DNA of 64,000 nt from the NCBI RefSeq assembly GCF_002923755.1, contig NZ_PGFZ01000008.1:65453-129452 (forward strand), written 5' to 3'. Positions within the stretch are counted from its first letter, which is position 1, and every line of letters begins with the position of its first letter. Origin of the DNA: Methylovulum psychrotolerans (GTDB lineage Bacteria > Pseudomonadota > Gammaproteobacteria > Methylococcales > Methylomonadaceae). The notes beneath the pieces are model-generated. The model saw nothing but the letters and a program-made list of their open reading frames with translations. It was not told where the DNA came from and ran no database searches. This document shows positions 1-64,000 of the stretch, in pieces. A program made the translations under genes and the position numbers.

Positions 1-119
1 AAACAAGGCTTTTTTCATTAAACGGACTGAAATCAGTCTGATTAAAATCTCTGAGCTATATGTATAAGTCATTGATTTTATTCTCCCCACCCCAACCCTC
101 CCCATCAGGGGAGGGAGCC
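1..119. repeat. Left arm of a ~117-bp inverted repeat
   Basis: This arm reappears in inverted orientation at 1493-1609, on the other side of the SPFH gene. The match begins with AAACAAGGCTTTTTTCATTA and ends in the CCCCTGATGGGGAGGG-type palindrome. By eye the arms agree at about 85% of positions, with the main mismatches near 24-37 and 52-62. It contains no credible gene. The palindromic end (about 85-118) recurs at 1621-1652. Confidence 0.8.
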
Positions 120-369
120 GTCTACCTTGACAAGCCTTAGCTCTTCGCTAATCTTTTCCACTATTTAGAGGTGACTTTATGAAAAACTTGATGATCGAGT
201 TTAACGTTTGTCTAAATATTTCCTACCCATTCCTAAGTAGGCTTTCATCTATTTTTTTAGCCTTTGTTAAAATGTCTATAGGGGAGAGCAGACCCCAGCC
301 CTCGTTCCCTTCGGCTTCGCTCAGGGAACGGCTGGCTTTTAGGCGCAAGTCTAAAGACGCGCTAAACCC
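120..369. other. Intergenic stretch, no gene supported
   Basis: Between the left repeat arm and the stop codon of the SPFH gene I see only a short 64-codon frame at 179-373, with no recognisable domain. There is also a hairpin-prone sequence near 300-332 (GTTCCC and GGGAAC arms), which may help to end transcription of the leftward gene. Confidence 0.5.
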
Positions 370-1389
370 CTAAAAAGCATCCAAAATTGCTTTTTTCTTC
401 GCGGCATACTCCTCCGCCGAAATCAATTCCGCTTCAAACAGCTTCTTCAATTGCGCCAATTTTTCGCTGGGGTCTACGGCGGCAGGGCTAGGGGAGGCAG
501 GTGCCGCCGCATTATTGCCAAACGCTTGGGCGATGTTTTGCCCAAAACTGATGCCTGCCCCCAAGCCCATACCCATACCCGCGCCGCCGCCTTCGTTTCT
601 GGCTGCTTCCCGTAACGCCTCCAATTGCTGTATCTTGGCATAATCCAAACCGACTGCCTGCGCGGCTTGGGCTTCGGCGGTCATATCGGCGATACGGTTG
701 ATGCGCCGTAAGGTATCCTCGTCAAAATCCGTGCCTTCGATACGGAAATCGGTGATGGTAAAGCCTAAATCGGCAAAAATCGCCGCCAATTTTTCTCGGA
801 CACCATCGGCGATTTCTTCGCGGTTGGCATCAATATCGACATAGCTGAAGTGACTGGTGGCGAGAAAGTCCGCCAAGGGTTGGTTAAGACGGGCGACAAT
901 CACCGCCCTTAAGGCTTCGCTGGTAAACAGGCTCTGCCCGCCGACCACATTGGTAAAAAAAGCCGCCGCCGTTTCGATACGGTAGCTATAATTACCGAAC
1001 GCCCGCAAACCGACCGGAAACTGGTAACGCGGGTCCAGGTATTTAATCAGCGAATTCGTCCCCCATTTCTGGTCCAGCATCACCGTGGTCTTAAAAAAAT
1101 ACAGACCGACCTTATGCTCGCTCTCAAACGCCTGCATAAACTTGCTGATCGTCGTCCAAAATGGGATATTATCGGTTTTTAGGTTAACTGAGCCGGGTTC
1201 TTGGTAAACCGCCTGCACCTTGCCTTGATAAACAAAAATACAGCCTTGGCCGGGGCCGACAATCAGCGTTGAGGCGTTTTTAATCTCGTCGCCGTTATCT
1301 GTCCAGCGTTCAAACAAGGCATTAGGCTGAGGGTTTTCCCACTCAATCACCGAACGCAGTTGGCGCTTTAAACCGTCAAAGAATCCCAT
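370..1389 (-). CDS. SPFH (band-7) domain protein with C-terminal SHOCT domain, YdjI-like
   Basis: A cytoplasmic, membrane-associated scaffold-type protein of 339 residues. Residues ~15-245 match the YdjI-like branch of the SPFH/band-7 superfamily; the N-terminus MGFFDGLKRQL with a following E/W-rich segment is typical of that branch. Residues ~265-305 are a Gly/Ala/Met and then Ala/Pro-rich linker. The last ~30 residues (EKLAQLKKLFEAELIS...) form a SHOCT domain, a short oligomerisation element. The ATG at 1387-1389 has a GGAG Shine-Dalgarno about 9 nt upstream. The gene diverges from a TPM-domain/Tim44-like pair. A similar SPFH plus TPM plus zinc-ribbon set accompanies pspA in Bacillus subtilis (ydjGHI), which suggests a role in membrane stress. 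The family call is secure; the function is inferred. Confidence 0.88.
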   Translation of the reverse strand: MGFFDGLKRQLRSVIEWENPQPNALFERWTDNGDEIKNASTLIVGPGQGCIFVYQGKVQAVYQEPGSVNLKTDNIPFWTTISKFMQAFESEHKVGLYFFKTTVMLDQKWGTNSLIKYLDPRYQFPVGLRAFGNYSYRIETAAAFFTNVVGGQSLFTSEALRAVIVARLNQPLADFLATSHFSYVDIDANREEIADGVREKLAAIFADLGFTITDFRIEGTDFDEDTLRRINRIADMTAEAQAAQAVGLDYAKIQQLEALREAARNEGGGAGMGMGLGAGISFGQNIAQAFGNNAAAPASPSPAAVDPSEKLAQLKKLFEAELISAEEYAAKKKAILDAF

Positions 1390-1492
1390 GGATGTTGTCT
1401 CCGTTGTAGCAGTTAGTAAAAATACGATTAGGGGGTTAGGGGCTTTTAGGTTGGTGCATTTGTAAAATACACAAGCCTATAGGGTAAGACAG

Positions 1493-1609
1493 TTCCCTCC
1501 CCTGATGGGGAGGGTTGGGGTGGGGAGAATAAAATCAATAACTTATACTCATGGCTAAGAGATTTTAATCAGGCTGTTTTTATTTTGTTTAATGAAAAAA
1601 GCCTTGTTT
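1493..1609. repeat. Right arm of the ~117-bp inverted repeat
   Basis: The reverse complement of this segment reproduces positions 1-119 with roughly 85% identity, including the CCCCACCCCAACCCTCCCCA block. The two arms bracket the SPFH gene, an arrangement that could reflect a mobile pair of repeats or allow inversion of the intervening 1.4 kb. Confidence 0.8.
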
Positions 1610-1620
1610 AGAATCTCCGC

Positions 1621-1652
1621 ACCCCAACCCTCCCCATCAGGGGAGGGAGCCG
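1621..1652. repeat. Third partial copy of the CCCCAACCCTCCCCATCAGG palindrome
   Basis: It matches the palindromic tail found at 85-118 and, inverted, at 1493-1526. The core (CTCCCC ATCA GGGGAG) is a short hairpin. It follows the right arm after 11 bp and lies in direct orientation relative to the left arm. Confidence 0.75.
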
Positions 1653-1829
1653 AATTCCATTGCAACTTTTTGTTTTAAAATAGCTTGTATTCTTTTTTAA
1701 TATCCGATAGCTGAACTATTTATTCGGATTTTAAAAACTTGATTATCGAGTAATAGCTCTCCCTACATTGCTAGCAAACCCCCAAAACCCATATAGATCC
1801 ACCATCATTATATAGGCCTATTGCCGCTT

Positions 1830-2453
1830 ATGAAAAAAACCCTACCCCCCGACTTTCAAAACCGTCTCTGGACGGCCATTAAAGCCATCGAGCAACACTC
1901 GCAAGTGGAAGTGGTGGTCGTGTTGCGCTCACGCTCGGCAGACTACCACGACATCCACCTCAGCTGGGGGTTGTTAGGGGCATGGTTGGGGCTGACCTAT
2001 AGCATCTTCGCCCCCACTTTATTTAGCGACTTATGGGTCTACAGCCTTCCTATCGGCGGCTTCATGCTCGCCTACCTGCTCGCCCATATCCCGGCACTGA
2101 CCCGGCTAAGCGCAGGCAAACGCCGCTTAAACAAACAAGTGGAAATCATGGCGCGGGCGGTGTTCCAAAAAGGTGGCATCCAGCATACCCAAGCCAAAAT
2201 CGGCGTGTTAGTGTACTGCTCATGGCTAGAACGCCGCGCGTATCTGTTGCCCGACCAAGGCGCGGCGCAAGCCCTACCCGCCGCCGTATGGCACACCCTA
2301 GACGCAGGCCTGCAAAACGCTATGACCAGCCCCAAGCCCTTAGAGGCCTTATTGGTGGAACTGGCCAAAGCCCAGCCGATTTTTCAGCGTTATTTGCCGC
2401 CCCAAGCCAATGACATTAACGAACTGCCCGACCTGATGGAGATTGACTTATGA
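1830..2453 (+). CDS. TPM-domain membrane protein
   Basis: A 207-residue protein whose N-terminal (~1-40) and C-terminal (~100-165) halves resemble the TPM (formerly DUF477) domain. The domain is interrupted by two hydrophobic segments around residues 47-63 and 70-90, so both soluble parts should face the same side of the membrane. I choose the ATG at 1830 (MKKTLPPDFQ) over an in-frame TTG at 1821, which would add only three residues. The stop overlaps the start of the next gene by ATGA (2450-2453), so the two genes are translationally coupled. TPM proteins with internal membrane hairpins are commonly encoded beside Tim44-like and SPFH proteins, as here. The biochemical activity is unknown. 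Confidence 0.8.
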   Translation: MKKTLPPDFQNRLWTAIKAIEQHSQVEVVVVLRSRSADYHDIHLSWGLLGAWLGLTYSIFAPTLFSDLWVYSLPIGGFMLAYLLAHIPALTRLSAGKRRLNKQVEIMARAVFQKGGIQHTQAKIGVLVYCSWLERRAYLLPDQGAAQALPAAVWHTLDAGLQNAMTSPKPLEALLVELAKAQPIFQRYLPPQANDINELPDLMEIDL

Positions 2454-3976
2454 AAATCTGGCAACGCATCGGGCTATTGATATTCATTATAGTGGGGCTG
2501 AACGGCGCAGAAGCAAGACCCGGCGGCGGTCATGCCAGTTCCGGGCATAGCGCACCCTCAGGCGGCGGCTATAGCCATGGCGGCGCTTACAATTTTGGTT
2601 CATACGGCTCAGGCCATAGCTTTAGCGGTGGTAACGTAAAGTTAGGCGGTGTTCCCGCCGATTTACCCGCCGCTTATATCGCGATTATTGCCCTGATACT
2701 GCTGATTTACTTGCTGCGCCAATGGGACAAACCCAAAATGGTGGTCGCCCAAGCCACCAGCGCCTACAAAAGCCAGCAAAACAACCGCCTGCAAAGCCAA
2801 CTGGCAGTCTTTAAACAGCACGATACGAATTTTTCGACCGTGTTATTGCTCGATTTTGTCCACTCCCTGTACAGCAAATTTTATAGCTATTCCACCCACC
2901 CCGAATTCAGCTACCTTAGCCCCTTTCTCAGCCCCAGCATCCAAACCCATTTCCAACAAGCCGGGCCGTGGACAATTAACGAAATCGTCATTAATGGCCT
3001 GCGGATTGAAAATATCGGCACAATAATGGAAGGCGACCAGCCCACCGACCGCCTCAGTGTGCGCATAGAAGCCAATTACACCCTGCACCAGCAAGACCAC
3101 GCCACCCGCTACACCGTCACCGAACGCTGGGTTTTGCAACGCCAACACGGCCAGCTATCGCCCCCACCGGAAAAAATGCAGGCCTTATCCTGCCCACATT
3201 GCGGTGCGCCCGCGCATTTTACCGATGCCGGGGAATGCCAGCATTGCGGCAGCACCATCAGCCAAGGCGCGAACCAATGGTATTTAAGCCAACGCGCCGT
3301 TATCCAAACCACGGCCTTGGCGACGGCTGATTTGGTGAGTTACGCCCAAGAACAAGGCACGGCTTTGCCGACCCTGCTACAAGAAGACTTGGCGCAACAG
3401 CAGCAAACCTTTAGCGAAGCGCATGGCCTAGTCGCATGGCAAGACTTTTGGCCGACATTTGCTGATGATGTGGTTAAAGCCTACTTTCTCGACATTTATA
3501 ACCATTGGAGCCAGCGCGACTGGCAAGCCGTCCGGCATTTGCTCTCAGACCGCCTCTACGAGAGCAACGCTTTCTGGATGGCCTTATATGCCGAACACGA
3601 CTGGTATAACCGCCTCAACCAGCTCAGCATCAGCCAAATAGAAGCCGTAAACATCGACCGCGATGCCTTTTACGAAGCCATCACCGTGCGGATTTTCGCC
3701 TCGTGCTACGATTACACCGAAGATGCCCAAGGCAAGCTCATCGGCGGCTCTAAACGTGAGTTGCGCCGTTACAGCGAATATTGGACATTTGTCCGCCGTA
3801 ATGGCGTAACCCCCAGCACCGCGCCGTATAGCCTAACCCAATGCCCCCAATGCGGCGCCCCTGCCGACAAAATGGGTCAAACTGCTGAGTGTGGGTATTG
3901 CGGGGCGAAAATCAGCACCGGGGCGTTTTCTTGGGTGTTGTTTATTATTAGCCAGGATGAGGTTTATGGGGGGTGA
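2450..3976 (+). CDS. Secreted or membrane Tim44-like protein with two zinc ribbons
   Basis: A 508-residue protein. Residues 1-23 look like a signal peptide (ending NGAEA). Residues 24-62 are Gly/Ser/His-rich, and ~74-90 form a hydrophobic anchor. Two similar Tim44-like/SnoaL-fold regions follow (~105-235 and ~320-455). Each is followed by a CxxC...CxxC zinc ribbon, the first beginning at Cys248 (CPHCGAP) and the second at Cys465 (CPQCGAP). The protein therefore looks like a duplication of a Tim44-like plus zinc-ribbon unit. It is coupled to the TPM gene by a 4-bp overlap and followed by a strong hairpin terminator. Inference: it partners with the TPM and SPFH proteins in an envelope complex. 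Zinc ribbons are unusual outside the cytoplasm, so the topology deserves checking. Confidence 0.8.
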   Translation: MKIWQRIGLLIFIIVGLNGAEARPGGGHASSGHSAPSGGGYSHGGAYNFGSYGSGHSFSGGNVKLGGVPADLPAAYIAIIALILLIYLLRQWDKPKMVVAQATSAYKSQQNNRLQSQLAVFKQHDTNFSTVLLLDFVHSLYSKFYSYSTHPEFSYLSPFLSPSIQTHFQQAGPWTINEIVINGLRIENIGTIMEGDQPTDRLSVRIEANYTLHQQDHATRYTVTERWVLQRQHGQLSPPPEKMQALSCPHCGAPAHFTDAGECQHCGSTISQGANQWYLSQRAVIQTTALATADLVSYAQEQGTALPTLLQEDLAQQQQTFSEAHGLVAWQDFWPTFADDVVKAYFLDIYNHWSQRDWQAVRHLLSDRLYESNAFWMALYAEHDWYNRLNQLSISQIEAVNIDRDAFYEAITVRIFASCYDYTEDAQGKLIGGSKRELRRYSEYWTFVRRNGVTPSTAPYSLTQCPQCGAPADKMGQTAECGYCGAKISTGAFSWVLFIISQDEVYGG

Positions 3977-4035
3977 CAAGCCGTAGATACCGGGCAGGCG
4001 GTTTTGCCCGATAGTTTGCTGCGTGGCCTGCCTAT

Positions 4036-4064
4036 GCGGCGGTAAGCCATACCGCCGCTTTTTT
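4036..4064 (+). terminator. Rho-independent terminator after the Tim44-like gene
   Basis: A perfect 9-bp stem (GCGGCGGTA / TACCGCCGC) with a 5-nt loop is followed by TTTTTT. It lies 60 bp after the stop at 3976. Confidence 0.9.
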
Positions 4065-4397
4065 AAGCTAAAAACAGTACAAAATAGTTTAATTTTTTGG
4101 TTTTTATAATTTTTTCTATTTTTCAAATGCGCTGGACGTGTATGTTGCAAGCGTTAATAAACGATGTGTAGATACTTATGCCCGCTTTGGCACTTGTAGT
4201 GATTATTTTTGGTAATCTTGCACACATTCCAAAAACCGTAAGAACGTGCGCCGCACCGCGAAGAATGCGGGGTTCGCGCCAAACAAGTGCGTTAAGCCAG
4301 TGGCGTATTAGCCCTAAGCGTGTAAAATCATAAGTAAAAATCACCGTTAGTATTGATTTTGCGGTATCATAATCCCCATTTGAATTTAGGGTGTTTT
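4065..4397. other. Intergenic region upstream of the HD-GYP gene
   Basis: About 330 bp with no credible reading frame. AT-rich sequence at 4340-4390 immediately precedes the ATG at 4398 and carries a GGGTG-type ribosome-binding sequence. The promoter probably lies here, but I could not define its elements. Confidence 0.4.
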
Positions 4398-5642
4398 ATG
4401 GCTTCATCTATCAGTCCCAATAAAATCTATCTGACACCTAACGAGGTGGCAGAATTGTTGATGGTGTCCCCTGTAACTGTCAGGTCATGGGCGCAAAAAG
4501 GCGTATTGGTTGCAAAGGTTACGCCAGGGGGGCATCGCCGCTTTTTGAAAAGTGACGTGGAAAATTTTGTCCGCGACAGTGGGGTGGCTTATGTCGAAGC
4601 AAAGCCCAGCGTATCACGGATTCTTATTGTTGATAACGACCCGCTGATGATGACGTATGTCTACGACATTCTTAATGGTTCGGGTTTGGGTTTTGTGTTG
4701 GCCACGGCGCAAAATGGCTTTGAGGCGGGGGCGAAAATGTATGCCTTTGCCCCTGATGTGGTGTTGGTTAACGTTATGTTGCCGGATGGCGACGCTTTTC
4801 TGATCACCTCGCAGATTAAAAAAGACTTGGCGACCCGCCATATCTCCGTCATTGCCATTACCGCAGACACGGCTACTGAAAGTATTGCGCGTATCTTGGC
4901 GGCGGGCGCCGAAACTTTTCTGGCTAAACCGTTCAGTCCGCAAGATTTGCTGGGGCTGTTAAGCCATACCGCCAGCGTCAGCAAAACTGGCAGGGGCGGG
5001 GCGGCAAAGACCGACCAAAAACCGTCGGCTAAATTAAGCGAAGCGGAGTCCTTGCTGTTTTCCTTAAAGCGGCTGGTTGAAACCAAAAACAATTATATAG
5101 GCCACCATGATGCTACCCGCCTTAAAGCTATGGTGGGGATTTTTGGCCGCTCGTTGGGCTTTTCGCCCGAACAGTTACAAGCCCTGCATAATGCCTGTGT
5201 CCTGCACGACATCGGCAACTTAGGCATCCCCGACAGTATTTTGCTCAAACCCGCCCCACTCACCGAAGAAGAGTGGACGGTTATGCGCAGCCATACGGTG
5301 ATTGGTGCACAATTATGCGCCAGCTTAAAGGAAATGGAGTCGACGGTGCAGATTATCCGTTCGCATCATGAACGTTGGAACGGCAGCGGCTACCCTGACG
5401 GTCTTAAAGGCGAGGCGATTCCGCTGTTAGCAAGGGCATTCCAAATAGTCGATATTTTTGATGCCCTGACATCGCCCCGGCCTTATAAGCCCGCCCTAGA
5501 TTTTGCTGCCGTCATCGACATTATTAAGCAGGAAATTGCCGAGGGGTGGCTAGACCCGCAGTTAGGCCGCATCTTTTTGGAATTGCTAGAAACCCGTCCA
5601 CAAGATTTTGCCGTTATCCCTTCCGTTGACGAAGCCGCTTAA
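4398..5642 (+). CDS. MerR-type HTH / degenerate receiver / HD-GYP protein
   Basis: A 414-residue three-domain protein, using the ATG at 4398 (MASSISPNKI) rather than a TTG 45 bp upstream. Residues ~8-60 are an excisionase/MerR-like helix-turn-helix (LTPNEVAELL...HRRFLKSDVE). Residues 73-190 are a CheY-like receiver with Asp79/Asp81 and Lys177. The expected phospho-acceptor Asp is Asn125 (LVNVMLPDGD), so it probably is not phosphorylated in the usual way. Residues ~235-405 are an HD-GYP domain, the family of c-di-GMP phosphodiesterases, with His270-Asp271, HHE at 323-325 and GYP at 331-333. The normally conserved Lys after HDIG is Asn. A DNA-binding HTH on an HD-GYP protein suggests a regulator that senses or degrades c-di-GMP. 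Confidence 0.87.
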   Translation: MASSISPNKIYLTPNEVAELLMVSPVTVRSWAQKGVLVAKVTPGGHRRFLKSDVENFVRDSGVAYVEAKPSVSRILIVDNDPLMMTYVYDILNGSGLGFVLATAQNGFEAGAKMYAFAPDVVLVNVMLPDGDAFLITSQIKKDLATRHISVIAITADTATESIARILAAGAETFLAKPFSPQDLLGLLSHTASVSKTGRGGAAKTDQKPSAKLSEAESLLFSLKRLVETKNNYIGHHDATRLKAMVGIFGRSLGFSPEQLQALHNACVLHDIGNLGIPDSILLKPAPLTEEEWTVMRSHTVIGAQLCASLKEMESTVQIIRSHHERWNGSGYPDGLKGEAIPLLARAFQIVDIFDALTSPRPYKPALDFAAVIDIIKQEIAEGWLDPQLGRIFLELLETRPQDFAVIPSVDEAA

Positions 5643-5648
5643 GGCAAT

Positions 5649-5684
5649 GCGCTAAGGGAAGTCGCTGTACTTCCCCCTTAGCGC
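5649..5684. terminator. Hairpin after the HD-GYP gene
   Basis: An imperfect stem (GCGCTAAGGGAAG with CTTCCCCCTTAGCGC, two extra C residues) lies just after the stop at 5642. No T-run follows, so it may be a weak terminator or an RNA-stabilising stem. Confidence 0.5.
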
Positions 5685-5936
5685 CGTTGGCGGTAGGCTC
5701 AAAATCCTCTTTTGCTAAATCCTAATCAAGCGGTCCGCCGCCATTTTTTGCTTTTTCTGTAGGCTAATGATAAAAGCGGCGAGTCTTGCACATTCCTCAT
5801 GGCCTATGCCTTATCAAATTAGGGCTTTCAGGGTAAACGGGGTTTATGGTACAAAGGCCATAAATTTTCGCTAGGCTCCTGGGCGGCATTGTTGCAGGCG
5901 GCCTGTTTTTGCATCACTTCACTAAGGAACATTTGT

Positions 5937-7379
5937 ATGAGCATCAGCTGGGAAACCGTCATCGGCTTGGAAATCCACACCCAATTGGCTACCCAATCAA
6001 AAATTTTCTCCGGCGCGTCCACAGCTTACGGGGCGGAGCCCAATACCCAAGCCTGTGCAGTCGATTTGGGCCTGCCGGGGGTGTTGCCGGTGTTAAATGC
6101 CGATGCGGTGCAAAAAGCGGTGATGTTCGGTTTGGCGATTGATGCCCATATCGCCCCACGTTCGGTGTTTGCGCGGAAAAATTATTTTTATCCCGATTTG
6201 CCCAAAGGCTACCAAATTAGCCAGATGGATTTGCCGATAGTCGGCAAAGGGCATTTGGATATTGAGGTCGATGGCGAGGTTAAGCGCGTCGGCATTACCC
6301 GCGCGCATTTGGAAGAGGACGCGGGCAAATCCCTGCACGAAAACTTCCACGGCTTAAGCGGTATCGACTTAAACCGTGCGGGTACGCCATTGCTGGAAAT
6401 CGTTTCCGAACCGGATATGCGCTCCGCTAAAGAAGCCGTGGCCTATATGCGCAAACTGCATGAACTGGTGCGTTATTTGGGGATTTGTGACGGCAATATG
6501 CAGGAAGGCTCGTTCCGTTGCGATGCCAACGTCTCGGTGCGCCCGAAAGGCCAAGCCGAATTTGGCACCCGCGCCGAAATTAAAAACATTAACTCGTTTA
6601 AGTTTGTCGAAAAAGCTATCAACCACGAAATCGAACGGCAAATCGAGCTGATTGAAAGCGGCGGCAAAGTCGTGCAGGAAACCCGTTTGTACGATGCCAA
6701 CAAAGACGAAACCCGTTCCATGCGCAGCAAGGAAGAAGCCAACGATTACCGCTACTTCCCCGACCCCGATTTATTGCCTGTGGTCATCAGTGACGACTTT
6801 AAGGCCGAGGTAAAGGCGACCTTGCCGGAATTGCCGGAAGCCAAAAAACTGCGTTTTAAGGCCGATTACCAACTCGACCATGAAAGCGCCACCATCCTGA
6901 CCGCTTCGCGCCCCTTAGCGGATTATTTTGAGGCGGTGGTCGCCCAATCCGGCTGTGAAGCGAAGTTATGCGCCAATTGGGTCACAGGCGAATTGTCCGC
7001 CGCGCTGAACAAAGCCGATTTGGACATTACCGATGCCCCGGTCAGTGCCGGGCAATTGGCGGGCTTGCTGGCGCGGATCAGCGACGACACCATTTCCGGC
7101 AAAATCGCCAAGCAAGTGTTTGAAGCTTTGTGGCAACAAAGCGGTGCCAGTGCCGATGACATTATCGAGGCTCAAGGCCTGAAACAGATTACCGACACGG
7201 GCGCGATTGAGGCGGTTATCGACCAGATCATCGCCGCTAACGGCAAGCAGGTGGAGCAGTACCGGGGCGGCAACGAAAAAGTGTTCGGGTTTTTTGTCGG
7301 CCAAGTGATGAAAGCCATGCAAGGTAAAGCGAATCCAGCGGAAGTGAATAAAATGCTGATGGCTAAGTTGCAGAAGTGA
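5937..7379 (+). CDS. gatB: Aspartyl/glutamyl-tRNA(Asn/Gln) amidotransferase subunit B
   Basis: GatB is the kinase/transamidation subunit of GatCAB, which amidates misacylated Glu-tRNA(Gln) or Asp-tRNA(Asn). The 480-residue length is normal. The N-terminal GLEIHTQL signature, the catalytic-domain blocks and the C-terminal tRNA-binding GatB/YqeY domain (~330-480) are present. The start is the ATG at 5937 ([10 protein letters not shown]), with an AAGGAA Shine-Dalgarno at 5924-5929; a longer frame opening at 5889 has no support. In many genomes gatC and gatA directly precede gatB. Here the upstream neighbour is an unrelated HD-GYP gene and the downstream neighbour is on the other strand, so gatA and gatC must lie elsewhere. 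Confidence 0.97.
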
Positions 7380-7442
7380 TGGGGCGGTTAGAGGACGGCG
7401 TTGAGGTGGGCAAGCGGTATCGTCGGACAATGGGATAAGCCG

Positions 7443-7477
7443 ATAAGCTTGGCATTTTTCATTATTGCCAAGCTTAT
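7443..7477. terminator. Bidirectional hairpin between gatB and the GTPase gene
   Basis: A perfect 12-bp stem (ATAAGCTTGGCA / TGCCAAGCTTAT) encloses an 11-nt T-rich loop. It lies in the convergent gap between the stops at 7379 and 7493 and could end both transcripts. Confidence 0.75.
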
Positions 7478-7492
7478 TCTCTGGCTAGCCGC

Positions 7493-8032
7493 TTAATTGT
7501 ATTCTAACAACGCCAATAAGGTCTCTAACAGCAAATGAATATCAGCCGCCTCACGCGCGTCAACCCGCACGACAGGCCAAAGGTAGCCACGGTTTTCCAA
7601 TACGCCGTAGTAGTCCTTAATCGCGGGGCGGCTGGCTTCGTCAAAATGGGTGATGCCGACAACGGCGGGGTTATCCATTAAAAATTCTTCGTTTAAGTGC
7701 AGATAGTAGTCCAATTGCGCCAGCGGGTCGTCGTCGCTGTTATCAATCAGAATAATCAGTCCTAAAGCCCCAGCCGTTAAAATTTCGGTCATGAAGGCGA
7801 AACGGATTTGGCCGGGTGTACCATACAAATGGACTTTTTCGCCGTTGTTTAAGGTCAGTTCGCCATAGTCCATCGCCACGGTAGTTTTACTTTTACGCAG
7901 CTTGACACTGGCTTCGGTCGAGATGACATCGGTGCTAATCGGCAAGGTTTCGCTGATGGTGGCAATCGCGGTGGTTTTACCGGCACCGACACTACCTGTA
8001 AAAATAATTTTGATCTGACTCTTCTCGTGCAT
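7493..8032 (-). CDS. Small Ras-like/MglA-type GTPase
   Basis: A 179-residue cytoplasmic P-loop GTPase of the COG2229/MglA-like group. The P-loop GSVGAGKT is at residues 13-20, the G3 region reads YGTPGQIRF where DTxG is usual, and the G4 motif reads THFDE where (N/T)KxD is usual, so guanine specificity may be relaxed. A very strong AAGGAGG Shine-Dalgarno precedes the ATG at 8030-8032. Relatives are usually encoded with Roadblock/LC7 proteins that act as GAPs, or with chemotaxis-like systems. No such partner is adjacent here, so the gene looks like an orphan switch protein. The GTPase family is secure; the pathway is unknown. Confidence 0.88.
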   Translation of the reverse strand: MHEKSQIKIIFTGSVGAGKTTAIATISETLPISTDVISTEASVKLRKSKTTVAMDYGELTLNNGEKVHLYGTPGQIRFAFMTEILTAGALGLIILIDNSDDDPLAQLDYYLHLNEEFLMDNPAVVGITHFDEASRPAIKDYYGVLENRGYLWPVVRVDAREAADIHLLLETLLALLEYN

Positions 8033-8522
8033 AATCCCCTCCTTTTTTACGTTATTATTATTTTTGTTGGTCAGGCTTTTACAGATAAACCCGTTTTTTA
8101 CTGTACTATTTAGCCCTAATGTTGTTAGGCATAGCGGATAAAATTTGTAGCCATGGCTGAAAAATATGACACAAAATAGTCTATTTGAAAAGTTTGTACC
8201 ATCAATTAATGCAAGCTATTGTTTACTAGGGTGTAAACTATTTAATACTAGAATTATTTATAGTGTGACTACAATTAAAATATAAAGGGTTTATGATAGC
8301 TTTGAAAGCCCCGATGTTGCCGGGAAAGGCAGTTTTGGTAGAGTATGTGATATTCCGGCGGCAAAGCCTTCTTTTCATGAGATAATGGCAGGACAAGCCC
8401 CTATTGAGAGGGTGCCAGCGAGATGGGCGCGGCTTCCAACCCTTTAGCTAATCGGCCCAGACGGCTCTGTGCGGGCGGATAAGCAATGGCTACCCTGACT
8501 TTTTAGACTTAAAAAAACGATC
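8033..8522. other. Long non-coding gap upstream of ccmG
   Basis: About 490 bp. The part near 8033-8290 is AT-rich and probably carries the promoter of the leftward GTPase gene. The remaining part is closer to average composition and leads into ccmG. Only frames of about 30 codons or fewer start here, and none has a convincing ribosome-binding site. Confidence 0.45.
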
Positions 8523-9056
8523 ATGCTTAAATACATTCTTCCTTTAATCCTATTCATCGTCATGGCGGTGTTTCTGGCCATTGGCTTAAACCTTAAGCCG
8601 AACGACATCCCTTCGCCGTTGCTGGATAAACCCGCGCCTAGCTTTACCGCCCCGAAGTTGCAAGCCCCGCAAGAAAAGCTCTCTACCAGCGATTTAAAAG
8701 GCCAAGTCTGGTTGTTTAATGTCTGGGCTTCATGGTGCGTCTCCTGCCGTGCCGAGCATCCGGTGTTGAACGGGTTGGCGCAGCATAAAGCCGTGACCCT
8801 CATCGGCCTAAATTACAAAGATGATCCGGCGGCGGCGCAAGGTTGGTTGGGCAGTTTGGGCAACCCGTACACCATCAGCATTATGGACCAAGACGGGCGG
8901 ATCGGTTTGGATTGGGGCGTGTACGGGGTACCGGAAACCTTTGTGATGGATAAAAAAGGTATCGTCCGCTATAAGCACACCGGCCCCGTAACGGTAGACG
9001 ATGTTCAACAGATTTTCTTGCCTTTAATCGCTAAATTACAAGCGGAAGCACCATGA
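8523..9056 (+). CDS. ccmG: Thiol:disulfide interchange protein CcmG/DsbE
   Basis: A periplasmic, membrane-anchored thioredoxin-fold protein that reduces apocytochrome c or CcmH during cytochrome c maturation. It has 177 residues, with an N-terminal anchor at ~4-24 and a thioredoxin fold with active site WCVSC (Cys72, Cys75). The usual WCPTC/WCxxC context is preserved although the dipeptide between the cysteines is VS. The cis-proline loop GVPETF and the acidic active-site surroundings fit CcmG. The ATGA overlap at 9053-9056 couples it to ccmH. Genes ccmA-ccmF are not seen upstream, so this is the distal part of a split ccm set, or the other genes lie elsewhere. Confidence 0.95.
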   Translation: MLKYILPLILFIVMAVFLAIGLNLKPNDIPSPLLDKPAPSFTAPKLQAPQEKLSTSDLKGQVWLFNVWASWCVSCRAEHPVLNGLAQHKAVTLIGLNYKDDPAAAQGWLGSLGNPYTISIMDQDGRIGLDWGVYGVPETFVMDKKGIVRYKHTGPVTVDDVQQIFLPLIAKLQAEAP

Positions 9057-9514
9057 AACGCGGCCTATTGATTTTCTGTTTACTGTTTTTGCCCTTGGCT
9101 GCCCATGCCATTGACGCACGGCAGTTTGCCGACCCCAAACAGCAAGAAGCTTATGACACACTGACGGCGCAATTACGCTGTTTGGTCTGCCAAAACCAAA
9201 CCATTGCCGACTCCAATGCCGAGCTGGCGGCGGATTTACGGCGGCAAGTGTATGAAATGCTGGCAAAAGGCCAATCGAAAGAAGAGATTATCCAATTTAT
9301 GACCGACCGCTACGGTGATTTTGTCTTATATAAACCGCCGTTCACCGCAAAAACCGGCTTGTTGTGGCTGGGGCCGGCAGGCTTTTTGCTGTTGGGCTTA
9401 TTGGGGGTATTTTGGGTAATCCGGCAAAAAAAAGCTGCCGCCGACCCGGCCAGTGGCCAAGCGGAAAAATTGGCGAAAATCCGCCGTTTATTAGATGAAG
9501 GGGATGCGTCTTGA
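9053..9514 (+). CDS. ccmH: Cytochrome c-type biogenesis protein CcmH
   Basis: The thiol-oxidoreductase partner of the haem lyase complex. It has 153 residues with a signal peptide ending near AHA (residue ~18), the CcmH signature RCLVCQNQ with Cys43 and Cys46, the three-helix domain (~45-100) and a C-terminal membrane helix (~104-125). Its stop overlaps the start of ccmI. This is the short CcmH type, with the TPR part encoded separately as ccmI. Confidence 0.95.
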   Translation: MKRGLLIFCLLFLPLAAHAIDARQFADPKQQEAYDTLTAQLRCLVCQNQTIADSNAELAADLRRQVYEMLAKGQSKEEIIQFMTDRYGDFVLYKPPFTAKTGLLWLGPAGFLLLGLLGVFWVIRQKKAAADPASGQAEKLAKIRRLLDEGDAS

Positions 9515-10758
9515 CTGTGTTATTTTGGCTGTTTGCCGCCCTGATGGTATTAGCTGCCTTGGCTTTAATCGTACCGCCGTTATGGCGGCAACGCGCGGTC
9601 GCCGCCGCCGATATGGACGGGCGCAATATCGCCATTGCCAAAATCCGTTTGGCGGAGTTGCAAGAGCAACGCGAGGTGGGGCTGTTAAGCCCGGCGCAAT
9701 ATACCGAGCAGCGCACCGAGCTGGAATTGGCGTTGGCGGATGATTTGGACATTGCCGCCCCCACTGCCGCCGCAACTCCCCAAAGCCGTTGGCTGGTGTA
9801 CGCGCTGGTGCTGCTGATACCGTTGTTGGCGGTGTCGCTGTATGCTGATTTGGGTACTTATCAGGCAGTGGAACCGACACCGGAAATGCTGGCGACCACC
9901 ACCCCGACTGCCGCGACCCCCAGTATCGAACAGATTAACCAGATGGTCGCCAAGCTGGCCGAGCGCATGAAGACCAACCCTAACGATGCCGAAGGTTGGG
10001 TGATGTTGGGCAAATCGTATAAATATCTGCAACAATTCCCTAAAGCCGCCGATGCGTTTGGTCAAGCTTATAGGCTGTTGGGCGACAATTCTGAGGTGAT
10101 GTTGCTGTATGCCGACGCATTGGCGTTTGCCAATAACGAGCAAATGGCGGGCAAACCTGCGGAGTTGGCGTTTAAGGTCTTGGCGAAAGAGCCGGACAAT
10201 GTCACCGCCCTTTGGTACGGCGGTATGGCGAAAGCCCAAGCGGGGGAAGCGGTGGAAGGCGTTAAATTATGGCGCAAGCTCGCCGCCTTATTGCCGCCCG
10301 GCTCGCAAGCCCAACAAGAAACGCAAGCGATTTTGGCCAAACTGGAAGCGACCGTACCCGGCGGTGTGCCTAAGGAAGCGGGGACGGTGGCGACACCGGC
10401 CCCAGCGGCGGGCGTAACCCTGCAAGTACAAGTCAGTTTGGCGGCCTCATTACAAGCCGCCGCCGCGCCGGACGATACCGTATTTATCTATGCCCAAGCT
10501 TTGACCGGGCCGAAAATGCCGCTGGCGATTATCCGCAAACGGGTCGCCGACCTGCCCGTCACGGTCAGTTTAAGCGATGCCCAAGCCATGTTGCCGACCA
10601 TGAAACTCTCGGCCTTCCCAAGCGTCAAATTATTGGCGCGGGTGTCCAAATCCGGCACCGCGACTACCGAGCCGGGGGATTTGTTGGGGGTTATTGAGCC
10701 AGTGGCGACCGGCAGCAGCCAAAGCCAAGCCATCGTCATTGACACGCAGGTACAATAA
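9511..10758 (+). CDS. ccmI: Cytochrome c-type biogenesis protein CcmI
   Basis: An apocytochrome c chaperone of 415 residues that delivers substrates to CcmF/CcmH. Two membrane helices (~1-21 and ~90-108) flank a cytoplasmic leucine-zipper-like region (AVAAADMDGR...LAELQEQREV). A periplasmic TPR region follows (~125-290), then a C-terminal beta-rich domain (~300-415). The start is TTG at 9511 overlapping the ccmH stop, or GTG at 9517; either is possible and neither is ATG. It is followed after one nucleotide by slyX. Confidence 0.93.
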   Translation: MTVLFWLFAALMVLAALALIVPPLWRQRAVAAADMDGRNIAIAKIRLAELQEQREVGLLSPAQYTEQRTELELALADDLDIAAPTAAATPQSRWLVYALVLLIPLLAVSLYADLGTYQAVEPTPEMLATTTPTAATPSIEQINQMVAKLAERMKTNPNDAEGWVMLGKSYKYLQQFPKAADAFGQAYRLLGDNSEVMLLYADALAFANNEQMAGKPAELAFKVLAKEPDNVTALWYGGMAKAQAGEAVEGVKLWRKLAALLPPGSQAQQETQAILAKLEATVPGGVPKEAGTVATPAPAAGVTLQVQVSLAASLQAAAAPDDTVFIYAQALTGPKMPLAIIRKRVADLPVTVSLSDAQAMLPTMKLSAFPSVKLLARVSKSGTATTEPGDLLGVIEPVATGSSQSQAIVIDTQVQ

Positions 10759-10759
10759 G

Positions 10760-10975
10760 ATGACGGAAGCACGGATTATCGAGCTGGAAATCAAAGCCGC
10801 CTATCAGGAAGATTTGCTCCAGACCCTAAATCAAGTCGTCAGCCAACAGCAGCAACAGATTGACCGCTTGGAAAAGACCTGTACATTGCTGAATGAGCGG
10901 ATTAAGAGCGTCTCCAACGAACGCCGCGATGGTGGCAACGACGGTAATGGGCATAAGGTGCCGCCGCATTATTAA
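10760..10975 (+). CDS. slyX: SlyX family protein
   Basis: A 71-residue coiled-coil protein with the SlyX pattern: MTEARIIELEIKAAYQEDLL, a Gln-rich helix, and the C-terminal PPHY. The ATG at 10760 begins one nucleotide after the ccmI stop and uses the AATAAG sequence there. The family's function is unknown; it is often found near FKBP or housekeeping genes. It is likely cotranscribed with ccmGHI. Confidence 0.9.
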   Translation: MTEARIIELEIKAAYQEDLLQTLNQVVSQQQQQIDRLEKTCTLLNERIKSVSNERRDGGNDGNGHKVPPHY

Positions 10976-11054
10976 TCCGGCAGGCAAAACCAAAGACTTT
11001 ATAAGGTTCATGCTTGTAGAGCGCAATAGCGTCTTCACCTTACTTGGATAAGCG

Positions 11055-11987
11055 ATGAAAAAAATCCCCATCGGTATCAGCAGTTGTTTGCTGGGCCATA
11101 ATGTCCGTTTTGACAGCGGCCATAAACGTGATGCCTATATCGTCGGTACTTTGGGCGAGTTTTTCGACTTCCGGCCTTTCTGCCCCGAAATGGCTATCGG
11201 CTTGGGTGCGCCGCGCCCGACCTTGCATCTGGTCAAGAGCGACGGCGATACCCGTTGCGTCGGCGTGAAAGACCCCAGCCATGATGTCACCGAGCGTCTG
11301 CGTGCTTACGCGGCGCAAGAGCAACCCGCTTTTGCCGATTTGTGCGGCTATATTTTTAAAAAAGATTCGCCCAGTTGCGGAATGGAGCGGGTAAAGGTTT
11401 ATACCAACGGGCAGCCGCACCGCGAAGGTATAGGCATTTATGCCGCCGAGTTGCTGCACAATAACCCTTTGTTACCTATGGAAGAAGAAGGCCGCTTGGG
11501 CGACCCCGGCTTGCGGGAGAATTTTATCCGGCGCGTGTATGTCTATTATCGGTGGCGGGAATTATTGGCGGAGGGGCTGACCGTCAATAGCCTGATGACC
11601 TTCCATGCCCGCCATAAATTGATTATTATGAGCCATGCCGATTACCGGGGCCTGGGGCAATTGCTGGCCTGTATCGGCAAGGACAATATTGAAGCGGTGG
11701 CTGGCCAATATATTAAGGAACTGATGCGGTTGCTGAAAATCATCGCCACGCGGGGCGGCCATGTCAATGTCCTGCAACATATCCAAGGTTATTTGAAAAA
11801 AGACCTCTCCGCCGATGATAAGGCCGAATTGTGCGAGGTGATTGAAAGCTACCGCAATGGCGAAGTGCCGCTGATTGTGCCGCTGACCTTGCTTAAGCAC
11901 CATTTCCGCCACTCCCCCGACCCTTATATCGAAAACTCTTATTACCTGTCGCCTTATCCGCAGGAGCTACGCTTGCTCAACCAATAA
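11055..11987 (+). CDS. DUF523 and DUF1722 domain protein
   Basis: A 310-residue protein. The N-terminal half (~1-150) is DUF523 (ISSCLLGHNVRFDSGHKRD..., KKDSPSCGMERV), with conserved cysteines suggesting metal binding or thiol chemistry. The C-terminal half (~190-305) is DUF1722 (FHARHKLIIMSH...). The same fusion occurs in E. coli YbgA-like proteins (DUF1722) and in many proteobacteria beside photolyase genes; no photolyase is next to it here. The ATG at 11055 follows GGATAAGCG. The function is unknown. Confidence 0.88.
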   Translation: MKKIPIGISSCLLGHNVRFDSGHKRDAYIVGTLGEFFDFRPFCPEMAIGLGAPRPTLHLVKSDGDTRCVGVKDPSHDVTERLRAYAAQEQPAFADLCGYIFKKDSPSCGMERVKVYTNGQPHREGIGIYAAELLHNNPLLPMEEEGRLGDPGLRENFIRRVYVYYRWRELLAEGLTVNSLMTFHARHKLIIMSHADYRGLGQLLACIGKDNIEAVAGQYIKELMRLLKIIATRGGHVNVLQHIQGYLKKDLSADDKAELCEVIESYRNGEVPLIVPLTLLKHHFRHSPDPYIENSYYLSPYPQELRLLNQ

Positions 11988-12104
11988 CGCCCCGTCCGTT
12001 ATTTTTAAGCTAGGCACAATTTTTTAACGCCCGCCCAATCTGGCCGACTCTCTAACCGCCAGATTGGACTTATCTTCTCCTCTCTCTAAACTGAAAAGAT
12101 TATC

Positions 12105-12764
12105 ATGAACATACAACAAAAAGCCCACCCTTGGCACGGTATCAGTGCAGGCGATAATCCGCCTAATATTGTCACGGCCTTTATTGAGATAGTGCCTTCC
12201 GATACCGTCAAATATGAAATCGACAAAGTCAGCGGTTATCTGATGATCGACCGCCCGCAAAAGTTTTCCAGCACTGTGCCGACCCTGTACGGCTTTATTC
12301 CGCAAACCTATTGCGCCGAAGAAGTGGCCGAATTTGCCGAACAAAAATCGGGCAAAACCGTTGCCAAAGGTGACGGCGACCCCTTGGATATTTGCGTCCT
12401 TAGCGAGCGCACTGTCACCCATGGCAACATCATCTTGCAAGCCATCCCTATCGGCGGTTTCCGTTTATTGGATAAGGGCGAAGCCGACGATAAGATTATC
12501 GCGGTGATGAAAGGCGACGAGTTTTATCGGCAATGGAACGATGTCTCCGACTGCCCCGAATCGTACATCAACCGCTTAAAGCATTATTTTTTGACCTATA
12601 AAAATTTGCCCGGCGAACCCAGCACTTGTGAGATAACCAATGTTTATGGCCGCGAAGAGGCCCATGAGGTCATCCGCCGCGCCCAGCGCGATTATCAAAA
12701 CCATTATGGCAGCAGCCCTTGGGTTAAACGGCGGGCAACGGATACGGATATTGATTTGGTCTAA
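12105..12764 (+). CDS. ppa: Inorganic pyrophosphatase (family I)
   Basis: A soluble Mg-dependent enzyme that hydrolyses PPi. It has 219 residues, longer than the 176 of E. coli Ppa but usual for the proteobacterial subtype beginning HPWHGIS. The metal-binding signature GDGDPLDICVL and the YEIDK substrate-binding segment are intact. It stands alone between the DUF523 protein and apaG. A long leader (11988-12104) may contain its promoter. Confidence 0.95.
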   Translation: MNIQQKAHPWHGISAGDNPPNIVTAFIEIVPSDTVKYEIDKVSGYLMIDRPQKFSSTVPTLYGFIPQTYCAEEVAEFAEQKSGKTVAKGDGDPLDICVLSERTVTHGNIILQAIPIGGFRLLDKGEADDKIIAVMKGDEFYRQWNDVSDCPESYINRLKHYFLTYKNLPGEPSTCEITNVYGREEAHEVIRRAQRDYQNHYGSSPWVKRRATDTDIDLV

Positions 12765-12954
12765 AGGTTGGCGCAACAGGGCTGTGTGTTTCAGAGTATT
12801 CCTTAGGTTAACTCCGCCCTGATAGCCGATCAACGGCCAAAATCCGGCAATTTTTCGGCTAATAAAGTTATTGGCTTTAATGGGCTTGCGTTTCCCCGCA
12901 AGTTACGATGAAATAGCAGGAATATTTTTATCCTCTGATTTTGTTAATTGTGTA

Positions 12955-13332
12955 ATGACCGAAAAATATAAAATAGTCGTTGAGGCCAAGCCGCATTACA
13001 TTGCCGCACAATCCGCACCGCAGGAACACCGCTATGTGTTTGCCTATACCATTACTATCACTAATCAAGGCACTGCGCCGGCCAAGCTGTTAAGCCGCCA
13101 TTGGCTGATTACCGACTCTAATGGCAAAGTCCAAGAGGTTAGGGGCGATGGCGTTATCGGCGAGCAACCCTATCTTAAGCCGGGCGAGATGTTCCAATAC
13201 ACCAGCGGGGCGATGCTGGACACGCCAGTCGGTACCATGCAGGGCGAATATACGATGAGCTCTGATGAGGGCGAACATTTTAACGCTCTTATCCCTAAAT
13301 TTACTTTATCCATACCCAGAACCTTGCATTAA
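12955..13332 (+). CDS. apaG: ApaG protein (Co2+/Mg2+ efflux-associated)
   Basis: A 125-residue immunoglobulin-like beta-sandwich protein. The ATG at 12955 (MTEKYKIVVEAKPHY) gives the normal family length, while an upstream frame from 12871 adds 28 non-conserved residues. The motif GVIGEQPYLKPGE is the ApaG signature. It precedes apaH with a 3-bp gap, as in many gammaproteobacteria, although rsmA/ksgA is absent here. Confidence 0.95.
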   Translation: MTEKYKIVVEAKPHYIAAQSAPQEHRYVFAYTITITNQGTAPAKLLSRHWLITDSNGKVQEVRGDGVIGEQPYLKPGEMFQYTSGAMLDTPVGTMQGEYTMSSDEGEHFNALIPKFTLSIPRTLH

Positions 13333-13335
13333 GCC

Positions 13336-14220
13336 ATGGCCATTTACGCTATCGGCGATATTCAGGGTTGTTTTGATGATTTGTTAAGACTTCTGGATGT
13401 TATCGCCTTCGACAAAAAAAACGACCAACTCTGGTTTGCCGGAGATTTGGTTAACCGTGGCCCTAAGTCCTTAGAGACCTTGCGCTTTGTCAAGGGTTTG
13501 GGCGACGCGGCGGTCACGGTGCTGGGCAACCACGACATGCACTTGCTGGCGGCGTCGTGTACACAGAAAATTGCCCTGAAAAAAGACGCACTGACCCCGG
13601 TGCTGGAAGCCCCCGATGCCCAAGAGCTGATCGATTGGCTGAGGAACAGGCCGCTGTTTCATCACAGCAACGGCTTTTGCCTAATCCATGCGGGTCTGCC
13701 GCCGCAATGGGATTTGAAAAAAACCCAAAAAATGGCGCAGTTGGCGGAAGCAACCTTAAGGGGGCCGGATTATGCGATGTTTTTAAAGCAAATGTACGGC
13801 AACAAGCCGAATATGTGGTCATCGAACCTGAAAGGCATGTCGCGGCTACGTTTTATCATTAATTGCTTTACGCGGATGCGTTATTGCGATGAGGCTGGGC
13901 GTTTGGATTTTGCCAATAGCGGGCCGTTAGGGTCGCAGCCGAAAGGCTTGATGCCGTGGTTTCAGGTACCTAACCGCAAAAGCGCGGGGTTGCGCATCAT
14001 TTGCGGGCATTGGTCAACGCTGGGCTATTATGAAGGCGACAACTGTTATGCCATTGATACGGGCTGTTTATGGGGCGGACAACTGACCGCCATCCGCCTA
14101 GGCGAGACGGTCGAGCGTTTTAGTATTGATTGCCCAGGGGAGAAGAAGCCGGGCAAGTCGCGGCTGGTTGAAAAAACATCAGCGAAAGCGCAGATGGTAG
14201 GGACGGCGGCTTATTCATAA
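13336..14220 (+). CDS. apaH: Symmetrical bis(5'-nucleosyl)-tetraphosphatase
   Basis: It hydrolyses Ap4A to two ADP and can decap Np4-capped RNA. It has 294 residues with the calcineurin-like phosphoesterase motifs GDIQG (~7-11), GDLVNRGP (~36-43), GNHD (~62-65) and GH in the ICGHWS segment. The last ~25 residues are Lys/Ser-rich and probably disordered. It is translated in tandem with apaG. Confidence 0.96.
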   Translation: MAIYAIGDIQGCFDDLLRLLDVIAFDKKNDQLWFAGDLVNRGPKSLETLRFVKGLGDAAVTVLGNHDMHLLAASCTQKIALKKDALTPVLEAPDAQELIDWLRNRPLFHHSNGFCLIHAGLPPQWDLKKTQKMAQLAEATLRGPDYAMFLKQMYGNKPNMWSSNLKGMSRLRFIINCFTRMRYCDEAGRLDFANSGPLGSQPKGLMPWFQVPNRKSAGLRIICGHWSTLGYYEGDNCYAIDTGCLWGGQLTAIRLGETVERFSIDCPGEKKPGKSRLVEKTSAKAQMVGTAAYS

Positions 14221-14252
14221 GGCTCGCCTGAGCCAAACCTGTTGATTAAGCT

Positions 14253-14570
14253 CTGATGTTACGCAGTCACTTTTTCGATATTGAAAAATGTAGCGATGAG
14301 TCGCTGTCGCGACGGTTTTTTTAATCGGGTTCTCGCACCCGAAGGCGAGATACTTTCTTTTGCTCCGCCAAAAGAAAGTATCCAAAGAAAAGGCGGCCCG
14401 GTTGCCGCTTCTTCCTGCGCTTCTCGGTTTTGTCGGGGGTCGGCAGAGTGGGCTCCTGCCCACCTGCCGACGCGCGGCATCCCTGCCGCGCCCCTTCGGG
14501 CTGATCCCGACAAAACCTGCGATGCTCGGCGCGGCAAACGGGGGTAAAGCACGTTACTGCGTAACGTCAG
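14253..14570. mobile_element. Palindromic MITE-like element, copy 1 (318 bp)
   Basis: The ends are 15-bp terminal inverted repeats, CTGATGTTACGCAGT and ACTGCGTAACGTCAG (14 of 15 matching). Inside are nested inverted repeats: TACTTTCTTTTG/CAAAAGAAAGTA with a 6-nt loop near 14350-14380, GTCGGCAG/CTGCCGAC around GTGGGC/GCCCAC, and GTTTTGTCGGG/CCCGACAAAAC. It has no transposase. A second copy lies at 16975-17368. TTAAG occurs just outside both ends (14246-14250 and 14571-14575), but a 2-nt offset on the left makes a target duplication uncertain. Confidence 0.8.
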
Positions 14571-14578
14571 TTAAGCCC

Positions 14579-15340
14579 TTATTGCGCCGCTTGCAAAAAC
14601 TTGCGGTAATCGATGGACACTTTCAGCCCGGCAAACTTGCCCGCCATGATAATCAGGGCTTGGGTGTTCTTGGCAAAGGTGAGTTTAACTTCGGATACAG
14701 CGTTATCTTCGTAGCCTTTTTCAATGCGGGGGGTGTCCAGCAAAAACAAATAGCTGTACACCTCTTGTTCCGGTTCGTCCTCAATTTTTAACGGTGGCCC
14801 CAGTTTTGCCAAAACGGCGGCTTTACTTGGCAGCGGTGCGGTGATTTTGCCGATATGGTCGGTATTGGCCCGTAACGATTGCTTCTCCTTATCAATTTCC
14901 GCCCCGGCGATGGAACGCAACGACACTTCTAAAAATTGGGGCGGGGCGATTTCTAAAAATAACCCCGAAAACGACCAGTCGGTGAGTTTTTTCTCGGCAT
15001 TAAAAACCAATTGGGAATAAAACTTAATTTCCGGCTTCAGCACCTGTTTGTCTTGCCCGACTTTACGGAACCAATACCGCCACCGCCTGCCGTCCTTAAG
15101 GGGCAGGTCTTCGCTGGGGTAGAGTTTGGCAAGGGCGACAAAGTCGCTGCTGTAGAGTCTTGGCTCCTTAAAGTGCAGGGTAAACTCGTCACTGGCCTGC
15201 ACGTTAAAATGGCGGTCGAAGTCGCTCATTTGCAGATAAGTCTGGTAGGCGTGCAGCCACTGCAAGCAGCCGGTCAGCGCGGCCGCTAGCACGAGGATGC
15301 CAAGACGGCGGGAATGGCGGGCTAACCAGCTTGGGGTCAT
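14579..15340 (-). CDS. Putative lipoprotein of unknown function
   Basis: A 253-residue protein with a type II signal peptide: Arg-rich start, hydrophobic core LGILVLAAALTGC and the lipobox cysteine at residue 25. The mature part is mixed alpha/beta, with several LxF/YxF strand-like segments, and I recognise no domain. It ends within 10 bp of copy 1 of the palindromic element and lies 17 bp downstream of hslO on the same strand, so it may be cotranscribed with the chaperone. The export prediction is firm; the function is unknown. Confidence 0.75.
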   Translation of the reverse strand: MTPSWLARHSRRLGILVLAAALTGCLQWLHAYQTYLQMSDFDRHFNVQASDEFTLHFKEPRLYSSDFVALAKLYPSEDLPLKDGRRWRYWFRKVGQDKQVLKPEIKFYSQLVFNAEKKLTDWSFSGLFLEIAPPQFLEVSLRSIAGAEIDKEKQSLRANTDHIGKITAPLPSKAAVLAKLGPPLKIEDEPEQEVYSYLFLLDTPRIEKGYEDNAVSEVKLTFAKNTQALIIMAGKFAGLKVSIDYRKFLQAAQ

Positions 15341-15356
15341 TATTTTAGCCTAAACG

Positions 15357-16226
15357 TTAGTGGCGGGTGGTGGAGGTGATCGCCAAGCCTTCGGGTGCGA
15401 AGAGGGTTTCGGCATCGACTTTGTCGAAGCTATAATGCGCCCCGCAAAACTCACAGATCACTTCAATCTGGTTTTGTTCCGCCAAAATCCCTTCCAACTC
15501 GGCGCGGCCCATGGCGCGTAAGGTGCGCTCGATGCGCGGACGCGAACAGGCGCACTGGAAGGCGACGGGTTCAGCCTCAAAAACCCGCACTTTTTCTTCA
15601 TTAAACAAGCGGTACAGCACTTGTTCGCAGTCCAGTTCCAACAATTCTTGGCGGGTAATAGTGCTGGCCAGCAGTTCGACGCGCTCCCAGTCGGCCTGAA
15701 AATGTTTCTGGGCGGGCAGTTCCTGCAATAACAGGCCGGCGGCATGGTATTGGTCGGCAAACAGCCACAAACGGGTTTTCAGTTGTTCCGACTGCACGAA
15801 ATAGGTTTCCAAAGCATTCGCCAGCGATTCGCCTTCCAGTGGCACAATGCCTTGGTAGGGATCGCCATTGGCTATCTCAATGGTCAGCACTAAGCGGCCT
15901 TCGCCAAATAACTCGCTTAGGCTGCCTTGGTCTATCGTAGTGTTACTGCGCACCAAGCCGCGTATTTTCCGGTCATGGGTGGCTTGCGCGACTAAAGTCC
16001 TGATAGGGCCATCGCCTTGCGCCTGTAAAATCATCGACCCGGAAAATTTAACGGTGGCGGACAATAGGGCGACCGCCGCCAAGGCCTGCCCCAGCAGTTC
16101 TTGGACAAAAGCGGATTCTTGCTGATGTTGGCGGGCCGCTTGCCAACTGTCGCCCAGTTTGATCCATTCGCCGCGTACGCCTAATTCTTCGAATAGGAAA
16201 CGGTGTAAAATATCTTGTTTAATCAT
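15357..16226 (-). CDS. hslO: 33 kDa redox-regulated chaperone Hsp33
   Basis: A cytoplasmic holdase activated by oxidation and heat. It has 289 residues when started at the ATG at 16224-16226 (MIKQDILHRF); a frame opening 13 codons earlier is not conserved. The N-terminal chaperone domain is complete, and the C-terminal redox switch keeps CxC (QCACS) and CxxC (CEFCG), which bind zinc when reduced. Its neighbour msrA, read divergently, also repairs oxidative damage, so the ~115-bp gap between them may be a shared stress promoter region. Confidence 0.96.
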   Translation of the reverse strand: MIKQDILHRFLFEELGVRGEWIKLGDSWQAARQHQQESAFVQELLGQALAAVALLSATVKFSGSMILQAQGDGPIRTLVAQATHDRKIRGLVRSNTTIDQGSLSELFGEGRLVLTIEIANGDPYQGIVPLEGESLANALETYFVQSEQLKTRLWLFADQYHAAGLLLQELPAQKHFQADWERVELLASTITRQELLELDCEQVLYRLFNEEKVRVFEAEPVAFQCACSRPRIERTLRAMGRAELEGILAEQNQIEVICEFCGAHYSFDKVDAETLFAPEGLAITSTTRH

Positions 16227-16341
16227 GTTACTCTCATTAAAGGTTTGGCCTTTATTATAAGGCAAATTCCTGATAGTCTTAGGTAAAGGCTATTTCCGAA
16301 CAGAACTTTACCTAAAATACCCGCCATTTAAAAGGTTGCCA

Positions 16342-16974
16342 ATGATTTTCTCCACTAAAAAACTGGGCTTACCCACACCTGAAGAGGCTTTGCCGGGGCG
16401 GGACACGCCTATGCCTATCGTTAATCGGCATTTTGTCAGTGGCGAGCCGATTGCCCCACCTTTTCCTGAGCATTGGCAACTGGCGCTGTTCGGGATGGGC
16501 TGTTTTTGGGGGGCGGAGCGCAAGTTCTGGCAACAGCCGGGTGTGTGCAGCACGGCGGTGGGCTATGCGGGCGGCTATACGCCCAACCCGACCTATCAGG
16601 AAGTCTGCACGGGCGATACCGGCCATAACGAAGTGGTCTGCGTCTTTTATGACCCTGCCCACACCACTTATCAGGCGTTGCTGGAAGTGTTTTGGCAAGC
16701 CCATAACCCTACCCAAGGGATGCGCCAAGGCAATGACCGGGGCAGCCAATACCGCTCTGGCTTGTATACCTATACCGATGCGCAATTGGCTCAGGCACGG
16801 GCTTCCCGGCAGCATTATCAAGCGCGTTTACTTAAGGCTGGGCTGGGGGAGATTACCACCGAGATTCTGCCCGCCCCGACGTTTTATTATGCCGAAGACT
16901 ATCATCAGCAATATCTCGCCAAAGAGCCGCAAGGCTATTGTGGCTTGGGTGGGTTAGGGGTGGGGTATAGTTAA
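16342..16974 (+). CDS. msrA: Peptide-methionine (S)-S-oxide reductase MsrA
   Basis: It reduces methionine-S-sulfoxide in proteins. It has 210 residues, with the active site GCFWG (Cys54) and the recycling Cys near the C-terminus (QGYCGLGG). I start at ATG 16342 ([10 protein letters not shown]), which has AAAGG at 16331-16335, rather than the TTG at 16336. The residues ahead of the catalytic domain (~1-45, [14 protein letters not shown]) match the long MsrA form of E. coli. Copy 2 of the palindromic element abuts the stop codon directly. Confidence 0.96.
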
Positions 16975-17368
16975 CTGATGTTACGCAGATATATTCTTCG
17001 GTTAAAAAAATAATGAGTCGCTATCGCGACGATTTTTTAATCGGGTTCTCGCACCCGAAAGCGAGATACTTTCTTTTGCTCCGCCTCGGCAATTGCTCCT
17101 GCATTGCTCTACCTCCTGCATCCGTGCAGTCGAAAAGAAAGTATCCAAAGAAAAGGCGGCCCGGTTGCCGCTTCTTCCTGCGCTCCTCGGTTTTGTCGAG
17201 GGTCGGCAGAGTGGGCTCCTGCCTTTATGCCCTTTGGGTGCACCTGCCGACGCGCGGCATCCCTGCCGTGCCTCTTTATGCCCTATGGGTATTCGGGCTG
17301 ATCCCGACAAAATCTGCGGTGCTCGGCGCGGCAAACGGGAGAAAAGCAACGTTACTGCGTAACGTCAG
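16975..17368. mobile_element. Palindromic MITE-like element, copy 2 (394 bp)
   Basis: It has the same 15-bp terminal inverted repeats and the same internal order as copy 1 at 14253-14570. It is longer because of three insertions, each placed in a hairpin loop or junction: 47 nt at 17086-17132, and two near-identical 17-nt modules at 17224-17240 and 17275-17291 (TTTATGCCCTWTGGGTR). The flanks read TAA on both sides (16972-16974 and 17369-17371), a possible 3-bp target duplication. The element begins right after the msrA stop. Confidence 0.8.
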
Positions 17369-17812
17369 TAAATTAGGGAGCAAAAACGGCGGGCAAAAAA
17401 AAGGCGGTTAAAAAAACCGCCTCAAGAGTATTAGGAAGGATATAACGCAACTTTCAGCCAAGTAAGCTCTAGGAGCTTCAAAAGTTAGGTTAATAATATC
17501 AACACGCCATGCAATTAAAAATGTGACATATTGTCGCAGGTGTGCAACAGGGGGGGTTAGGCAGGCAAAAGCCACTGTGGCAAGGCGGGAAAACGGTCGC
17601 CTGAACGTATCGGCTGGCTCAGACAGTATGGGTTTATGTCATTAATTAACTGATTATTATGATAATTAATAATGTATCCTGCTGTTGTATTCGGTTTTTT
17701 AGCGGTTGGCAGCCGTAACAGTGTACGCTTTTGGATACACACTATATCTAAAACTCCCGCATAAAACTAAGCCTTCTGAAACGGTTATGGGCGGCAGTCT
17801 GTGCCTCAAAAC
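17369..17812. other. Intergenic region between the palindromic element and vanZ-like gene
   Basis: About 440 bp. It contains a minus-strand terminator hairpin (17395-17422), AT-rich sequence, and a 61-codon leftward frame (17557-17742) without recognised features. I see no supported gene. Confidence 0.45.
17395..17422 (-). terminator. Minus-strand terminator hairpin
   Basis: Read on the minus strand, AGGCGGTT and AACCGCCT form a stem around a T-rich loop and are followed by a run of eight T. It could end leftward transcription from the VanZ-like gene, although it lies ~390 bp past that stop. Confidence 0.7.
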
Positions 17813-18175
17813 TTAAAACGGCATTTTTGCCCCAAACCTAAACAACAATAAAGCGGCCAAGCTTGCCCCCAAGGTATCCGCAACCCAGTCCATACTGTCG
17901 GAACTGCGGCCAGGGACAAAGCTTTGGTGCCATTCGTCAGACAGCCCATATAAACTGCTGAAAGCAATACTGGCCACCGCCAGTATAATAGGCGGCTGGA
18001 CAAAGGTGCGGAAACCGCGCCACGCCAACACCGCCAAGATAAAATACGCCCCGCTGTGGTAGAGCTTGTCTTGTCCGGCAAACCACATCGGTGCGGGTAA
18101 GGACGGCTGGTCTGACAGCCAATAAATAAAGCCGCAATACGCCAACAACCCAAAAACGTCTATACTTCTAACCAT
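17813..18175 (-). CDS. VanZ-family membrane protein
   Basis: A 120-residue protein with about four hydrophobic segments (~6-21, ~43-55, ~60-78, ~96-112) and the VanZ-like pattern DKLYHSGAYFIL followed by SDEWHQSFVPGR. The conserved His and Asp/Glu residues are those usual in the family. The family's role is unclear outside teicoplanin resistance; some members change envelope lipid or peptidoglycan properties. Its ATG (18173-18175) lies one nucleotide from the ATG of the divergent DUF455 gene at 18177, so each gene's untranslated leader and promoter must lie inside the other's coding region unless a start is misplaced. Confidence 0.85.
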   Translation of the reverse strand: MVRSIDVFGLLAYCGFIYWLSDQPSLPAPMWFAGQDKLYHSGAYFILAVLAWRGFRTFVQPPIILAVASIAFSSLYGLSDEWHQSFVPGRSSDSMDWVADTLGASLAALLLFRFGAKMPF

Positions 18176-18176
18176 A

Positions 18177-18980
18177 ATGAATAACCTGTTTGACTACGCG
18201 CAAGCCTGTTTGCATAACGCGGACATTGCCGAGAAATTGGCGTTAACCCATGAAGCGAAAGCCCGTTGTAGCCGTGGCGAGTTAAGTCTCGCCCAGCTAA
18301 CGCCTGTGGCGGATATTAGCCACGTCACGTTTCCGGCCCAGCCGCAGTGGTTGCCGCCGCGTTTGGTGCCTAACCGCAAACTGACCCAAGCGGGCGGGGT
18401 GGCGGCGTTTTTCCATGCCATTGCCCATATTGAGTTTATGGCGATTTATCTGGCCTGGGATATTCTTTATCGGTTCCGTGGCTTGCCTGACGCATTCTAT
18501 CAAGATTGGCTGAACATTGCCGACGAAGAGGCGCAGCATTTTGAAATGATTTGCCGCCATTTGCAGACCTTAGGGCTGGGATACGGCGACTTGTCCGCCC
18601 ATGGCGGCCTCTGGGATCATGCGCGGGACACCGCCGATGATGTGCTGGCGCGTTTGGCCTTAGTGCCGCGCTGTATGGAAGCGCGGGGCTTGGATGTGAC
18701 ACCGGGCATCATCAAAAAATTCGCCGCTATGAACGATACTGCCAGTATTGCGGTCTTGCAACGGATATTGACCGATGAGGTCGGCCATGTCGAACGCGGC
18801 TCTTATTGGTTTAACACCCTGTGCAACCAACAAGGCTTGGAGCCGGAAAGCCATTATCGGCAGTTAATCCGCCATTACTACCAAGGCGGCAAGCCAAAAG
18901 GCCCATTTAACCGAGAAATGCGTATAATTGCAGGCTTTTCTGCTACTGAATTGGACTGGTTGGAAGAAGCATCCTCATGA
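18177..18980 (+). CDS. DUF455 ferritin-like domain protein
   Basis: A 267-residue all-helical protein of the DUF455 family, which has a ferritin-like four-helix fold. The potential di-metal ligands are carried by HAIAHIEFMA (~80-89), EEAQHFEM (~119-126) and DEVGHVERG (~199-207). The family resembles the hydroxylase-type MiaE enzymes, but no substrate can be assigned. It overlaps nnrS by ATGA at 18977-18980 and so begins an operon that continues through regB and regA. An iron-oxygen protein in a redox/NO operon is plausible. Confidence 0.85.
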   Translation: MNNLFDYAQACLHNADIAEKLALTHEAKARCSRGELSLAQLTPVADISHVTFPAQPQWLPPRLVPNRKLTQAGGVAAFFHAIAHIEFMAIYLAWDILYRFRGLPDAFYQDWLNIADEEAQHFEMICRHLQTLGLGYGDLSAHGGLWDHARDTADDVLARLALVPRCMEARGLDVTPGIIKKFAAMNDTASIAVLQRILTDEVGHVERGSYWFNTLCNQQGLEPESHYRQLIRHYYQGGKPKGPFNREMRIIAGFSATELDWLEEASS

Positions 18981-20149
18981 AGACAAAAACACTATTCGAT
19001 TACCCGCTGTTTGCCTTGGGCTTTAGGGCGTTTTTCGTCCTCGCTGGCCTGTCTGCACTGATGCTCATCTTGCTGTGGAACGCCATGTTGAAAGGCCAAT
19101 GGCTACACGCCAATTACTTCGCCCCGAATTTTTGGCACGCCCATGAAATGCTCTTAGGTTATTCGGTCGCTGTGGTGGCGGGTTTTTTGCTCACTGCCGT
19201 GAAGAACTGGACAGGCCGCGCCACCGTCACCGGTGGTGCGTTGTTGGGCTTATGCCTGTTATGGCTGTATGGGCGCATTTTGCCGTTTTATGCGGGGCTG
19301 TTGCCGGATGGCCTGATTGCCTTAGCCGATCTGGCTTTTTTGCCGTTATTGGCGTTCCGGGTCGGCGTACCTATCGTCCAGGCTAAGCAGTATAAGAATC
19401 TGGTTTTTGTGCTGATTTTACTGGTCTTAAGCGTCGGTAACGGCCTGATCCATACCCAAGCCCTAGGCCTTGCCGATACCGCCAGCGTCGGGCTGGAACT
19501 GGTGCTGGCGACGTTAATCATCTTGATTTTGGTGATTGCCGGACGCATTTACCCGTTTTTTACCGAACGCGCCATTTCCGGCACTTTAATCCTGAAAAAC
19601 CCGCTCATTGAAGGCTTGGCTATTGCCAGTGCCGTGCTGGTGTTCGGCCTGCAATTGGCTGACGTGGCGGGCGGCTGGCTGGCGTGGGGCGCGGGCTTTG
19701 CCGCGACGGTCAACTTCCTGCGCATCGCTAACTGGTATGTGCCTAGAATCCGCTATGTGCCCTTACTGTGGGTGTTGTATGTCGGCTATGGCTGGATTAT
19801 CGCCGGGTTTGTCCTTACGGCTTTAGCTGCCTACGCATGGGTGGCCCCGTCTTTGGCTTTACATGCCTTTACCGTTGGCGGCATCGCCGTAGTCACCTTA
19901 GGGATGATGGCGCGGGTGGCGTTAGGCCATACCGGACGGGCGCTGAGGGTCTCCAACGCCATTGCCTTGGCGTTTCTGCTGATTAATCTGGCTGCGGTGC
20001 TACGGGTGCTGTTGCCCATGGCCTTACCCAGCTGCTATGACTGGTTTATTTATGCCTCGACTTTATGTTGGTTGGCGGCGTTTGCGTTATTCATCTTCAT
20101 CTATTTGCCGATTTTGACCCAGCCGCGCATAGACGGCCAAGAAGGTTAG
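18977..20149 (+). CDS. nnrS: NnrS family membrane protein
   Basis: A 390-residue haem/copper-containing polytopic protein of the NnrS family, with about 12 hydrophobic helices. It starts with the family signature PLFALGFRAFF and has HAHEMLLGY (~54-62), whose histidines are candidate metal ligands, and MARVALGHTGR near residue 315. In other bacteria NnrS relieves nitric-oxide stress and prevents formation of dinitrosyl-iron complexes. It lies between the DUF455 gene and regBA in one transcription unit with overlaps or short gaps, suggesting redox-controlled expression. Confidence 0.93.
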   Translation: MKTKTLFDYPLFALGFRAFFVLAGLSALMLILLWNAMLKGQWLHANYFAPNFWHAHEMLLGYSVAVVAGFLLTAVKNWTGRATVTGGALLGLCLLWLYGRILPFYAGLLPDGLIALADLAFLPLLAFRVGVPIVQAKQYKNLVFVLILLVLSVGNGLIHTQALGLADTASVGLELVLATLIILILVIAGRIYPFFTERAISGTLILKNPLIEGLAIASAVLVFGLQLADVAGGWLAWGAGFAATVNFLRIANWYVPRIRYVPLLWVLYVGYGWIIAGFVLTALAAYAWVAPSLALHAFTVGGIAVVTLGMMARVALGHTGRALRVSNAIALAFLLINLAAVLRVLLPMALPSCYDWFIYASTLCWLAAFALFIFIYLPILTQPRIDGQEG

Positions 20150-20156
20150 TCCTGCC

Positions 20157-21563
20157 ATGCTTTCACACGTCTCCCCCAAATCCGAATTTTCCGCCCGTCA
20201 AAATCTGCGCTGGCTGTTTATTTTAAGAAATCTGATGATCCTCAGCGAATCTTTGCTGATTATCCTCTCGACGTATGGTCTGAACATCCGCTTGCCTGAG
20301 CAACAGCTCTGGCTGGTAGTATTTATGATCTGCGCCTTAAACTTTTACACCTCCATGCGCCTCCAGGCTGAAGAACCGGTTAACGAGACGGAACTGTTCA
20401 TCCAGTTAATTATGGATGTGGTGGCTATCGGGGCCTTGCTGTATTTGACGGGCGGTGCGTCCAACCCGATCATTTGGGTGTTTTTATTGCCGGTGATCAT
20501 CACCGCCATTATGCTGCCGCACTCTTATGCGTGGTATATGGTGATTATCACCACCTCCATGTACACGGTGCTGATGGCGTTTAACATCCCTTTGCCCGCC
20601 ATCGAGCCGCATTCGCCCAGCCCGCATTTGCTGCATTCGACCATGAACTACGATCTGTTGCAGCAAGCCCATGCCATGAGCGACAAGCACTATTTCAACC
20701 TGCATATCTTCGGCATGTGGTTTGGTTTTGTATTCAGTGCGGGTTTGGTGGCGTTTTTTGTCGTCGAATTGGCGATTGCCCTGCGCATCCAAGAGCGTAA
20801 CCTTGCTGAAGCGCGGGAAAATGCCCTGCGTGATGAGCGCGTGGTCGCCCTCGGTACCTTAGCCGCCAGCGCGGCCCACGATATGGGCACACCGCTGGGG
20901 ACAATCGCCATTGTCGCCCACGAGTTGGAACAAGAGTACCCCGAACACCGCTTCCCGGATCTGCATGAAAAGACTCTGATTATGAAGCAGCAAATCGAAC
21001 GCTGCAAAGCCGCCTTGTCGGTGATGTCGGCTTCGGCGGGGGAGTTACGCGCCGAATCTGGCCGCGTCATCTTGCTGACTGAATATATCGACGAGGTGAT
21101 CAAACAATGGCGCACCCATAAGGTCTCGACCAAACTCAGTTTTGTCATTGACCCGGATGTGCCGTTTGATGCGCAAATTATCGCCGAGCGTACCCTGACC
21201 CATTCGATCATTAATATCCTCAATAATGCCGCCGAAGCCTCACCGCCAGAAAAAGGCATCGAATTCCATGCCGACTGGAGCCGTCAACAGGCGATTATCC
21301 GTATCCGTGATTTTGGTACCGGTCTCCCCCCGGAACTGCTTAATTTTGCCGGCAAACAGCCTGTGGTCAGTAAAAAACGCGGCTTAGGAGTCGGGCTGTT
21401 TCTTACCTACTCCACCATTCAACGTTTAGGCGGCAAAATTAACCTTTACAATCATGACGCAGGCGGTGCCTGTGTGGAGATTACTATTCCCCTTTTACAT
21501 GCAGAAGAGCAACATGATGACCTTACAGGAATTGGACAAGCCCCGTTTATTGCTGGTGGATGA
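20157..21563 (+). CDS. regB: Redox sensor histidine kinase RegB/PrrB/ActS
   Basis: A membrane-bound sensor kinase of 468 residues. Six N-terminal helices (~20-210) carry the quinone-binding motif GGASNPI at 99-105, close to the RegB consensus GGxxNPF. The H-box AAHDMGTPLGTIA has the phospho-acceptor His241. Cys283 (IERCKAAL) corresponds to the redox-active cysteine region of RegB. N, G1 and G2 boxes of the ATPase domain follow (NILNNAAEA; DFGTGLP; GLGVGLFL). It is cotranscribed with regA, which overlaps its 3' end by 50 bp. The presence of both redox elements supports sensing of quinone pool and thiol state. Confidence 0.93.
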   Translation: MLSHVSPKSEFSARQNLRWLFILRNLMILSESLLIILSTYGLNIRLPEQQLWLVVFMICALNFYTSMRLQAEEPVNETELFIQLIMDVVAIGALLYLTGGASNPIIWVFLLPVIITAIMLPHSYAWYMVIITTSMYTVLMAFNIPLPAIEPHSPSPHLLHSTMNYDLLQQAHAMSDKHYFNLHIFGMWFGFVFSAGLVAFFVVELAIALRIQERNLAEARENALRDERVVALGTLAASAAHDMGTPLGTIAIVAHELEQEYPEHRFPDLHEKTLIMKQQIERCKAALSVMSASAGELRAESGRVILLTEYIDEVIKQWRTHKVSTKLSFVIDPDVPFDAQIIAERTLTHSIINILNNAAEASPPEKGIEFHADWSRQQAIIRIRDFGTGLPPELLNFAGKQPVVSKKRGLGVGLFLTYSTIQRLGGKINLYNHDAGGACVEITIPLLHAEEQHDDLTGIGQAPFIAGG

Positions 21564-22065
21564 CGACGAAACCTTTTGCAAGGTTTTAAAAGCGGCGTTG
21601 GAAAAACGCAATTACGAAGTCCTCGTCGCCAATAACGTCGCCAGCGGTATTGCCTTAGCCGAACAAAACCTGCCCGAATATGCGGTGATAGACTTGCGCA
21701 TCGGCTATGAATCCGGGTTGGAATTGGTCAAAAAATTGATCTCGCTGGACGATAACACCCAAATCGTCATGTTGACGGGTTTTGCCAGTATCGCCACCGC
21801 CGTCGAAGCCATCAAGCTCGGTGCCACCCATTACTTGACCAAACCCGCCAACGCCGACGAAATCGTCAACGCCCTGAATAAAAACGAAGGCGATGCGTCT
21901 GTGTCCATCAGCGAAAACCCCTTATCGGTGAAGCGCTTGGAATGGGAGCATTTACAAAAAGTGCTGATGCAGTATGACGGCAATATCTCGGCAGCGGCAC
22001 GGGCGTTGAACATGCACCGTCGGACTTTGCAAAGGAAGTTGGATAAGCGGCCCGTGCGGGAGTGA
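21514..22065 (+). CDS. regA: Redox response regulator RegA/PrrA/ActR
   Basis: A 183-residue regulator starting at the tandem ATG at 21514/21517. The receiver domain has the acidic pocket VDDDE, phospho-acceptor Asp60 (VIDLRIG) and the TKPA lysine. The linker is followed by a Fis-type helix-turn-helix at the C-terminus (NISAAARALNMHRRTLQRKL), which is nearly invariant in the RegA family. It shares 50 bp with the end of regB, so expression should be tightly coupled. Confidence 0.94.
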   Translation: MMTLQELDKPRLLLVDDDETFCKVLKAALEKRNYEVLVANNVASGIALAEQNLPEYAVIDLRIGYESGLELVKKLISLDDNTQIVMLTGFASIATAVEAIKLGATHYLTKPANADEIVNALNKNEGDASVSISENPLSVKRLEWEHLQKVLMQYDGNISAAARALNMHRRTLQRKLDKRPVRE

Positions 22066-22227
22066 GTGTTGCAGACTCCCTCCGTTAACCGTTCCGGCAA
22101 GGTATCAAAACCAAACTGGCGCGGTTTTTTAGGGTAAGCACATAAACAATCGATTATATAATAATCCCTTAGACAGTATCAGGAAGTTTGTCCAGATGCT
22201 TTTTATTTTTTACCAAGAGCCACCCCC

Positions 22228-23379
22228 ATGACCGCCAAAGACCCCAAAGCCATCCGTATCGCCCCGAAAAAACAAGGCAGTACCTTATCGGCGGCGCAGA
22301 AACGCTTTAATAACCTGATCAAACAAATCGATAAAAATAAAAAATTGTTGCTGGACTGGAAAGACACCATTCCGGTTTACCAGCAAAAAGTCGGGCAAGA
22401 ATACGAGCCGCTGTTCGATACGTTTAACGGCTACCGCTTGGAATGGCTACAATTATTAGACCAGTATTATGAACACCCGCTGTTTAAGAAAACCGATAAG
22501 GCCAAAATCAAGCATATTATCAGCGCGGTCTGTGATGATTTAGTGGTTGATATGGAATCGGAGGCGGTGAAAGCTCTGTTCAATAAATACAAAGACACCG
22601 ACTACTATGCGATGGTGCAGGAACAGGAGCAAGCCATGGCTGAGATGATAAAGGGTCTCGCCAAAGAAATGTTTAAGGTCGATATTGATGACGACGTGGA
22701 TGTCAGCACCCCAGAAAAATTCCAAGCCCATTTGCAAGACAAGCTACGCGAGCAAGCTGAGGCAGAAGAAGCCGTAAAGGCCGCTAAACCGAAGAAAAAA
22801 ACCGTCAAGCAATTGGCACGCGAAGCCAAGCAACAGGAAGACGAAGCCTTAGCGGGTAAATCGGTGCAGGAAATTTACCGTAAGCTGGTCGCCGCCTTGC
22901 ATCCTGACCGCGAACCGGACGAGCAGGAGCGGGCGCGTAAAACCGAGCTGATGCAGCGCGTCAATACCGCTTACGGCAAAAAAGATTTGTTGCAATTGCT
23001 GGAACTGCAATTGGAAGCGGAGCAGGTGGATGCCGCGCAATTAGGCCATATCGCCGATGACCGCTTAAAGCATTTTAATAAAATACTCGGCGAACAATTG
23101 GCGGAATTGACAGAGGAAATAGGCCATATCGAGATGACGTTCATGGAGCGTTTGAATATGCCGTTTTTTGGCAAAATCACCCCCAAACATTTGTTAGCGG
23201 AACTTGCACACGATATGCGGCAGGTCAAACAAGATATTGCTTATATTAAAGAAGACCTGCAAGACCATGCCGACCCGGCCACCTTTAAGGCGTGGCTAAA
23301 AGCTTACCGGATACCTAAGCCTAAGCGGCGGGATGCTTTTGATGAGCTGTTTGGCGGCGATCCTTTTGACTTTCGCTAA
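22228..23379 (+). CDS. J-domain (DnaJ-like) protein
   Basis: A 383-residue highly charged, mostly helical protein. A J-domain-like segment sits at ~211-260 with the essential HPD motif at 225-227 (YRKLVAALHPDREPDEQER). This lies in the middle of the protein rather than at the N-terminus, as in several chromosomal J-domain proteins of gammaproteobacteria. The flanking regions (~1-200 and ~260-383) are coiled-coil-like, with Lys/Glu-rich linkers near 178-200. It should stimulate a DnaK-type Hsp70; the client is unknown. It is a stand-alone gene. Confidence 0.82.
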   Translation: MTAKDPKAIRIAPKKQGSTLSAAQKRFNNLIKQIDKNKKLLLDWKDTIPVYQQKVGQEYEPLFDTFNGYRLEWLQLLDQYYEHPLFKKTDKAKIKHIISAVCDDLVVDMESEAVKALFNKYKDTDYYAMVQEQEQAMAEMIKGLAKEMFKVDIDDDVDVSTPEKFQAHLQDKLREQAEAEEAVKAAKPKKKTVKQLAREAKQQEDEALAGKSVQEIYRKLVAALHPDREPDEQERARKTELMQRVNTAYGKKDLLQLLELQLEAEQVDAAQLGHIADDRLKHFNKILGEQLAELTEEIGHIEMTFMERLNMPFFGKITPKHLLAELAHDMRQVKQDIAYIKEDLQDHADPATFKAWLKAYRIPKPKRRDAFDELFGGDPFDFR

Positions 23380-23390
23380 CAGTCTGCATG

Positions 23391-23410
23391 GCCCTAACGC
23401 CTGTTAGGGC
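23391..23410. terminator. Short hairpin after the J-domain gene
   Basis: A perfect 8-bp stem (GCCCTAAC / GTTAGGGC) with a 4-nt loop lies 11 bp after the stop at 23379. There is no T-run, so the terminator call is tentative. Confidence 0.5.
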
Positions 23411-23525
23411 AGGTCAGCGGACTATGCCTTTGTGCTCCCGTTTTATTATCGGCTTATCCTTACCTTGGCGGCGGCTAAGGATACCGTAACCGTTTGTTAC
23501 CTTGCCGCCCTAACCGAAAACCGAT

Positions 23526-25133
23526 ATGTTAAGAATCACCGAACTGAAACTCCCCCTAGACCATACCGAAGCCATGCTGAGCGCCACTATTATCGGGCGG
23601 CTAGGCATTAGCCCAGAGCAGCTAAACGGCTATACCATTTTTCGGCAAGGCAATGATGCCCGCAAACGCGCGGCGATTTTGCTGGTCTATACCCTAGATG
23701 TGAGCTTGAGCAATGAGGCGGAGGTGTTGGCGCGTTTTCACGCTGACCCGCATATTTTGCCGACCCCCGACACCACTTACCGTTTCGTCGGCCAAGCCCC
23801 CAGCAACCTGAGCGAACGGCCTATTATTATCGGCATGGGGCCGTGCGGTTTGTTTGTCGGGCTGATTTTGGCGCAAATGGGCTTTAAACCGCTGATTTTG
23901 GAGCGTGGCAAGGAAGTGCGCGAACGCACTAAAGACACCTTCGGTTTGTGGCGCAAACGGGTGTTTAACCCCGAATCGAATGTGCAGTTTGGTGAAGGCG
24001 GGGCGGGGACATTCTCCGATGGCAAGCTCTATACCCAAATTAAAGACCCTAACCATTATGGCCGCAAGGTCTTGACTGAGTTTGTCAAAGCCGGGGCACC
24101 GGCAGAGATTTTACGGGTCAGTAAGCCGCATATCGGCACGTTTCGGCTGGTGTCGATGGTCGAGCAGATGCGGGCGAGTATTGAGGCCTTAGGCGGGGAA
24201 ATCCGCTTCCAATGCCGGGTGGATGATCTGGCGATTAGCGACGGACAAGTACAAGGCGTGACCCTCGCCAGCGGTGAAACCTTGCGTAGCCGCCATATCG
24301 TCTGCGCGGTCGGCCATAGTGCGCGGGATACCTTTGCCATGCTCTATGAGCGCGGCGTTTATATCGAAGCCAAGCCGTTTTCGGTGGGATTGCGTATCGA
24401 ACACCCGCAATCCTTAATCGACACCTGCCGCTTTGGCGCGGCTGCCGGACACCCTTTATTGGGTGCGGCGGATTATAAGCTTGTCCACCATTGCCAAAAT
24501 GGCCGCTCCGTGTACAGTTTCTGCATGTGTCCGGGCGGTACAGTGGTGGCGGCGACCTCGGAAGCGGGGCATGTCGTCACTAATGGTATGAGCCAATATT
24601 CGCGCAATGAACGCAACGCCAATAGCGGTATTGTGGTCGGCATTACCCCGGAAACCGATTACCCCGGCCACCCCTTAGCGGGCATTGCCTTACAACGCCA
24701 GTTAGAAGCCCATGCCTTTGTCTTAGGCGGCGGCACTTATGATGCACCCGGGCAATTGGTCGGCGACTTCCTCGCCCAACGCCCCTCGACCACCTTCGGC
24801 AGCGTTTTGCCTTCGTACACGCCGGGGGTGCATCTGGGCGATTTGTCCACCGCCTTGCCTGATTATGCCATTACCGCCATCCGCGAAGCCTTGCCCGCCT
24901 TCGGCAAAAAAATCAAAGGCTTTGCGATGGATGATGCGTTGTTGACGGGCGTGGAAACCCGCACTTCGTCGCCTATCCGCATCAAACGTAACGGAGATTA
25001 CCAAAGCATCAACACCAAAGGCCTATATCCGGCAGGCGAAGGGGCGGGTTATGCGGGTGGGATTTTGTCGGCGGCGGTAGATGGTATTAAAGTCGCCGAA
25101 GCGGTGGCTTTGGCGATGTTAAGGAATGAGTAG
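23526..25133 (+). CDS. FAD-dependent oxidoreductase (COG2509 family)
   Basis: A 535-residue flavoprotein. An N-terminal domain (~1-95) precedes a Rossmann FAD-binding motif PIIIGMGPCGLFVGLIL (~98-114) and an RG-containing segment (LILERGKEVRERT). The family block NPESNVQFGEGGAGTFSDGK is present. The C-terminal AGEGAGYAGGILSAAVDG (~506-523) closes the FAD site. It resembles dehydrogenases annotated as FAD-dependent proteins near geranylgeranyl-reductase or HI0933 types; the substrate is unknown. It is a single gene with its own upstream gap. Confidence 0.87.
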   Translation: MLRITELKLPLDHTEAMLSATIIGRLGISPEQLNGYTIFRQGNDARKRAAILLVYTLDVSLSNEAEVLARFHADPHILPTPDTTYRFVGQAPSNLSERPIIIGMGPCGLFVGLILAQMGFKPLILERGKEVRERTKDTFGLWRKRVFNPESNVQFGEGGAGTFSDGKLYTQIKDPNHYGRKVLTEFVKAGAPAEILRVSKPHIGTFRLVSMVEQMRASIEALGGEIRFQCRVDDLAISDGQVQGVTLASGETLRSRHIVCAVGHSARDTFAMLYERGVYIEAKPFSVGLRIEHPQSLIDTCRFGAAAGHPLLGAADYKLVHHCQNGRSVYSFCMCPGGTVVAATSEAGHVVTNGMSQYSRNERNANSGIVVGITPETDYPGHPLAGIALQRQLEAHAFVLGGGTYDAPGQLVGDFLAQRPSTTFGSVLPSYTPGVHLGDLSTALPDYAITAIREALPAFGKKIKGFAMDDALLTGVETRTSSPIRIKRNGDYQSINTKGLYPAGEGAGYAGGILSAAVDGIKVAEAVALAMLRNE

Positions 25134-25713
25134 GGGGTATACGCGCTAATTTAACAATCAAGCTATGCTGCAAGCTGGGCAAACAGCCTCATGCTTTCAA
25201 GCACTGACATATTGCAACATAAGCTTGCGGGGGCGCAATATCACTGCCACGCCTTGGCCGGGCTGTTCAAAAATGGCCTACGGATGGTAGCCCCTGTCCA
25301 GCCAGGCCACGTCGCCTTTGACGAGATGGAGAGGTTAAGGCGTTCGCCCACATCCTGGTCGGTCACTGCAATGTGGACGAACGGCAGCACGGCCAAATCC
25401 AACGCCACATCTAACCGGTAAGACGTGCCCGCCGCGTTCACCAAACTGCCGCAGGTTGCCGGGCATCCCCCTACATGCGGCCACATTTTTTTACAACAGG
25501 GCTTTTAACCAAGGGATGTACACGGAAAGCCGTTTTTGCACGGCTGTGTCAGCGATGCGCTCCTGCAATAGGGTGATATTTCCCGCCACACCCTGCCGCG
25601 ATTTGTCCAAATTGCAGTACATCAATACCAACTGCCCCAAACCCAAGGGGCTGCTGATCTTCCGCGAACGGGTGAAAGCCTTGAATTCCCCCTTTCTTCC
25701 TTTTTTGTCTGAA

Positions 25714-25770
25714 TTTAAACACCTAATAAGCACATAGTAAGCATGTGGTAAGCACTTATTAAGCACATAA
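25714..25770 (+). promoter_or_regulatory. Four TAAGCAY heptamers at exact 11-bp spacing
   Basis: TAAGCAC, TAAGCAT, TAAGCAC and TAAGCAC begin at 25727, 25738, 25749 and 25760, one helical turn apart. They sit ~110 bp upstream of the RTX start codon. This is the layout of a cooperative regulator-binding array. A weaker relative (TTTAAGCACC...) precedes the sulfatase gene at 34399-34430. Confidence 0.7.
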
Positions 25771-25792
25771 GGGTTTTATTTATAATATTTAT

Positions 25793-25827
25793 TCTCGCAA
25801 TTAACTAAAATACGGTATAAACTCTAA
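25793..25827 (+). promoter_or_regulatory. Promoter-like block shared with the sulfatase gene
   Basis: The block contains TTAACTAAAATACGGTATAA and matches 34477-34511 (TTAACTAAGATAGGGTATAA) closely, including the preceding TTCTC and following CTA. It is about 50 bp upstream of the RTX ATG. GGTATAA may be a -10-like element, but the start of transcription cannot be read from sequence alone. Confidence 0.55.
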
Positions 25828-25874
25828 ATCCAGACAGGTCGATTTTCTGATGGCGCAACTTAGAGTGATAATTA

Positions 25875-28800
25875 ATGGCGACATATAACGGCGATAACGG
25901 CAATAACTATTACGTCGGCACGGCAGGCGATGATGTTATTGAGGGCAATGGCGGCGATGATTCGCTGTTTGGCAATGGGGGCAATGATACCGTTACGGGT
26001 GGGGCGGACAATGATTCGTTATATGGCGGTGACGGTAATGACACGCTCAGCGGCGGGGCAGGTAATGATACGTTATGGGGTGGGGCGGGCAACGACACTT
26101 ATCTGGTCGCCAAAAACGGCGGGATAGACGCGCTGTACACTGGCGGCGGTAGCGATGTGGTCAAGTTCACTGATGTGGCCGCCGCCGACATCAAAATTAG
26201 CCGGAGCACTTCAGATTTGCTGCTGCAATATAGCGGCGGCCAGTTGATCGTCCAAGGTTATTTTAACTCGACAGACTATCGTGTCGGGCAGTTTCAGTTT
26301 AGCAATGGGATTGTATGGGGCTGGGCGGATATTAGCCTGAAGGTGTTGCAAGGGACTGCCAATACTGACATCTTGTCTGGTTATGACGACAGTAACGATA
26401 CTTTGAATGGTTTGGCGGGCAATGATTGGCTGTATGGCAACGGCGGCAACGATACGCTGAATGGCGGTACGGGTAGTGACACCTTGTCTGGTGGCTTGGG
26501 CAACGACACTTATCTGATCGCCAAAAACGATGGGGCGGACACGCTTTACGATAACGGCGGCACCGATGTGGTCAAGTTTACCGATATGGCAGCTACCGAC
26601 ATGACCCAAGTCAGCCGTATAGATGTAAGTTATAGCAACGGCGATTTGTTGTTAAGTTATAGCGGCGGCCAACTGATTGTCACGGATTATTTTAATGAGG
26701 ACATGGCGTATTATCGTATCGAGCAGTTTCAGTTCAGCAATGGGGCGGTGTGGGCTTGGGCGGACATCAAGGCCAAAGCGTTGCATCCCCCCACCAGCGG
26801 CAATGACCGCTTGTATGGCTATGACGACAGCAATGATAACCTAAACGGTTTGGCGGGTAATGACAGGCTATATGGCTTCAACGGCAATGATACCCTAAAC
26901 GGCGGCACTGGCAATGACTGGTTGGAGGGTGGTCTGGGCAACGACACTTATCTGATCGCCAAAAACGACGGGGTGGACTCGCTGATCGATAACGGCGGCA
27001 CCGATGTGGTCAAATTCACCGATCTGGCAGCCACTGGCATCACCCGCGTTAGCCGCGAGGGCTTCTATGGCAACGATTTGGTGCTGGGCTATGGCAGCAG
27101 CCAATTGACTGTCCAAAGTTATTTTTACTCGACAGACTATCGGATCGAGCAATTCCAGTTCAGTAATGGGGTGGTTTGGGGTTGGGCGGACATTAAAGTT
27201 AAAGCCTTGCAAGCGGCCAACAGCAGCGGTAATGACAATATCTATGGCTATGATGACAGTAACGATACCCTGAACGGTTTGGCGGGCAATGACACGCTGT
27301 ATGGCTTCAACGGCAATGACACCCTAAACGGCGGGGTAGGTAATGATTATTTAGAGGGCGGTGCGGGCAACGACATTTATCTGATCGCCAAAAATGACGG
27401 GGCGGACACGCTGTATGATTTCGGCGGCACCGATGTGGTCAAGTTCACCGATCTGGCCACCAGCGGCATCACCCAGGTCAGCCGGGTAGGGTTGTACAAT
27501 ACCGATTTGTTGCTGGCTTATGGCGGTAGCCAGTTGACCGTCACGAATTATTTTTCCTCCGCAGGTTACCGTGTCGGGCAATTCCAATTCAGCGATGGTG
27601 TGGTGTGGGGTTGGGCGGACATCAAGTTAAAAGTGTTGCATCCGACCAGCGGCGATGACCACTTGGATGGCTATGACGACAGCGGCGACATCCTGAACGG
27701 TCTGGCGGGTAATGATACCCTGAATGGCGGCGGCGGCAATGACACCCTGAACGGCGGGTCAGGCAATGACCTTTTGTATGGGGGCGTTGGCGACGACACT
27801 TATTTGATCGCCAAAAATGATGGGGACGATACGCTTTATGATTTTGGCGGTACCGATAGGGTGGTATTCACCAATCTGGCTTCCACAGACATCACGCAAG
27901 TCAGCCGCTTCGGCGGGTTCTACTACGGCGATATATTGTTGCTGGGCTACGGCAACAGCCAACTGACCCTCCCGGATTATTTTTCTAGGGCAGACGACCG
28001 CGTCGAGCAATTCCAATTCAGCGATGGCGTGGTGTGGGGCTGGGCGGATATCAAGTCAAAAGTGTTGCAGGGGACTGGCGGTAACGACACTTTATATGGT
28101 TATGACGACAGCAACGACATTCTGAACGGTCTGGCGGGCAATGACACCTTGATGGGCGGCGGCGGTGATGACACCCTAAACGGCGGAACAGGCAATGATA
28201 AGCTGGATGGTGGCCAGGGTGCCGACACTTATCTGATTGCTAAAAATGACGGGGCGGACAGCATTTCCACCGATAACGGCGGTACCGATACCGTCAAATT
28301 CACCGATATGTCAGCCACCGACATCAGCCAGGTCAGCCGGGTCGGTGCCGGTTACGATTTGTTGCTCAGTTATGGCAGCAGCCAATTGACAGTCCAATAT
28401 TATTTTGGCGTAACCGACAGCCGCGTCGGGCAATTTCTGTTCAGCAATGGCGTGGTCTGGCGCTGGGCGGACATTAAGGCCAAAGTTTTGCAGACAGCCG
28501 CCACCAGCGGTGATGATAGCGTGGAAGGCTTTGATGACAGCGACGACACGCTGAACGGTTTGGCGGGTAATGATTCGCTATATGGCTATGGCGGCAACGA
28601 CACCTTGGACGGTGGCACAGGCAATGATTCTATGGTCGGCGGCAAGGGCGACGACCGTTATTGGGTCGATAGCGCCTTAGATCATGTCTACGAGTATCTT
28701 AATGGCGGCAATGACACTGTCTATAGCACGGTGAGTTTTAGCTTATGGGGATATGGGGTGAACTTTGTCGAAAACCTGACCTTGCTGGTCGGCGGCCAAG

Positions 28801-29780
28801 CCGCAACCGGTAACATTCTGGACAATATCCTGATTGGCAATGCCGCTGCCAATAGCTTAAACGGCTTGACGGGCGACGATGTGCTGCAAGGTGGGGACGG
28901 CAACGACAGCTTGAATGGCGGTGCCGGTAACGACACCCTGGATGGCGGTAACGGTACCGATGTCGCCCACTATTGGGATGCCACGGCGGGCGTGAGCGTC
29001 AATCTGGCACTGACGGGGGCGCAGGACACCCTCGGTGCGGGTACGGACACCTTGGTCAGTATTGAAGGCATCAACGGCAGCACCTATAACGATACGCTGA
29101 CGGGTAACGCCGCCAATAATAGCTTATGGGGCGGGGCGGGTAATGACACTCTCAAAGGCGGTGACGGTAATGACGGCCTTACGGGCGGGCTGGGCTCCAA
29201 TATCTTGGATGGCGGCAACGGCTTGGATGTCGCCCAATATTACACCGCCAGTGCGGGCGTGACCGTCAATCTGGCGCTGACCACAGCGCAAAACACAGTG
29301 GGCGCAGGTACGGACATCCTGCGCAATATCGAAGCCATCAACGGCAGTGCCTATAACGACACCTTGATTGGCAATACCGCCGCCAACAGCTTATGGGGCG
29401 GCGGCGGCAACGATGTGCTGGACGGCGGCTTGGGCAATGATTTGCTTAAGGGCGGGCTAGGCCAGGACACTTTTGTCTTCGACACCGCCCTGGGCCTGAA
29501 CAACAAAGACACCCTCGACGACTTTACTGTCAGCGACGACACCATCCGCTTGGAAAACGCCATCTTTACCGCTCTGACCCACACCGGCGTATTGGCCGCC
29601 GACCAGTTCAAAATTCTCGGTAACAGCGGGGTGGCCGACAGCACCGATCGCATCCTTTACAACAGCGTGTCCGGTGGCCTGTTTTACGATGCCGACGGCA
29701 ACGGCACTGGCGCGGCGGTGCTGGTCGCCGTGCTGGGCAAAGGCTTGGCGATGACGGCGGCGGATTTTATGGTGGTGTAG
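25875..29780 (+). CDS. Large RTX (hemolysin-type calcium-binding) repeat protein
   Basis: A 1301-residue acidic, Gly/Asp/Asn-rich protein. Six modules of about 143 residues follow one another, with YDDS/FDDS motifs at residues 170, 316, 459, 600, 743 and 886. Each pairs GGxGNDxL calcium-binding nonapeptides with an HCBP-related segment (ending IEQFQFSNG.VW.WADIK). The remaining ~390 residues carry further RTX repeats and end in a typical type I secretion tail (DTFVFDTALG...DDFTVSDDTIRLEN...ADFMVV). I see no catalytic domain and no signal peptide, consistent with secretion by an ABC/HlyD/TolC system, which is not encoded in the window. A structural, adhesive or S-layer role is more likely than toxin activity. 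Confidence 0.9.
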   Translation: MATYNGDNGNNYYVGTAGDDVIEGNGGDDSLFGNGGNDTVTGGADNDSLYGGDGNDTLSGGAGNDTLWGGAGNDTYLVAKNGGIDALYTGGGSDVVKFTDVAAADIKISRSTSDLLLQYSGGQLIVQGYFNSTDYRVGQFQFSNGIVWGWADISLKVLQGTANTDILSGYDDSNDTLNGLAGNDWLYGNGGNDTLNGGTGSDTLSGGLGNDTYLIAKNDGADTLYDNGGTDVVKFTDMAATDMTQVSRIDVSYSNGDLLLSYSGGQLIVTDYFNEDMAYYRIEQFQFSNGAVWAWADIKAKALHPPTSGNDRLYGYDDSNDNLNGLAGNDRLYGFNGNDTLNGGTGNDWLEGGLGNDTYLIAKNDGVDSLIDNGGTDVVKFTDLAATGITRVSREGFYGNDLVLGYGSSQLTVQSYFYSTDYRIEQFQFSNGVVWGWADIKVKALQAANSSGNDNIYGYDDSNDTLNGLAGNDTLYGFNGNDTLNGGVGNDYLEGGAGNDIYLIAKNDGADTLYDFGGTDVVKFTDLATSGITQVSRVGLYNTDLLLAYGGSQLTVTNYFSSAGYRVGQFQFSDGVVWGWADIKLKVLHPTSGDDHLDGYDDSGDILNGLAGNDTLNGGGGNDTLNGGSGNDLLYGGVGDDTYLIAKNDGDDTLYDFGGTDRVVFTNLASTDITQVSRFGGFYYGDILLLGYGNSQLTLPDYFSRADDRVEQFQFSDGVVWGWADIKSKVLQGTGGNDTLYGYDDSNDILNGLAGNDTLMGGGGDDTLNGGTGNDKLDGGQGADTYLIAKNDGADSISTDNGGTDTVKFTDMSATDISQVSRVGAGYDLLLSYGSSQLTVQYYFGVTDSRVGQFLFSNGVVWRWADIKAKVLQTAATSGDDSVEGFDDSDDTLNGLAGNDSLYGYGGNDTLDGGTGNDSMVGGKGDDRYWVDSALDHVYEYLNGGNDTVYSTVSFSLWGYGVNFVENLTLLVGGQAATGNILDNILIGNAAANSLNGLTGDDVLQGGDGNDSLNGGAGNDTLDGGNGTDVAHYWDATAGVSVNLALTGAQDTLGAGTDTLVSIEGINGSTYNDTLTGNAANNSLWGGAGNDTLKGGDGNDGLTGGLGSNILDGGNGLDVAQYYTASAGVTVNLALTTAQNTVGAGTDILRNIEAINGSAYNDTLIGNTAANSLWGGGGNDVLDGGLGNDLLKGGLGQDTFVFDTALGLNNKDTLDDFTVSDDTIRLENAIFTALTHTGVLAADQFKILGNSGVADSTDRILYNSVSGGLFYDADGNGTGAAVLVAVLGKGLAMTAADFMVV

Positions 29781-29847
29781 GGGGCTGTATAACCTCCCTA
29801 AGGAATGAGTGGGAAATAATTTAGGTAAACGCTAAAGGGTACGGGTC

Positions 29848-29878
29848 TTGGAGCGCGGGCAAGATGCCCGCGCTCCAA
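29848..29878. repeat. Hairpin repeat GGAGCGCGGGCA, copy a
   Basis: A perfect 14-bp stem (TTGGAGCGCGGGCA / TGCCCGCGCTCCAA) with a 3-nt loop lies in the convergent gap after the RTX gene. The same core recurs at 33335-33383, 34331-34360, 40803-40853 and, in part, 52214-52225. It may also act as a terminator or RNA-stabilising stem. Confidence 0.8.
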
Positions 29879-29908
29879 AGAGAAAACCGCCTCACGATAA
29901 GATTTATT

Positions 29909-31546
29909 TTATGCGCGTTCCTTAGCCGCCGCTATCTTTTCCACGATGATACCGCTACCTGTCTGATTGATGGCGAAGCCGTTTCTGCCTTGGTGTTTGA
30001 CTTCGTACATGGCTTGGTCTGCCGATTTATAGAGTTTTTCCAACGTTTGTCCGTAACCGTCGCCAATGGCAATGCCGATACTGACCCCTATGTGCAGGGT
30101 GGTTGCCGCATTGAGTGGGATAGGCTTGCTCAGGGCGATAATAATATTTCTGGCAATTTGCCGAATGTGTTCGGACGTGCAGTTCACCAGAATAATAAGA
30201 AATTCGTCGCCTCCCAGCCGGGCGATAATATCGCTGGTACGCACACAGTCATGAAACCGTCTGGCGACTTCCACCAAAACATAATCACCGGCATCATGCC
30301 CATAAGTATCGTTGATTTCCTTGAAATAATCCAAATCAAGCAGCAGGATGGCCGGTGCCTTGTTCTGGTTTGCCGGGGCATTAAGCAGTTTGATTAACTG
30401 GCGTTCGGCAGCTTGTCGGCGCAGCAGGCCCGTCAGCGAATCATAGTCGGCCTCGTGCCGGATTCGGGTCTCGACGGCGATGCGGTCGGTAATGTCATAG
30501 ACCACGCCTTCGAAATGCGCCGCGCCCGACAGGGCAGGTTGTCGGGAGATTAAGCAATGGACCCAGGTCGCCGTATTGGCGGCATCGGCCCGCGTTTTTA
30601 AGCACATGTCCTGGGCTACCGATTGGTTCCGTTCGGCGGCCAGACGCATGAGTTCGCGCATCAGTTCCGGTTCGGCGAAAGCCACTTCAGGAAAATCCTG
30701 CCCCAACAAGCTGTCAGACATCGCCTCCGGCAACCTGATGGCTTTGCTCAATGTGGGATTGGCGGCCAGTAGCTTGCCCGTTTCATCCAGTAAGAAAATG
30801 CCCGCACTCGTCGTGTCAAAGATATTGCGTAACTGTTGCCCCATCATCTCGATTTCCTCGCGCAGGAGATGCTCGGCACTGAATTTTTCTTGTAGCGTTT
30901 CCAACAGGCCATTGATGTCTTGGACAAGCTGGCCCAATTCGTCGTCCTGATTGTGTGGTAAAGGCTCTAGGCGCTCTTGCTCCCCTACCTCAATGGCGTG
31001 CAGTGTGTCGGATACTTTCATTAATGGGCGAGAGAATGACGAGCGCACCATCAATAATACGATGGCGGCGGTTAGGCCGATGAGCACAGACGAACTTATC
31101 CCGTTAGACAGGGCGCTGTGGCGTGCCTCTAAAAGATTATATTGTGCTTCCGGGATAATGGAGAGGCTGCCGATGACTTCTGCATCCCCAAATGGCGAGT
31201 GCAGGATGCGGATGATTTCGGTTTGCCGGGCCACTTCGCTGTTGCGTACTTGCGTTAAGTGGAGGTCTTGGCCATTGCTGAGGCGGGCTTCGTGGACAAT
31301 ATCATTGCGCAGCAATCCTTTGAGGACATCCTCGCCAATGCTGATGTTATTGGAGTATGCCGAAATGGCGGCGGTGCTTTCCACAGTGTCCAGCAACTGG
31401 TTGATCATGACCACGGTTTTTTCGCTGGCCCGTTTAAATTCAGTGAGAAAAAAAACCACCGAAGTCAATATCGAAAACAGTAGGGTGACCACAAATACGG
31501 ACTTGGCCAGTTTATGGTAAAGGTAGCGCTTTTTTGCAATCTTCAT
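29909..31546 (-). CDS. Diguanylate cyclase with periplasmic sensor, HAMP and PAS
   Basis: A 545-residue inner-membrane protein that should make c-di-GMP. Transmembrane helices at ~12-33 and ~152-172 enclose a periplasmic sensor. A HAMP-like segment (~175-230), a PAS domain (~240-365) and a GGDEF domain (~372-535) follow, with intact GGDEF (RLGGDEFLIIL) and the upstream DLDYFKEINDTYGHDAGD. An RxxD inhibitory-site residue pair (RTSD) lies before GGDEF. The start overlaps the stop of the phosphate-binding-like gene by TGATG at 31544-31548. It is the last gene of the porin/binding protein/cyclase operon, so the periplasmic protein may control it. Confidence 0.93.
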   Translation of the reverse strand: MKIAKKRYLYHKLAKSVFVVTLLFSILTSVVFFLTEFKRASEKTVVMINQLLDTVESTAAISAYSNNISIGEDVLKGLLRNDIVHEARLSNGQDLHLTQVRNSEVARQTEIIRILHSPFGDAEVIGSLSIIPEAQYNLLEARHSALSNGISSSVLIGLTAAIVLLMVRSSFSRPLMKVSDTLHAIEVGEQERLEPLPHNQDDELGQLVQDINGLLETLQEKFSAEHLLREEIEMMGQQLRNIFDTTSAGIFLLDETGKLLAANPTLSKAIRLPEAMSDSLLGQDFPEVAFAEPELMRELMRLAAERNQSVAQDMCLKTRADAANTATWVHCLISRQPALSGAAHFEGVVYDITDRIAVETRIRHEADYDSLTGLLRRQAAERQLIKLLNAPANQNKAPAILLLDLDYFKEINDTYGHDAGDYVLVEVARRFHDCVRTSDIIARLGGDEFLIILVNCTSEHIRQIARNIIIALSKPIPLNAATTLHIGVSIGIAIGDGYGQTLEKLYKSADQAMYEVKHQGRNGFAINQTGSGIIVEKIAAAKERA

Positions 31547-31956
31547 CAGTGTAGCGGCAACAGGATATGGACAGTATTATCGACATGGGTTTTATCGATA
31601 TAGCCAATGGCGCCTTCATTTTCGCGCACCGTCTGCAATACCGCCTTATCATCGGGCAATTGTTGCGGGGGCGAGGCTTGCCCGGTGAACATGATCCGCG
31701 CCCAGTAGGCATTGATTTGCTCCACGGGCCGCGCGGTGAGTTTTTGGTAAAACTCGGCACGCAGGGGCGAGGATTGGTCTATGGGTAGGGCAAATTTCCC
31801 ATTGGGAAACAAGCGGGTGCGCCCCATGAAAATGTCTTGCACTTGCTTGGCGGTGAGATTGTTGAGGTTATTGGAAATATGGGTGATGACCACCAGTTCG
31901 GCTTGTGCCGAGGGGATGGGGAAAGCCAGCACTAGGGAGAGAAGAAGTTTTTTCAT
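31546..31956 (-). CDS. Small PstS-like periplasmic binding protein
   Basis: A 136-residue secreted protein when started at ATG 31954-31956 (MKKLLLSLVL), with signal peptide ending AQA near residue 19. The mature part resembles one lobe of a phosphate-ABC-transporter substrate-binding protein (LTAKQVQDIFMGRTRLFPNG; WARIMFTGQ; ENEGAIGYID). At half normal size it cannot be a full transporter receptor. It starts 2 bp after the porin stop and overlaps the cyclase start, so it is part of a three-gene operon. Inference: it gives a periplasmic signal to the cyclase. Confidence 0.82.
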   Translation of the reverse strand: MKKLLLSLVLAFPIPSAQAELVVITHISNNLNNLTAKQVQDIFMGRTRLFPNGKFALPIDQSSPLRAEFYQKLTARPVEQINAYWARIMFTGQASPPQQLPDDKAVLQTVRENEGAIGYIDKTHVDNTVHILLPLH

Positions 31957-31958
31957 GG

Positions 31959-33206
31959 TCAGAACACAAAGTCCATACCGACTGACCATACATTAACGGC
32001 ATCGGGCGTAGGCCCGCCGGAGGCTGGGGTACGCCATAATGCCGTGCCGTTTTGGCCCAGCCAGTAATAGCTCCATTGTGTTTTCAGGGCGATATGCTCA
32101 CCGACATCCCAGCGCAGGCCTAAAGAAAGTGATTTTTCGTCCACGCCGTTGCCGTTGATCAATTGGTCGGCGGCACTGTGCAGTTGGCTTAGTGCCGGGA
32201 GGGCGATTAGCGGATCGCTGAGCGTAATCCGCTTACTCAGGGATTTCGATAGGCCCAACAGCGAGTACAGCGTCACTTTCCCAAAGCGCCTGCCTGCGCT
32301 CAAGTAGCCGCCTGCAACACTGGGATAGCTTGCTATATTCGAATTGACATAAGAAACTTCCATTTGCGCCAGCCAGATGCCGTCATCATAAGCCAAGCCG
32401 ATGGCGTTAAAATGCGCGACCCTATTTTTGGTGGCGATGCGCTGCGCAAGCCCTTGCGCACCTGGCCAGACCGTATTGATCGCCTCACTATTGAGAGTGT
32501 TTAACAGGGGGTTTAACGCGCTCAACTCATCGTTGTTTTTTGAATAGCTGTAGCCCAAGCGGGCCGTCCAGTTGCCATATTCATAGGCCAGTTTGCCGCC
32601 GACAACGGTAAAGCTCTCGTCGGCAGAGCCCGCAAAGTTGGTGGGGATTTGCAAGAAGCTGTTGCCCCCGAAAGCCTTGATGGTTATCGTTCCTGCACTG
32701 GTTGCGAATTTCTTCGCAATGTCGGCGCCGTCAAAGTGGTAGACGGGTATGCCTGCGTAAAACTCATGGGGAGGACGTATCCAGAGGAAGGCATAGCCAA
32801 CATTACGGTATTCCGAGAGCATGAAATTATCGAAACCCAACCGTCCGGCTCTGATGTCCAGATCATCCGCAGGCCGCCAGCGCAAAAAAGCCCAGTCAAT
32901 GTTTTGTTCTAAAAAATCGCCTGTGGTATTGCGGGCGACCCATTGTACCGTCGCATGCCAGGATTTATTAATGTCCGCATCCGCTTGCAGGCCTAAACGG
33001 GAGTCGTCGTCAAGCCCCCAGTTATTGGTCACGCCGGGGGTTTGTTTGATGTCGCGGCGAAAACCGAGTTGGCTGGTATTTGTGCCGCTGGCCCCTAAGG
33101 TGCCGAAACCGGAAACCGTGAAGTTAGGATAGGTGTCTTTGGCAAAGGCATTAGCGACATCCAACAGCAGTACCGTCGCTGTTAATAAGATGAGGGTTTG
33201 TTTCAT
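31959..33206 (-). CDS. Outer-membrane porin-like beta-barrel protein
   Basis: A 415-residue protein with a signal peptide (~1-22, ending AFA). It has many alternating amphipathic strands of the type WTARLGYSYSK and GLRWDVGEHIALKTQWSYYW, and a C-terminal phenylalanine in VGMDFVF, the classical BAM recognition end. I cannot assign a substrate. It is the first gene of an operon with a PstS-like protein and a diguanylate cyclase, an arrangement that suggests a sensory rather than a bulk-uptake job. Confidence 0.85.
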   Translation of the reverse strand: MKQTLILLTATVLLLDVANAFAKDTYPNFTVSGFGTLGASGTNTSQLGFRRDIKQTPGVTNNWGLDDDSRLGLQADADINKSWHATVQWVARNTTGDFLEQNIDWAFLRWRPADDLDIRAGRLGFDNFMLSEYRNVGYAFLWIRPPHEFYAGIPVYHFDGADIAKKFATSAGTITIKAFGGNSFLQIPTNFAGSADESFTVVGGKLAYEYGNWTARLGYSYSKNNDELSALNPLLNTLNSEAINTVWPGAQGLAQRIATKNRVAHFNAIGLAYDDGIWLAQMEVSYVNSNIASYPSVAGGYLSAGRRFGKVTLYSLLGLSKSLSKRITLSDPLIALPALSQLHSAADQLINGNGVDEKSLSLGLRWDVGEHIALKTQWSYYWLGQNGTALWRTPASGGPTPDAVNVWSVGMDFVF

Positions 33207-33314
33207 GGGGCTTTGTCTTTAAAATGGCGATGCGCATTGGGGGGTGTCCAGTGCAATCAACGGTAAACCTAAGTGCCTATATAGAAGGCGAAGCCAGTTA
33301 AGCTATGCTCTGAA

Positions 33315-33412
33315 CGGTCAAGTTTTCGGTTTTTGGAGCGTGGTCATCTTGACCGCAATTGGTGGGCAGGATGCCCGCGCTCCCTCACACTAAAAAACCG
33401 AAAACCTGACCG
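33315..33412. repeat. Long hairpin enclosing a GGAGCG repeat
   Basis: Outer arms CGGTCAAGTTTTCGGTTTTT (33315-33334) and its reverse complement at 33393-33412 match at 19 of 20 positions. Inside lies the pair GGAGCG (33335-33340) and CGCTCC (33378-33383), plus GGTCA/TGACC-type pairs. A partial, shortened copy lies at 34306-34360. Confidence 0.75.
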
Positions 33413-33994
33413 CTTAAAGTATACATAGAGTTGCCGCCAACCAAAGCCTATCCTTAGATACGTTTATGACCAGCCTTGGAATTATATAATATGATGAAAA
33501 TGATGAAAGGCCTATTTTTAAATTAACTAAATTTTGTAACTGCTCACGCCCCCTTTATAAAAATTAATCATTCATAAACAATTTGTTAAAATTTAAAGAC
33601 CCCCGCTTCTTCATTTTTTTAGAACTATTCACTTTTTTAGGTGATTTTTGACGATGATTCCAAAAAAATAATCTATGGACATTGTCAAAATTAACGCCTT
33701 AAATAAGTTGCCTTTGGTGAGCATATAGAGTCCGAAGTTGATCACGCGACATAATAAGTGCATGAGTTAAAAACGGGCTTCGATTAGCAGAGAGCCTACG
33801 TCGTTTAACTGGCTTCGGTCTCTATACTGTTGGGGCGCTGGCGTTTTCCGAACAATGAACCGCTAAAAGACGTTACCCTTATACTACAACAAATAAAGCT
33901 AATGCTCTGAAATTTTGCTGGTTTTGGCAAGGGATGTGCGAAGATTGTCCAGCCGTTGACTAAGAAGGTGTGCATATATTTTTTAACATTGTTA

Positions 33995-34222
33995 TCTCTG
34001 CCTTCTGAGGAATTGTACGGTGTACGCAAAAATCCCGGACAAATTAACAATAGGGCCGATAAGCCAGAGTATGTGCACATTAAACAGGCATTAGAGAAGA
34101 AACTATTGACGGAACTGAGAAAAGCGGGGGACCTGCGGGTCATAGGCCATGGCAAGCATTTTGACCGCCCGCTTTATACCGACCGCAAATTTGTTGCTTG
34201 CCAAGATACATCCCTTTACCTA
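33995..34222 (+). pseudogene. Remnant of the 3' end of a sulfatase gene
   Basis: The frame reading SEELYGVRKNPGQINNRAD...KPEYVHIKQALEKKLLTELRK matches the C-terminal ~75 residues of the intact sulfatase (36112-36340), including FDRPLYTD and VACQDT. The nucleotide match is about 75% by eye. The rest of the gene, including the catalytic part, is missing, and the frame then runs into repeat sequence. It is a truncated duplicate or the remains of a second sulfatase. Confidence 0.85.
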
Positions 34223-34305
34223 ACCCTGCCGACAGGGATACGGTTACGGACTGCGCGACACCGCGTGCAAAGGCCTTTAGCCTTTGTACGCGGGTCTTAT
34301 ACGCT

Positions 34306-34360
34306 GAACGGTCTTTTGGAGCGCGGTCATCTTGACCGCAACTGATGCCCGCCCCTCACC
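34306..34360. repeat. Partial copy of the long hairpin repeat
   Basis: TGAACGGTC followed by TTTTGGAGCGCGGTCATCTT and GACCGCAACTG matches 33311-33364 with a deletion of the CAAGTTTTCGG arm and a shortened 3' side. It lies directly behind the sulfatase remnant. Confidence 0.7.
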
Positions 34361-34398
34361 TCGTCGCCACATCCTCACACCCCGCCGCTCTGTTTTAT

Positions 34399-34511
34399 TT
34401 TAAGCACCTCATCAGCAGTAAATAAACACAGAAAGGACGATGTATAAGGCTATAAATTTTTGTGTGCGGTAGATTCTCTCAAAATTAACTAAGATAGGGT
34501 ATAAGCACTAG
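34399..34511 (+). promoter_or_regulatory. Sulfatase upstream region homologous to the RTX upstream region
   Basis: TTTAAGCACC at 34399 and the block TTAACTAAGATAGGGTATAA at 34485-34504 match 25714-25723 and 25801-25820 upstream of the RTX gene in the same order, with 86-87 bp between them in both places. The heptamer array itself is degenerate here. This suggests a common regulator or a duplicated promoter. Confidence 0.6.
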
Positions 34512-34608
34512 GTAAAGGTGAAAGCCTTTGCCCGAAGGCCTAAGCCCGTGTGCCCGTGTCCTGCCTAGCGTTGAATTAACCCCGGACGTTATATCCATAA
34601 AAACAATA

Positions 34609-34614
34609 TATAAT
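34609..34614 (+). promoter_or_regulatory. TATAAT -10-like box before the sulfatase
   Basis: A perfect TATAAT lies in AT-rich sequence 127 bp before the chosen start codon; no good -35 hexamer is seen 17 bp upstream, so an activator may be needed. Confidence 0.4.
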
Positions 34615-34678
34615 ATAGGGTTTATATGGCATTAAAATTGTGTGGCTATTTAAAGTGCCGGCTTACGATTGTCGTTTG

Positions 34679-34688
34679 CCCCCCCCCC
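34679..34688 (+). repeat. C10 homopolymer in the sulfatase leader
   Basis: Ten consecutive C residues lie 52 bp before the sulfatase ATG. The longer reading frame that opens at TTG 34669 runs through the tract in frame with the sulfatase, so slippage could change leader length or frame. It is a candidate phase-variation site. Confidence 0.7.
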
Positions 34689-34740
34689 AACAATGCGGCC
34701 TGTTTCAGTCCGATACGACAATTCTTCAGTGCGGGTTTGT

Positions 34741-36363
34741 ATGAAAAAAAAAGCTATGTGTAAAATAGGGTTGGCTGTTATGTTGTTGCTGACACCCATG
34801 ATGGGTTGGTCAGCAAAGCGGCTGAATATTGTGATCATTGTCGGTGACGATTGGGGAGGGCCTTACGCTAGCGCCTACACCGGCATTTATGGACGTAATT
34901 TACCCAGTAATGTCGTCAAGACCCCTAATGTTGACCGTATCGCACAGAATGGTGTGCTATTTAAAAACGCTTACGTTAATGCGCCTTCCTGTACCCCGTC
35001 GCGCAGCTCCATTTTTACCGGGCGGTATTTTTTTAACACGGGCGGTGGCGCGGTGCTCGGTGGGACTTGGGATTTTACTATTCCTTCTTTTCCTTTGTTA
35101 TTGTTAGATGCGGGTTACCATATTGGCTTGACTAGCAAAGGCTGGTCGCCCGGTACGCCTCGGAATGCCCCTTTTGGCGGTACAGCGCATTACTACCAAT
35201 ATTTTGGCACGTCAGTAAGTAGTTTTAGTAAAAGCGTTACGAAATGGACAGCAAAGGGTATGCCCTTTGAAAAGGCCAAACAAACCATGCTTGATCAAGT
35301 CCGCGGTAATTTTGAAGCCTTCTTAGCCGACAGAAAACCCGATCAGCCTTTTTTTTATTGGTTCGGGCCGACCAACACGCACCGCACTTGGGTGAAAGGA
35401 TCAGGTAAAGCCTTATGGGGGATTGAGCCAGACAGCTTAAAAGACCAATTGCCGGTTTATTTACCGAATAACCCGGAAGTACGCGAAGATATGGCCGATT
35501 ATCTGGGTGAGATTCAAGCCTTAGATGCGTATATTGGCGTGCTGTTGAAAAAGCTGGAAGAGATCGGCGAATTGGATAACACCATAATTGTCGCTACAGG
35601 CGATAACGGACCGGGCGGTTTCCCGCGTGGGAAATGGAATTTGTATGATTTTGGTGTCGCCACGCCCTTGGTTGTGTGGTACCCACACAGTACAGGCGGA
35701 CGTGTTGTCACAGATTTCACGACGCTGATGGATTTGGCGCCCACTTTTCTGGAAGTGGCTGGTGTGGCCATACCGCCAAAAACGGACGGGCGTAGCCTGC
35801 TCAATATTTTGACATCGCCTCTTAGCGGACAGGTCGACCCACAACGGACATTTGCGATTACAGGCGAAGAACGGCATAACGCCAAGGCACGGGACGATAG
35901 TTTGCCTTATCCGGCGCGGGCATTACGCACAGCAAGATATCTTTATATCCGTAACTTTGCCCCTGACCGTTGGCCTATGGGATGCCCTTACGTTGCGGCG
36001 CATGTCCCCTATGTATTTCACGATATAGGTGAACCCAGCCCTACTTATGACTGGATTATTACTAACCGCTCTATACCCAGTGCGGCAGACTATTTTACAT
36101 GGGCGTTCGCAAAACGTCCGGCTGAGGAATTGTACGATGCACACAAAGACCCTGGACAAATTAACAATGTTGCCGATGATCCGATGTATGCCGATATTAA
36201 GAAGTCATTAGCAGAGAAATTATTGGCTGAACTTAAAAAAGCCGGTGACCCACGGGTCATAGGCGATGGCGGAACGTTTGACCGCCCGCCTTATACCGAC
36301 CTTAAAACCGTCGCTTGCCAAGATACCATCCCTTTAAATTGGGCACCCGGCAGTCATCACTAG
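34741..36363 (+). CDS. Periplasmic sulfatase (type I, formylglycine-dependent)
   Basis: A 540-residue sulfatase from ATG 34741, with a signal peptide ending near WSA (residue ~24). The core alpha/beta alkaline-phosphatase fold starts with the metal-binding IVGDDWGGP. The formylglycine motif is CTPSR (Cys84-Arg88) followed by SIFTGRY. The second metal block ATGDNGPGG and a C-terminal subdomain, ending with EELYDAHKDPGQINN, are typical of heparan-N-sulfatase-like or choline-sulfatase-like enzymes; substrate unknown. It needs a formylglycine-generating enzyme or anSME, not seen in the window. A truncated second copy lies upstream, and the promoter region resembles that of the RTX gene. Confidence 0.9.
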   Translation: MKKKAMCKIGLAVMLLLTPMMGWSAKRLNIVIIVGDDWGGPYASAYTGIYGRNLPSNVVKTPNVDRIAQNGVLFKNAYVNAPSCTPSRSSIFTGRYFFNTGGGAVLGGTWDFTIPSFPLLLLDAGYHIGLTSKGWSPGTPRNAPFGGTAHYYQYFGTSVSSFSKSVTKWTAKGMPFEKAKQTMLDQVRGNFEAFLADRKPDQPFFYWFGPTNTHRTWVKGSGKALWGIEPDSLKDQLPVYLPNNPEVREDMADYLGEIQALDAYIGVLLKKLEEIGELDNTIIVATGDNGPGGFPRGKWNLYDFGVATPLVVWYPHSTGGRVVTDFTTLMDLAPTFLEVAGVAIPPKTDGRSLLNILTSPLSGQVDPQRTFAITGEERHNAKARDDSLPYPARALRTARYLYIRNFAPDRWPMGCPYVAAHVPYVFHDIGEPSPTYDWIITNRSIPSAADYFTWAFAKRPAEELYDAHKDPGQINNVADDPMYADIKKSLAEKLLAELKKAGDPRVIGDGGTFDRPPYTDLKTVACQDTIPLNWAPGSHH

Positions 36364-36428
36364 CGGCTCAACCGATGTTACGGTTGGCGGGCGGGCAGCT
36401 TGCCCACCCGCCAAAATCCGTGGCCAGA

Positions 36429-39400
36429 CTAATTGCCTGCTATTTTTATCATCCTGCCGCACAGGCCCTTACGCAGTTCCTCCAACACCAGTACCGCTCC
36501 CGCTATCCCCGTCGCTAACAGCCAATCCCCACCCGTTAACGCGGTGGTATGGAAAACCATCTGTGCGGGTGGCCAGTGGATAATCAGGATTTGCAGCGCC
36601 AGCACGGTGCTGATGGCCAGCCAGAACCAACGGTTGGCGAAGAAATGGCGGTTAAAGGCGGTGCCGTGTTCGGTGCGGGCGTTAAAGACGTTAAAGACTT
36701 GGAACAAGACAAAGGTATGGAAGGCTAAGGTGGTGGCATGTGCCGCCGTGCCAGTTTGGAGGCCATAATATAAAATCCCCAGCGTGCCTATCGCCATGGT
36801 TAAACCATAGCACAGTAAATTGCCCAAGCGCGGCCACGATAAAATGGGCGCGGCACTGGCGCGGGGCGGGTGCTCCATGCTGTGTGCCGAGAGAGGGTCT
36901 ACGCCCAGCGACATGGCGGGCGGGCCGTCCATGATGATGTTAATCCACAACAATTGCACGGCGGTAAACGGCAAGGGCATGCCCAGTAAGGGGGCACTCA
37001 GGACGGTGAGGATGGCGCCGATATTGGTGGACAGTTGGAAGCGGATAAACTTAACCATATTATCGTAAATGCCCCGGCCTTCCTTAACGGCGTTGACGAT
37101 ACTGGCAAAATTGTCATCGGTCAGGATCATGGTGGCGGCCTCTTGGGCGACATGGGTGCCGCTCACCCCCATGGCAATGCCGATGTCGGCGCTTTTTAAG
37201 GCGGGCGCGTCATTGACCCCGTCACCGGTCATGGCGACGATGTGTCCGGCCTTTTTTAGGGCGTTGACGATTTGGACTTTTTGGGCAGGGGTCGTCCGCG
37301 CAAACACGCCGATGCCGTCAATTGCCGCCGCTAAGGCTTCCGCTGACAGCGCGGCCAATTGCGTACCCTCCAGCACCGTTCCCGGTAAGCCCAGTTCTTG
37401 GGCAATCACCGACGCGGTCAGGACTTGGTCGCCGGTAATCATTTTTACGGCAATGCCCGCCTGTTGGCATAAGGCGATGGCTTGGCGGGCTTCCGGTCTG
37501 GGCGGGTCGATCAGGCCGATTAAGGCGGTAAAGGTCAACGCTTGCAGCAAGTCGGCCAAGGCCGGGATAGTGTCGGGTAAGGGGCCGTCGGGCAACTGCC
37601 CGACCGCTACCGCCAGTACCCTTAAGCCCGTGCTTGCCAAGGCGGCGTTGTGGGCTAAGAGGGCTTCGTGCGGTAGGGCGACTGACTCGCCTTGGGCGTT
37701 TTGGACAAAGGTGCACCGCGCCAGCAGCACTTCCGGCGCACCTTTGACAAACACACGGATGCCGTCGGCACTGCGGTGGAAGGTCGCCATAAATTTATGC
37801 TCGGCATCGAAGGGGATTTCGGCAATGCGCGGCAGTTGCGCCAGCGCTTGTTGCTTGTTCATGCCGCCTTTCGCCGCCAGTACCAGCAACGCGCCTTCCA
37901 ACGGATCGCCGATCACCTCCGCGCCGTGCCAGTCGCTGTCATTGCATAACACCAAGGGCAGCAATAAATCGTTGAGGTCGGCAGTGCCGGGGCTAGCGGT
38001 GTCCGGCACAATAGCCCCGGCGGCTTGGTAGCCTTCGCCGCTGACCTGGTAGGATTGGCCGCGATAATAAACCGCGCGGGCGGTCAGTTGGTTGACAGTT
38101 AAGGTACCAGTTTTGTCGGTGCAGATGACAGTGGTGCAGCCTAAGGTCTCCACTGCCGCCAAGCGTTTAACAATGGCATGTTGCTGAGCCATGCGGTGCA
38201 TACCCAAGGCCAAGGTGACGGTCACTACGGCGGGCAGGCCTTCTGGGATGGCGGCCACCGCCAGGGCAATGGCGGTGAATGCCGCCTCGGCCAGCGGCTC
38301 GCCGCGCCATAACGCCGCCGCGAAGACTATTGCCACCACCGCTAACGCCAATAAAGCCAAACGTTTGCCGACACTGCCCAGTTGCCGCTGTAAAGGTGTT
38401 TCTGCCTCGTCGGTGCGCGTTAATAGCTCCGCCAGTTGACCGATTTCGGTCGCCATGCCCGTAGCGGTCACGACCATTTCGGCACGGCCACGCGTAATGG
38501 TGTTGTTCATATACAGCATGGTGCTGCGTTCCGCGAGCGGTGCGGCGGCGTCGCTGAGGGCTTGGGTTTGTTTGGCAGCGGGCAGCGATTCGCCGGTCAG
38601 TGACGATTCGTCGGCTTCCAAGCTATAAGCCAGCAGGATGCGGCCATCGGCAGGGATTTTGTTGCCCGCTTCCAGCAGGACAATATCGCCCGGCACCAGT
38701 TGTTCGGCGGGCAGTTCCGCGACGTTGCCGTCGCGGCGCACGGTAGCGTGTAAAGTCAGCATTTTTTTTAACGCCGCCAAGGCTTGTTCGGCTTGGAATT
38801 CCTGATAAAACCCCAGCAAGGCATTTATCATCACCACGCCCATAATGACCGCGCCATCCATAAGATCGCCAATCAAGGCCGCCAGCACCGCCGCTGTTAT
38901 CAGCACCAAAATCAGGATGCTTTTAAATTGCGCCAACAGTAAGCGCCAAGCGGGGCGGGGCGGCTTGGCCGCTAATTGATTCGCACCGTGCTGATGCCGG
39001 CGTTGTTCGGCTTGGGGAGTGCTTAAGCCAGTGAGCGCGTCGGTTGCTTGCGCTTTCAGCACCGCCTCGGCTGACAAGTGGTGCCAAGCGGTGTTGGGCG
39101 GTTCGTTGGCTTCGGGCGGGGCAGTTGCCGTGTCCGTTTGGGTCGCCAGCCAGGCTTGCCAGACCGCCAATAAGACCGACAGCACCACTGGCCCTAAGAA
39201 CAGCCCGACCAGTCCGAAGCTGCTGAGGCCGCCAAATACGCCAAACATCACCACTAAAAATGGCACTTTGCCTGCCCCGCTAATCACCAAGGGGCGGATG
39301 ACGTTATCAATGGTGCTCACGACCAGCGTCCCCCACAGCAATAAGCCCAGTCCGGCCAGCCATTGGTCACTGAGAAACAGGGACAGGTCTATCGCCCCCC

Positions 39401-40184
39401 AGACCAGCATCGCCCCCATCGGCACCATCGCCAGTATGGCCGTCACCACGCCTAACAATACCGGGGCTTCAACACCCGCCACGGCATAACCGATCCCGGC
39501 GGTAAGCCCTTGGCCTAGGGCCGCCAGCACCAGTCCGTAGACCACCGCGCGGGTGGTGTCGCCAGCGGTTTGCCAATACAAGGCTTGGGAAGCGCCCAGA
39601 AAGCCTTTCAGGCCGAGCCGTACTTGTTGGAGTACGGTATTGCCATCACGGAAGCAAAAGAAGACCGTGACTAAGACTAGGCCTAAGTTTAGCAACGATT
39701 CCCCGACTCCGCCCAGCCATTGCGCCAGTTGCCCCAAGCCTTGCCGCGCCGCGTTCAGCACTTGCACGACCGTACCGCTACGGTCGCGGTTAAGCCGGTC
39801 CATCCAGGGCTGTAAATAATCCCCTAACCATGGGTTGTGCCTGATAGCGGGCGGCAGTTGGTAGGGTTGTTGGCTGAAATTGGCGGCGAGGCTCTGGTAG
39901 GCCATAGTGACCTCATTGTGCAGCATCGCCACCAGCCAGAAGATAATCAGGGCGATAAGGCCAGTGATGGCGGCGGTCATCAGTCCCGCACTCAGGTCGG
40001 CGTTATCGTTAAGCCTCTGCCGGAGCCGCCGATAGAGCGGCCAAGTGATATAAGCGATAATCACTGCCCAAATGATGCTGGTGAAAAAACCGCTTAATAC
40101 CCAAGCTGCCAGTAGGATCAGGCCAATTAGCAGCAGCAGGGGCATAAAAGCTTGTAGGGGGGCTTTCGCTAAGAATCTGTCCAT
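36429..40184 (-). CDS. AI-2E/PerM-type permease fused to a P-type (IIA-like) cation ATPase
   Basis: A single open frame of 1251 residues from ATG 40184 (a TTG 15 bp upstream is possible). Residues ~1-350 form an AI-2E (PerM/TqsA) family permease with about eight helices and the family block GLFLGPVVLSVLLAVW. A ~25-residue Thr/Pro-rich linker leads to a complete P-type ATPase (~370-1251): LTGES (A domain), IPEGLPAVV in M4, phosphorylation motif DKTGT with Asp690, TGDGVNDAPALKSADIGIAMG, and WINIIMDGPP in M6, where Asn and Asp are the cation ligands of Ca-type pumps. The two halves are normally separate proteins. The frame has no stop or obvious frameshift at the junction. Predicted: inner-membrane ion pump with an attached permease of unknown cargo. 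Confidence 0.9.
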   Translation of the reverse strand: MDRFLAKAPLQAFMPLLLLIGLILLAAWVLSGFFTSIIWAVIIAYITWPLYRRLRQRLNDNADLSAGLMTAAITGLIALIIFWLVAMLHNEVTMAYQSLAANFSQQPYQLPPAIRHNPWLGDYLQPWMDRLNRDRSGTVVQVLNAARQGLGQLAQWLGGVGESLLNLGLVLVTVFFCFRDGNTVLQQVRLGLKGFLGASQALYWQTAGDTTRAVVYGLVLAALGQGLTAGIGYAVAGVEAPVLLGVVTAILAMVPMGAMLVWGAIDLSLFLSDQWLAGLGLLLWGTLVVSTIDNVIRPLVISGAGKVPFLVVMFGVFGGLSSFGLVGLFLGPVVLSVLLAVWQAWLATQTDTATAPPEANEPPNTAWHHLSAEAVLKAQATDALTGLSTPQAEQRRHQHGANQLAAKPPRPAWRLLLAQFKSILILVLITAAVLAALIGDLMDGAVIMGVVMINALLGFYQEFQAEQALAALKKMLTLHATVRRDGNVAELPAEQLVPGDIVLLEAGNKIPADGRILLAYSLEADESSLTGESLPAAKQTQALSDAAAPLAERSTMLYMNNTITRGRAEMVVTATGMATEIGQLAELLTRTDEAETPLQRQLGSVGKRLALLALAVVAIVFAAALWRGEPLAEAAFTAIALAVAAIPEGLPAVVTVTLALGMHRMAQQHAIVKRLAAVETLGCTTVICTDKTGTLTVNQLTARAVYYRGQSYQVSGEGYQAAGAIVPDTASPGTADLNDLLLPLVLCNDSDWHGAEVIGDPLEGALLVLAAKGGMNKQQALAQLPRIAEIPFDAEHKFMATFHRSADGIRVFVKGAPEVLLARCTFVQNAQGESVALPHEALLAHNAALASTGLRVLAVAVGQLPDGPLPDTIPALADLLQALTFTALIGLIDPPRPEARQAIALCQQAGIAVKMITGDQVLTASVIAQELGLPGTVLEGTQLAALSAEALAAAIDGIGVFARTTPAQKVQIVNALKKAGHIVAMTGDGVNDAPALKSADIGIAMGVSGTHVAQEAATMILTDDNFASIVNAVKEGRGIYDNMVKFIRFQLSTNIGAILTVLSAPLLGMPLPFTAVQLLWINIIMDGPPAMSLGVDPLSAHSMEHPPRASAAPILSWPRLGNLLCYGLTMAIGTLGILYYGLQTGTAAHATTLAFHTFVLFQVFNVFNARTEHGTAFNRHFFANRWFWLAISTVLALQILIIHWPPAQMVFHTTALTGGDWLLATGIAGAVLVLEELRKGLCGRMIKIAGN

Positions 40185-40461
40185 TAGGGATAACACCAAG
40201 ATAAGGGGGAAGGGCAGGCATCGGCAAGGCGACGGCTAAGGGCGGTGTATGGGCTGTTTGACTGTTGCTGATTATACCCGTTAACCGGCATGTCACGATG
40301 GCTTTCTGGTTGATAATGGCAGGGGGCGTTTTTGCCTTGTGCCGGATAGGGCGAAGAAAAACGCCGCTTAAAGTGAACAGCCGCTGCAATAATCGGTCAA
40401 TGCGCTAAGGCTGGATGTACAACAGCCAGACATCTGTCCTTGCCTCTTTTCCGTTAATGCC

Positions 40462-40767
40462 ATGAAACCTATCAACAATGACCTCTCCCACCACATCTTA
40501 CCCAATTCCGCGACCATGGTCGGAGTTTGTATCATGGTTATCAGTATCGTTAAGGGCAGTATGGAGTCGGGTTTGGAATGTTATCTGATTGATAAGTTTT
40601 TAGCTGTCGATAGCTTAGTGTTTATGGTGAGTGCCTTGCTGTCTTTTTCTTCGATCCGCACCGTGCGGATGGAGGCTAATTTGGAACGCTGGGCGGAAAT
40701 CCTGTTCTTGTTGGGGCTGGTGTCAATGACACTGATCACCTTAGTCTTTGCGTTTGAGATTGTCTAA
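40462..40767 (+). CDS. Small three-helix membrane protein
   Basis: A 101-residue protein with hydrophobic segments at ~18-34, ~50-65 and ~80-99 and acidic/Arg residues between them. I recognise no family. It is flanked by the divergent ATPase fusion and a hairpin repeat, and is probably its own transcription unit. Start ATG at 40462; the Shine-Dalgarno is weak. Confidence 0.55.
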   Translation: MKPINNDLSHHILPNSATMVGVCIMVISIVKGSMESGLECYLIDKFLAVDSLVFMVSALLSFSSIRTVRMEANLERWAEILFLLGLVSMTLITLVFAFEIV

Positions 40768-40802
40768 GGGCTGGGCATGAAAAACGGCCAAGCCCATTTT
40801 TG

Positions 40803-40853
40803 GGAGCGCGGGCATCTTGCCCGCAGCCTTTGCGGGCAAGATGCCCGCGCTCC
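40803..40853. repeat. Hairpin repeat GGAGCGCGGGCATC, perfect copy
   Basis: Arms of 22 bp at 40803-40824 and 40832-40853 are perfectly complementary (GGAGCGCGGGCATCTTGCCC start) around a 7-nt loop. It sits in the convergent gap between the small membrane protein and the four-helix membrane gene. It is the best preserved member of the family. Confidence 0.9.
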
Positions 40854-40862
40854 TAGGCTTTA

Positions 40863-41369
40863 TCAGCTAACGTCGTCCACTGGCCGTATGCGCCGTCTGG
40901 CGCGTATCAGCGAGACGATCACTACGACTAATAAGGTCGCTAAAGACAATTCCAGCAACACAAACGCCGCAATTTTAAAATAGGCGAACAGGGGATGGAC
41001 GAAGCGCACCAGCCAACCGCCCGCTTCGTCGGCGACGGCGGAGAGATAAGTCAGGCTGCTGAGCCAGATTTTCAGGCGCACCGAGAACTCGGTCATAAGC
41101 ATCAGATGGGTCAAGGTCAGCACCAGCATCCCCATAGAAAACAGGTGGAAATGCGAGACTTCCAACATGCCTTGGTAGCTGCGCGGTTGGGTGAACTGTT
41201 CTTCCGAACCGAGATAATAGCCGACCACCGAGCCGGGGGTTAAGTCCATACGGTGGAAGTACATCAGGCCGTTGCTGAGCCAGAGCAGGACAATATAGCC
41301 TAAAAACATCAGGACTAGGGCATTCAGCAAGGCTTTACGCTGTTGTTCGCCAGTGACAAAGTAGCGCAT
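40863..41369 (-). CDS. Four-helix membrane protein, possible haem-binding partner of the FMN protein
   Basis: A 168-residue protein with helices at ~13-33, ~70-90, ~100-118 and ~132-155. Conserved-looking histidines fall at FHRMD (~38) and VSHFHLFSMGM...THLML (~70-90), which resembles transmembrane b-type haem ligation. It starts by TGATG overlap with the FMN-binding gene (41367-41371). Inference: it passes electrons between the membrane quinone pool and the periplasmic flavoprotein. No named family is certain. Confidence 0.65.
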   Translation of the reverse strand: MRYFVTGEQQRKALLNALVLMFLGYIVLLWLSNGLMYFHRMDLTPGSVVGYYLGSEEQFTQPRSYQGMLEVSHFHLFSMGMLVLTLTHLMLMTEFSVRLKIWLSSLTYLSAVADEAGGWLVRFVHPLFAYFKIAAFVLLELSLATLLVVVIVSLIRARRRIRPVDDVS

Positions 41370-41908
41370 CAGAGGCCTTTATGTTGGATCATGATCTGGT
41401 GGAAGGCCATCACCTTACGGATGCTGGTCAAGGCCGAGCGGGTACTGAGGGTCGCGCCGGAAATGCCGTCTACGCCTTTGCTTAATTCCATGTCTGCCAA
41501 GGGGCGTTTATACAGTTTCTCGTACCAGTGCGCGGACGGCAGGTATTCGGGCGGTTCATGGAAAGCCAGGGTGTAGACATTGCTTAATTCGCCTTGCGGG
41601 GTCAGGACGATCATCAGGGTTTCCGGTTTGGTGCGGACATTACTGGTTTCAATGGCGGCGTAGGCGATTATCGTGTCCTTATCTTTGCCGACATAAAAAG
41701 TGAACATGCCGGATTCCAACGGGGCTTTGGTGAGGGCTTGGATAGCGGCAGTCTCTTTGTCATCAGGAAACAACGCTAAGTTTTCGACCGTGGCGTTTTT
41801 GCCAAAGACCAGTTCCATTGCTTCATTTTTGCTGTAGAAAATGGTTGCAAAGCTGGGTAAGGCAGATAGGGTAAGCAATAAGGCTAAACTAAGGATAAGG
41901 CGTTTCAT
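41369..41908 (-). CDS. Periplasmic FMN-binding domain protein
   Basis: A 179-residue protein from ATG 41908 (MKRLILSLAL), with a signal peptide ending SFA near residue 21; 22 residues of the longer frame are dropped. The FMN_bind domain carries the flavinylation-type motif DGISGATLST near residues 145-155, where the Thr usually receives FMN by a phosphoester bond. An ApbE flavin transferase would be needed and is not in the window. Coupled to the membrane gene above, it probably forms an extracytoplasmic electron-transfer pair like those of Rnf/NosR-type systems. Confidence 0.85.
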   Translation of the reverse strand: MKRLILSLALLLTLSALPSFATIFYSKNEAMELVFGKNATVENLALFPDDKETAAIQALTKAPLESGMFTFYVGKDKDTIIAYAAIETSNVRTKPETLMIVLTPQGELSNVYTLAFHEPPEYLPSAHWYEKLYKRPLADMELSKGVDGISGATLSTRSALTSIRKVMAFHQIMIQHKGL

Positions 41909-41918
41909 AGTGGCTGGC

Positions 41919-42533
41919 TTAAAAAGGTGTGGCGGTAAAGTCGGCGGGGGTTTCCAGGCTGAACGTGTCGTCATGGATGCGGGCGACGTAAAATCCGGCG
42001 TTGAGGACGCGCTGCTTAAGGGCTTCGGTCATATCGACGGCGGCGATAATACCATATACTGTTTTGTCCTTATGCTCCGGGAACAGGCTTTTAAATTTGC
42101 TTAAGGTGTTCTGCAATTGGCTAATGGCCTCTTCGCGCAAATGGCTTTTGACCTCGACGACGTAGGCGGCGTTAATCTGGCTGTTGGCGTAGGCCAACAC
42201 GTCGATCTCCAGTTCCACACCGTTCTTGCTGACCCGCACACTGGGGCTGACCACCTCCATGTTAAAGCGTTGCCTGAGGATTTTGGTCATTGACGGCAAA
42301 GCTAGGCCTTCGGTGAAACTGCCGAATTTTTTGCCCAAGCCGCCGATTTGCTTGCCCAGTTCTTTGAGCTGCTTATCGGTTTCTTTGGTCCGCTTATCCG
42401 CTTGCCGCCCCAGTTCTTTGAGCTGCTGGTCGGTTTCTTGGAAGCGTCTGTCCGTTTCCTGGAATTGTTTGGCGGTTTCCCGCTGGGCGATAGCCAAGCT
42501 GGCAACCAGTTGTTTTAATTCATCGTCAGTCAT
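41919..42533 (-). CDS. DUF3782-like PD-(D/E)XK nuclease-fold protein with coiled coil
   Basis: A 204-residue protein. Residues ~15-70 are repeats of the type QFQETDRRFQETDQQLKELG, a parallel coiled coil. Residues ~75-195 have the nuclease-like core: GVELEIDVLAYA followed by AAYVVEVKSHL, i.e. Asp...Glu-x-Lys as in PD-(D/E)XK proteins. Families of this kind are widespread in cyanobacteria and sulfur bacteria, often in many copies, and their function is unknown. It starts 10 bp ahead of the FMN-binding gene but is unlikely to be functionally related. A 5-heptad repeat in the DNA (AATTCCAGGAAACGG-like on the minus strand) suggests recent slippage. Confidence 0.8.
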   Translation of the reverse strand: MTDDELKQLVASLAIAQRETAKQFQETDRRFQETDQQLKELGRQADKRTKETDKQLKELGKQIGGLGKKFGSFTEGLALPSMTKILRQRFNMEVVSPSVRVSKNGVELEIDVLAYANSQINAAYVVEVKSHLREEAISQLQNTLSKFKSLFPEHKDKTVYGIIAAVDMTEALKQRVLNAGFYVARIHDDTFSLETPADFTATPF

Positions 42534-42648
42534 GGGGTCTTCCCGCCAATAAAGAGGAATAGGTCAGCTATTCTAACAAACACAAGGCCGTTCTGTGCAG
42601 TTATCCGCGCCTATTCCTCCGGTTCCCATTTGCGTCTACGTCAGGCGA

Positions 42649-44055
42649 TTAAAAGATAAAGCCAAAGCCTAAGTTAAAGTCATCCGGTGCCAAACCTTGT
42701 TTGGCGTGGAAATTACGGTAATCGGCTTTGATAACGACATTCGGGATAGGCTTATATTGCAGGCCGAACTGGTAAATGCGCAGGTCTTGGCTAGGATCGT
42801 CGGCATAGCCGGTGGGGGCGCTGGCGATGGTGTCCAAACGCTCATACCTGAAAAACGGCGCGAGATACTGGAGGGTATCCGCCCTGAACAACGGCAAAAT
42901 GTCATAACCTAGCTCAGTGTACCAGCCGTAATTTTCTGAACCGATAGTTTGCCCGGCGGCTTTGCTTAGTAAATCGGCATTGCCGATGTGTCCCCATGAG
43001 CCAAGGGTACGGAATTCTAAGCCCCGGTATTTCCATTGGACATGGCCTTCATAGAGTTGGGTGAAGACATCGGCGCGTTGTCCGGCATAGCTTAAGTTTT
43101 GCCCGGAGTTACCGACAAACAGCGAGCCGCCCAAGGTCACGCCCGGCAAATAGCCCGGCGTATAATCCATGCGCCCGACATAGCCGACATCTTCCGCTTT
43201 GGCTTGGCTACCGCCGCCGCGCCCTTCAGCAATCCCGGCCGAGCTAAAGCCGCTGGCATCCAAGCCGTTGACCAGATAAGTGGTGTAGGTCAAATTCGGC
43301 GTGATTTGCCCAAACAAACCCACGCCCATTTCCCGCCAAGTGCTGGGGATGATGCGTTGCTCGACTTCGGGGCGGTGGTTACCGAAGAAGAACGGCGGCT
43401 CATGGATTTGGTTGATAAAGCCCATTGGCATCAGCACCAAACCGGCACGGACGTTCGCCAACGGATCAATGAAAAAGTCGAGGGCGGCAAATTCTACGCC
43501 GACTTCGCCCTTTAGTTCAGAGCCTTCGCCGCTGGAAGCGTGTTCGAATTCAATTTCGCTGTTAAATAAAATGCGGTCGGTGAACTTATAACCCGCATAC
43601 AAGACCATCCGTTCCAAATCGGCATTGTTTTTGGTGTCTGGATTACGGTCATTGACATAATTTTGGTAAATGGCTTCGCCATAACCGCCTATCGACAAGC
43701 CTTTGCCGACTTGGTAAACCTTAGAAGCCGCAGGGCCTAAGCCATAGGCGCTTTTGTATTTGACTTCATCGGGTATCACTAAGTTGGTGCGCAATTTTTC
43801 CACTTCTTGACTCAGCACATTGGTTTTGCGTTCCAGTTGTTGCACCGTACTGGTACTCGGTGCGGGGCTGCTGGCAGGAACAGCTTGGCTGGCAGGGGTG
43901 GCGGCGTTCATCTTGGCTTTCATCGCCTCAATTTCTTGCTGTTGCGCCTCGATGATTTTCCACATTTGCTCCATCGTTTTGGGTTTGTCCAAGGCGTTGG
44001 CAGCGGTGCTTAGCCCGGCCAATGCGGTCACTAATAGTGTCTGTTTTAATTTCAT
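42649..44055 (-). CDS. LbtU-like outer-membrane siderophore porin (tentative)
   Basis: A 468-residue outer-membrane protein. Signal peptide to ~21 (ANA), an N-terminal coiled coil (~28-50), an Ala/Ser/Pro-rich linker, a second coiled coil (TVQQLERKTNVLSQEVEKLR), then a beta-barrel (~100-468) ending in phenylalanine (LGFGFIF). The block YGLGPAASKVYQVGKGLSIG followed by GYGE resembles the LbtU siderophore-porin family of Legionella and relatives. The generic alternative is a phosphate-selective porin-like (OprO/P) protein. A Fur-box-like palindrome about 60 bp upstream supports an iron role. Confidence 0.72.
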   Translation of the reverse strand: MKLKQTLLVTALAGLSTAANALDKPKTMEQMWKIIEAQQQEIEAMKAKMNAATPASQAVPASSPAPSTSTVQQLERKTNVLSQEVEKLRTNLVIPDEVKYKSAYGLGPAASKVYQVGKGLSIGGYGEAIYQNYVNDRNPDTKNNADLERMVLYAGYKFTDRILFNSEIEFEHASSGEGSELKGEVGVEFAALDFFIDPLANVRAGLVLMPMGFINQIHEPPFFFGNHRPEVEQRIIPSTWREMGVGLFGQITPNLTYTTYLVNGLDASGFSSAGIAEGRGGGSQAKAEDVGYVGRMDYTPGYLPGVTLGGSLFVGNSGQNLSYAGQRADVFTQLYEGHVQWKYRGLEFRTLGSWGHIGNADLLSKAAGQTIGSENYGWYTELGYDILPLFRADTLQYLAPFFRYERLDTIASAPTGYADDPSQDLRIYQFGLQYKPIPNVVIKADYRNFHAKQGLAPDDFNLGFGFIF

Positions 44056-44115
44056 TGTTAGGCCCTTTGCATAATTTAAGTCTGGTTTGATTATAGTGTA
44101 AATAGTTGCAATGAT

Positions 44116-44137
44116 GCAAATGATTCTTATTTGAATT
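44116..44137 (-). promoter_or_regulatory. Fur-box-like palindrome upstream of the porin gene
   Basis: GCAAATGATTCTTATTTGAA is close to the Fur consensus (GATAATGATAATCATTATC-like arms): CAAAT and ATTTG are complementary. It lies about 60 bp ahead of the ATG at 44053-44055, within the likely promoter. Confidence 0.5.
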
Positions 44138-44450
44138 TTTATAATCTGTCCAAGCGGATATTGGCTGCCCGCTATCGCGCTGCTATGGCGGCAAAACGAT
44201 GATTTTCTGTAAGATTACGGCTTATAATGGTTAACTAGAACGCCCGCTTCTGGTATATTCAGACCTATAGCGTCATGACGCTATAGCCGTAGCCAGTCTA
44301 ATAAGAGGGGGCGGCGCGGTATTTGGGGTGGAGCTGGCATCAGGGCATGATGGGCTGCACTGCCGATAGGCCGTTTAGGCCGATGGGCAAAACTGATAAG
44401 GTTATGATTTGCCAAAATAATAATAAAAACTACTGAAGAGGAAAGTCGTT
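44138..44450. other. Intergenic region with a 22-bp perfect palindrome
   Basis: This region carries the palindrome at 44265-44286 and a GGAAAG Shine-Dalgarno for the gene at 44451. No coding frame is seen. Confidence 0.5.
44265..44286. promoter_or_regulatory. 22-bp perfect palindrome (candidate operator)
   Basis: Half-site CTATAGCGTCA followed immediately by its reverse complement, with no spacer. Its position 165 bp ahead of the start at 44451 fits a dimeric regulator site; the loop-less centre disfavors an RNA hairpin role. Confidence 0.6.
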
Positions 44451-44993
44451 ATGACTGAAATACTGTTTATATTCACCACTATTTTTGTGGCCTACGTCAT
44501 CTATAGCATCGCTGACGGACAAAAGACGGCAGCGCCGTCACCCGTACCGCCCCCCGCCAGCCCTGCCGAGCCGCCAGTCGCTAAAGCCGCTCCCGCTGCC
44601 AAGGCTACTAGTGCCCTGGCTTCTGCTCAACCCGCCGACGCACCAGTGTCCGCCGAGCCTGCGGCCGCTGTTGCCGTTAACCCCTCCGCCGCAGAACCTG
44701 CCGTCACTATCGCCAAAGCCCCTCCAGTTGCCGCTAAGCGTGTAGCTGCCGAGCCTGTCCCCACTGCGGCGCATACCGTAGCAGCCAAAGGCAGTGTCCG
44801 CAATCCGAAGACAGGGGAGGTGGCGACCGTGACCAACAATTACCGCTTCACCAAGCGTTGGATTAAAGAGGCCTTGGTGGCCGAAGGCCTATTAACTAAG
44901 ATATATAAGAACAACGAGCTGGATACGGCGGCGGAGGCGGCCATAAAAACCGCGTTACTGGAATTGGCGGCAATGGCTAAATATCAGGCCTAA
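44451..44993 (+). CDS. Membrane-anchored Ala/Pro-rich protein of unknown function
   Basis: A 180-residue protein. An N-terminal helix (~4-20, EILFIFTTIFVAYVIYSIAD) anchors it, a ~85-residue Ala/Pro/Val-rich linker follows, and a compact C-terminal domain (~115-180, KGSVRNPKTGEVATVTNNY...KRWIKEALVAEGLL) is charged and helical. I recognise no family. The C-terminal part could be a small DNA- or protein-binding module. The ATG at 44451 is preceded by GAGGAAAG. Confidence 0.65.
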   Translation: MTEILFIFTTIFVAYVIYSIADGQKTAAPSPVPPPASPAEPPVAKAAPAAKATSALASAQPADAPVSAEPAAAVAVNPSAAEPAVTIAKAPPVAAKRVAAEPVPTAAHTVAAKGSVRNPKTGEVATVTNNYRFTKRWIKEALVAEGLLTKIYKNNELDTAAEAAIKTALLELAAMAKYQA

Positions 44994-45361
44994 AGCGATA
45001 AGTGTGGGCTCGGTAATGGGTAGGGGATAGCTTATCTACAAACCGCTGAGTTTGCTGTATCTGCCTGTGCTTAAGGCGGAGATATTGAAATCTGGCGGTT
45101 GTGCCAAAATGCCGGGCAGAGGCACCTGCCCGCCCTATCTGCATTGGGTTTTTCCCAACAACGGGTGATGATCCTTGGCCCGCTTTTACCATGTGGTATT
45201 CCTCCCCTGTTTTTCTAACCACCACCCCGCCAACAGTCCTTGTCTGTACACGCTTTAGCAGGTGCTGAAAAATCAACAGCAAAGCAACGATTTCTGTTTA
45301 TAAGCCAACATGATTTAGCCTGTTAAAAAACCAAGGCATTGATTTTTCATGGACTATATTG
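44994..45361. other. Intergenic region upstream of the sigma-54 promoter
   Basis: About 370 bp with only a 101-codon leftward frame (44977-45282) that overlaps the previous gene's end and lacks recognisable features. It may carry activator sites for the promoter at 45362, but I could not define them. Confidence 0.4.
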
Positions 45362-45376
45362 TGGCATTTTTATTGC
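45362..45376 (+). promoter_or_regulatory. Sigma-54 (RpoN) promoter
   Basis: TGGCATTTTTATTGC matches the -24/-12 consensus TGGCAC-N5-TTGC: the GG at 45363-45364 and GC at 45375-45376 are separated by exactly 10 nt. A start of transcription is expected near 45388, leaving a ~35-nt leader with a strong GGAGG ahead of the ATG at 45423. Confidence 0.75.
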
Positions 45377-45422
45377 GTTGATGTGTATTGGGCAATAAAA
45401 CAAAGTGAGTTGGAGGAAACCT

Positions 45423-45545
45423 ATGAATATGTCTGCAATTGAATTAAATGCTACTGTTGGTATCATCACCCCTATAGTCACAACCCGTTCCCCAGAAGCT
45501 TTCGTCAAGGCTAGCCAATTTGCAGCGGTGAATATCCTACCTTAG
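45423..45545 (+). CDS. 40-residue peptide of unknown function
   Basis: The frame starts MNMSAIELNATVG and ends with AAVNILP before TAG. A strong GGAGG Shine-Dalgarno (45412-45416) is placed 6 nt before the ATG, and the sigma-54-type promoter lies just upstream, so I think it is expressed. It has no signal peptide, cysteines or transmembrane helix. The SGNH-like gene starts 20 bp after its stop, so it may be a leader peptide, a partner of that protein, or a secreted-peptide precursor. No modification enzyme is adjacent. Confidence 0.6.
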   Translation: MNMSAIELNATVGIITPIVTTRSPEAFVKASQFAAVNILP

Positions 45546-45565
45546 CCAATCCGGTAAACGCCCCT

Positions 45566-46846
45566 ATGCAAGCCGCTAAAAAAATAGCCGTCGTTGGTTC
45601 ATCCCATGTCACTTGGTGGGAGTTGGCTATCGAAAGGCGGCAGATACCGCAGCCATTGCCCGCCATCGTCTTTATAGGCCGTAGTGCGATGCCGATTTGG
45701 GCGGATTATATCCAAGCCAAACTTGCCGCTATTGAAGATCAGGTTGATGAAGTCTTTGTATTTTTAGGTGATTTAAGGTTTGGCAATAAAATCTTAACGG
45801 ACGGGGAATTTATCCGCACCGGAGCGACATCGGGAAGCTTCCTTTATATTGATAAAGACTTGATCAGCGACGCAAACGACAAAATCATGTTGGGTCTCAC
45901 GCTGTCTTATTTACAGCAATTGTCCGCCCGATTAGGGTCAAAATTGCGTATCTTGTTTTGGTCATCGACATTCCGTGAATACTATAACCTAGAAACTGGG
46001 CGCTATGGCGGGCGGGGCAATTATCGCCATCCGGTTTGGAATTTGGCCGAGCTGATCGCTCCGTTCGGTAGCACTGCCATCGATACCACAGGCTTAACCG
46101 CATTGCCGATAGACAGTTATTTTCTTGACGGTAACGGCCATTGCACCAGCAAAGGCTATGCTTTTATTTACCGTTTGCTGGCAGGGCAGCGGGCTGTGGC
46201 GGCTTACCAATCCGTCTACGCCGATTTTGCAAGTTGGGGCCATCTGTTGTTCCCAAGCGGAGCTGAGCGCTATAAGGTAAATATTACCGGTGCTTCGATA
46301 GCCTTTAAAACTTTGTTAAAAGCAGTGCGCACCGATTATTTTAAGCTACCCGCCCAATGGGCGGTCAATGAGGTAAAAACCTGTAAAACGGTAGAGGATT
46401 CTTATGATGTTGTGGTTTATCTTTCCGGCTTACATTTCCAGGACGAGGATCAGGTGCAGATTCACGCTAAAATCGCTGAAGAAAAGGCTAACCTTCAACG
46501 CTTGTCCTCTGGCGGGTCTCTGTGCGTTATTTTTTGGGACCAGTGGGCGCGGGAAATAGTGGCTCAGCGTCCTGAGTATCGGCAGCAGTTTTTGCCGAAA
46601 CATCCCGATGGCCGAGTCCGGCAGATTGAGCAAGCCTTTGCCCCTTATGAGGTCAAGCCATTAAGCCTTATCCCTTTCGTGGATGCCGATGGCATGGTGG
46701 AGTGCGGCAGCTCTTTTGAGCCCACGACCAAAGGTTTTGCCGCCCTTTTCCATCTGATCATAACCGAAGACATGGTGACGGCCTTTGCGCGTTACCATAA
46801 GATGGCTGGCTATTGCCTAAACCAAGCTTATGACGCAAATGCCTAG
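45566..46846 (+). CDS. Protein with two SGNH/GDSL-like halves, unknown function
   Basis: A 426-residue soluble protein without signal peptide. The N-terminal half opens with KIAVVGSSHVTWWE, a block-I-like GSSH, and contains DGNGHCTSKGYAFIYRLLAG (~190-209), like block V (DxxH) of SGNH hydrolases. The C-terminal half (~270-415) has an analogous segment, DADGMVECG...TTKGFAALFHLI, but lacks the clear catalytic residues, so it may be a degenerate duplicate. Function unknown. It follows the small peptide gene and probably shares its sigma-54 promoter. Confidence 0.6.
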   Translation: MQAAKKIAVVGSSHVTWWELAIERRQIPQPLPAIVFIGRSAMPIWADYIQAKLAAIEDQVDEVFVFLGDLRFGNKILTDGEFIRTGATSGSFLYIDKDLISDANDKIMLGLTLSYLQQLSARLGSKLRILFWSSTFREYYNLETGRYGGRGNYRHPVWNLAELIAPFGSTAIDTTGLTALPIDSYFLDGNGHCTSKGYAFIYRLLAGQRAVAAYQSVYADFASWGHLLFPSGAERYKVNITGASIAFKTLLKAVRTDYFKLPAQWAVNEVKTCKTVEDSYDVVVYLSGLHFQDEDQVQIHAKIAEEKANLQRLSSGGSLCVIFWDQWAREIVAQRPEYRQQFLPKHPDGRVRQIEQAFAPYEVKPLSLIPFVDADGMVECGSSFEPTTKGFAALFHLIITEDMVTAFARYHKMAGYCLNQAYDANA

Positions 46847-46958
46847 CCCATTAACCCACATTTGGGATGGTTAGGTGTTTTTGCAATTTGGCCGGGCAGG
46901 CCGGATTGCCTGCCATGGTCTTTTGCCCGTCTATCCGTTAGCCCCGCCTGACAGGGGG

Positions 46959-48293
46959 TTAGTTATCCATGTTCAGCTTTTTAAGACGGTAGCGGAAGGA
47001 GCGGAAAGACAGCCCTAACTGCTTGGCGGCGGCGGTTTTGTTCCATTTATTTTCTTCCAGTGCGGTGGCGATGGCTTTGCGCTCAATGTCTTCCAAATAA
47101 TCTTCCAGCGACCCCTGAGACGGATCATAATCGGCGGGGTTGTTGGTGTTCGGGCTACTGACAGGCAAATTAAGGTCGTCAACTTCAATCTCTTTACCAT
47201 TGAATAAAGCCAGTGAGCGTTCCAAAATATTTTCCAGTTCGCGGACATTGCCCGGAAACGCATATTGCTGCAAAGCCGCTAGGGCAGCGAACGATAAGCT
47301 AGGATTATTGCCGCCTGTCAATTTTGCTAAAATATGGGCGATGAGCAAGGTGATGTCGCTGATGCGTTCGCGTAACGGCGGGATATGCAGGTCAATGACA
47401 TTGATGCGGTAATACAAATCTTGCCGGAAGCTACCCTCTTGCACCATTTGCGCCAAATTGCGGTGGGTGGCGCTTAACAGGCGGATATCGACGGGAATTT
47501 CTTGGTATTCGCCGACCGGGCGGATCTTTTTCTCTTGGATAGCCCGTAGCAACTTCACTTGCAAGGACAAAGGTAAATCGGCGACTTCATCCAAAAATAA
47601 GGTGCCGCCTTCCGCCGCTTGGAACAGCCCCTTCTTATCACTGACGGCTCCCGTGAAACTGCCTTTTTTATGACCGAAAAATTCGCTTTCGATCAGTTCA
47701 TGAGGGATGGCTCCGCAATTAATGGCAATAAATGGCCGGTCGTGACGTGAGCTTTGTTCATGGATCAGTCGGGCGACCAATTCTTTGCCCGAACCGGATT
47801 CACCGCTGATATAGACCGGGGCTTGGCTACGCGCCAGTTTAGTGATTTTGGCGCGGATCTCGCACATGACCGCCGATTCGCCGAGCAAAACCTGTTGCAT
47901 CTGCGGTTTTTTGTCGCTGGCATCGCCCGATTCTTTCAGGGCGCTTTTGATGAGTTGCCGTAAGGCCGCCAAATCGACCGGCTTGGAGACAAAATCAAAA
48001 GCGCCTTTTTTCATCGCCAAAATTGCCGTGTCCATATTGCCGTGCGCGGTAATCACCGCAATTGGTAAAGGGCTGGGTAAGGTCTGGATCTGGTCGATCA
48101 AGTCCAGTCCGTCGCCGTCCGGCAAGTGCATGTCGGTCAGGCAAACATCAAACGCATATTGCCTAAGTAGGGCTGCGGCTTGGGCGAGTGTGCCTGCGCA
48201 TTGGCAGTTAATGCCCATCCGGTTGAGGGTGATTTCGAGCAGTTCCCGAATATCCGGTTCATCATCTACGATTAGTGCCAGTGGTTTGGTCAT
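46959..48293 (-). CDS. pilR: Sigma-54-dependent response regulator PilR
   Basis: A 444-residue NtrC-family activator: receiver (~1-120, phospho-acceptor Asp in LTDMHLPDGD), AAA+ domain with GESGSGKE Walker A and the sigma-54 loop GSFTGA, and a Fis-type HTH (~400-440). The GSFTGA variant of the usual GAFTGA is also typical of PilR. The 4-bp overlap with pilS supports the pair. It normally activates pilA, which is not in the window, but the sigma-54 promoter at 45362 is close by. Confidence 0.94.
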   Translation of the reverse strand: MTKPLALIVDDEPDIRELLEITLNRMGINCQCAGTLAQAAALLRQYAFDVCLTDMHLPDGDGLDLIDQIQTLPSPLPIAVITAHGNMDTAILAMKKGAFDFVSKPVDLAALRQLIKSALKESGDASDKKPQMQQVLLGESAVMCEIRAKITKLARSQAPVYISGESGSGKELVARLIHEQSSRHDRPFIAINCGAIPHELIESEFFGHKKGSFTGAVSDKKGLFQAAEGGTLFLDEVADLPLSLQVKLLRAIQEKKIRPVGEYQEIPVDIRLLSATHRNLAQMVQEGSFRQDLYYRINVIDLHIPPLRERISDITLLIAHILAKLTGGNNPSLSFAALAALQQYAFPGNVRELENILERSLALFNGKEIEVDDLNLPVSSPNTNNPADYDPSQGSLEDYLEDIERKAIATALEENKWNKTAAAKQLGLSFRSFRYRLKKLNMDN

Positions 48294-49918
48294 ATTTCAA
48301 TCAGGTTTTTGTCCGCATTGAGTACACAGAGCCGAAAGCAACTCCGATTATCATCTGTTAAATGATAGCTTAATTTTGCCTGATTGAGTTCCGCCAGTTC
48401 TTTGGAAATGTATAAACCCAGACCTGTGCCGCTGGCCGATGTCGTGAAAAAAGGTTCGAAAAGATGGTTAAGGCTTTGTTGATCAATGCCTTTGCCGTTA
48501 TCAATGACTTCGATGCAAGGTAAGTCTTCGTCGAGAAAGCTTTGGACAAAAATGTGGCCCAGTTCCGGTTTTCCGTACTTTAAGGCGTTCTCACATAAAT
48601 TATTCATGATTTGCCTTAGATGGTTGGGGTCGATAAACCCATACAAGGGAGTTTGGTTATGGGTGATACGGAAATTTTCGGTACACACCTGATGTAAGAG
48701 CGTGAAATTTTGCAGATACTGATCAAGCCAAGCGGTCAATTCAATGCGTTCGCGGTTGGAATCATGGCGTTTGGACAAACGCAGAATATCCTCAATAATG
48801 ACATTGACCCGCCCGCATTGGGTCACGATAATGTCGGTCAGGCGACGGTCCGCAGCGGGCAACTGCTCGGATTCCGCCAACAATTGCCCGGCATGGCTGA
48901 TGGCACCGAGCGGATTGCGGATTTCATGGGCAATGCTGGCGGTGAGGCGGCCTAAAGAAGCCAGCTTGCCTTGCTGGACCCGTTGGTTATGCAGGGCACT
49001 ATCCTCTAGCATGACCATATAAAAATTATCATAATGTGCGGACAGCAGCATAAAACGGCTACTGATGTCGGCTTGGTCGGGGATGGCGATGGCGGCGACA
49101 TTGGCTTCCGAGTCGGTCAGCCAGTGCCGGAACGCCCGCGCCAGATGTGGGGAAACGTCGCTTAGGTGCTTAGGCGGCTTGGTTTGTTTGGTTAACCTTA
49201 AGGCCGCCTCATTAATCGAATGGATATACTGGCGTCGGTCGGCAATGATGATTCCCGATTGTAAGTTTTGGATAATATACTGGTTTAAGTCTTCTAGCTT
49301 AAGAATGGTCGCCTGCTGCTGCTCGGCCAGTTGCAAGCTGTCTTCACTACGCTTGGCAAGAATATAGGCTAATAAGGCAATAGTAAAAAATGCCGCCCCC
49401 AATATGCCGGTATAAGTGTAAGAACTGGGGTCGATGATCTGGTGTTGGTCGGTAAAAATCCGCTCAGCGAGTACCGCTAAGCTCGCCATGGCCGCAAATA
49501 GCACGGCACAAATGCCGCCGATTAACAGACCGCCTGAGGCAATGGAAATGGCGATCAAAATGCCTAAGCCGCTTTTAATGCCGCCACAGGCGTGCATCAG
49601 CAAGGTGAGCAGGATAATATCGGTAAAAATCAGCAATTGCGCTTGCGATGTGTATTGGGTCAGCCGCCAGAACACACAAATCAATGACGTGAAAGTCAGT
49701 AACCAATAGCATTGGCTGCTGTATACATATAAGTCACGGTAGTAAGGGGTCAGTAGGCTGGTATCGGCATCTTGGTATAACAGCGCGAGAAATAAGCTCG
49801 CCAAGATCAGCCGATAGATCAAGAATACTTTTAACAAGGCCCAGGCTTGCTGCGCCGGAATGCCATAGCCTTTGGAAAAAGGGCAGGGGTATAGCCGTTC
49901 AGAGGGTTTTATAGCCAT
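48290..49918 (-). CDS. pilS: Two-component sensor kinase PilS
   Basis: A 542-residue membrane kinase. About six helices (~30-190) precede a PAS-like segment (~200-300), the HisKA H-box SIAHEIRNPLGAI and the HATPase with NALKYG, NGKGI and GTGLGLYI boxes. The N-terminal extension and topology match PilS of type IV pilus regulation, in which the kinase senses inner-membrane pilin levels. It is read with pilR from one promoter region, divergent from sucC. Confidence 0.93.
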   Translation of the reverse strand: MAIKPSERLYPCPFSKGYGIPAQQAWALLKVFLIYRLILASLFLALLYQDADTSLLTPYYRDLYVYSSQCYWLLTFTSLICVFWRLTQYTSQAQLLIFTDIILLTLLMHACGGIKSGLGILIAISIASGGLLIGGICAVLFAAMASLAVLAERIFTDQHQIIDPSSYTYTGILGAAFFTIALLAYILAKRSEDSLQLAEQQQATILKLEDLNQYIIQNLQSGIIIADRRQYIHSINEAALRLTKQTKPPKHLSDVSPHLARAFRHWLTDSEANVAAIAIPDQADISSRFMLLSAHYDNFYMVMLEDSALHNQRVQQGKLASLGRLTASIAHEIRNPLGAISHAGQLLAESEQLPAADRRLTDIIVTQCGRVNVIIEDILRLSKRHDSNRERIELTAWLDQYLQNFTLLHQVCTENFRITHNQTPLYGFIDPNHLRQIMNNLCENALKYGKPELGHIFVQSFLDEDLPCIEVIDNGKGIDQQSLNHLFEPFFTTSASGTGLGLYISKELAELNQAKLSYHLTDDNRSCFRLCVLNADKNLIEI

Positions 49919-50086
49919 TTGCTTATGATAAGGATAGCGTTTTATAGAGACTTGGCTAGAATAGCCACCAGCTTATAGCATAGCAGCTAAAGCCCCGGTC
50001 AGGGGGTTAAGGCTGTTTAAGCCCATTCTAAATAATAATAGCGCCGATTACCCAATCGTTTTTCGCCAAAACCGTCAGGAGCACGT

Positions 50087-51253
50087 ATGAATATCCATGA
50101 ATATCAGGCCAAGCAGTTGTTTCAGCATTACCATATCCCGATCCCCGAAGGCCAGTCGGCCAGTACCCCGGAACAGGCCGAAGCGGTGGCGCAACAATTG
50201 GGCGGCGGCACTTGGGTGGTGAAGGCGCAAGTCCATGCGGGCGGACGCGGTAAGGTCGGCGGTGTCAAACTGGCCAACAGCGTCGCGGCGGTCGGGCAAT
50301 ACAGCCGTGACTTGCTGGGCCGCCGCCTAGTCACCCAGCAAACCGATGCCGCAGGCTTGCCCATCGGCGCAGTGCTGGTGGAAAAAACCTACCCGATCAA
50401 ACGCGAGCTTTATTTAAGCTTGGTGTTAGACCGTGCCAGCGAACGGTTGATTTTTATCGCGTCGGCGGCAGGTGGCATGGATATAGAAACCGTCGCCCAT
50501 GATACCCCAGAATTGATTCTGACCGTACCCGTCCACCCCGCCGCCGGCTTGCAAGGCTACCAATGCCGGAAAGTCGGCTATGCCTTAGGTTTGCAAGGCG
50601 GGCAGCAAAAAGCCTTGGCGGCGATTATGCAGGGCCTGTATGATTTGTTTTTAGCCAAAGATGCCAGCCAAATCGAAATTAACCCACTGATTGAAACCGA
50701 TACTGGCGAGCTGTTGGCCTTGGATGCCAAAATCAATTTTGACGACAACGCCGTTGCCCTGCACCCCGACATTTTGGCGATGAAAGACCCGGCGCAAGAA
50801 GACGACAAAGAAAATGAAGCCCAACAATTCGGCCTGAACTATATTACCTTAGACGGCAATATCGGCTGTATGGTCAATGGCGCGGGTTTGGCGATGGCGA
50901 CGATGGACTTGGTCAAGCTGAAAGGCGGCTTACCCGCCAACTTTTTGGATGTCGGCGGCGGTACCACGGTCGCCAAGGTCTGCGAAGCCTTTAAGTTGAT
51001 CCTGTCAGATGGCACTGTTAAAGCGGTGTTGGTCAATATTTTTGGCGGTATCGTCAAATGCGATGTCATTGCCGAAGGCATCCTGGAAGCGATCAAACAA
51101 ATCCATGTCAGTGTTCCTGTCGTGGTGCGCTTGGAGGGCACGAATGTCGAAGAGGGGCGGGCGTTGTTAAGCAATACCGGACTGAATTTATATGCCGCCG
51201 AGGACTTGGCGCACGCGGCGGAACAAGTGGTAAAACTGGCGGAGGCCGCATGA
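50087..51253 (+). CDS. sucC: Succinate-CoA ligase, ADP-forming, beta subunit
   Basis: A TCA-cycle enzyme that interconverts succinyl-CoA and succinate with substrate-level phosphorylation. It has 388 residues with the ATP-grasp domain ([15 protein letters not shown]) and the CoA-ligase domain ([16 protein letters not shown]), both intact. A good AGGAG precedes ATG 50087. Relatives in methylotrophs include malate thiokinase (mtkA), which acts on malate; the sequence seen here fits the succinate enzyme but does not by itself exclude the other. It overlaps sucD by ATGA. Confidence 0.94.
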
Positions 51254-52116
51254 GCATTTTAATCGATAAAGACACTAAAGTCCTGTGCCAAGGCTTTACC
51301 GGCAAACAAGGCACTTTCCATTCCCAACAAGCCTTGGATTACGGTACGCAACTGGTCGGCGGCGTAACCCCTGAGCGCGGCGGCGAGACTCATTTGGGTT
51401 TGCCCGTTTTTAACACCGTACAAGCCGCTGTGGACGCGACTGGCGCGACCGCCAGCGTCATCTATGTGCCGCCGTTTTACGCCGCAGACGCGATTTTAGA
51501 GGCCGTAGACGCAGGTATCCAATTGATTGTCTGTATTACCGAAGGCATCCCCATTTTGCAGATGCTGCGCGTTAAAGCCGCTATGGCGGGTACTGGCGCG
51601 TTACTGATCGGCCCCAACTGCCCCGGCATCATCACCCCAGGGCAGTGCAAAATCGGCATCATGCCTGCGAAAATCCACTTACCGGGTTCTATCGGCATCG
51701 TCTCGCGCTCCGGCACCTTAACGTATGAATCCGTCCATCAGACCACCGCTCAAGGCCTAGGCCAAAGCACTTGCGTCGGTATCGGCGGCGACCCCGTGCA
51801 TGGCATGAACTTCGTCGATGTCCTCAGCCGCTTTCAGGCTGATGAGCAGACTAAAGGCATTGTCATGGTCGGCGAAATCGGCGGCGGCGAAGAGGAAGAT
51901 GCCGCCGACTATATCAAAGCCCACGTCACCAAGCCTGTGGTGGCGTATATCGCCGGACAAACCGCCCCGGCGGGTAAGCGTATGGGTCACGCCGGGGCGA
52001 TAGTCACTGGCGGCAAAGGCACAGCGGCGGGTAAGATTGCCGCGTTGAAGGCGGCGGGGATTGAAGTGGTCAGCTCGCCTACCGATATTGGCGTGGCGAT
52101 GAAGGCGTGTTTTTAA
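51250..52116 (+). CDS. sucD: Succinate-CoA ligase, ADP-forming, alpha subunit
   Basis: A 288-residue CoA-binding subunit from ATG 51250 ([15 protein letters not shown]), overlapping the sucC stop. The phospho-histidine site is in [15 protein letters not shown], and the CoA-binding [15 protein letters not shown] and NCPGII blocks are intact. A clear terminator follows. It forms the alpha2beta2 or alpha-beta enzyme with SucC. Confidence 0.95.
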
Positions 52117-52144
52117 GTTAGGCTTGTTGTTAAGCCAACATTCT

Positions 52145-52168
52145 AAGACGCGGGTAGCCGCGTCTTTT
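52145..52168 (+). terminator. Terminator after sucD
   Basis: A perfect 9-bp stem (AAGACGCGG / CCGCGTCTT) with a 4-nt loop and a short T tail lies 28 bp after the sucD stop. Confidence 0.8.
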
Positions 52169-52314
52169 CATTGCCGCGACGATATTAAATCTAAAGCCGA
52201 TCGCTTGGGTTTTGGAGCGTGGGCATCTACCCTAGGTTCCTTAATTATGGTTTTTTGCCTGCATTCGCCAAGTCGAGTTCCTTTCTTGCCCTGTTTTAAT
52301 CAATTAGGAATTGT

Positions 52315-53907
52315 ATGAATAAACCTTCCGTGCCAACGCTACCTAAAATCGGCTTGGCCGGTTTAAAAGAAAACTGGCGTAGTGATTTGTCCGCCGGATT
52401 TTTGGTCTTTCTTATTGCTTTGCCGCTATGCTTGGGGGTGTCGATAGCCTCCGGTTTTCCGCCGTCGGCAGGAATTATTTCCGCTATTGTCGGCGGGTTG
52501 CTGGTATCGCGCATTAACGGTTCTTTTCTGACCATTAACGGCCCGGCGGCAGGGTTAATTGTCGTGATATTGGCGGCGGTACAGGCGTTAGGTGAAGGCG
52601 ACGCTATGGCGGGATACCGTTATACCTTAGCGGCCATTGTGGTGGCCAGTTGCCTTCAAGTCATGATGGGGGTGCTGAAAATGGGGCGGTTCAGCGCCTT
52701 TTTTCCGGCATCGGTAGTGCATGGCATGTTAGCGGCGATTGGGATTATTGTTATTGCTACCCAAAGCCACGTTTTGCTGGGCGTTACCCCAGAGTCCGGC
52801 AGTTTAGTTTCGGTTATCTTGCAAATTCCGCATAGTCTATTGAATTTAAAACCAGAGATTGTCCTTATCAGCATCTTAGGCTTGTTGGTATTGGCTATTT
52901 GGCCATTAATTGGCAGCCGGATTCCGGCGGCGGTGCTGGTGGTCTTGGTGGGGATGATTTTTGCTTGGCATTTTGGCTTGGCGCAAAAGACGGCGGTTAG
53001 TGGTGGGCCGTTTTTGGTGACGATTGCCGATAATTTTGCCGCCGATTTTTATTTTCCCGATTTTTCCAAGCTGTTCAGTATCGCTTTTTGGGAGGCGGTG
53101 CTCAGCATCAGTTTGGTTGGTAGCCTTGAAACCTTGCTCAGTGCGGCGGCGGTCGATAAACTTGACCCTTATCAGCGTTCTTCTGATTTCAACCGGGATT
53201 TAACGGCGGTCGGCATCGGTAATATCGTGGCCGGATTAATAGGCGGCTTACCGATGATTGCTGAGATTGTCCGTAGTTCGGAAAATATCAATAGCGGGGC
53301 GAAAACCGCTTGGTCTAATGGCTTTCATGGCCTGTTATTGCTGTTATTTGTGCTGCTTTTCCCCAGCTTCATCAATAGTATCCCGCTTGCTGCATTAGCC
53401 GTATTATTGGTCTATGCCGGTTATCGGTTGGCGTCGCCCAAAACCTTCTTTAAAGTTTTGAATATCGGTAAAGAACAGTTTTTCCTGTTTATTATCACTA
53501 TTATCGGTGTGCTGGCAGTCGATTTATTGGCGGGGGTCGCCTTGGGTATTCTGGCGAAGCTGGCGATTAATCGGCTACGCGGCGTTTGGTTTAACAATTT
53601 GTTTAAGATCCATTTTACGATTCGCCAAGATGGCCCTGCTTTGGTCGTCAAGCTGTTAGGTTCGGCCTTATTTTCAAACTTCTTACCCTTAAAAAAAGCC
53701 CTCACAGAATTGGAAAGCGGTAAGACGATTATTTTTGACTTTACCGACGGCTACCTGATAGACCATACCGTTATGGAATTTATTGATGAATTTAGCCGAA
53801 GCTATGAAGCGCAAGGCGGACATTGCCAAATGGTCGGCAAGGCTTTGGAGACGTTTTCAGACCACGCGCTGGCGGCACGGTTAATGACGGCGGATGATAG
53901 GCGATGA
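52315..53907 (+). CDS. SulP family anion transporter with C-terminal STAS-like domain
   Basis: A 530-residue inner-membrane transporter with about 12 helices (~28-420) and the SulP signature region ALPLCLGVSIASGFPPSAG. The C-terminal ~100 residues form a short STAS-like domain (TIIFDFTDGYLIDHTVMEF). The family moves sulfate, bicarbonate or other anions with H+ or Na+; the substrate is not decidable from sequence. It is a single gene after sucCD with its own leader, which carries a partial hairpin repeat at 52214-52225. Confidence 0.9.
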   Translation: MNKPSVPTLPKIGLAGLKENWRSDLSAGFLVFLIALPLCLGVSIASGFPPSAGIISAIVGGLLVSRINGSFLTINGPAAGLIVVILAAVQALGEGDAMAGYRYTLAAIVVASCLQVMMGVLKMGRFSAFFPASVVHGMLAAIGIIVIATQSHVLLGVTPESGSLVSVILQIPHSLLNLKPEIVLISILGLLVLAIWPLIGSRIPAAVLVVLVGMIFAWHFGLAQKTAVSGGPFLVTIADNFAADFYFPDFSKLFSIAFWEAVLSISLVGSLETLLSAAAVDKLDPYQRSSDFNRDLTAVGIGNIVAGLIGGLPMIAEIVRSSENINSGAKTAWSNGFHGLLLLLFVLLFPSFINSIPLAALAVLLVYAGYRLASPKTFFKVLNIGKEQFFLFIITIIGVLAVDLLAGVALGILAKLAINRLRGVWFNNLFKIHFTIRQDGPALVVKLLGSALFSNFLPLKKALTELESGKTIIFDFTDGYLIDHTVMEFIDEFSRSYEAQGGHCQMVGKALETFSDHALAARLMTADDRR

Positions 53908-53963
53908 CAAAGGGCGGCTTAAGGCTGGGTCGCCGCCAACGCCGCGCTGGGTGAGGGCGGGAT

Positions 53964-55187
53964 TTACGGTATAAAGCGGTAGCCCTTCGGAATGACAGTG
54001 ATGCCGGATTCCGAACGGGTGAAGCGGGCGGCATCGGCGGCGGCATCAAAGCCAATCTGCTCGCCAGGCGGAATATGCACGTTCTTATCGACAATACAGC
54101 GCCTTAACTGCACCCCCGCGCCTACCGACACACCCGAAAATAAGATGGAGTCTTCCACCACGGCATGTTCGTCAACGTGGACTTGCGGAAACAAAATCGA
54201 ATGCCGGACGTTACCGCCACAGATAACGCTGCCGCTGCTAATCAGGGAGTTAACCAGTTGGCCTTCGTGGCCGGAAGTCCCCCTGACCATTCTTGCGGGC
54301 GGGTTTTGTTCGTGGTAAGTGCGGATCGGCCAGTCCGGTTGATACAAGTTCATCGGCGGTACCGGGTCCAGCAGATCCATATTCGCCGCGTAATAGGAGT
54401 CAATGGTGCCGACATCACGCCAATACTGGTCGGGCGTAACCCGACCGGCTTCCCCGCCGAACCGATAAGCGCAGACCTTATGGGTTTGAATCAGTTTTGG
54501 AATAATGTCTTTGCCGAAATCATGGCTGGATGAAACAAGTTCGTGGTCGGCCTGCAAGGCATGGCAAAGCAACTCCCTATTGAAAACGTAGATGCCCATT
54601 GACACCAAGGCGCTGTGCGGATTGCCGGGCATGGGTTGCGGTTGCTGGGGCTTTTCGTTAAACTCGCTAATGCGTTGGTCATGATCCACCGACATCACCC
54701 CAAAGGCACTGGCACTGGCTAGCGGCACTTGCATACAGGCCACGGTCAGTTCTGCCTGCTGGTTATGGTGAAATTGCAGCATGGCCGCATAATCCATCCG
54801 ATAAATGTGGTCGCCCGACAAAATCAGCACATAATGGGGGTCGCTGCGTTCGATAAGGTACATGTTCTGGAAGATGGCATCCGCCGTGCCGACATACCAG
54901 GATTCTCCGGTACGCATCTGAGGCGGTACCAGCATGATGTATTCGGAAATTTCCGAGCTGAAAATCGCCCAGCCATCTAACAAATGCTTTTGCAGCGATT
55001 GGGATTTGTATTGGGTCAGCACCAATACGCGCCGCAGTTTGGAGTGCAGGCAATTCGTCAGGGTGAAGTCAATGATCCGGTACTTGCCGCCAAACGGCAC
55101 GGCCGGCTTGGCACGGTCGGCGGTCAGCGGATGCAGCCTTGTGCCGATGCCGCCAGCCATGATGATGGACAAAGTTTTATCGAACAT
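53964..55187 (-). CDS. glgC: Glucose-1-phosphate adenylyltransferase
   Basis: It makes ADP-glucose for glycogen synthesis. It has 407 residues with the nucleotidyl-transferase signature [20 protein letters not shown] (~9-28), catalytic and substrate blocks including [10 protein letters not shown] and [10 protein letters not shown], and the left-handed beta-helix C-terminus. The gene is monocistronic here; glgA, glgB and glgP are not nearby. Confidence 0.95.
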
Positions 55188-55359
55188 AAACCACCTCTGA
55201 GAGATTTGGGATTGTTGGTTAAAACATCAGGGAGAATGCTATTCTAAACGATTGATACCTAGTATTGCACTTTAGTGTTGGATTGTCTTGTTTGGAAAGC
55301 TAAGTAGGGTAGGTTTTACCAACTTTATGTATAGCTTATTAATATAGCTAAACGGTGTA

Positions 55360-55941
55360 TTATTCTAGCTTAATCAAGCAGTCTTTCAGGGTTTGGGTAT
55401 CGCAAACTTTGACATTGCCCATCATGCCGGACAGTTGCCGCCTTAGTGGATCCAGTATTTTTACATCAGTATGGTTTTTGCAAACTACTAGCAACCTATA
55501 GCTCGGATCAGCATCACCCAATTCTTGAGTTTTGCGGTACAGCCGCTCGATAACAGCAATTGAGCCGCTCCATTTTTTGAAAAGTTCATCTTTCTGTATT
55601 GCCCAAACAACTGCGACGGCTTCCTTCTGTATAGCTTTTTCTTCCTCGTCGCTGATTACGCGCTCTGGGGCGTTTTGTTTAAGAGCCGCGTAGCTATCCT
55701 TTATAAAGATTTTGTAGTATTGGGCGGTTTCTTCCAGATCACTTAACTCAATAAGTTGGACGATACATTGGTTTTCCAGAAAATAATCGACTTTTTTGAA
55801 CATTCCGTCATGAAAGCCAAGAGCCTTGGAAAGGCCATCTTTATCATCAATTTTAAACGCTTTTAAGTCGGAGCTTTCGGTCTCGCCTCCCTCATCAGCG
55901 GCATGGCAAATGGTTTGCAGATAAGGGTACTTGTCGAACAT
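55360..55941 (-). CDS. Small protein partnered with an AAA ATPase
   Basis: A 193-residue protein with no family I can name. It starts 5 bp after the stop of the AAA ATPase gene, so the two form an operon. A segment DYFLENQCIVQLIELSDL (~52-69) has an Asp...Glu arrangement that faintly recalls nuclease folds, but the Lys of PD-(D/E)XK is missing, so I do not call it one. The C-terminal part (YRLLVVCKNHTDVKILDPLR) is Rossmann-like or Toprim-like in pattern. In analogous ATPase-led pairs the second protein is the effector; that is an inference. Confidence 0.6.
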   Translation of the reverse strand: MFDKYPYLQTICHAADEGGETESSDLKAFKIDDKDGLSKALGFHDGMFKKVDYFLENQCIVQLIELSDLEETAQYYKIFIKDSYAALKQNAPERVISDEEEKAIQKEAVAVVWAIQKDELFKKWSGSIAVIERLYRKTQELGDADPSYRLLVVCKNHTDVKILDPLRRQLSGMMGNVKVCDTQTLKDCLIKLE

Positions 55942-55946
55942 GAGGC

Positions 55947-57299
55947 TTATAGGTCGCTAAAATATAGCTGCTGATAGGCCAAGCTCAATAATTCGCGGGC
56001 TTCTATGATTTGCTGTAAAGAGTCTTTTGATTCAAATTCAAGCAATTTGCCGTCGGTGCCAAGAAAATGCACCGAAAGAAAGTCTTCCATTACGTCAATT
56101 TCCAGCTTTTTTATCTTAACTTCCAGTGCCTTAACAAGGTCAGAGCTGTGCGTGGTGATGACGATATTAACGCCGCCTTGCGCCAATAACAACAACACAT
56201 CCACCAGCTTGACTTGCCAATCGGGGTGCAAATTGGTTTCCGGTTCGTCAATGAAGATGAAGGAGCCTGCGGTGATGATGTTGTATTTTAGCAGGGCTTG
56301 GATCATGCCCAAGTTGGTCATGCCGAACGACATGAGGTTTTTAGAGATTTCCCGCCCGTTTTTGTCCTTAAAGCTTAACTCATCGCCCTTAAAAATAAAT
56401 TCGCCGCCCAAGGTGTGGGTTAACAAATCGGTAGCGGATTTAAAAGTCCCTTCGGTTTTGGTTCTTGTATTTAAGGCAATGTCTAAATCATAAAAATATT
56501 TCGGGACACCCGTTAAGATGTCATCATTTTTTCTGCCCATTAATGGTGGGCGGTTTGGATTGTTTTTCGCTGATTTTAGCGCGTCCCTGACTTTCCAATA
56601 TGCGGGCGATTCGAAAAAAACGACGCTAGATAACATTACAAAATCGTCAATAAGGCTAGTTCCAATATCGATTAACAATCGCTCTTCGCTTATTTCCATA
56701 GCAAAAAAATCATCTATCCTAACTTCAATTTGTTTTTCCCCAAAACGAGTCAATTCACTTAAAGCGGCTACTTGAAAACTTTCTAATAACTCGTCTTTTA
56801 CATGAACATTAAGAAAATCAATGTAGACAGTTCGACAATTCACTAATGTAATCAATAAATCTTTTATTCTTGCACTAATCCCTAACGAAATACCCTCTTT
56901 TGGCTCTAATAAAAACGTCGAACGATAGCTTTCATCAATTGCATCAACACTTTTAGTCTTTGATACGGCAAAAGAAAAATAATCATTGATTTTCCAGCGA
57001 CTAGCCTTTTCAAATTCAGTTTGTAATTGCAACAGCTCTGACTTTATTTTATTTGCGATGGCTACATTAGCATCTGCATTATCTACGAGCACATCAAATT
57101 GAAATCTAATATCCTGAATTGTGTCAATTATATTTTCATGGTAAACATTTCTATTCACCACATTCAAAATCGAATACAAAGACTTGGTAAAAAAGCTCTT
57201 GCCCGTACCGTTCGGCCCCGTGATAACGGTGATCGGGCGGATATGAAAATTAGCTTCTTTAATTTGCCCCAAGTTTTTGACGCTGACTTCAAGCTTCAT
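55947..57299 (-). CDS. OLD/AAA_15-type ATPase
   Basis: A 450-residue ABC-type AAA ATPase of the SMC/OLD superfamily. Walker A GPNGTGKS is at residues 28-35, Walker B/D-loop FIFIDEPETNLHPDWQ (~357-372), and the switch His is in IVITTHSSDLV (~391-401). The middle (~60-290) is long, helical and poorly conserved. Such ATPases lead two-gene systems such as Septu, PARIS, AbiL and related defence modules. The gene is noticeably more AT-rich, most clearly in 56500-57170, than its neighbours. It begins 26 bp after the rnr stop, so it may be read through from rnr. Confidence 0.82.
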   Translation of the reverse strand: MKLEVSVKNLGQIKEANFHIRPITVITGPNGTGKSFFTKSLYSILNVVNRNVYHENIIDTIQDIRFQFDVLVDNADANVAIANKIKSELLQLQTEFEKASRWKINDYFSFAVSKTKSVDAIDESYRSTFLLEPKEGISLGISARIKDLLITLVNCRTVYIDFLNVHVKDELLESFQVAALSELTRFGEKQIEVRIDDFFAMEISEERLLIDIGTSLIDDFVMLSSVVFFESPAYWKVRDALKSAKNNPNRPPLMGRKNDDILTGVPKYFYDLDIALNTRTKTEGTFKSATDLLTHTLGGEFIFKGDELSFKDKNGREISKNLMSFGMTNLGMIQALLKYNIITAGSFIFIDEPETNLHPDWQVKLVDVLLLLAQGGVNIVITTHSSDLVKALEVKIKKLEIDVMEDFLSVHFLGTDGKLLEFESKDSLQQIIEARELLSLAYQQLYFSDL

Positions 57300-57325
57300 C
57301 TCTGTCTCTAAAGTTAAGTGTAACC

Positions 57326-59602
57326 TTAAACGCTTTTAGGCTTCTTCTTACGCTTTCTCTTCGGTTTGCCTGTCGGTGCGCCGCCATCGGCTTTCTTAAC
57401 CGAAGCTTGCTTTTGCACCAGCTCAAAATCCATTTTCTTTTCGTCCAAATCAACCCGCACCACGCGGATTTTTACGCTGTCGCCCAAACGGAAGTTAGTG
57501 TTGGTGCGTTCGCCTTTTAATTGGTGGCTGGTCGGGTCGAAGTGGAAATAATCTTGGCCTAGGTTGCTGATATGCACCAAACCTTCGACATAAATGTCCG
57601 CCAGTTCGACAAAAAACCCGAACGAAGTGACGGCGGAGATGATGCCGCTGAATTCTTCGCCGATTTTGTCCATCATAAATTCGCACTTGAGCCAACTGAC
57701 CACGTCGCGGGTGGCATCGTCGGCGCGGCGTTCGTTAGCGGAGCAATGCTCGCCTAATAACACCATGTCAGGCACGCCATAGAAGAAGCTGGCGACGTTT
57801 TTGCCTTGTAGGCAATGGCGGATAGCCCGGTGTACCAATAAGTCGGGATAGCGGCGGATAGGCGAGGTAAAATGTGCGTAAGCCTCAAGTGCCAAGCCGA
57901 AATGGCCTTTCAGTTCGGGACTGTAGACCGCTTGCGACATGGAGCGCAACAATACGGTCTGGATCAGGTGCGCGTCGGGGCGGTGGCGGACGGCTTCGAC
58001 CAAGTGCATATAGTCCAGCGGGGTCGGTTGTGCGCCGCCGCCGAATTTCAGCCCCAATTCGCCGAGGAAGGTTTTTAGGTTGAGTAACTTATCAGCGCTG
58101 GGGCCTTCGTGGATACGCAACAGTTTGGGGATTTTTTTGCCGTTGAGGAAACGTGCCGCCGCACTGTTGGCGGTGATCATAAACTCTTCAATCAGCTTAT
58201 GGGCATCGTTACGGGTAACGGGAACGATTTTTTCGATTTTGCGGTTTTTGCCAAAGACAATGCGGGTTTCTTGGGTGTCGAAATCCATCGCCCCGCGCTG
58301 TTCGCGCTGCACACGCATGACTTTATACAGCGCGTACAATTCGCGCAAATGCGGCATTAAGGCCGTGTGTTTTTGCGCCAGTTCGGTATCGCCTTCGACG
58401 AGCATTTTCGCCACTTCGGTGTAGGTCAGGCGGGCATGGGAGCGCATCACGGCTTCAAAGAAGCGGCTGCGGCTGACATTGCCTTCGCCGTCGATCAGCA
58501 TCTCACAGACCATGCACAGACGGTCGACATGAGGATTGAGCGAACACAAGCCATTGGAGAGGATTTCCGGCAGCATGGGGATGACTTTTTCGGGGAAATA
58601 CACCGAGGTGCTGCGGTTTTTGGCTTCGTTATCCAGGGCGGTGTTGATCTGCACATAATGCGAGACATCGGCGATAGCGACCAGCAGCTTCCAGCCTTTC
58701 GGGGTCTTTTTGGCGAATACGGCATCGTCAAAATCGCGGGCATCTTCACCGTCAATGGTCACTAAAGGTGTGTCGCGCAAATCGACGCGGCCTTCTTTGG
58801 CCGCCTCCGGCACTTCGGGGCTGAGTTGTTTGATCTCTTCCTCAAGCTCGGCAGGCCAGCGGTGCGGCAGTTCGTGCGAGCGGATGGCCATTTCGATTTC
58901 CATACCCGGCGCGAGATGGTCGCCCAGCACTTCAATGATGCGGCCTATCGGCTGGCGCAATTTGGTCGGCTGATCGACGATTTCGGCAATAACGATTTGC
59001 CCTTGTTTGGCTTTGCCCACGCCGTCTTTTTGCAGCAAAACGGTTTGCGAAAGGTTTTTATTGTCAGGGATGACGTAAGTGAAGCCGTCCTCCTTATAGA
59101 GCCGCCCGACAATCTGGTGGGTGTTGCGTTCCAAAATCTCCACCACCGCGCCTTCGCGGCGGCCTTTTTTGTCGATGCCGACAATCCGCACCATAGCACG
59201 GTCATTGTGCAACAAGGGGTTCATTTCGCGCGGGGATAAGAATAAGTCATCCGAGCCGTCATCCGGGCGGATAAAGCCGAAGCCGTCGGCATGGCCGATG
59301 ATGCGGCCAACAATTAAATCTTTGTTATTGACCAGACAATAGCGCTGTTCGCGGTTGAACAGCAATTGGCCGTCCCGCTCCATCGCCCGCAAACGGCGGC
59401 GTAAGGCTTCTAGCTGGTCTTCGCTCTCCATCGTAAAGGCTTCGGCAATTTCTTTGCGTAACAAAGGCTTGCCCGAATGCTCAATGAGTTGAAGGATGAG
59501 TTCGCGGCTGGGGATGGGATTTTCATACTTCTCAGCTTCACGCTGGGCGTATGGGTCTTTTGTTGAACTGAAATCAACGTCTTTTTTAGACTTCGAGGGC
59601 AT
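57326..59602 (-). CDS. rnr: Ribonuclease R
   Basis: A processive 3'-5' exoribonuclease that degrades structured RNA. It has 758 residues: an N-terminal winged-helix segment (~25-85), cold-shock domains, the RNB catalytic domain (TIDGEDARDFDDAVF carries catalytic aspartates), an S1 domain (~640-725), and a Lys-rich C-terminus (KRKRKKKPKS). Start ATG at 59602. rlmB, its usual downstream neighbour, is absent; an AAA ATPase cassette follows instead. Confidence 0.96.
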   Translation of the reverse strand: MPSKSKKDVDFSSTKDPYAQREAEKYENPIPSRELILQLIEHSGKPLLRKEIAEAFTMESEDQLEALRRRLRAMERDGQLLFNREQRYCLVNNKDLIVGRIIGHADGFGFIRPDDGSDDLFLSPREMNPLLHNDRAMVRIVGIDKKGRREGAVVEILERNTHQIVGRLYKEDGFTYVIPDNKNLSQTVLLQKDGVGKAKQGQIVIAEIVDQPTKLRQPIGRIIEVLGDHLAPGMEIEMAIRSHELPHRWPAELEEEIKQLSPEVPEAAKEGRVDLRDTPLVTIDGEDARDFDDAVFAKKTPKGWKLLVAIADVSHYVQINTALDNEAKNRSTSVYFPEKVIPMLPEILSNGLCSLNPHVDRLCMVCEMLIDGEGNVSRSRFFEAVMRSHARLTYTEVAKMLVEGDTELAQKHTALMPHLRELYALYKVMRVQREQRGAMDFDTQETRIVFGKNRKIEKIVPVTRNDAHKLIEEFMITANSAAARFLNGKKIPKLLRIHEGPSADKLLNLKTFLGELGLKFGGGAQPTPLDYMHLVEAVRHRPDAHLIQTVLLRSMSQAVYSPELKGHFGLALEAYAHFTSPIRRYPDLLVHRAIRHCLQGKNVASFFYGVPDMVLLGEHCSANERRADDATRDVVSWLKCEFMMDKIGEEFSGIISAVTSFGFFVELADIYVEGLVHISNLGQDYFHFDPTSHQLKGERTNTNFRLGDSVKIRVVRVDLDEKKMDFELVQKQASVKKADGGAPTGKPKRKRKKKPKSV

Positions 59603-60059
59603 TTAAATAATGAAATAAGGTAATGGCTACAGTCAGCTGATGTTTATATGATACATGCTTAGGCTATTGATTAGAATTTAAAATCATCACTAATCGGCAA
59701 GACGGGCATATAGCGTCAACGCGGCTTAAGAAATGGGTTGCCAGCGTGGTGGGCTGGGCAACGGGGAAGGCTTAGGGCCGTTTGCTTGAAACAGGGCGGC
59801 GAAGCGTTTGGGTAATAAATTATACTCACTATAATCGGTTTTGCACGTCGGATATAGCGGAATTTTCCTGATTTTGCCCGATAGCGGCAACAGAATAGGG
59901 TGGGATTTAAGCTTAAGCGGGACAATTCAGGCAGTTAAGGCCGGGAGCTTGGCGTACAAATCGCTGTTTGTACGCCGCTAAACCTGTCGACAACGGGCTA
60001 TTTAGGTCACGCCCGGCGGGGATTATCGCCCTGCCGGGAGGGCTTGCCCTACAGCAAGC
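59603..60059. other. Intergenic region between rnr and rhlE
   Basis: About 450 bp with no gene. It contains a perfect hairpin at 59951-59976 (GGCGTACAAA / TTTGTACGCC, 6-nt loop) that could end rhlE transcription, and AT-rich sequence near 59630-59690 where the rnr promoter probably lies. Confidence 0.6.
59951..59976. terminator. Hairpin downstream of rhlE
   Basis: A 10-bp perfect stem with a 6-nt loop on the downstream side of rhlE. No T-run follows on either strand. Confidence 0.5.
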
Positions 60060-61361
60060 TTACACCCGACCCGTGCGGCGGGGGGTGGGCTTGGCCGCAC
60101 CACGCGGGCCTTGAGGGCGGGCGCCATCGCGGCCAGCGGGAGCTTTGGGCTTATGCCGAAAATCTTTTTTGCCGGTGGTTTTACTGGGCGCAGCTTTTTT
60201 CGGCGCATCCTGTACGCGCAAAGACACCGGCTCATAGCCCGTGTCAGCAACACGGGTGATTTGCCGTTGCAGCAGCTTTTCAATGTCCGCCAACAGTTGC
60301 GCCTCTTCAGGGCTGACTAAAGACAAGGCTTCACCGCTGGCTCCGGCACGGCCAGTACGGCCAATCCGGTGCACATAATCTTCCGGCACTTGCGGCAAAT
60401 CATAGTTAATGACATGCGGCAGGCTGTCGATATCCAAGCCCCGCGCGGCAATATCGGTGGCCACTAAAACGGTGACTTTGCCGTCTTTGAAGGCATCTAA
60501 GGCTTTGGTACGCGCCCCTTGGGATTTATCGCCATGCAAGGCGGCGGAACGGATGCCGTCTTGGATCAGCTGTTTTTCCAAACGGTCGGCACCGTGTTTG
60601 GTGCGGACAAACACCAAAACTTGTTTCCAATTGTTGCTGCCGATTAAATAGGAGAGCAGTTCCCGTTTGCGTTCACGCGGGATGCCATAGACGCGCTCAG
60701 TGACGGTATCGGCGGTGGCATTTTGGCGCGCCACTTCGATTTCGACGGGTTTGTTTAACAATTGCGCCGCCAAGGTTTTAATGCCGTTGGAGACGGTCGC
60801 CGAGAACAACAGGTTTTGGCGTTGTTTAGGCAGGTAGGCCATAATTTGGCGGATGCTGGGCAAAAAGCCCATATCGAGCATCCGGTCGGCTTCATCTAAT
60901 ACCAGAATGTCAATATGCGCCAGACTGACATTTTTTTGCTGAACATGGTCGATCAAGCGGCCTGGCGTGGCGACGACAATATCGCAACCGTGCTTGAGGT
61001 TACGCGTCTGCATCTTGATGCTGGCACCGCCGACCACCACTTCGGTGTGCAACGGCAAATGCTTGCCGTAAATGCTGACGTTTTCGTGTACCTGCATCGC
61101 CAACTCACGCGTGGGGGTGAGGATCAGGGCGCGGACACGGCGCGGTTTTTGGTGGATAACATCGCTATCGGACAGCAGTTGCAGCAACGGTAAAGTAAAG
61201 CTGGCGGTCTTGCCCGTGCCGGTTTGTGCCCCCGCCAAGACATCTTTGCCTTGTAAAATAATCGGGATGGCACGCTGTTGGATAGGGGTCGGCTCGGTGT
61301 AACCTTGTTCGGCTACGGCTTTAAGTAAGGCTTCGGACAGGCCGAGTTGGGAGAAAGACAT
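60060..61361 (-). CDS. rhlE: DEAD-box RNA helicase RhlE
   Basis: A 433-residue ATP-dependent RNA helicase involved in ribosome assembly or RNA decay. Q motif through motif I (AQTGTGKTA), DEAD ([13 protein letters not shown]), SAT and motif VI ([10 protein letters not shown]) are all present. The C-terminal ~60 residues are basic Lys/Pro/Arg-rich ([12 protein letters not shown]...RRTGRV), as is usual for RhlE. It may cooperate with the neighbouring RNase R. Confidence 0.94.
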
Positions 61362-61587
61362 TAAAAACCTCTGAAAATGATGGGGTTCTGTTAAGAAAAA
61401 TGGGCAGGAATGGGCAGGAGATAACTTTGTGGCTTAAGGCATTTAGCCTTACGCGTTAAAAATTATATCCTGCACATTCCTCGGTTAAGCGTGGCAAACT
61501 TGCCGCCACGGCTGGATAAGGTGGGTTGGAGGTGTCCCTTGAGGGTGCGGGACAATACAGCTTGCTTGTTCTGTTTGGTCGGCAAGC

Positions 61588-62592
61588 TTAGCCGCCAGTC
61601 ATGTTCATATAGCGCAAAATAACTGGCTGTTCGTGGATGTTAAATTCGTGTTTTTCGGGCTTGATCTGCATGGCGGCGATAATCGCCTGAGTTAAGGCCG
61701 CACTGTCACCCGGCTGGCTACGCAACACCTGTTTCAAATCGACCGAATGCTCATTGCCCAGACACAGCAGCAAACGCCCTTCCACGGTCAGGCGCACCCG
61801 GTTACAGGTGCCGCAAAAATTTTCGCTATGCGGGGAGATAAAACCGACTCGCGTCGTGGTGCCGACGATATTAAAATAATTGGACGGCCCGCCCGTCTTT
61901 GCGGCACTGGGTTCGAGCGTAAAGGTTTTCGCCAAATCCGCCTTGATCCGGTCGCTGGCATAATAAGCGTCCGAGCGGTCGTGCTGGGCCACCACACCTA
62001 AAGGCATTTCTTCGATGAAACTGATGTCCACGCCTTGGGCAATGGCAAAACTGACCAATGCTCCCACTTCCTCGTGATTACGGCCTTTGAGTATCACCGC
62101 ATTGAGCTTGACCCGCTCAAAGCCCACCGCCGTGGCGGCTTGGATACCGTTAATGACTTGCTGCAAATCCCCGGTGCGGGTAATGGCCTTAAATTTGGCG
62201 GCATCGAGGGTGTCCAAGCTGATATTGACGCGTTTGACCCCAGCCGCCTTTAAAGCCGGTGCCATCGCCGCCAGCTGCGAGCCGTTCGTGGTCAGCACCA
62301 GCTCTTCCAAGCCCGGCAAGGCACCGATTTTTTGCAACAACTCCAACGCGCCTTTACGCACCAGCGGTTCGCCGCCAGTAATGCGGATTTTTTTTACCCC
62401 CAAGCCGGTAAACGTTTGCGCCAGGGTATAAATTTCTTCCAAGCTGAGGATTTGCGCACGCGGCAAAAACACCATATCTTCCGCCATGCAGTAAACGCAG
62501 CGAAAATCACAACGGTCAGTAATGGAAATGCGCAGATAATCCACCGTTCGGCCAAAACGGTCTATCAGTTGGGGAGGGACAGCAGCGGTCAT
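61588..62592 (-). CDS. moaA: GTP 3',8-cyclase
   Basis: A radical-SAM enzyme of molybdenum cofactor synthesis that converts GTP to 3',8-cyclo-7,8-dihydro-GTP. It has 334 residues, with the N-terminal cluster CDFRCVYC (CxxxCxxC), the C-terminal cluster [10 protein letters not shown]...LLLC, and the conserved terminal GG (MNMTGG). The other moa genes are not adjacent. Confidence 0.96.
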
Positions 62593-62787
62593 AACAACAT
62601 TTAAAAAAAGCGGATGTTAATATTAACACAGTTAGAGCCTGCTGCGGCAGTTGTGTTCATTAAATCGTTATTTTTGGGGATAATAGTTTGCGTAAAGAGG
62701 GCAATGCCTATCATGCCGTTTGATATTTCCTGCTCCGCAATGCCCCTGCCAATTCGCTGATGGGCGTTTCGTCTGATGATGATGTGC

Positions 62788-63345
62788 TTACCACAGCAAA
62801 TCATCCGGTACCGCAAACGCCGCATAAGGGTCATCTTCGGCGGGCTTGGCGGCTTCCGCTTCGGCCGGAAAATACACAATCACACAGTCCGGCAGGCGTT
62901 CGCGGATTTTTTGCGCGGTGTCGGCGTTGACAATCTCGTAAGCCCGCTCAAATTTAACCACGGCGGCGCGGCCTTTGCTGATGTGGTTGCGCAGGGTTTC
63001 GCTGATGTACAAGGTTTTGACCTTGTTGTTATCGGTGAAGCGGTAGGCGACACCGTCAGGGTCTTGGCGTTGGCGGTTTTGTTCGACCAGTTGTTTGACT
63101 TGCGCGGCGAGTTCTTTGTGCGCTTCTTGTTGGCGGCGTTGCTGGTTCAGTTCACGGTCGCGCTCGGCTTTTTCCGCCTGGGCTTTTAAGGCCAGCTCTT
63201 TCGCTTCATCAACGACGGTGACATTGTTTTTGGTCTGCATTTTGGTTTGCTTGCGCTTGTCGGCTTGGGCTTTTTTAGCCTGTGCGGAGCTGGCGAGACC
63301 GGATTTTAAGAGCTGTTCTTGTAAGGATAATTTAGGTTTGCTCAT
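62788..63345 (-). CDS. DUF2058 (YaiL-like) RNA- or nucleoid-associated protein
   Basis: A 185-residue highly charged protein: a basic, coiled-coil N-terminal half (SLQEQLLKSGLASSAQAKKA, then Lys/Gln/Arg-rich to ~95) and a compact C-terminal part (~100-160) with the DUF2058 pattern YRFTDNNKVKTLYISETLRN. Relatives bind polynucleotides; the cellular role is unclear. It is placed between mfd and moaA. Confidence 0.9.
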   Translation of the reverse strand: MSKPKLSLQEQLLKSGLASSAQAKKAQADKRKQTKMQTKNNVTVVDEAKELALKAQAEKAERDRELNQQRRQQEAHKELAAQVKQLVEQNRQRQDPDGVAYRFTDNNKVKTLYISETLRNHISKGRAAVVKFERAYEIVNADTAQKIRERLPDCVIVYFPAEAEAAKPAEDDPYAAFAVPDDLLW

Positions 63346-63374
63346 GGTTTTAGACTTTATTAGATGGGCTAGGC

Positions 63375-64000
63375 TTAGTTTGCCGCAGGCTTAGGCAAGG
63401 TCAAGCGTTGCAGCAAAGCGCCGATAAATTCCACTTTTTGGGCGACATCGGCAAACGTTTGGGTAAACTTTAATTTGTCCATGCCGTCGAGTTTGTACAC
63501 TTGGGCTTGGGTTTGGATTAAGGTGATCAATTGTTCGGCGTTAATGGTCGGGGCACTGCTAAAGACGATGCGCCCGCCTGTCGCGCCCGCTTCGATTTTC
63601 TTAATGCCCAATTGTTCCGCCTGTTGTTTCAGTTCGGTGACGCTGAATAGGGTTTTGACGGCTTCCGGCAGCAAACCGAAGCGGTCGATCATTTCGATTT
63701 GCAAGTCCCGCAAGTCTTCGGTGCTGTCGGCGCTGGAGATGCGTTTGTATAGCACTAGGCGGGCGTGGATGTCGGGCAGGTAGTCTTCGGGGATGAGCGC
63801 GGCGGCTTGCAAGTCCACTTCGGGGCCTTTGTCCATCGGGGTGTCCAATTCCGGTTGTTTGCCGGATTTGAGCGCGTCCACGGCGCGTTGCAACAATTCG
63901 GTGTATAAGGTAAAGCCGATTTCTTGGATTTGCCCGCTTTGGTCGTCGCCGAGCAATTCCCCCGCGCCCCGGATTTCCATATCATGTGAGGACAGCATAA
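63375..64000 (-). CDS. mfd: Transcription-repair coupling factor Mfd, C-terminal part (truncated by window)
   Basis: Only the last ~207 residues are inside the window; the gene continues past 64000. HDMEIRGAGELLGDDQSGQI lies between the translocase and D7 domains of Mfd, and the following region (VDLQAAALIPEDYLPDIHARL) is the D7 domain, which controls UvrA binding. Mfd removes stalled RNA polymerase at lesions. The internal ATG near 63998 is not a start. Confidence 0.93.
   Translation of the reverse strand, partial: MLSSHDMEIRGAGELLGDDQSGQIQEIGFTLYTELLQRAVDALKSGKQPELDTPMDKGPEVDLQAAALIPEDYLPDIHARLVLYKRISSADSTEDLRDLQIEMIDRFGLLPEAVKTLFSVTELKQQAEQLGIKKIEAGATGGRIVFSSAPTINAEQLITLIQTQAQVYKLDGMDKLKFTQTFADVAQKVEFIGALLQRLTLPKPAAN

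Follow-up and report, generated by a model that had tools for sequence, protein, structure and literature searches.

Why should a permease of the AI-2E family, whose members are widespread and of disputed function, share a single polypeptide with a complete P-type cation ATPase? The question is raised by a gene in a 64,000-nucleotide stretch of Methylovulum psychrotolerans DNA, referred to here as the window. An earlier note on this DNA, which gave no strand, had described one uninterrupted frame joining two membrane proteins, both of them complete. The translation bears this out: the frame is open on the minus strand from an ATG at 40184 to a stop at 36429–36431. The completeness of the two halves is supported by Pfam, with a full AI-2E_transport domain in the permease and the full P2 ATPase domain set in the pump, and all of the motifs named in the note, including those of M4 and M6, were located (Table 1).

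Table 1. Features of the fused gene, with positions in the window, residues of the translated protein and supporting evidence
Feature	Residues	Window position	Strand	Remarks
Whole gene: AI-2E permease + P2A cation ATPase		36429..40184	-	1251 aa plus stop
AI-2E (YdiK-like) permease domain	16-345	39150..40139	-	Pfam PF01594; YdiK 7ot9 alignment
Linker	346-366	39087..39149	-	few hydrophobic residues; lacks an in-frame start codon
Complete P2A-type cation ATPase	367-1239	36468..39086	-	nearest solved: human SPCA1, Listeria LMCA1
Pfam AI-2E_transport	16-345			134.1 bits vs cut-off 34.3; profile positions 4-326 of 327
Pfam Cation_ATPase_N	367-434
Pfam E1-E2_ATPase	476-668
Pfam Cation_ATPase	746-827
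Pfam Hydrolase	878-1000
Pfam Cation_ATPase_C	1070-1239
Motif GLFLGPVVLS (permease)	327
Motif TGES (pump)	530
Motif PEGLP (pump M4)	647
Motif DKTGT (pump)	690
Motif TGDGVNDAP (pump)	986
Motif WINIIMDGPPA (pump M6)	1080

The same architecture, for which the earlier note had proposed a search in other genomes, was found in 45 of 311 Methylococcales genomes, as counted by hand over the search outputs. These genomes represent nine genera of one family; the named bearers are Methylobacter and other Methylococcales, and the assemblies that consist of one contig include G019, G160, G255 and G258. The matches that cover the whole span are 46–71% identical to the window protein. The figure of 45 is a lower bound, since contig ends truncate the pumps of G009 and G013, which may be fused as well. 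The source genome itself (5.19 Mb in 97 contigs, with a monooxygenase-A family gene, PF02461) has one other AI-2E protein, 31% identical, and in a whole-protein search of this genome the remaining pump matches were short and 27–38% identical, none of them a second P2A-like pump.

Within the limits of the samples covered, no fusion was seen outside the Methylococcales. In a class sample of 369 genomes, which included members of the Methylococcales, only the window's own match starts before residue 322 among the matches listed. Among the matches listed from a phylum sample of 398 genomes, searched with a profile built on the joint, no genome other than that of the window spanned it. A contig search found the fusion in 8 of the best 80 loci, all eight in genomes already within the 45. 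Two long AI-2E frames from the phylum sample (G864 and G1042) were set aside, as they had no pump match; judged by eye, the long upstream part of the G864 frame resembles an antisense frame.

Most of these genomes are drafts, which raises the suspicion that the fusion is an artefact of assembly or framing, or a chance read-through of two genes. The 45 distinct related frames come from 44 genomes (G176 contributed two pieces, and the 45th genome, G165, was read separately). Eight of them are cut, seven by contig ends and one, from G273, by a TGA within the pump part. However, the other 37 are complete at both ends, several of them in one-contig genomes, and the joint, where the note had envisaged a stop or a frameshift, is open in all 45. 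Moreover, both halves are under purifying selection, with dN/dS values in eight chosen pairs of 0.066–0.252 for the permease half and 0.043–0.166 for the pump half. The artefact or read-through reading is therefore already refuted in practice. Separate translation of the pump also looks unlikely, because the linker of the window gene contains no in-frame ATG, GTG or TTG, and the first in-frame start-type codons, a TTG at about residue 370 and a GTG at about residue 375, have no Shine–Dalgarno-like string at the usual spacing. In the wider stretch around the joint, some start-type codon is present in 39 of the 45 frames and a Shine–Dalgarno-like string in a single one (G145).

How the two parts occur apart from each other was examined across the same order. 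With a threshold of E <= 1e-95, matches to the permease half number 100 and are spread over 98 of the 311 genomes, the orthologue being nearly single-copy. The earlier note had counted two separate genes in relatives against its reading. In the window's lineage such an arrangement was not found, whereas the permease orthologue is solely separate in 61 of the 98 genomes and fused in 37, the fused count being taken from frame lengths. Two of these 37 (G121 and G140) hold a separate copy as well; the other 35 have no orthologue besides the fused copy, so the single permease copy has usually moved into the fusion. Separate pumps of the window's subfamily are common in relatives, and by eye their N-termini often show, at the same place, a hydrophobic stretch as long as a single helix.

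Among solved proteins, the nearest relative of the permease half is E. coli YdiK (7ot9), whereas the earlier note had named PerM-like proteins. YdiK aligns over the whole length of the half (residues 11–346, E 2.3e-24), and a profile of 20 permease relatives matches it at E 8.9e-43, as against E 5.5e-6 for TqsA. While the half clears the gathering cut-off of the AI-2E family (PF01594) over the full domain, it scores below the YdiK equivalog cut-off (NF008216, 125.9 bits vs 305), and YdiK itself is a separate protein of 370 residues. The solved relatives YdiK (7ot9) and TqsA (7nb6) have five chains per entry, and an E. coli AI-2 exporter structure paper, cited by its title in PMC9045395, adds to the basis for a pentamer. 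By homology, a pentamer of the fused chain is likely. Fold and oligomeric state are taken here from sequence homology alone, because an AlphaFold model of the half, built on a 9-row alignment, had a mean pLDDT of 43 and was discarded.

The idea of a Na+/H+ antiporter, raised in the earlier note by its mention of antiporter-like family members, is weakened. The accessible text of PMC7221264 gives D251, R292, R293 and E296 as the signature of the Na+/H+ antiporter group, with the consensus DFiPIiGSI in motif C and IRRTVEPKVMG in motif D. As compared by eye with this published consensus, and not with a UPF0118 sequence, the window permease reads AMVPMGAM and TIDNVIRPLVISG and the signature residues are absent. 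The Halobacillus UPF0118 Na+(Li+)/H+ antiporter belongs to the AI-2E family of Pfam too, but its motif C and D residues are lacking in the window permease. A Lactobacillus AI-2E protein failed a Na+/H+ rescue test, according to the accessible part of PMC9134010, and together these two sources, as far as they could be consulted, portray a functionally mixed family. The residues that are invariant or near-invariant family-wide are retained in fused and separate permeases alike.

The pump half exceeds the P-type ATPase cut-off (TIGR01494, 314 bits vs 62.3), with A, P and N domains and the TGES, DKTGT and TGDGVND motifs, and its nearest solved relatives are SPCA1 (E 3.5e-178; 8iww and others) and LMCA1 (E 3.6e-166). 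Among the Ca2+ ATPase equivalogs, the PMR1 type (TIGR01522) scores best, at 729.5 bits, which is below its cut-off of 798.3; the SERCA type (TIGR01116) also falls short (613.6 bits vs 703.4). The PMCA type (TIGR01517) passes with 519.3 bits vs 507.05, a weak label, since this score is lower than that for the PMR1 type. The pump shares IPEGLP in M4 and WINIIMDGPPA in M6 with SPCA1 and PMR1, M8 contains a Q, and the M5 position that corresponds, in SERCA numbering, to the second-site acid is occupied by A, so that the second-site acids of SERCA are lacking as in SPCA1/PMR1. These features, from a comparison of ligand positions, point to a one-site Ca2+-type pump, and the pumped ion would most likely be Ca2+. 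The pump differs from SPCA1/PMR1 in its additional N-terminal transporter and its score below the PMR1-type cut-off, and from SPCA1 in having M instead of Q after DGPPA. This Q governs Mn2+ selectivity in PMR1. Listeria LMCA1 (lmo0841; 6zhf, 9euq), a bacterial Ca2+ P2A pump that aligns full-length, has LFINLVNDSLPA in M6, and R in M8 where the window pump has Q.

The pairing of permease and pump is one that has been made or re-made more than once, since the same permease is found on other pumps (G121 and G134) and a different AI-2E protein is found on a pump of the window's type (G255, G257 and G258). We refer to the main fusion type, as in the window, as type A. In type B (G121, an assembly of 3 contigs, and G134, a draft), the permeases are 74–77% identical to the nearest type-A ones; the pumps belong to another clade, are 53% identical to each other and lie nearer to different separate pumps. 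Their M6 sequences are WANMITEVT and WVNMVSSIA, as against WINIIMDGPPA, and because the ion site differs in this helix, the permease is not bound to pumps for a single ion. Type B possibly represents a part swapped inside a pre-existing fusion. Type C (G255, G257 and G258) combines a pump of the window's subfamily with a different AI-2E protein, which shares about 30% identity with that of type A, and its genomes also keep a separate main-type permease. On a single origin of type A the two halves differ: a single clade of its permeases is mildly rejected (p-AU 0.033; 15 fused vs 20 separate rows, with one distant paralogue dropped), and a single clade of its pumps is not rejected (p-AU 0.115; 26 chosen rows vs 33 others, in a quick tree). 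An earlier pump tree of 45 rows, with long branches, agreed only in part.

Related pairings occur without this fusion. In G022, the pump and an AI-2E protein are encoded by neighbouring genes on the minus strand of L118 (6953–9844 and 5814–6941, respectively), with the pump upstream. On the Chloroflexota contig L063, a P2A pump is followed by an AI-2E gene of the same orientation, a pairing that may be due to chance, since it was the sole such case noticed among the scanned non-Methylococcales loci. In G291, a pump and an AI-2E protein are encoded on opposite strands, with about 2 kb between them. Pumps of the window's subfamily in G052 and G309 bear an N-terminal Na_H_Exchanger (CPA2) domain instead, accompanied by TrkA_N in G052.

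In nine of the 45 fusion genomes, the fusion is followed on its own strand by a CNNM/CorC gene, which lies within 50 bases of it in G150, G151, G160, G161, G163, G170, G175 and G179 and at 471 in G121. No CNNM gene was found near the window's gene, and many of the fusion loci have short flanks for such counts. In G020, where the permease is separate, a close CNNM is encoded 17 bases upstream of it; the three type C genomes have a distant one (about 24% identical) upstream on the opposite strand. A CNNM fragment of 119 residues lies upstream in G133. Other than CNNM, no neighbour was common to more than 4 of 20 chosen fusion loci. The accessible portions of reviews link CNNM proteins to Mg2+ transport, either as Na+/Mg2+ exchangers or as regulators, and the matter is disputed.

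The name of the AI-2E family, and the description of TqsA as an AI-2 transporter in the accessible parts of PMC7221264 and PMC9045395, would fit a permease half that, with the pump as its power source or helper, exports AI-2 as a quorum-sensing signal. However, a LuxS search returned no match in any of the 45 fusion genomes while 5 of 14 control genomes were positive, and the permease is closest to YdiK and far from TqsA in the profile comparison above. A host with LuxS, the mark of an AI-2 exporter of TqsA-like function, was thus not found. Export of home-made AI-2 is very unlikely given the absence of LuxS matches, and we regard the signalling role as a whole as highly improbable. The missing LuxS and the CNNM neighbours instead support a role in ion homeostasis, and the repeated joining suggests that the two halves work together in ion balance and not in cell-to-cell signalling.

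Co-function of the two halves is well supported. The coupling of ion pumping to a second transport step, as the earlier note had imagined it, is plausible from the sequences, and has been strengthened by the repeated independent pairings, the CPA2 fusion in the same slot of the pump subfamily and the CNNM/CorC neighbours. Our preferred reading, held tentatively and with rather less than even confidence, is that of two working transporters in one chain, a divalent-cation export pump and a probably pentameric exchanger partner that moves a counter-ion. The C-terminal half would be an SPCA/PMR1-like P2A pump that uses ATP to export divalent cations, most likely Ca2+ through one site. The N-terminal YdiK-type half would assemble as a pentamer, as in the YdiK and TqsA structures, and thereby gather up to five pumps per complex. 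It may also transport an H+- or Na+-linked ion, as a counter-ion or in exchange, and thereby sustain pumping, and the fusion and the CNNM/CorC protein would act in a membrane ion-homeostasis pathway.

It is somewhat doubtful that the AI-2E half is a non-transporting scaffold or regulator, which would oligomerise or anchor the pump like an enlarged version of the N-terminal hydrophobic segment of the separate pumps. Such a role is consistent with the single-helix-length extension seen by eye in many rows of separate subfamily pumps, with the presence of the same permease on pumps with different M6 ligand sets, and with the joining of several unrelated membrane domains to P2A pumps in Methylococcales. 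Yet the permease half is conserved as strongly as the pump and keeps the family-wide residues whether fused or separate, and since the fused copy is so often the only orthologue, a scaffold would imply that the ancestral function was lost every time. We also consider it unlikely that the halves have two unrelated functions, with the permease exporting some metabolite and the fusion merely equalising expression. The functional mixture within the AI-2E family would accommodate this, but the repeated P2A pairing, the unfused linkage in G022 and the CNNM and CPA2 partners argue for ion transport.

No description of an AI-2E and P2A fusion was found in the open literature, and none appears in the accessible part of the transporter survey PMC3924187. 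Each half belongs to a known family; as far as searched, neither their combination and its recurrence nor the broader group of pump fusions seen in Methylococcales has been described. The repeated natural joining to ion-motive P-type ATPases, without detectable LuxS, is independent evidence for a role of much of the AI-2E family in ion homeostasis, and the fusion offers a concrete system for testing this role. Should the fused chain form a pentamer, five pumps would be assembled on a base made of a second transporter. We know of no solved P-type ATPase with such an arrangement.

The other P2A fusions of Methylococcales likewise combine, within a single frame, the pump and another membrane protein, be it a transporter or not. 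They differ in their partner families and in that some partners are C-terminal, and the pumps without CPA2 are less related, about 42–44% identical to that of the window. Such pumps carry BrkB at the C-terminus in G007, G146 and G219, HlyIII at the N-terminus in G080 and G077, a CDF domain in G096 and PsiE in G040, and the pump of G036 is joined to a whole P1B-type pump with metal-binding domains. One could speculate, although we would not expect it to hold, that the P2A pump of these methanotrophs is a fusion hub, the ends of which take AI-2E, CPA2, CDF, HlyIII, BrkB or a second P-type pump to give primary–secondary hybrids; in the AI-2E version, a pentameric exchanger would carry five pumps, with the ion cycles mechanically or electrically coupled. 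Frames like those of G077 and G036, which the Pfam scan covered, also occur in G078 and G218.

Fusion of P2A pumps extended to several other partners, at either end of the pump (Table). In one case the partner is a second, P1B-like pump, on which Pfam detected heavy-metal-binding domains (scored at L194 only). The CDF/ZT_dimer fusion was present in one genome (G096). The C-terminal extension of the L236 pump gave no Pfam match at E 0.001; by its residues, it reads like a membrane-fusion (HlyD-type) adaptor. In G273, the fusion gene (L150 / L208), which is of the window's type, carries an in-frame TGA within its pump part: either this copy is broken or the draft sequence is in error.

Features in the window and in surveyed loci (L numbers)
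Feature	Location	Strand	Basis or scope
1301-aa repeat protein	window 25875-29780	+	sequence reading
129-aa frame	window 33956-34345	+	similarity to sulfatase-like protein C-terminus
Sulfatase-like protein	window 34669-36363	+	directly downstream of 129-aa frame
P2A then P1B-like pump, single frame, 1672 aa	L194 2055-7070	-	Pfam
1672-aa frame, same length as L194's	L195 1879-6894	-	frame length; Pfam on L194 only
P2A pump, C-terminal CDF cation-efflux domain with ZT_dimer	L201 3842-7624	+	
P2A pumps, C-terminal BrkB	L138, L196, L197		3 genomes scanned
P2A pumps, N-terminal HlyIII	L200, L203		2 genomes scanned
Pump of window's own subfamily, N-terminal Na_H_Exchanger and TrkA_N	L134 5940-10247	-	
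Pump of window's own subfamily, N-terminal Na_H_Exchanger	L190 2298-6230	-	
P2A pump, ~260 additional C-terminal residues	L236 2538-6356	+	

In the window, the 129-aa frame is closely similar to the C-terminus of the sulfatase-like protein that follows it, sharing EELY...PGQIN... and RPPYTD/RPLYTD...VACQDT, as if it were a broken duplicate. The 1301-aa protein, encoded at a distance of some 6.6 kb from the gene for the pump, consists in bulk of glycine- and aspartate-rich GGxGND-type repeats; judged by sequence reading only, it is probably a secreted Ca2+-binding (RTX-type) protein.
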